This document shows positions 1-19,358 of a stretch of 19,358 bases of DNA, in pieces. Made by a program: the position numbers and the translations under genes. Position 1 is the stretch's first letter. Each line of letters begins with the position of its first letter. The stretch is from Deltaproteobacteria bacterium. GTDB taxonomy: Bacteria > Myxococcota_A > JAADFL01. The notes under the pieces were generated by a model. It did not search any database. It was not told the origin of the DNA and worked only from the letters and a program-made list of their open reading frames with translations. The DNA lies in assembly GCA_013152945.1 (NCBI GenBank), contig JAADFL010000133.1, forward strand, positions 1 through 19,358, in the 5' to 3' direction.

Positions 1-521
1 CGATATCAGGGTTCAACAAGCTGGAGGAGGTTGTTGAGCTTATAAACATAGACGGAGAGCCGAATCTCGAGTCCATATCAGGGTTTGAAAAGTTGCGTTC
101 AGCAGGAACCCTGTACCTTATAAATCTCAATGGAACAAGAATCGATGCGTTTAAGAATCTCGAGATACTTGGGAACCTGATTATTAGTGACTCAAGCTTT
201 ACTGCGGAGGGTGCATTCGAGAGTTTGCATACCATTGATCAAAGATGGTTCTCCTTAAATAAAAGTAGCATAAAAAATATGGATACCTTTTCAGCTTTAC
301 GGAAGCTAAAAAGTATTTACGTATTCAACAATCCAGAGCTTGAAGACATCCAGGGACTATTTAATATCAAGGAGCTTGGCTCTGATGAGATCTGGATTTA
401 CAACAACCCCAAGCTCCCGACCTGCCAGGTGGAGAAGTTCATAGAGCACTTGAGGTCCCTGGGCTGGGACGGGCAGGCTTACATCGATGGCAACGATGAC
501 CAGGCCACGTGTGAGCCATAG
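1..521 (+). CDS. Leucine-rich-repeat / receptor L-domain-like protein, C-terminal fragment
   Basis: The reading frame is open from the left edge (first full codon at position 3) to a TAG at 519-521, so the 5' part of the gene is outside the window. The TTG at 93 is not a likely start, because the same repeat pattern continues upstream of it. The visible ~172 residues show irregular repeats of about 22-25 residues of the form 'L-x-x-I-x-G-F-x-x-L' (ISGF twice, then LEILGNLIIS and LEDIQGLFNIKEL), with Asn-Asn-Pro turns. This is the pattern of receptor-L-type leucine-rich repeats in large exported proteins of Myxococcota-like bacteria. The last ~40 residues (NNPKLPTCQVEKF, then GNDDQATCEP) contain two cysteines that could form a capping disulphide. 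An extracellular binding role is inference; the partner is unknown. Confidence 0.6.
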   Translation, partial: ISGFNKLEEVVELINIDGEPNLESISGFEKLRSAGTLYLINLNGTRIDAFKNLEILGNLIISDSSFTAEGAFESLHTIDQRWFSLNKSSIKNMDTFSALRKLKSIYVFNNPELEDIQGLFNIKELGSDEIWIYNNPKLPTCQVEKFIEHLRSLGWDGQAYIDGNDDQATCEP

Positions 522-867
522 CTGGAACCAGGGTAGCATCCTCTGATAGAGGGTGCCGGAGGCAAGCAAAAAGCGCCGGGGCGGCGCTTCTACCTTGTCC
601 TCGCCTGCTTTGCAGGAGAGGGGCGGCCGAGCCATGGCAAGGCCGGGGTAAAAAATCGGTGAAATAAATGTATGGCAACTGTCTTCAGGTGATAACTCCT
701 GGGGGAACCGGGGTACAGACCAATTCAGCCTCCCCAATCACCCTGTCACAATGCCGGGTTCCTTACAGCTCGAATGGATCAAGTAGCTTACCCGGCTTGA
801 CTAGCACTTACATGCTCGTGTATGTGTTCAATCTTGAGCAAGCCATGTGCCGGAGGACATTTTGGAA
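522..867. other. Intergenic region with hairpin cluster and bamD upstream region
   Basis: This 346-base gap follows the LRR-like gene. Its first part (532-645) holds four consecutive inverted repeats, listed separately. From 646 to 790 nothing else is recognisable. A weak promoter-like pair lies before bamD: TTGACT at 797-802 and TATGTG at 821-826 (18-base spacer). The -35 is good, but the -10 matches consensus poorly. The bamD ribosome binding site GGAGGA is at 852-857. No ORF with convincing coding character was found on either strand; the frames that are open across the gap overlap the hairpins or bamD. Confidence 0.5.
532..645. repeat. Cluster of four adjacent hairpins (REP-like intergenic element)
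   Basis: Four inverted repeats follow each other. 532-557: GGTA + TCCTCT pairing with AGAGGG + TGCC across loop GAT, with a 3-base bulge. 571-589: AAGCGCC / GGCGCTT, perfect 7 bp with loop GGGGC, preceded by A5 (so a T5 tail when read on the minus strand). 599-621: CCTC + CCTGC / GCAGG + GAGG with one mismatch and loop TTT. 624-645: CGGCC / GGCCG enclosing GCC/GGC. The second could end transcription from the minus side. Hairpin blocks with an AGGAGAGGGGCGGCC core are reminiscent of dispersed intergenic repeats in several environmental bacteria; that comparison is from memory and unverified. Confidence 0.55.
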
Positions 868-1785
868 ATGCGAAAATTACAGAAAGGGTCGTCCTTCTCT
901 ATCTTCTCTATTTTCACCGTGGCGGCGGTTTCAGCCTTTCTATGCGGATCTTGTGCTTCACTGGGTCTGGGCGGCTCCGAGCACGACGTAACGGTCACGT
1001 ACGGCAAGGAAGTCCTGGACAACTACAAAAAGGGCATGGAAGAACTTTGGGACGAAAGCTATTTGGAGGCCAACAAGTACTTCGAGCATGTTAGAAACAA
1101 CTTTCAATTCAGCAAGTATGCGGCTCTGGCCGAGCTTCGTATTGCAGACTCGGATTTTGGGAGGGGCAAATTCAACGAGGCATCAGACGAATACCTCCTG
1201 TTTCGCAAATTCCACCCCAACCATCCGGCAGCACCTTATGCAGCGTACAAGGCCGCCCTTTGCTTCTACAAACAAATGCCGGAGAAATGGTTCTTTCTTC
1301 CTCCTCCGGAGGAAAGAGACCAGGCCCCGATAAAGCAAGCCTATAGGTATCTCAAACAATACCTGGACGAATACGGTTTTCTCGAAAAGGATCCGCGTGG
1401 TCAAAAAAAGGCAAAGCCGGACAAGAAAGGCAATTATGACATAATGATTGGGGAAGAGCAGAGAAAGTCGGATGCTGAAAGAATAGCTGATGCCAGGAAG
1501 AAACTTGCAGAGGTTAGACGAAAATTGGCGGACCACGAGATGTACGTAGCCAAATTCTATAAAAGACACGACAAGCCCAAGGCCGTCGTAGCCAGGCTCA
1601 ACAACCTGCTGGCCAATTATTCCGGGCTGGGGCTGGATGTAGAAGCCTTGGAAATGCTGGCTGAAACTTACATAGAACTCGGCGACAAGGCGAATGCCAG
1701 GAAAACTTATGAACGGCTCGTTGCGAACCACCCGAAGGCGCCCGAGGCAGACGATGCCAGAAAGTTCCTTAAGACAGGGGAGTGA
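868..1785 (+). CDS. bamD: BamD-like outer membrane assembly lipoprotein
   Basis: A 305-residue protein resembling BamD (YfiO), the TPR lipoprotein of the BAM complex that inserts beta-barrels into the outer membrane. The ATG at 868 was chosen because GGAGGA at 852-857 is well spaced before it; the GTG at 847 would add seven residues and lacks such a site. Residues 1-28 form a signal sequence (RKLQK, then a hydrophobic stretch), ending at Cys29 in CGSC-A. This lipobox is imperfect, with Cys at -3. TPR-like helical pairs follow: 'YAALAELRIADSDFGRGKF' and 'EASDEYLLFRKFHPNHPAAPYAAYKAALCFY', a YfiO signature, and a C-terminal repeat 'ALEMLAETYIELGDKANARKTYERLVANHPKAPEA'. A Lys/Glu-rich insertion of about 40 residues sits mid-protein. 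The next gene begins four bases after the stop, so they form an operon. BamD is a confident family call; CpoB/YbgF-type TPR proteins are the alternative. Confidence 0.8.
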   Translation: MRKLQKGSSFSIFSIFTVAAVSAFLCGSCASLGLGGSEHDVTVTYGKEVLDNYKKGMEELWDESYLEANKYFEHVRNNFQFSKYAALAELRIADSDFGRGKFNEASDEYLLFRKFHPNHPAAPYAAYKAALCFYKQMPEKWFFLPPPEERDQAPIKQAYRYLKQYLDEYGFLEKDPRGQKKAKPDKKGNYDIMIGEEQRKSDAERIADARKKLAEVRRKLADHEMYVAKFYKRHDKPKAVVARLNNLLANYSGLGLDVEALEMLAETYIELGDKANARKTYERLVANHPKAPEADDARKFLKTGE

Positions 1786-1789
1786 CGCC

Positions 1790-2497
1790 ATGGACGAAAA
1801 ATATTCGGATCTCCTCGCACAGGGCAGAAAGTTGTTCGAGGCAGGGGATTACCAAGAGGCCGAGAAACTTCTGGCCGAGTGCGTCCAAAATAAGATCGGC
1901 TTTGCCGATATATACAACATGCTCGGAATCATCTATCACCAACAAGGCAGGCTGGTGGATGCCAGAGACTCTTTCGAGAAGGCATTGGAAATCAATCCGA
2001 ACTATGTCGAGGCATCACTCCACCTTTCAATAACCCTGGCCGACCTCGGACTTTCCGAACAGGCGGAAAAGGTTATGGACTCGGTGGCTCGCAAGGCTGT
2101 TGAAAAGGGAGGATCTCTGGACCCGGTATCCAGGGCCAATATTGCCAACATGCATGCAGACCTTGCACAGGCATACTTGGCAGGCTCCTGCCTTGAAGAC
2201 GCATTGAACGAGTACGACAAGGCATTGAAGATATGTCCGGATTTCGTTGATCTTCGAACAAAGAGGGCTGTTCTACTCATGGACATGGGCAAATCCGAAC
2301 AGGCATTGGAGGAACTTCGTGCGGTCAAGAAAGAAAAACCAAAATACCTGGAGGCCAGGATCCAACTAGGACTCGCTCTTCTGTCCCAGGGACTAAGGGA
2401 GGAGGCAATAAAAGAATTGGAAGAAACCCTTGCGTTCGCCCCGGACTACACAAGGGCAAAGATGTATCTGGACCTTTTGAAAAATTCCTCTATTTGA
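1790..2497 (+). CDS. TPR-repeat protein
   Basis: A 235-residue protein made almost entirely of tetratricopeptide repeats. Clear units are 'FEAGDYQEAEKLLAECVQ', 'ADIYNMLGIIYHQQGRLVDARDSFEKALEINPNY', 'EASLHLSITLADLGLSEQAEKVM', 'ADLAQAYLAGSCLEDALNEYDKALKICPDF', and two more to the C-terminus. There is no signal peptide or membrane segment, so it is probably cytoplasmic. The ATG at 1790 was chosen because AGGGGAG at 1776-1782 lies just ahead and only four bases separate it from the bamD stop, implying co-translation. The same frame is open upstream to 1694 but overlaps bamD. TPR proteins are scaffolds, so the partner cannot be named. Linkage to bamD may reflect a shared envelope role, which is inference. 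Confidence 0.8.
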   Translation: MDEKYSDLLAQGRKLFEAGDYQEAEKLLAECVQNKIGFADIYNMLGIIYHQQGRLVDARDSFEKALEINPNYVEASLHLSITLADLGLSEQAEKVMDSVARKAVEKGGSLDPVSRANIANMHADLAQAYLAGSCLEDALNEYDKALKICPDFVDLRTKRAVLLMDMGKSEQALEELRAVKKEKPKYLEARIQLGLALLSQGLREEAIKELEETLAFAPDYTRAKMYLDLLKNSSI

Positions 2498-2747
2498 CGG
2501 CTTCGTACTACGTCGGAAGGGTTTTCATGAAACAAAGCGGTTCGATATTTGGTTACAGGCATATATTCAAAATTGATCTTTCTTTTTTTTATTCTTTTTT
2601 GACCGCTCCGGACTTTTACAAAGCTGCCCTATTTGAGCCCTTGAAAAAATAGGACCAGTTGTGGTTTATTTACAGAAAACACTAACGAGTTCCGGGTTAG
2701 ACGTGATATTGACTAGCCTGACGGGACTTGGATAAGGAGCTGATAAC

Positions 2748-3698
2748 ATGGCAAAAGGCAGGAGACCGCCGCCCGCGCCGCGTGATTCGGGAAGCGAGCA
2801 GCCCACTGGTCTGATATTACGGTTTATTTCAGGAAAATACGAAGGAGGAGAGTTCCCCCTCATGAAGGACAGGGAATTACTCATCGGCAGGAGCCAGGAC
2901 ATGGACATCTGCCTTGTCGAAGACATGGTGAGTCGTAAGCATGCAAAGATAAATACAGCAGGCGGACAGGTGGTAATCCAGGATTTGGGCAGCACGAATG
3001 GAACGTTCGTAAACGGTGAGAAAGTTCGAAAGCAAAGGCTTAAAGAAAGTGACCGCATTCTTGTAGGCACGTCCATTCTAAAGCTCGTCAGCGCGGCCAA
3101 TGCCACAGGGGACGGCGAAACATTGGAAGAAGTGGCGGCCAGGGGCCCGCGGTCGGAAGGCATCAGTGGAAATATCGAGGATGTGCCTCTTCCGGACGTG
3201 CTCCAACTTCTTTCCACAAGCAGGAAAAGCGGCACCCTGGTTGTGAACGGCGCAAGAAGAGGAAAGATACATCTCAAGAACGGGCAGATATTCTATGCGA
3301 ATCTGGACAACAAGATGGACATGAACCCTGTCAAGGTATTATTTCGAATACTGGCATGGCCGAGAGGTTCTTACAAGTTGGAAGCCCCTGTGAAAGGGCC
3401 GTTCCCCTCGGAAATAAAAGATTCCACTGAATCTTTGCTCACAGAAGGCCTAAGGCAAATAGCAGAGTTGAAACGGCTCAAAGGACAAATTCCATCGCTG
3501 AAAACGAAACTCGCGCTGGCCAGGCCGATGAAACCGGCCCTCAAAGATCTATCGCCCGATCAACTGGAGATTCTGCAACTGATACATAATGCGGTAAAAC
3601 TCGACCTAGTTCTCAACAGGAGTCCCCTCACCGACATGGAGACATTGAAATCCGTGGTCTTTCTCACGGACAAGGGTTACCTTCGACAAGTGCGCTAG
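2748..3698 (+). CDS. FHA-domain protein with C-terminal DUF4388 domain
   Basis: A 316-residue cytoplasmic signalling protein. An FHA domain (about residues 22-115) has the phosphothreonine-binding set intact: Gly47-Arg48 (LIGRSQ), Ser62-Arg63-Lys64-His65 (VSRKHAKI) and Asn84-Gly85 (GSTNGTFVNG). It should therefore bind phosphothreonine peptides made by Ser/Thr kinases. A DUF4388 domain follows from about residue 139 ('ISGNIEDVPLPDVLQLLSTSRKSGTLVV ... GKIHLKNGQIFYANL'), a module common in signalling proteins of Myxococcota and related groups. The C-terminal ~80 residues are helical and Leu-rich. The start ATG is preceded by AAGGAG at 2734-2739. Upstream, TTGAAA at 2641-2646 and TTTATT at 2665-2670 form a weak promoter candidate. 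No kinase gene lies in the window to identify the phosphorylated partner. The stop TAG is in frame with the next gene. Confidence 0.88.
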   Translation: MAKGRRPPPAPRDSGSEQPTGLILRFISGKYEGGEFPLMKDRELLIGRSQDMDICLVEDMVSRKHAKINTAGGQVVIQDLGSTNGTFVNGEKVRKQRLKESDRILVGTSILKLVSAANATGDGETLEEVAARGPRSEGISGNIEDVPLPDVLQLLSTSRKSGTLVVNGARRGKIHLKNGQIFYANLDNKMDMNPVKVLFRILAWPRGSYKLEAPVKGPFPSEIKDSTESLLTEGLRQIAELKRLKGQIPSLKTKLALARPMKPALKDLSPDQLEILQLIHNAVKLDLVLNRSPLTDMETLKSVVFLTDKGYLRQVR

Positions 3699-3713
3699 GA
3701 TGTTTTCCGGGGT

Positions 3714-4955
3714 GTGCCAGGTTTGTTCGCGTATGTCATTGATACGAATCGCAAAATATATCCTTTCGGCGAACCTGTATCCTCCTTGACAGTAGGCAAT
3801 GAAAGCATTGGCGCGGCCCAGGAGAGAGTTTTCGGTTCTCTTGGATTCCAGGTAAAAAAAATTCAAAATCCGGACCAGATAACCCAAGAAGGATGCCTTC
3901 TGACCTATGATAATGTATTTCTTACAAGACGGGTGGTCCGGGACTTCCTGAAAGCGGTCCGGACCACAGGAGGCTCTGCTCGATGTGCGCTTCCGAAATC
4001 CTTGTTCACCGAACTAACCACACCGGGCACCGGCCTTTCTTACGAGGATCACCCAATCGGAAAGGTCGTGCCGTACAACCTTTTCTATCTCAGTGAAAAA
4101 GCATCCTGGAACAAGGACAAGCTCGATGCACTACCAAGGGTCGTGCCCAGATTCCGTGAAAAGGTCGTTTCGAGCCCGGTGCCTTCCAGGCTGGTAAGTG
4201 AAAAATACCAGTACAGTGTTACTTCAAGCGTGATCTTTCACATAGACAACTGGTTCCATCTGTACCGCGCCAACATGCAGGCCTTGACCATTCGCTGGGT
4301 CGAACAAATACTCGGGCACAAGGTGTGGACCATATTCAAGCTGTTGCTCTCCCTGCCCGGCCTTCCCTTTCACGGATTTTGGAGCCTTGCAAAAAGATTC
4401 AACACGCGAAAAAAAGGTTGTAAGATCCATCCCACCGCACTGGTCGAGCTTTCACACCTGGGTAAAGGTGTGCACATAGGAGCCAGGGCCATTGTCAGGG
4501 GATGCATCATTGGTGACGGGACCTATATCTCGGACGGATCTCACCTGCAATACACCGTAATGGGTAAACGCTGCTTCACCAGCAAGTCCACCATACTGAA
4601 CGGAGTGGTCTCGTTTTCCGATTCCGATGTATGCCCGGCCATGCAGGTCTCCATTGTTGGAAGAAATTGCTCCCTGACCGCAAGGTCATGGATTTTGGAC
4701 ATCAATCTCAAGGGCACAGTCAAGATATTCGACGGCGTCAAGGTCGTGGACACGGGCACATCCTACCTCGGTGCGTGCATCGGCAATGGTGTCAAGGTGG
4801 GGTTTGACGTGGTCATCGGACACGGCAGGGCCGTGCCCAATGACCTGACCCTGGTCAGGGACGACTCGGATGTCCTGCGAAAGGCACCAAGCAATCTGCC
4901 CAAAGGTGTTCCCCTGCTCATCAGGAACGGCATACCCGTGCAAAAGGATGATTGA
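3714..4955 (+). CDS. Left-handed beta-helix (hexapeptide-repeat) transferase-like protein
   Basis: A protein of about 413 residues. The C-terminal part (about 238-395) shows hexapeptide-type repeats of a left-handed beta-helix: 'IHPTALVELSHLGKGVHIGARAIVRGCIIGDGTYISDGSHL' and later 'YLGACIGNGVKVGFDVVIGHG'. The N-terminal part ('AYVIDTNRKIYPFGEPVSSLTVGNESI ... LLTYDNVFLTRRVVRDFL') resembles the layout of NDP-sugar pyrophosphorylases such as GlmU, but I see no GG-x-G-T-R nucleotide-binding loop, so that domain is probably non-catalytic as a uridylyltransferase. A role with sugar nucleotides or acyl transfer in the envelope is inference. The start is uncertain: GTG at 3714 lacks a convincing ribosome site (AGGA at 3697-3700 is 13 bases away), and TTG at 3723 is the alternative. 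It follows the FHA gene by 15 bases in the same frame. Confidence 0.7.
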   Translation: MPGLFAYVIDTNRKIYPFGEPVSSLTVGNESIGAAQERVFGSLGFQVKKIQNPDQITQEGCLLTYDNVFLTRRVVRDFLKAVRTTGGSARCALPKSLFTELTTPGTGLSYEDHPIGKVVPYNLFYLSEKASWNKDKLDALPRVVPRFREKVVSSPVPSRLVSEKYQYSVTSSVIFHIDNWFHLYRANMQALTIRWVEQILGHKVWTIFKLLLSLPGLPFHGFWSLAKRFNTRKKGCKIHPTALVELSHLGKGVHIGARAIVRGCIIGDGTYISDGSHLQYTVMGKRCFTSKSTILNGVVSFSDSDVCPAMQVSIVGRNCSLTARSWILDINLKGTVKIFDGVKVVDTGTSYLGACIGNGVKVGFDVVIGHGRAVPNDLTLVRDDSDVLRKAPSNLPKGVPLLIRNGIPVQKDD

Positions 4956-4995
4956 TAGAGCACCCGGTCAAAGCTGATGTGTTTTCGAAAAAGTC

Positions 4996-5015
4996 GGACC
5001 GGTTTACCGGTGTCC
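4996..5015. terminator. Inverted repeat between convergent genes
   Basis: An inverted repeat (ACCGG, loop TTTA, CCGGT, extended by GGA/TCC with a bulge) lies 41 bases after the beta-helix gene stop. No T-run follows, so this is a weak candidate end for the rightward operon. Confidence 0.25.
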
Positions 5016-5090
5016 AATATCCATGGCGGTTCAAAGATACAAATTTCTCTATCCCTTCAAGGGAGCAAAAAACCAAACACCAAAACCGGG

Positions 5091-5119
5091 AAAAAGCTAC
5101 TGCCCGGACCATCACCGGG
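5091..5119 (-). terminator. Probable terminator after the OmpA gene
   Basis: Read on the minus strand, CCCGG / CCGGG (5115-5119 and 5103-5107) form a 5-bp stem with a 7-base loop, starting immediately after the OmpA TAA. After seven more bases comes T5 (plus-strand A5 at 5091-5095). The gap before the T-run is longer than in an ideal intrinsic terminator. Confidence 0.4.
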
Positions 5120-6373
5120 TTACTGGTTGATTATATTGAACTCGACACGTCGATTCATTGCCTTTCCCTTGCGGGTCCGATTGCTGGCAATGGGTTGGGA
5201 TTCGCCGAAGCCGACAGCTTTCAATCTTTCCGGGTCAATGCCCTTTTCCACGAGATAGTCACGAACCGCATTCGCCCTTCTCTCTGATAATCTCAGGTTG
5301 TACGCCGCAGGCCCGTCACTGTCGGTATGTCCTTCGATTCTCACTTTCAAGCTGGGTGACGACTTCAAGGCATCCGCCACCTGGTTGAGCAACTCGAAGG
5401 AGTCCCGCATGATCCTTGACTTGCCGACAGCGAAGTGGATCTTTTGCTTCAACTGTATCTTCTTCTTCGTAACTACTATCAGACTGTACTTCTTCGGACA
5501 GCCATGTTCCTCGATTACACCCGGTTGATCAGGACACTTGTCCTCCGGATCGATTATGCCGTCGCCGTCCCTGTCGGGACAGCCCTGCTTTTCGGCAGGT
5601 CCTGCCAGCTCGGGACATTTGTCGTCCTTATCCGGCACGCCGTCGCCGTCCTTGTCCAGCACCGGGCAGCCTTGGTTCTCGGGCGGTCCGGGATCCATGA
5701 TACACTTATCATCTACATCAGGCACACCGTCCTTATCGTTGTCCTTGTCCGGACAGCCGTCCTCGTCTTCGAAACCGTCAAGGTCCTCGGGATCGTTGGG
5801 GCATTTGTCCTCGTTGTCCAGAAGACCATCACCGTCACTGTCCCCTACCGGACAACCATCGTTGTCCCTGGGACCGGCCTTGTCCGGACACTTGTCATCA
5901 GGGTCCAGGAGACCGTCACCATCCGTATCCGGACAGCCTTTGCTCTCTGCCGGGCCGGGCTTGTCCGGACACCTGTCGTCCAGGTCGGGCACTCCATCAC
6001 CATCCCGGTCGGTCTTCTTGACCGTAATCTTCTTTGGTTTCTTTATTATTACCTTCTTGGGCCCGCATCCCTTGGAATTCTTCAGGGCAAGGTCCACCTG
6101 GGCAACGGCCAGCCGGCTGTGTTCCGAGGCCCTGGTAAAATTTCCCTGGTCGAGTTCATGCAAGGCAAATTCCGAGTTTGTCTCTGCCAACGCAAGTTCC
6201 TTGGGTGCGCATTTTATTGCACCGGATTTCTTGGCAGCCACTACCTTGTTCCTCACTTCTTCCACTTCGCCCCGAACACGCTCTGCAGTGGCGCAACCAC
6301 TAATGGGCACAAAAATCAAGAGGAGTAACTGTAAAGCCGCCAAATTCGAGAGGGCTATGGCTCTCATTCTCAT
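5120..6373 (-). CDS. OmpA-family lipoprotein with six thrombospondin type 3 calcium repeats
   Basis: A 417-residue outer-membrane-anchored peptidoglycan-binding protein. The signal peptide ends in lipobox ISG-Cys27. Residues ~28-103 resemble DUF4398, like the gene just upstream. After a Lys-rich hinge (~104-121) come six Asp-rich thrombospondin type 3 repeats (122-293) of the form D-x-D-G-D-G-x-x-D-x-x-D-x-C-P; in the fourth the motif reads CI rather than CP. These bind calcium and form a stiff stalk. The OmpA C-terminal domain (~300-417) contains EGHTDSDGPAAYN and LSERRANAV, with the Asp and Arg that hold meso-diaminopimelate. The start ATG at 6373 has GAGGT seven bases upstream. It lies 10 bases after the DUF4398 lipoprotein stop, so both are in one operon. 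It probably links outer membrane to cell wall, with periplasmic length set by the repeats (inference). Confidence 0.92.
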   Translation of the reverse strand: MRMRAIALSNLAALQLLLLIFVPISGCATAERVRGEVEEVRNKVVAAKKSGAIKCAPKELALAETNSEFALHELDQGNFTRASEHSRLAVAQVDLALKNSKGCGPKKVIIKKPKKITVKKTDRDGDGVPDLDDRCPDKPGPAESKGCPDTDGDGLLDPDDKCPDKAGPRDNDGCPVGDSDGDGLLDNEDKCPNDPEDLDGFEDEDGCPDKDNDKDGVPDVDDKCIMDPGPPENQGCPVLDKDGDGVPDKDDKCPELAGPAEKQGCPDRDGDGIIDPEDKCPDQPGVIEEHGCPKKYSLIVVTKKKIQLKQKIHFAVGKSRIMRDSFELLNQVADALKSSPSLKVRIEGHTDSDGPAAYNLRLSERRANAVRDYLVEKGIDPERLKAVGFGESQPIASNRTRKGKAMNRRVEFNIINQ

Positions 6374-6383
6374 CCTGGTTACC

Positions 6384-6686
6384 TCACTGGGAAGACTTGG
6401 GGTTTGCTATTGCTATCGATCTGGCTTTGTCGGCCAACTTTTTAGCCCTTCTGCCATAGTCGATAGCGATCTCGAAATCAGAGTACCCTTGCTCTTCCTT
6501 TGCCTTGTCAAGGTATTGTTCAGCCGCGAAATAATAGTAGGCCGCTCCTTGCACCTTGTCCGCATGCTCTATTTCGGCCTTGGCACAGGCGGCTTCGGCA
6601 TCGAGAATGACCGACGTCGATTCAACAGGTCCGCAGCCAAAAGCCGAAATCAAGACGATTAGCGATGCCAATTTTTTCAGGCTCAC
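6384..6686 (-). CDS. Small DUF4398-like lipoprotein
   Basis: A 100-residue lipoprotein. The signal sequence (KK, then ASLIVLISAFG) ends at Cys18 in AFGC. The mature part is helical and rich in Ala, Glu and Lys ('EAACAKAEIEHADKVQGAAYYYFAAEQYLDKAKEEQGYSDFEIAIDYGRRAKKLADKA'), with the DUF4398 pattern of two helices around an A-x-x-Y-L-x-K-A core. The start codon is GTG, supported by a strong site (GGGGGTGAT) close upstream. It is the middle gene of a three-gene leftward operon, 21 bases after the ribbon-helix-helix-like gene and 10 bases before the OmpA gene, whose own N-terminus has a similar domain. The pairing suggests the two proteins pack together in the periplasm, which is inference. Confidence 0.8.
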   Translation of the reverse strand: MSLKKLASLIVLISAFGCGPVESTSVILDAEAACAKAEIEHADKVQGAAYYYFAAEQYLDKAKEEQGYSDFEIAIDYGRRAKKLADKARSIAIANPKSSQ

Positions 6687-6707
6687 AGTATCACCCCCGG
6701 TGAAAGA

Positions 6708-7205
6708 TCAATTCTTGTTGCTCTTTTTCTTATCATTTTTTTTCTTGTCTTTGCCTTCCTGCGGAACACCTCCCGCTGAAGATCCTGATTCCAGGTCGGC
6801 CAGACTGGTCAATCCTTTTCCCTCCACCTGTGCATCGCCAATCCGGCTCGACAGGGCGGCCAGCTTTGCCTCGGCCTCGGGATCAATCAGGTATTGGTTC
6901 GCCTCCTTGCTCGTCAAGTAGTTGTTCAAGGCAGCCCGCATAATGGACTGAACCGGCTGTCCCGACCTCTTGGCGATGGTCTCGTATGATTCGGCCACCT
7001 CCTTTGTCACCCGGACTTTCAACTCCTTGGCATCGTTCAACACCGCCTGGAGCCTTTCAAGGGCCTCGGACAGCAACGAAAGGTCGGAAAAATCCCTGCG
7101 TTCCACCTTGTCCTTAAGCCTTGCAGCCAATTCGTCCACGGCCAGCCATTCCTTATGCACGAAAACCCTCTCTTTATCGAGGTCTATCTCGAAGATACGC
7201 ACCAT
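6708..7205 (-). CDS. Ribbon-helix-helix-like protein with lysine-rich tail
   Basis: A 165-residue protein of unknown function and first gene of the OmpA operon. The start ATG has GGAGG just upstream. Residues ~1-60 form a charged, helical N-terminus ('EIDLDKERVFVHKEWLAVDELAARLKDKVERRDF'). Residues ~62-96 ('LKVRVTKEVAESYETIAKRSGQPVQSIMRAALNNYL') look like a ribbon-helix-helix unit: a short beta-strand with alternating residues, then two helices split by a Gly-Gln-Pro turn, as in CopG/Arc/MetJ-type DNA-binding proteins. The tail (about 145-165) is low-complexity Lys/Asn/Asp (KDKKKNDKKKSNKN). There is no signal peptide. It may repress its own operon, given the inverted repeats in its promoter region; this is inference. 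Membership should be treated as probable, because the family is short and diverse. Confidence 0.6.
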   Translation of the reverse strand: MVRIFEIDLDKERVFVHKEWLAVDELAARLKDKVERRDFSDLSLLSEALERLQAVLNDAKELKVRVTKEVAESYETIAKRSGQPVQSIMRAALNNYLTSKEANQYLIDPEAEAKLAALSSRIGDAQVEGKGLTSLADLESGSSAGGVPQEGKDKKKNDKKKSNKN

Positions 7206-7232
7206 GGCGCCCTCCTGTTTGAAACAAGTTAT

Positions 7233-7261
7233 CTTTTACCCCAAGGACACAAGTTGTGCAA
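7233..7261 (-). promoter_or_regulatory. Promoter candidate for the leftward OmpA operon
   Basis: On the minus strand, TTGCAC (plus 7256-7261) and TAAAAG (plus 7233-7238) are separated by exactly 17 bases, about 28 bases before the ATG at 7205. The -10 matches TATAAT at four of six positions. It overlaps the palindrome at 7248-7258. Confidence 0.35.
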
Positions 7262-7268
7262 CCCCTTG
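7242..7268. promoter_or_regulatory. Nested inverted repeats, candidate operator in divergent promoter region
   Basis: The perfect 11-base palindrome CACAA-G-TTGTG (7248-7258) is flanked by CAAGG (7242-7246) and CCTTG (7264-7268). The half-site ACAAGTT occurs at 7249-7255 and again directly repeated at 7224-7230, 25 bases apart. The sites cover the -35 box of the leftward promoter and lie beside that of the rightward one. Symmetric operators of this size suit dimeric regulators; the regulator is not proven. Confidence 0.4.
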
Positions 7269-7295
7269 CCTTCGGAAAGGTAAAAACACTAGAAT
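7266..7295 (+). promoter_or_regulatory. Promoter candidate for the barrel / DUF1460 operon
   Basis: TTGCCT (7266-7271) and TAGAAT (7290-7295, five of six matches to TATAAT) are 18 bases apart, 27 bases ahead of the ATG at 7323. GGAAGGAA just before the ATG serves as ribosome binding site. Confidence 0.45.
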
Positions 7296-7322
7296 AGCGG
7301 CTGTTCGAAGGAAGGAACCATT

Positions 7323-7931
7323 ATGACCTGCTTTGCCCTATTGACTACTTGCCTGGCGCTGCAATTAGCACAGGCACAACAAGCTGCCCCTCCTCCACCA
7401 TCACGATTCTATGTCCAGTCTGCGTACAGCGTAGGTGAAGACAATGCAGCATTCGTGGCCGACGCCGGATGGCCGAGAATCAATTTAGCCTACGTGATGG
7501 GCTTTACCGACTATTTCGATGTCACTTTCAAAGCCGATCACAGGTACGGCAAGTCGTTCAGGGTCGGTATGAGGGCCATGCTTCAGCTCGTGGATTTGAA
7601 CAGGGTTTTCGATCTTGGCGTTTTTTTCGAGCCGTTGTTCTATGCCATGTTCAGGGGAGGGCCCAGTTCGGCAGGCGCGGATCTCAACGCCGGAGTGACC
7701 ATGGGCGTCAGGTTGTCTCCCCGTGTGAATCTCTATGGTGAAGCCTTGCATTCCAGCAGGTTGGCTTCCAAGCGGGAATACTTCTCTAACGGGCCTTTGG
7801 CGAGAATCGGTCTGGAAGTTTGTATTTTAAGGGGATTCAACATTTTTGCATATGGGACGGGACAGTGGTTTTGGGAGGACCTTGCCCCGGAGTACGGGGG
7901 TGGGCTCGGATTGGCGTTCTGGCTGCAATGA
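7323..7931 (+). CDS. Exported beta-barrel-like outer membrane protein
   Basis: A 202-residue protein that I cannot assign to a named family. A signal peptide (MTCFALLTTCLALQLAQAQ) has a likely cleavage after AQA. The mature chain shows short alternating hydrophobic/polar stretches with frequent aromatic residues and turns: 'YVQSAYSVGEDNAAF', 'RINLAYVMGFTDYFDVTFKADHRY', 'FRVGMRAMLQLV', 'GVTMGVRLSPRVNLYGEALHS', 'FNIFAYGTGQWFW'. It ends in Gly/Leu-rich 'GGGLGLAFWLQ'. This is the character of an eight-strand-type outer membrane barrel, and the length fits. ATG 7323 follows GGAAGGAA. Its TGA (7929-7931) overlaps the ATG of the next gene, so the two are translationally coupled. A partner role for the DUF1460 enzyme in the envelope is inference. 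Confidence 0.7.
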   Translation: MTCFALLTTCLALQLAQAQQAAPPPPSRFYVQSAYSVGEDNAAFVADAGWPRINLAYVMGFTDYFDVTFKADHRYGKSFRVGMRAMLQLVDLNRVFDLGVFFEPLFYAMFRGGPSSAGADLNAGVTMGVRLSPRVNLYGEALHSSRLASKREYFSNGPLARIGLEVCILRGFNIFAYGTGQWFWEDLAPEYGGGLGLAFWLQ

Positions 7932-9757
7932 TGTTTCCATTTTCGAGGCGAATCTTTGTCCCGGTTGTTCTACTGGTTATCTTTTGTACCGGCGTTTCAC
8001 ATGCCCGAAAGCCATCCCTGGCCCGATTGCAGGACCTGGTCAACAAGGTTACAACAGGCCCTTTGGGCCAAAGGAACAGGGCCGGATTCAGGTTGAAGTT
8101 GATCGGTGACCCAAGGAGCGTCGATCTCTTGATACCTTTTTTGCATTCGAAAGAAGCGAATGTAAGAGCTTCCGCATGCTGGGTTCTTGGACTGCTTGGG
8201 GACCAACGTGCAAGAACCTCGCTGCTCATGGCTTTAAAAGACACGAATGCAAGAGTCCGTGCAACTGCCGTCATCGCCCTTGGCAGGCTTGTAGATGGAC
8301 TTGGGAAACGAGGCAAAACAGGCAATGAAATCAAAATACTTCTGCCCTTGCTGGATGATCCGAGCCGGCCCGTGAGGTTGGCCGCAATCAGGGCCTTTTT
8401 GGAAATTGGATCCAGACCCGCCGCCGCCAAGTTGCTTCGAATCCTGGGCCGGGCGGATGCTGATGGAGATGTGGATCTTCTGAAAAACACGGCCCTGGCA
8501 TTAGGCTCATCAGGCAGCGGATATGCAGTAGCCCCGCTTACCAAGCTCTTGGCACACCCTGACCAACACGTCAGGCTGGCCGCGGCCCTGGCCCTCACAA
8601 GGTTGGGATCCAGAGTGGGCGGTGTAGAACTACTCTCGTGGCTTAAGGATAAAAAGAATCCCAAGCACCGCCTGGAGGCGATCAAGGGCTTGAAACACGT
8701 TCCGGGCGGATGGGCCATAAGAAGGTTGATTCGTGCCCTCGAAGATGAAGACATCAGGATTCAGTTGGCTGCGGCCAGGGAATTGGCTGAAAGAAAAATC
8801 GATGCCGGCGTGGATACACTTCTTCGCTTGCTGGACAACGAGCATCCATGGGTCAGGCAAGCCGCGGACGAGGCATTGCTGGATGCAGGGATCAGGGACG
8901 ATGAGCGGGAAAAGAGATTGTCACGTTTGAGGGGTGAAACACCGGGCAGGCCCAAGCCCTTCTACGTGCAATCCGAGGCGCAAATAGATGCCTTCCTGAG
9001 AAAATTATATGTTGAAAGGCCGAGTCTGGCGGACAGGCTCGACAGGATAAGCGAGCGTTTTCTCTATACACCCTACAGGAGAGATCCGCTGGGCGAGGGC
9101 CCAAAAGGAAAAAAAGACAAGGACCCGCTTTTCCGCTTCGATGCAGTTGATTGCCTGACATTTGTTGAAGAAACCCTGGCCCTGGCCTTGAGCCGGGATC
9201 TATACACTGCGCGGCAGCGCCTTCAATCAATCAGGTACCAAAACGGCATAGTCTCGTATAAGACACGCAACCACTTTCCCATGTCTCAATGGATCCCGAA
9301 TAATACCAAGCTGGGCCTGTTGAAGGACTTTACCATGAAAGTGGGCCGCAACCTGGCCTTCCGTGTCACCAAAGTGCTGGGACGCTCGGTATGGAAGGCT
9401 CCGGCAGGCTGGAGGTGGGCCAAGAGCCTGGGGCCGGACGCCCTTCCAAGGGGAAAGTTCTCTCTCTCCGCCATTAGGCCCAATGACCTCATAAAGCTGG
9501 AATCCAGAGTGCCCACCGGAACATTGCTCTTCATCATACGAAAGGACCGGCCGGAGTTGCCCTATCTCATTAGTCACGTGGCCCTGATAATATCGAACAG
9601 GGGAAGGCTCTTCGTAAGGCACGCAGCAGAGCAGATCTACCACAGAGTCGTGGATTCTCCACTCTCCGATTACTTGAGGCGAATCGAAAAGTACCAGAAG
9701 CGGCCGGTAATGGGTATCAACCTCCAGAAGGTGATCGATCCTTTCTACCGGCGTTGA
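7928..9757 (+). CDS. Exported HEAT-repeat protein fused to a DUF1460 (putative N-acetylmuramoyl-L-alanine amidase-like) domain
   Basis: A protein of about 609 residues. The start at ATG 7928 (or 7931) gives a clean signal peptide (FSRRIFVPVVLLVIF, cleaved near SHA-RKP); the longer frame from 7820 lies inside the upstream gene. Residues ~50-330 are PBS-lyase-type HEAT repeats (for example 'VRASACWVLGLLGDQRARTSLLMALKDTNARVRATAVIALGRL', repeated about seven times). Residues ~345-600 match the DUF1460 pattern, a papain-like/NlpC-related cysteine hydrolase fold with suggested amidase activity: catalytic Cys409 in VDCLTFVEE, the IRYQNG and RNHFPMSQW blocks, and His550 in ISHVALII followed by LFVRHA. 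Activity on peptidoglycan is inferred from the family. The HEAT domain may dock a partner. The 3' end overlaps the convergent thioredoxin-like gene by 41 bases. Confidence 0.82.
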   Translation: MMFPFSRRIFVPVVLLVIFCTGVSHARKPSLARLQDLVNKVTTGPLGQRNRAGFRLKLIGDPRSVDLLIPFLHSKEANVRASACWVLGLLGDQRARTSLLMALKDTNARVRATAVIALGRLVDGLGKRGKTGNEIKILLPLLDDPSRPVRLAAIRAFLEIGSRPAAAKLLRILGRADADGDVDLLKNTALALGSSGSGYAVAPLTKLLAHPDQHVRLAAALALTRLGSRVGGVELLSWLKDKKNPKHRLEAIKGLKHVPGGWAIRRLIRALEDEDIRIQLAAARELAERKIDAGVDTLLRLLDNEHPWVRQAADEALLDAGIRDDEREKRLSRLRGETPGRPKPFYVQSEAQIDAFLRKLYVERPSLADRLDRISERFLYTPYRRDPLGEGPKGKKDKDPLFRFDAVDCLTFVEETLALALSRDLYTARQRLQSIRYQNGIVSYKTRNHFPMSQWIPNNTKLGLLKDFTMKVGRNLAFRVTKVLGRSVWKAPAGWRWAKSLGPDALPRGKFSLSAIRPNDLIKLESRVPTGTLLFIIRKDRPELPYLISHVALIISNRGRLFVRHAAEQIYHRVVDSPLSDYLRRIEKYQKRPVMGINLQKVIDPFYRR

Positions 9758-10331
9758 ATGTCTTTTCTACTTCCTCCGCAATCTTGTGCTCGCCGGCTGT
9801 GCCTACTTCGTACCAGGTAACCCTGCCATCCTTGCCGACCAGGAATAGAGCCGGAATCGTTGTAACGCCGAATGCTCTCATCAGGCGCCCGCTGTCCAGG
9901 GCAACGGGAAAGGTGTAACCATTGCCGGCAAGAAACATCTTCACGTTTTCATCTTTTCCTACCTCGCTGCTTACGGCCAATACATCCAGCCCATCACCGG
10001 AGTATGCCCTGTAGATTTTCTGCAGTGCCGGTAATTCGCTCCTGCAGGCAGGGCACCAGGTGGCCCAAAATACGAGGAAGAGAGAACGGTTTTTCCGATG
10101 GCGCAGTGAAATGGATCGGCTGGAATTGATAGGCTGCAGGATCATGTCCGGCACCTGGTCGCCCTCCCCGACTTTTGGAGCCCTCTCCCAGAACAAGGTC
10201 TTTGCGATAAACAGGATGACCAGTATTATCATCAAATCCCAAAAACGTTTTTGTAGCCAATGCAAAACTCTTGTCTTCCCATCGGCCGCCTGTGCCCGGT
10301 CCTTGTCTTCCATGTCCTTTACAGATCTCAT
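9717..10331 (-). CDS. Membrane-anchored TlpA/ResA-like thioredoxin protein
   Basis: A 204-residue thiol-disulphide oxidoreductase. A cytoplasmic N-terminus is followed by one membrane segment (about residues 31-48, WDLMIILVILFIAKTLFW). A periplasmic thioredoxin fold carries the active site Cys93-Pro-Ala-Cys96 in FWATWCPACRSELPAL and the cis-proline Pro160 in TTIPALFLV, both as in TlpA/ResA. It probably acts as a reductant or disulphide carrier for exported proteins, possibly in cytochrome c maturation; the substrate is not visible. The ATG at 10331 is preceded by GGAGG. It lies 133 bases after comEC, so it may be in that transcript or have its own promoter. Its last 13 codons overlap the end of the convergent DUF1460 gene. 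Confidence 0.88.
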   Translation of the reverse strand: MRSVKDMEDKDRAQAADGKTRVLHWLQKRFWDLMIILVILFIAKTLFWERAPKVGEGDQVPDMILQPINSSRSISLRHRKNRSLFLVFWATWCPACRSELPALQKIYRAYSGDGLDVLAVSSEVGKDENVKMFLAGNGYTFPVALDSGRLMRAFGVTTIPALFLVGKDGRVTWYEVGTAGEHKIAEEVEKTFNAGRKDRSPSGG

Positions 10332-10464
10332 TCAGCCTCCGGACAAAATAAACCAGCCCCCTTGACTGTAAAAAAATAGCATAAGCCCACGAGCCGTTAC
10401 CAATATTATTTTCCGCATCCCGCCGGCTATAATGCGTTGGAACGAGGCGGCACCAAAAAAATCG

Positions 10465-12849
10465 CTATTCCCCCAAAGGCTTACATGAAACCACGGTCTC
10501 CACGTGTAAATCCTCGCCATCGGTGCTCACTGTTATGGCGCCGCATTCTACCGTTGAATACGTTATCGTACCTATGCGCTCGAGCCTTTTCCTTACTTGT
10601 TCAGACGGCAACCCGCTTGCCCGGGCCGTGCTCGCCACAGCCACCTTGGGCCTGACCGCATTCAGAAACGCCGGGCTGCTTGAAGTATTGCTGCCATGAT
10701 GAGCCAATTTCAAGACGTCAGCCTCCAAGTTCACACCGCTCTCAAGGAGCCTTTCCTCTGCAGGCTCTTCGATGTCTCCGGTGAACAGGAACGACACTTG
10801 GTTCATCACCAATTTCAGGACCATGCTGTGATCATTCACTGACATGTCCTCATCGCCGGGCCCGGGATACAAGACATGAATGGTCGCTCCTGGAAAACTA
10901 TAAGATCTCCCGCGCGATGCAGTCTCAATATTCACGCCGCTTTTTTGGGCTGCATCAAGGGCGAGCGTTCCCGCCTCCAGCAGTCTTGCCTTGTTTTCAT
11001 GCACGAAATCATCTACGCGCAGCAACCTGAAAATTTCGCCCAGGCCTCCTGCATGGTCCTCGTGACCATGGGAAAGAAAGACCGCATCGAGGCTTGAAAC
11101 TCCCAGCTCCGCCAGTGCTGGAACAATACCGGGCCTGGTTATACCCATCCTTGAGTTTCGGCCGGGTCCTGCATCGATTAATGCGGACCGGCCGCCGGGA
11201 AACCTGAGCACCATTGCGTCTCCATCCCCCACATCCAGAAATGTCACGCTCAACCTCTTCGGAGACAAAGGCGATATGGGGCCATAAATCGCCGCCAATA
11301 ACAACAGGGCGAGACATGAACCCGCAACCAACCTCCATCTTCGTTTTCTTGCCGTCACCAGTGCCCAAACCGTTAAATAGAACCCTGCCACGAATAGCCA
11401 TCCGGGTTTTGCAACCTCCAGTGATGCACCGGGAATCCTGGAAAAAAGCCCGGCCCAGGCGATCAGCAATCGAGCGGCTTGTTCAGCGACATACAAGGGA
11501 ACATTCACCAGTCCGGGCCATGCAAGGCCGACAAGTGCGGAAACGAGTGCCGAAGGAACCACCAGCAAACCGGCCAGGGGCACTGCAATCAGATTGCTGG
11601 CAAGGCCCACGAGTGAAGCCTGGCCGAAATGATGCAAGGTCAAGGGCAGTGTGCCCACAAGGGCTGCCAAGGTCACGCTGAATATGCCCACTACCTTGCG
11701 TCCGGCCCGGTTCGAATTCATTTTTTTCCCAAAACCGCATCTCTCCACCAAGGAAGATATCCTTGGAACCAGCAATACAATCGCGAGTACCGCCGCAAAC
11801 GTGAGCTGAAAAGAAGGACTCTCAAGGGAAGATGGGTCAAGGAGAAGAATGATCACTGCGGCCAGGCCGAGACCGCTTGAAAAATCAGGCCCTCTTTTGA
11901 GTATTATCGCACCGAAAAGCACAGTGGCCAATATGGCTGCACGCAGAGTTGACGGTGAGGCCCCTGCAAAGACGGCATATGCCCAGCATGAAGCCAGAGC
12001 CGCCGTGGAAGCAATTACCTGCACGTCACCGTGCATGAGCAATCTCTTGAACCGGCCGGCTGCAAAAGAAAACAACCAGAATATCATTGCAGCCACGCCT
12101 GCAACGTGAAGTCCGGAAATAGCAAGCAAATGAGCAATTCCGGCCTTCCGGAAGTTCTCCTTTATTTCCTGTCTCAACATGGATCTGTCACCGCTTGCAA
12201 GCGCGAGTATCAAGGCCTTTTCATCGGATGCGCCGTTGCCGAGGATTACCCCGGACAATTTCCTCCTGGCCCGGTCCACCAAGGCAAGAAGACCACTGCC
12301 GTCCTCCAAGATGATCACACTATCGTTGTTTCTCACAAAGGCCTCCGCCACAACTCCTTTTCGGCGCCAATATCCGGCCCAGTCCGGGCTGCCCGGATTC
12401 CTCCAACCCGAGCCGCCGGGCGGCCTGGTCCTGGCTCTAAACAATACCCTGGCCCCCCTGTTCAGGTCGTCACATGCTCCGTCCACAAAGACTCTCAGGA
12501 GGCCGGGTCCCGTGTTGTCCGGACGCAGCGTGAAGCGGCAACCCGATTCACTTCTCTGTACGGGTGAAATTATTTTTCCGATCAACCTTGTCTCAGCCTT
12601 GCCGCCAATCCGGGATGAATCCCGCTCAAGGGGAATACGCAGGTAAGACAAGCACCCAAGCGCTGTAAAGACGAGTACTGCGAATACCACGGACATTTTC
12701 CTATGTCGCATGAAAGCGGATATGACAAGACCTGCCAAGCCCGTGGCCGCAATCAGGACAATCCAAGCCCGGTCCGGCATGATCCAAAGTCCGATCATTG
12801 ATCCTGATACGAATAATATTGCTGCGGCTGCCAATGGTCTGATGCGCAT
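10465..12849 (-). CDS. comEC: ComEC/Rec2-type DNA uptake channel protein
   Basis: A polytopic membrane protein of about 794 residues that moves single-stranded DNA across the inner membrane in natural transformation. N-terminal hydrophobic helices and a soluble OB-like DUF4131 segment (about 60-180) are followed by the Competence domain with HLLAISGLHV (near residues 240-248) and many membrane segments. A metallo-beta-lactamase-like domain runs from about residue 525 ('LSVTFLDVGDGDAMVLRFPGG'), with the zinc-type motif H-G-H-E-D-H starting at His594; this domain is thought to degrade the non-transported strand. Family length is typical. ATG 12849 is preferred; a TTG at 12858 would add three residues, and neither has a clear ribosome site. 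The preceding lipoprotein gene ends 69 bases upstream. No comEA, pilus or dprA gene is visible. Confidence 0.93.
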   Translation of the reverse strand: MRIRPLAAAAILFVSGSMIGLWIMPDRAWIVLIAATGLAGLVISAFMRHRKMSVVFAVLVFTALGCLSYLRIPLERDSSRIGGKAETRLIGKIISPVQRSESGCRFTLRPDNTGPGLLRVFVDGACDDLNRGARVLFRARTRPPGGSGWRNPGSPDWAGYWRRKGVVAEAFVRNNDSVIILEDGSGLLALVDRARRKLSGVILGNGASDEKALILALASGDRSMLRQEIKENFRKAGIAHLLAISGLHVAGVAAMIFWLFSFAAGRFKRLLMHGDVQVIASTAALASCWAYAVFAGASPSTLRAAILATVLFGAIILKRGPDFSSGLGLAAVIILLLDPSSLESPSFQLTFAAVLAIVLLVPRISSLVERCGFGKKMNSNRAGRKVVGIFSVTLAALVGTLPLTLHHFGQASLVGLASNLIAVPLAGLLVVPSALVSALVGLAWPGLVNVPLYVAEQAARLLIAWAGLFSRIPGASLEVAKPGWLFVAGFYLTVWALVTARKRRWRLVAGSCLALLLLAAIYGPISPLSPKRLSVTFLDVGDGDAMVLRFPGGRSALIDAGPGRNSRMGITRPGIVPALAELGVSSLDAVFLSHGHEDHAGGLGEIFRLLRVDDFVHENKARLLEAGTLALDAAQKSGVNIETASRGRSYSFPGATIHVLYPGPGDEDMSVNDHSMVLKLVMNQVSFLFTGDIEEPAEERLLESGVNLEADVLKLAHHGSNTSSSPAFLNAVRPKVAVASTARASGLPSEQVRKRLERIGTITYSTVECGAITVSTDGEDLHVETVVSCKPLGE

Positions 12850-12918
12850 GGGCGGCAAACATAGGATCCGGTAGAGGAATGAGTCAAGTTACGAATACGA
12901 AAATTACCCGCAACAGGT

Positions 12919-13884
12919 CTAATCTCCGGAAGGCGAAACCGCAGGAGGCGGAGGGGGCAAGCCGGGACGCGCCTTCCCTCTCTTTTTCACATCTTTTTCA
13001 AGTCCTTTAACCCTCAACCAACCGGGCAATGCTCCGGCCTTCCTGGCTTCGTCATCGAGTCTGTCTATCTGTTCCTGAATCGACTTCAATTCTTTTCTCA
13101 TTTTTTTCAAGGCCTTCCCGTGTATGGTGCATGCCTTCCTGGTCGGATCCACCACGTCTATTCTTTCCGGAGGGTGACTGTAGTCGGACAAACTGCCTAC
13201 ATGGACCGGGGAAGATTTCCGGGTCCCGGAGAGCCTCCATGTCATTCCTGTTCCTCCACAATATGTAGCCACCCTCTTCTCCTCAAGTGCGATGGTTTCT
13301 TCGAGTTTTTTTCGCGTGCCGAAGAGAATGGTCTTCTTTCTCCTCCAATAATCTTTACCCCTTCCAAAATTGTCCCTGTCGCGGTCTGTTGCGGCAATAT
13401 ATTCTTCGGATTCTTTCTCTTTTTCCCCCGGCCTAATATCCTTTGAGCTGCTTGTCCCGTGAATCACCTGCCTTTGTCTTACCGGCGATAAGATACTCTT
13501 AAAGGAAAAAGGTCTCTGATTTTTGGATGCTGTAAGTTCCCGGACGATTGCCTCGGCCCGGATTTTTGATTCCCTTCGCAGTTTTTCGTTACTGCGCCTG
13601 GCTTCGTTGATTCTTTCGATCCAAAACTCAGCCAAGTACCTGTCAGGTGCATCTCGCGGAACCTTCTTGAACGCATCGACCACCTTGTCGAAGCGGGGAT
13701 CGACATAACTTGGATCTGCGGTTTCGAGTTGAGCTTCTTTCAACATGCTTTGGGCCAGGAGAAATTCGTCACTATGCTCATCCCGTGTTTCAGAGCATGC
13801 CGCCGGGAAAAACGAACTGACGATAAGAAATCCCGTCATGTTGAAGATTTGCCGAAACTTCTTCGTAAAAAAAAGGCCGTTCAT
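12919..13884 (-). CDS. Lipoprotein of unknown function, charged and helical
   Basis: A 321-residue protein that I do not recognise. The N-terminus has Lys8-Lys9 and a hydrophobic stretch (MTGFLIVSSFFPAA) ending at Cys30; PAAC is an imperfect lipobox because Pro occupies -3. Residues ~60-120 are helical ('VVDAFKKVPRDAPDRYLAEFWIERINEARRSNEKLRRES'), compatible with a TPR-like hairpin. The middle is Lys/Arg/Glu-rich, and a coiled-coil-like stretch (about 255-290, 'ALKKMRKELKSIQEQIDRLDDEARKAG') precedes a Pro-rich tail (LPPPPPAVSP). Two cysteines near residues 208 and 251 could form a disulphide. The ATG at 13884 has GGTGGAG almost touching it. It is the first gene leftward before comEC, but a role in DNA uptake is not supported by its sequence. 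Confidence 0.65.
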   Translation of the reverse strand: MNGLFFTKKFRQIFNMTGFLIVSSFFPAACSETRDEHSDEFLLAQSMLKEAQLETADPSYVDPRFDKVVDAFKKVPRDAPDRYLAEFWIERINEARRSNEKLRRESKIRAEAIVRELTASKNQRPFSFKSILSPVRQRQVIHGTSSSKDIRPGEKEKESEEYIAATDRDRDNFGRGKDYWRRKKTILFGTRKKLEETIALEEKRVATYCGGTGMTWRLSGTRKSSPVHVGSLSDYSHPPERIDVVDPTRKACTIHGKALKKMRKELKSIQEQIDRLDDEARKAGALPGWLRVKGLEKDVKKRGKARPGLPPPPPAVSPSGD

Positions 13885-13910
13885 ACTCCACCGGTTTTAA
13901 AAATACCATA

Positions 13911-13939
13911 TTGCAGGCTACCTGGTAAGCTGTTAAATT
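13911..13939 (+). promoter_or_regulatory. Weak promoter candidate giving a near-leaderless kinase mRNA
   Basis: TTGCAG (13911-13916) and TAAATT (13934-13939) are spaced by 17 bases. Transcription would begin only a few bases before the ATG at 13950. No Shine-Dalgarno sequence precedes that ATG (AATTAAAAAATTGA), which fits a leaderless start. Matches to consensus are modest (three and four of six). Confidence 0.25.
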
Positions 13940-13949
13940 AAAAAATTGA

Positions 13950-15974
13950 ATGGCTGATTTAAGAAAGACAAGGGATCCGAAAAATTTCCGCCTGGCCATA
14001 GCCGGGTCTGCCAATGATATGTCCCTAGACCTGGATATTGAGCGAATTTTAAGGAACCAAGGTTACCAAGTTGAAAGCGCGGCAACAAGGGAAGAAGCAA
14101 TACCCCTTGTAAGAGCCTTCAGGCCCCACCTGTTGATAGTTAAAATTCTTGACAGAGAGGCGGAAAATTGCCTCGAGACACTCAAGAAAGCCGGTGACTT
14201 GGAAGCAATTCCCGTCCTGTTGATTTTCGGTGCTGACTATACGCCTTCCGGAGACGTGTCTTCAATCGTTCAAGCAACTCTCCGTGCCCCGTTATCAGAG
14301 GCTGCTTTCCTGGCAAAAATCAAAACGGAACTCGAGCTGAAGTTCTTTGAAGACGAGCTAGACAAGCAAAGAAAAGCCCAGTCCATACTGGATGAGATAC
14401 TTTCGTTCCTGGCATCCGGACCCCAGCCGGAAAACGTATTGCTTACCATCGCCCATAAGACCGCTCTCGTATCCGATGCAGACCGATGTTCAGTCATGTT
14501 TCCGAAAACCGGCTCACCGGACCTGTTCTGGATGGCATCCAATGATGACTCGGAAGTTCACACTATCGAGGCATCGCCCCACATGTTTCCGGAACTGGAA
14601 ATGGCAAACATGCTGGAAGAGGAACTGGACATTCCGGATGTAAAGAATGATCCCAGGTTCCTGGAGGTGCGTTCCAGGCTCGAGGCGGACGGCATCGAGA
14701 GCCTGGTGATGTACCCGATGAAACAAGCCGTTTACGGAAAGGCAGGCTTCATCTCCTTGTCATTCGCCACCAGGACGATAGACCTGGATCCGAATATCCG
14801 CAAGCTGTGCCATATGATAAAAAATGCCGCCGTCCTCGCTCTTACCGGCATCAACGATGTAACGTCCCAAGCTCAAGATTACTCAACCGGCAAGGCTAAG
14901 ACGGTTTCCACAGAGCACAGGTTGAAAAAACTGGAAAGATTCGAGGCGTACTTCGAGAACGCGGCTGAGGCAATGCTTATTCTGGACGATAATGGCCGGG
15001 CCTTGTCGGTGAACCTCGAGGGAGAAAAAGTCCTGGGAAGGTCCAGGCGGGAGATCCTGGGAGAATGGTTCCCAAATTTTTTCCACGAAAAGAGCAAAGC
15101 CCTTGCCGAAGACATGCTGGTAGGTTTCAGCCAAGAGGAATTCCCAAGATTTTTGGATATGTTGGTGACACGGGATGGAGAAACACGGCTGTTGTCTGTC
15201 AGCTCCGGGGCGTTGCACACATCACATGGTAGAGCCGTCATTTCTCTGCGTGACGTAACCGACCTGAGGGAAACGGAAGATGAACTAAAAAAGACAAAGG
15301 AGTTTCTCGAAAACCTCATCGACGGCAGTGTTCAGGGCATAATGGCCTGGGACATGTCCGGGGATATATTGTTGTTCAACAAGGGAGCCGAAAAGATAAC
15401 CAACCGGGAAGCAGAGGACATAGTAGGTAATTACAACATAACAGACCTTTTCCCGGAGAACGCCATAAAGGAAGTCCTGAAACAACTACACAGCACCCGA
15501 TACGGCGGCACAGGCAAGCTCGACAACGTAAGAAAAGATATCCTCGATCGAAACGGCCAAAGGATCCCGGTGAATCTCACCGCATCCATTGTGTACGAAG
15601 ACGGGGAGGAAGCAGCCGTTGTCGCAATCTTCTCAGACTTGCGTGAAAGGCTGAACATGGAGAAAAAACTCTCGCAGGCCAGGGAGCGGTTGGTACTAAG
15701 TGAAAAGCAGGCCATGCTTGCGGAACTGGCGGGAACGACTGCTCACGAACTAAATCAACCGCTTACATCCGTCATGGGTTATGCCGAGCTGTTGTTGCGC
15801 AAGATACCGGAAGACAGCCACAACCGCCACACAGTCGAAATAATATTGAAAGAAGCCGAAAGGATGGCCCAGATAGTCAAGAAAATAGGCAAGATAACAA
15901 AATACAAGACTACTACTTACGTGGGTTCCACAAAGATCGTGGACCTGGACAAGTCGACAGGAGATGATGAATGA
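13950..15974 (+). CDS. Histidine kinase-like sensor (pseudo-receiver, GAF, two PAS, HisKA) lacking the ATPase domain
   Basis: A 674-residue soluble sensor. Residues ~13-130 have a receiver-like fold ('FRLAIAGSANDMSLDLDIERILRNQGYQVESAATREEAI ... PHLLIVKILD'), but Lys65 stands where the phosphorylated Asp should be, and the acidic pocket and conserved Lys are absent. A GAF domain (~143-300), PAS 1 (~325-435) and PAS 2 (~445-565) follow. The HisKA helix pair contains His599 in TTAHELNQPLTSVMGYAEL, the DctB/FixL-like form. The protein ends 75 residues later in an ordinary tail (STGDDE) with no N, G1, F or G2 box, so it cannot bind ATP itself. Its TGA overlaps the ATG of the next kinase (ATGA), giving coupled translation. 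It probably depends on that kinase for phosphorylation (inference). No membrane segment is visible. Confidence 0.85.
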   Translation: MADLRKTRDPKNFRLAIAGSANDMSLDLDIERILRNQGYQVESAATREEAIPLVRAFRPHLLIVKILDREAENCLETLKKAGDLEAIPVLLIFGADYTPSGDVSSIVQATLRAPLSEAAFLAKIKTELELKFFEDELDKQRKAQSILDEILSFLASGPQPENVLLTIAHKTALVSDADRCSVMFPKTGSPDLFWMASNDDSEVHTIEASPHMFPELEMANMLEEELDIPDVKNDPRFLEVRSRLEADGIESLVMYPMKQAVYGKAGFISLSFATRTIDLDPNIRKLCHMIKNAAVLALTGINDVTSQAQDYSTGKAKTVSTEHRLKKLERFEAYFENAAEAMLILDDNGRALSVNLEGEKVLGRSRREILGEWFPNFFHEKSKALAEDMLVGFSQEEFPRFLDMLVTRDGETRLLSVSSGALHTSHGRAVISLRDVTDLRETEDELKKTKEFLENLIDGSVQGIMAWDMSGDILLFNKGAEKITNREAEDIVGNYNITDLFPENAIKEVLKQLHSTRYGGTGKLDNVRKDILDRNGQRIPVNLTASIVYEDGEEAAVVAIFSDLRERLNMEKKLSQARERLVLSEKQAMLAELAGTTAHELNQPLTSVMGYAELLLRKIPEDSHNRHTVEIILKEAERMAQIVKKIGKITKYKTTTYVGSTKIVDLDKSTGDDE

Positions 15975-17608
15975 CCAGGGCCGATTCCGGGCACAGCCCT
16001 GCGGAAAAGGCTGAACTCGCCCGACTGAAGAATGAACTCAAAGAAGGAAAGAGACTGCAAAAGGCCCTGTTCGAACTGACACGTGAAATAAGCCTGGCCA
16101 AAAGCGAAGATCAGGTCATCAAGGTCTTTGCCGAGACAATCAAGGAACTCTTTCCCAGGGCTTTTTTCTGCATAAAGGTAGTCGACCCGGAAACAATCGA
16201 ACTTGTCAACCTGTACGCCGAAGGACACTTAAAGGCGGAATCAAGGGATACGATCGAGGTCAAACGTTCAGCGGTCGAACGCTTCGGCTTGCAGGATGCT
16301 CTGTCAAGAAACCCGGCTGCAAGAATAAGGAACCGTTACAGGTTGGTCTTTGACAATAGTTCTTCCGGAACAGCGGTGCCCTTGGTGGCAAACGGTAAAT
16401 TTCTGGGGTTGCTGGCCCTGGAATACAAGCCCGGCGAGGAAAACCTCAACAGAGACAGGCCAGTATTGAGGCAGGTGGCGAATCAGCTCGCCCTTTCACT
16501 TCATCATGCCCACTCCGTCGAGGAGACACTGTTTCTCAAGAATTACCTGGAGCAATTAATCGAAAGTGCAAATGCCCTGATTATCGTTACAGACCCGTAC
16601 AGAAAAGTCAGGGTATGCAACAAGGCTGTTGAACGCCTTTTGGACATGGACAGAAAGGAGATCCTGGACAAGGACTTCCTTGATCTGTTACCCGAAGATG
16701 AACGTTCCAGGTTGCTTCGGGTTTTCGTATCCGCCTTGCATGGAAAATCCACAACCAATCTTGAAACAAGGCTCGTGGCGAAAAAAAAGGAGCTTAAAAG
16801 AGTAAACTTCAATACATCGCCATTGCTTAATGCAGACGGGCAGGTGGAAGGATTGATTGCCGTAGGCCAGGATTTGAGCCAGATACGCAATCTCGAGCAA
16901 CAGATGCTTCATGTGGCCAGGCTTGCCGGACTCGGGGAAACTGCTGCACAAATGATTCACGACATGAACACACCGCTTACATCCATTACGGTGTACTCTA
17001 CCCATTTACTTAAAAAGCTTGAAAAGGGTCCCATTGACAAACAAGAAAAGGAACGGGTGCTGCGCATAAGGGAGTCGGCCGAACGCATCCTCGATATGAC
17101 TCGAAACGTCATGAGCTTCGCCCGCACGGACAAGGACATTCATGAAGCAGTCGACCTGAACAAATTGATATCGAAATCGATTACTCTTTGCGATCCCATA
17201 ATCGAAAAGGGAAATGTAAGGATTCACAGCCAATTGGCCCAAGACCTTCCGCTCGTAAAGGCAATTTCAGGAGAAATCACCCAGGCCTTTCTCAACTTGT
17301 TGATGAACGCCTGTCAGGCGGTATCAGGCAAGCCCAACCCCCTGATTGTGATCACTTCAAACCGCCTGGATGAAGGCTTTGTGGAAATACTCATCTCTGA
17401 CAACGGATGTGGAATACCCGAAGAGGAACAAGTGAAAATCTTCGACCCGTTTTACACGAGCAAGCCAGATGGAGAGGGCACGGGTCTCGGACTATCCATT
17501 GTAAAGACCGTAATGGCCCACCACTACGGCAGCATCTCGGTGGACAGCGAGGAAGGACAGGGAACCACGTTCATATTGCGTTTTCCTTTTTCCAAGAAGG
17601 ATAATTGA
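15971..17608 (+). CDS. Complete soluble histidine kinase (GAF, PAS, HisKA, HATPase_c)
   Basis: A 545-residue sensor kinase. An N-terminal coiled segment (~10-40) leads to a GAF domain (~45-185: 'VFAETIKELFPRAFFCIKVVDPET ... GTAVPLVANGKFLGLLALEY'). A PAS domain (~195-310: 'LIESANALIIVTDPYRKVRVCNKAVERLLDM') and HisKA with His330 in AQMIHDMNTPLTSITVYS come next. The ATPase domain carries all boxes: N (Asn446 in NLLMNACQAV), G1 (DNGCGIP), F (FDPFYTSK) and G2 (GEGTGLGLSIV). No membrane segment or receiver is present and no response regulator gene is adjacent, so the phosphate acceptor is elsewhere. The ATG shares bases with the previous stop, implying fixed stoichiometry with the ATPase-less partner. 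The overall type is the NtrB/cytosolic PAS kinase group. Confidence 0.93.
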   Translation: MTRADSGHSPAEKAELARLKNELKEGKRLQKALFELTREISLAKSEDQVIKVFAETIKELFPRAFFCIKVVDPETIELVNLYAEGHLKAESRDTIEVKRSAVERFGLQDALSRNPAARIRNRYRLVFDNSSSGTAVPLVANGKFLGLLALEYKPGEENLNRDRPVLRQVANQLALSLHHAHSVEETLFLKNYLEQLIESANALIIVTDPYRKVRVCNKAVERLLDMDRKEILDKDFLDLLPEDERSRLLRVFVSALHGKSTTNLETRLVAKKKELKRVNFNTSPLLNADGQVEGLIAVGQDLSQIRNLEQQMLHVARLAGLGETAAQMIHDMNTPLTSITVYSTHLLKKLEKGPIDKQEKERVLRIRESAERILDMTRNVMSFARTDKDIHEAVDLNKLISKSITLCDPIIEKGNVRIHSQLAQDLPLVKAISGEITQAFLNLLMNACQAVSGKPNPLIVITSNRLDEGFVEILISDNGCGIPEEEQVKIFDPFYTSKPDGEGTGLGLSIVKTVMAHHYGSISVDSEEGQGTTFILRFPFSKKDN

Positions 17609-17940
17609 ATAACAGGATTCAAGATCCATTGCCCGGAATCCGGCAGATTGCGGCACTTTTCCATTTAGCACAGCCCGGCCTCGCCTCCCGCCTCCCCACC
17701 CAGGTTGATTTTCAGGGCATCAAAATCTTGCTGTAATTTCAGGAGGTTTCGTGTCAGTAAAAAATCCATTACCATACAAACATTGTTCACTCGCACCATG
17801 CTCAATCAAAATAAAACTATCAACATATTGGATTTTCGTACTAAATTGGATATGGGATTCGAGATTTCAGCTACCAGCTACGAACTACTCCTTATCGCTT
17901 TTCGCTTATCACTTTCAGCTTACAGCTTTGAACTTTAAGC
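17609..17940. other. Intergenic region between kinase pair and SUMF1 gene
   Basis: This 332-base gap is between convergent genes. It has a weak inverted repeat after the kinase stop (CCGG-AAT-CCGG near 17633-17643, with no T-run directly following). A C-rich tract at 17674-17701 puts four G-runs of three or more on the minus strand, a loose G-quadruplex pattern with one 10-base loop. AT-rich sequence follows to about 17840, and then the heptamer repeat at 17845-17935. No convincing gene was found. Confidence 0.5.
17845..17935 (-). repeat. Degenerate tandem repeat with strict 7-base period
   Basis: Read on the minus strand, thirteen consecutive 7-base units fill these 91 bases without any insertion or deletion. 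Seven units begin AAG (for example AAGCTGT, AAGCTGA, AAGCGAA, AAGCGAT), then three begin AG (AGTTCGT, AGCTGGT, AGCTGAA), then three begin ATC (ATCTCGA, ATCCCAT, ATCCAAT). Neighbouring units are most alike, and similarity drifts along the array. The array starts five bases after the stop codon of the SUMF1 gene. It is non-coding in all obvious senses; function is unknown. Confidence 0.65.
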
Positions 17941-19358
17941 TCATTGTCCTGACCTTGCAGGCCGAAAGCCCAGGTCGATGTAGCGGTAGCTCGGCTCGAA
18001 CCAGTAGCGATTCGCCGCGCGACAGTCGCGGGCATTGTAGTTCCAGCCGCCGCCGCGAAAAACCCGGTAAGAGCCTGTATCCGGTCCCACAGGGTCACTG
18101 CCTAAATCATTCTCATAAGATACCTGAAACCAGTCCCAAACCCACTCCCACACGTTGCCGGACATGTCAAAAAGCCCCCACGCGTTAGGTTCCTTGCCTT
18201 GCTTGGGCTGGGGTCCGCAAGTCGAGGCTCCTGGAAACCAACCAGAGCAGTCATAAGCACCTTCGTAAGTCGCGTTTGAGTTGCCACCATACCAGGCAAT
18301 CTGATCCAGGTTCTGATCCAGCGGGCTTTTTGTCGTCTGCGTGATCGTGCCGTTGTTTCCAGGGCTGGGATAAAACGCCGTGGTGCTGCCCGCTCGGGCA
18401 GCATACTCCCACTCCGCCTCGGTGGGAAGACGGTATCCCTTGCAGCCATATACCGTGGTTACACCGTTGCTCAGGGCTACATCAGCAGAATCAATGCCCC
18501 CGGACGTTGCATCATCATCAAAGCAGTCCATGTAATACGTACCAACGCCGCCTCCTGACACGCAAGTCACGTTCGACAGTACGTAACATGGTGTGTACCC
18601 ATCATGTTTAGACAACTCATTAACGTACGCTAATGTATCGAACCAACTGACCCGCTCCACTGGGCAATCGCCCCCGCACGATGTGAAGTTGCTCGGGTTC
18701 CATCCCATCAAAGCCGTAAACTCTGCCTGGGTTACCTCGTGAGGCAGGAGCCAAAAACTGTGCGTCAGCGTCACCTCGTGTAACTCCTCGTTCGTTTCAC
18801 GGCCAGGCTCTGATGTGCAGTCGCCAGGGTACCCGCCAGGTCCAGGGCAACCAGACGGGCTGCCCATCCAGAAGCTGCCTGCAGGCACCAATACGAAATC
18901 GCCACTTGTGCCAGTGTCTGTATCAGTATCAGTATCTGTGTCGGTATCGGTATCAGTATCTGTATCTGTGTCCGTGTCTGTGTCCGTGTCTGTGTCTGTG
19001 TCGGTATCTGTGTCAGTATCGGTATCAGTATCGGTGTCCATGTCAGCATCTGTATCCGTATCGGTATCAGCGTCTGTATCTGTGTCGGTATCGGTATCCG
19101 TATCAGCGTCGGTATCAGTGTCGGTATCGGTATCTGTGTCCGTGTCAGTATCCGTATCCGTATCAGTATCCGTATCCGTGTCGGTATCAGTATCAGTATC
19201 CGTGTCAGTATCCGTATCCGTGTCAGTATCAGTATCCGTGTCAGTATCCGTGTCCGTATCGGTATCCGTATCCGTGTCAGTATCAGTATCCGTATCCGTG
19301 TCACCTTTAGTATTGTACTTGCAGACGCCTGTTGCCTTGTCACAATGTTGGCCATCGT
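17941..19358 (-). CDS. SUMF1/FGE-sulfatase-domain protein on a long Asp-Thr repeat linker (5' end outside window)
   Basis: The frame is open from the right edge to a TGA at 17941-17943, giving over 470 residues. Reading inward, a Cys-containing piece (DGQHCDKATGVCKYNTKG, about 19303-19356) leads to a 130-codon Asp-Thr repeat (18913-19302). A SUMF1 domain then follows (about 17950-18900: 'GDFVLVPAGSFWMGSP', 'HEVTQAEFTALMGWNPSNF', 'PVERVSWFDTLAYVN', 'GYRLPTEAEWEYAARAGSTTAF', 'NAWGLFDMSGNVWEWVWDWF', 'YRVFRGGGWN', 'GFRPAR'). True formylglycine-generating enzymes have two active cysteines in the last part; here only one (ARDCRAANR) is present there, so catalysis as an FGE is unlikely. It is probably a surface or exported binding protein. 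The ATG at 19041 lies inside the repeat (a Thr-to-Met change) and is not the start. Confidence 0.85.
   Translation of the reverse strand, partial: DGQHCDKATGVCKYNTKGDTDTDTDTDTDTDTDTDTDTDTDTDTDTDTDTDTDTDTDTDTDTDTDTDTDTDTDTDTDTDTDTDADTDTDTDTDTDADTDTDTDADMDTDTDTDTDTDTDTDTDTDTDTDTDTDTDTDTDTDTDTDTDTGTSGDFVLVPAGSFWMGSPSGCPGPGGYPGDCTSEPGRETNEELHEVTLTHSFWLLPHEVTQAEFTALMGWNPSNFTSCGGDCPVERVSWFDTLAYVNELSKHDGYTPCYVLSNVTCVSGGGVGTYYMDCFDDDATSGGIDSADVALSNGVTTVYGCKGYRLPTEAEWEYAARAGSTTAFYPSPGNNGTITQTTKSPLDQNLDQIAWYGGNSNATYEGAYDCSGWFPGASTCGPQPKQGKEPNAWGLFDMSGNVWEWVWDWFQVSYENDLGSDPVGPDTGSYRVFRGGGWNYNARDCRAANRYWFEPSYRYIDLGFRPARSGQ
18913..19302 (-). repeat. Coding (Asp-Thr)65 hexanucleotide-type repeat
   Basis: On the minus strand, 65 Asp-Thr dipeptides follow one another over 390 bases. 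Every Asp is retained (GAT or GAC); Thr is replaced by Ala at three places (19045-19047, 19069-19071, 19105-19107) and by Met once (19039-19041). All four Thr codons are mixed without simple order. It probably acts as a stiff, acidic and possibly glycosylated stalk. Confidence 0.9.

Follow-up and report, generated by a model that had tools for sequence, protein, structure and literature searches.

Proteins A and B, encoded by adjacent genes in the 19,358-nt stretch of DNA analysed here (the window), constitute an old, widely conserved and sometimes fused pair within one phylum. A combines several sensor domains with a HisKA domain and lacks an HATPase domain, while B is a complete histidine kinase. 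The window is one contig of a 4.8-Mb draft genome, in which the pair has the following features:

13950–15974, forward strand: protein A, 674 aa, comprising a pseudo-receiver, GAF, PAS, PAS, HisKA and a conserved tail, without HATPase
14049–14340 (limits approximate), forward strand: degenerate receiver (REC) of A, with Lys at the phospho-Asp position, identified by a REC profile match
14427–14726, forward strand: GAF-like domain of A (Pfam GAF, residues 160–259, sub-threshold)
14934–15638, forward strand: two PAS domains of A, approximately residues 329–440 and 451–563 (Pfam)
15717–15887, forward strand: HisKA (DHp) domain of A, residues 590–646 (Pfam), motif HELNQPL
15900–15956, forward strand: conserved tail of A, KYKTTTYVGSTKIVDLDKS, directly after HisKA and at the usual HATPase start
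15960–15974, forward strand: GGAG and ATGA stop/start overlap linking A and B (putative translational coupling)
15971–17608, forward strand: protein B, 545 aa, comprising GAF, PAS, HisKA and a complete HATPase

Pfam analysis bore out the initial annotation of A as a protein with a GAF domain (sub-threshold), two PAS domains and a HisKA domain with phospho-acceptor His599 (15744–15746), ending 75 residues further on. No HATPase was detected in A by Pfam; hence, with no HATPase_c on the same chain, A is not a canonical HisKA histidine kinase. The HisKA (PF00512) scores of A (51.1 bits) and B (35.7 bits) both exceed the cut-off of 26.9, and the H box is present. Two parts of A had been overlooked in that annotation: the degenerate N-terminal receiver (residues ~34–130), which was missed by Pfam and scores 41.9 bits against a profile of the relatives' intact receivers, and the strongly conserved tail occupying the 20 residues after HisKA (consensus RYETKxYVGxxKIxDL). 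Among the best NCBIfam matches shown, only a general PAS model reaches its cut-off for either A or B. Single-sequence AlphaFold2 modelling of A HisKA plus tail predicted two long helices, with most of the hairpin at pLDDT ≥70; the tail was modelled as a possible beta-hairpin at pLDDT <50, a weak prediction that we do not use as evidence.

B had been described as a complete kinase beginning at the ATGA overlap, and the coordinates, reading frames and Pfam matches all agree with this: a GAF domain at or just below threshold is followed by PAS, HisKA and HATPase_c (436–541), with the acceptor His330 in the motif HDMNT, an N box at 442 and G boxes at 477 and 503. The A stop codon (15972–15974) overlaps the B ATG (15971–15973), preceded by a Shine–Dalgarno-like GGAG at 15960–15963 that was read directly in the sequence, and a possible −4 overlap is also found in 36/60 non-fused A–B pairs of relatives. 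Opposite-strand genes lie on both sides of the pair, indicating that A–B is a two-gene unit. Upstream lie a gene whose product has no annotation and one for a ComEC-like protein, downstream one for an FGE-sulfatase-domain protein; no response regulator gene adjoins A–B in the window. Elsewhere in the window, an FHA and DUF4388 protein (2748–3698) is followed by a hexapeptide-repeat protein (3714–4955), and at 7820–9757 a HEAT-repeat domain is joined to an N-acetylmuramoyl-L-alanine amidase-like (AmiA-like) domain, a pairing that looks unusual.

The abrupt end of A is a family trait. A homologue search (E≤1e-20) returned A in 15/37 genomes (its own and those of relatives), with most hits aligning to its last residues, and a HisKA-plus-tail profile located A in ~111/377 genomes of the same phylum (about 30 %), as a single copy in each. 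We read the loci of 85 relatives, giving 86 A sequences with that of the window, from 70 or more genera; the HisKA–tail region is 46–60 % identical to that of window A, and longer aligned regions of the whole proteins are roughly 28–44 % identical. All but three (83/86) stop 1–77 residues past the tail without an HATPase, and the remaining three are fusions to B. It might be supposed that A is a formerly full-length kinase cut short by decay, a frameshift or an error in sequencing, given that the contig comes from a draft genome and that A stops at the usual HATPase start. We rule this out as exceedingly improbable on account of the common ending in relatives from many genera, the conservation of the tail and the lack of any HATPase remnant ahead of B; the earlier rejection of a frameshift is thereby upheld. 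A plasmid search returned only HisKA matches stopping short of the tail, while a search of another phylum (that of L024) found A in 0/199 genomes at E≤1e-16, a weak negative with no positive control.

Conservation is highest at the phospho-acceptor site. The acceptor His is present in 86/86 aligned A sequences and is followed by Glu at H+1 in 84/86 (98 %), while Asn-Gln-Pro-Leu occupies H+3 to H+6 throughout (86/86), so that H+4 is always Gln; within the tail, conservation reaches 100 % for Thr80 and Tyr83, 98 % for Asp91 and 97 % for Leu92. Every aligned B retains HisKA and its acceptor His, with Glu or Asp at H+1 and, counting the fusions, Asn (59), Ser (3) or Thr (1) at H+4. In CrdS, a myxobacterial HisKA kinase, kinase activity requires the acidic residue next to the His and phosphatase activity the H+4 Asn/Thr, neither residue being needed for the other activity, and N375Q leaves no measurable phosphatase (PMC3510030). 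By analogy, we infer that A, with its His, Glu and invariant Gln, would be open to phosphorylation by an ATPase domain and could not serve as a phosphatase. The invariant His and near-invariant Glu would also fit phosphorylation of His599 in trans.

The receiver is less constrained. About half of the A proteins have an intact N-terminal receiver; in others, including that of the window, the Asp is lost, and some have no receiver. With the Asp missing in about half of the lineages and the acceptor His never lost, the receiver appears to be an optional input and HisKA the core. Degenerate receivers are found in 27/50 A proteins with B versus 2/15 without B; however, A proteins without any REC occur on both sides, and we therefore dropped the idea that Asp loss is tied to the presence of B.

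B orthologues were called using a profile of the B HisKA–HATPase region, against which true B proteins score 235–369 bits and the highest-scoring non-B protein 226 bits; the gap holds for B proteins outside the profile set (e.g. G148, G186, G285, G114, G149 and G315, 286–356 bits). B was found in 84/377 genomes, 80 of which also have A (Fisher p 1.8e-50 over the 377 genomes, a statistic that ignores relatedness), and in all 60 non-fused pairs that were read, B lies downstream of A on the same strand. The four B genomes without A are G134 (contig edge), the L146 and L147 genomes and G266 (L148), where B comes immediately after the LarB/LarC-like genes, which in other genomes lie ahead of A. Conversely, in 31 genomes with A no protein reaches the B threshold; G182, G205, G254 and G318 among them are accounted for by contig ends or by a B that is divergent or cut, leaving ~27/111 A genomes without B. 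An unlinked B was ruled out in the 19 B-less genomes tested, where the best kinase scores ≤226 bits against ≥286 bits for adjacent B proteins. On the A tree, the B-less state takes several changes, at least eight of them forced by well supported branches. The His, Glu and tail are unchanged in B-less A proteins, suggesting that these residues are not retained for B alone, and A must have other partners or another mode in these genomes. The initial annotation's view of A and B as a coupled pair thus stands for the great majority of B genomes, in which the genes are nearly always adjacent, and fails as an exclusive rule: A homologues share the early ending and do not always precede a complete kinase, and in G266 B is found without A.

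Three fusion events were identified. Loci L083 and L145 (one genus) encode a 1135-aa protein running from REC to HisKA–tail–PAS–HisKA–HATPase, and L096 (another family) encodes a 624-aa protein with the architecture PAS–PAS–HisKA–tail–HisKA–HATPase; both have two HisKA domains and a single HATPase, and together these fusions retaining A HisKA need two origins on the A tree. In L146 and L147 (one genus), an event of a different kind has joined the GAF–PAS–PAS of A to B, and A HisKA is gone. The initial annotation took a full ATPase domain in close relatives of A as an argument against the pair; such a domain occurs only where A is fused to B, which instead supports coupling. Taken together, fusion, operon structure and co-inheritance make it likely that A and B share a complex.

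A second ATPase-less family, reached via L038 (2371–3471), has the architecture PAS–HisKA–tail–REC (read in 25 loci, L153–L177), a length of ~360 aa, the motif HEINNPL and the tail YETxxYIGPAKMIDL. It is present as one copy each in ~83/377 genomes, in families without A, and its H+4 residue is usually Asn. That the tail is common to two ATPase-less architectures suggests that it acts in place of the missing domain. We tentatively propose, as a rather doubtful extension of this, that the tail (YETxxYVGxxKIxDL) may be a docking module replacing the ATPase, through which an ATPase-less HisKA would borrow that of another kinase; it would then define a phylum-wide, acceptor-only DHp class in two mutually exclusive architectures, REC–GAF–PAS–PAS–HisKA–tail with or without B, and PAS–HisKA–tail–REC.

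The reading we favour, to which we give an even chance, is a heteromeric sensor kinase made up of A and B, with A His599 phosphorylated in trans by B. Lacking an ATPase of its own, A has to rely on a donor domain supplied in trans, most obviously that of B. The sole ATPase of such a complex would come from B; A, we infer, would dock on B to give a physical heterodimer, most likely via pairing of the related DHp helices and possibly aided by the conserved tail, and the B ATPase domain would phosphorylate A His599 in addition to B's own His330. A~P would then pass its phosphoryl group to a response regulator presumably encoded elsewhere, no REC gene recurring beside the pair as an output across the loci read. 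Given the Gln at A's phosphatase position (H+4), the A-containing complex may be biased to kinase output, with B alone able to act both ways. Against such a heteromeric kinase stand the ~27 A genomes without B in which the residues are unchanged, the acceptor His of B, which makes B a kinase with no need of A, and L146/L147, in which A HisKA was lost yet the joined protein was kept, an arrangement just as compatible with docking or sensing as the role of A.

Indeed, the joining of A's sensors to B with deletion of A HisKA, together with the completeness of B by itself, would suit A as a regulatory sensor subunit, whose HisKA heterodimerises with B and tunes B autophosphorylation or phosphatase activity, His599 being no functional phosphosite in the pair. 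This resembles the third mechanism of RetS on GacS, and RetS, which has no working ATPase, inhibits GacS autophosphorylation (PMC5992135). We consider such a role possible, if on the unlikely side: were the domain there only to dimerise, His or Glu should have disappeared in places, whereas both are conserved over the 86 A sequences, with or without B and also in the fusions. The B-less A proteins could alternatively be explained if A were a DHp-based phosphotransferase acting as Spo0B and ChpT do, fed by receivers, sometimes by its own REC, with B one of several sources; an intact same-chain REC is found in 13/15 B-less A proteins with a recognisable REC, and the sister PAS–HisKA–tail–REC family also lacks an ATPase. 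Spo0B and ChpT carry a degenerate CA-like C-terminal domain after DHp, whereas no degenerate CA domain follows A HisKA, and the window REC is without its Asp. In addition, A conserves the H+1 Glu, which is needed for ATP-dependent His phosphorylation (PMC3510030), and we judge a phosphotransferase role distinctly improbable.

The general concept is already known from CheA3/CheA4 and RetS–GacS. CheA3–CheA4 of Rhodobacter sphaeroides is a split histidine kinase whose complex is required for phosphorylating the acceptor His (PMC3591291), and, as in A–B, this His is on an ATPase-less chain and the ATPase on the partner. However, CheA3–CheA4 belongs to the CheA family, with an Hpt-type P1 and a CheA4 without an acceptor His (PMC3591291), whereas B has its own HisKA and the acceptor HisKA of A its own PAS/GAF sensors; by the strict definition of a split kinase, A is an acceptor chain without ATPase and B is not a partner without its own acceptor. 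A also lacks the HE/DxxN/T motif set for a bifunctional split kinase (PMC3591291). RetS of the Pseudomonas aeruginosa RetS–GacS system is likewise a HisKA protein without a working ATPase, and it too has receivers, as do relatives of A (PMC5992135). RetS is a separate inhibitory sensor that retains a degenerate HATPase and an HExxT phosphatase motif (PMC5992135), unlike A, which has no HATPase at all, an HExxQ motif and an operon with the partner on which it would act; the combination of a degenerate HATPase with an Asp-bearing receiver is absent from A, the Asp being intact in many relatives. Spo0B and ChpT share with A a DHp-type four-helix acceptor without ATP-dependent autophosphorylation (ChpT: PMC3433190), but are receiver-fed intermediates, whereas A has sensors instead and, with only the short stretch past the tail in non-fused A proteins, no CA-like C-terminal domain. 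A–B therefore fails a defining feature of all three systems.

SMART holds 1556/42417 HisKA proteins (3.66 %) without HATPase (PMC3591291), and so the anatomy of A is not unheard of; A shares this anatomy class, while its tail and conserved partner are undescribed in PMC3591291. The libraries and papers searched, which lie mostly outside the subscription literature, contain no apparent description of the A family, tail, partner, fixed Gln or sister family. HATPase-less HisKA proteins are easily taken for fragments, whereas A is a conserved family whose Gln substitution is expected to abolish phosphatase activity and whose linked partner has been fused more than once. A–B is a naturally occurring, testable example of subunits sharing out the kinase and phosphatase roles, a division that theory ties to switch-like responses (PMC3591291).

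Finally, several neighbours of A recur. LarB/LarC-like nickel-insertion genes lie ahead of A in ~16 loci and ahead of B in L148 (e.g. L026:6741–8186, L148:2811–4924). In two B-less f19 genomes, a CheA-like gene (Hpt–P2–HATPase–CheW; L086:9950–11983, L097:9645–11828) is found upstream of A and its LarB/LarC-like neighbours, all on one strand, with similar weak ATPase matches at a comparable position in L075 and L113; the CheA-like protein of the f19 genomes is a possible alternative phosphodonor for A. A LolA-like (outer-membrane lipoprotein-sorting) gene follows A in some B-less genomes (L086:5106–5879, L026:3820–4626, L033:6395–7198), as called by Pfam for L086 and by N-terminal sequence likeness for the others.
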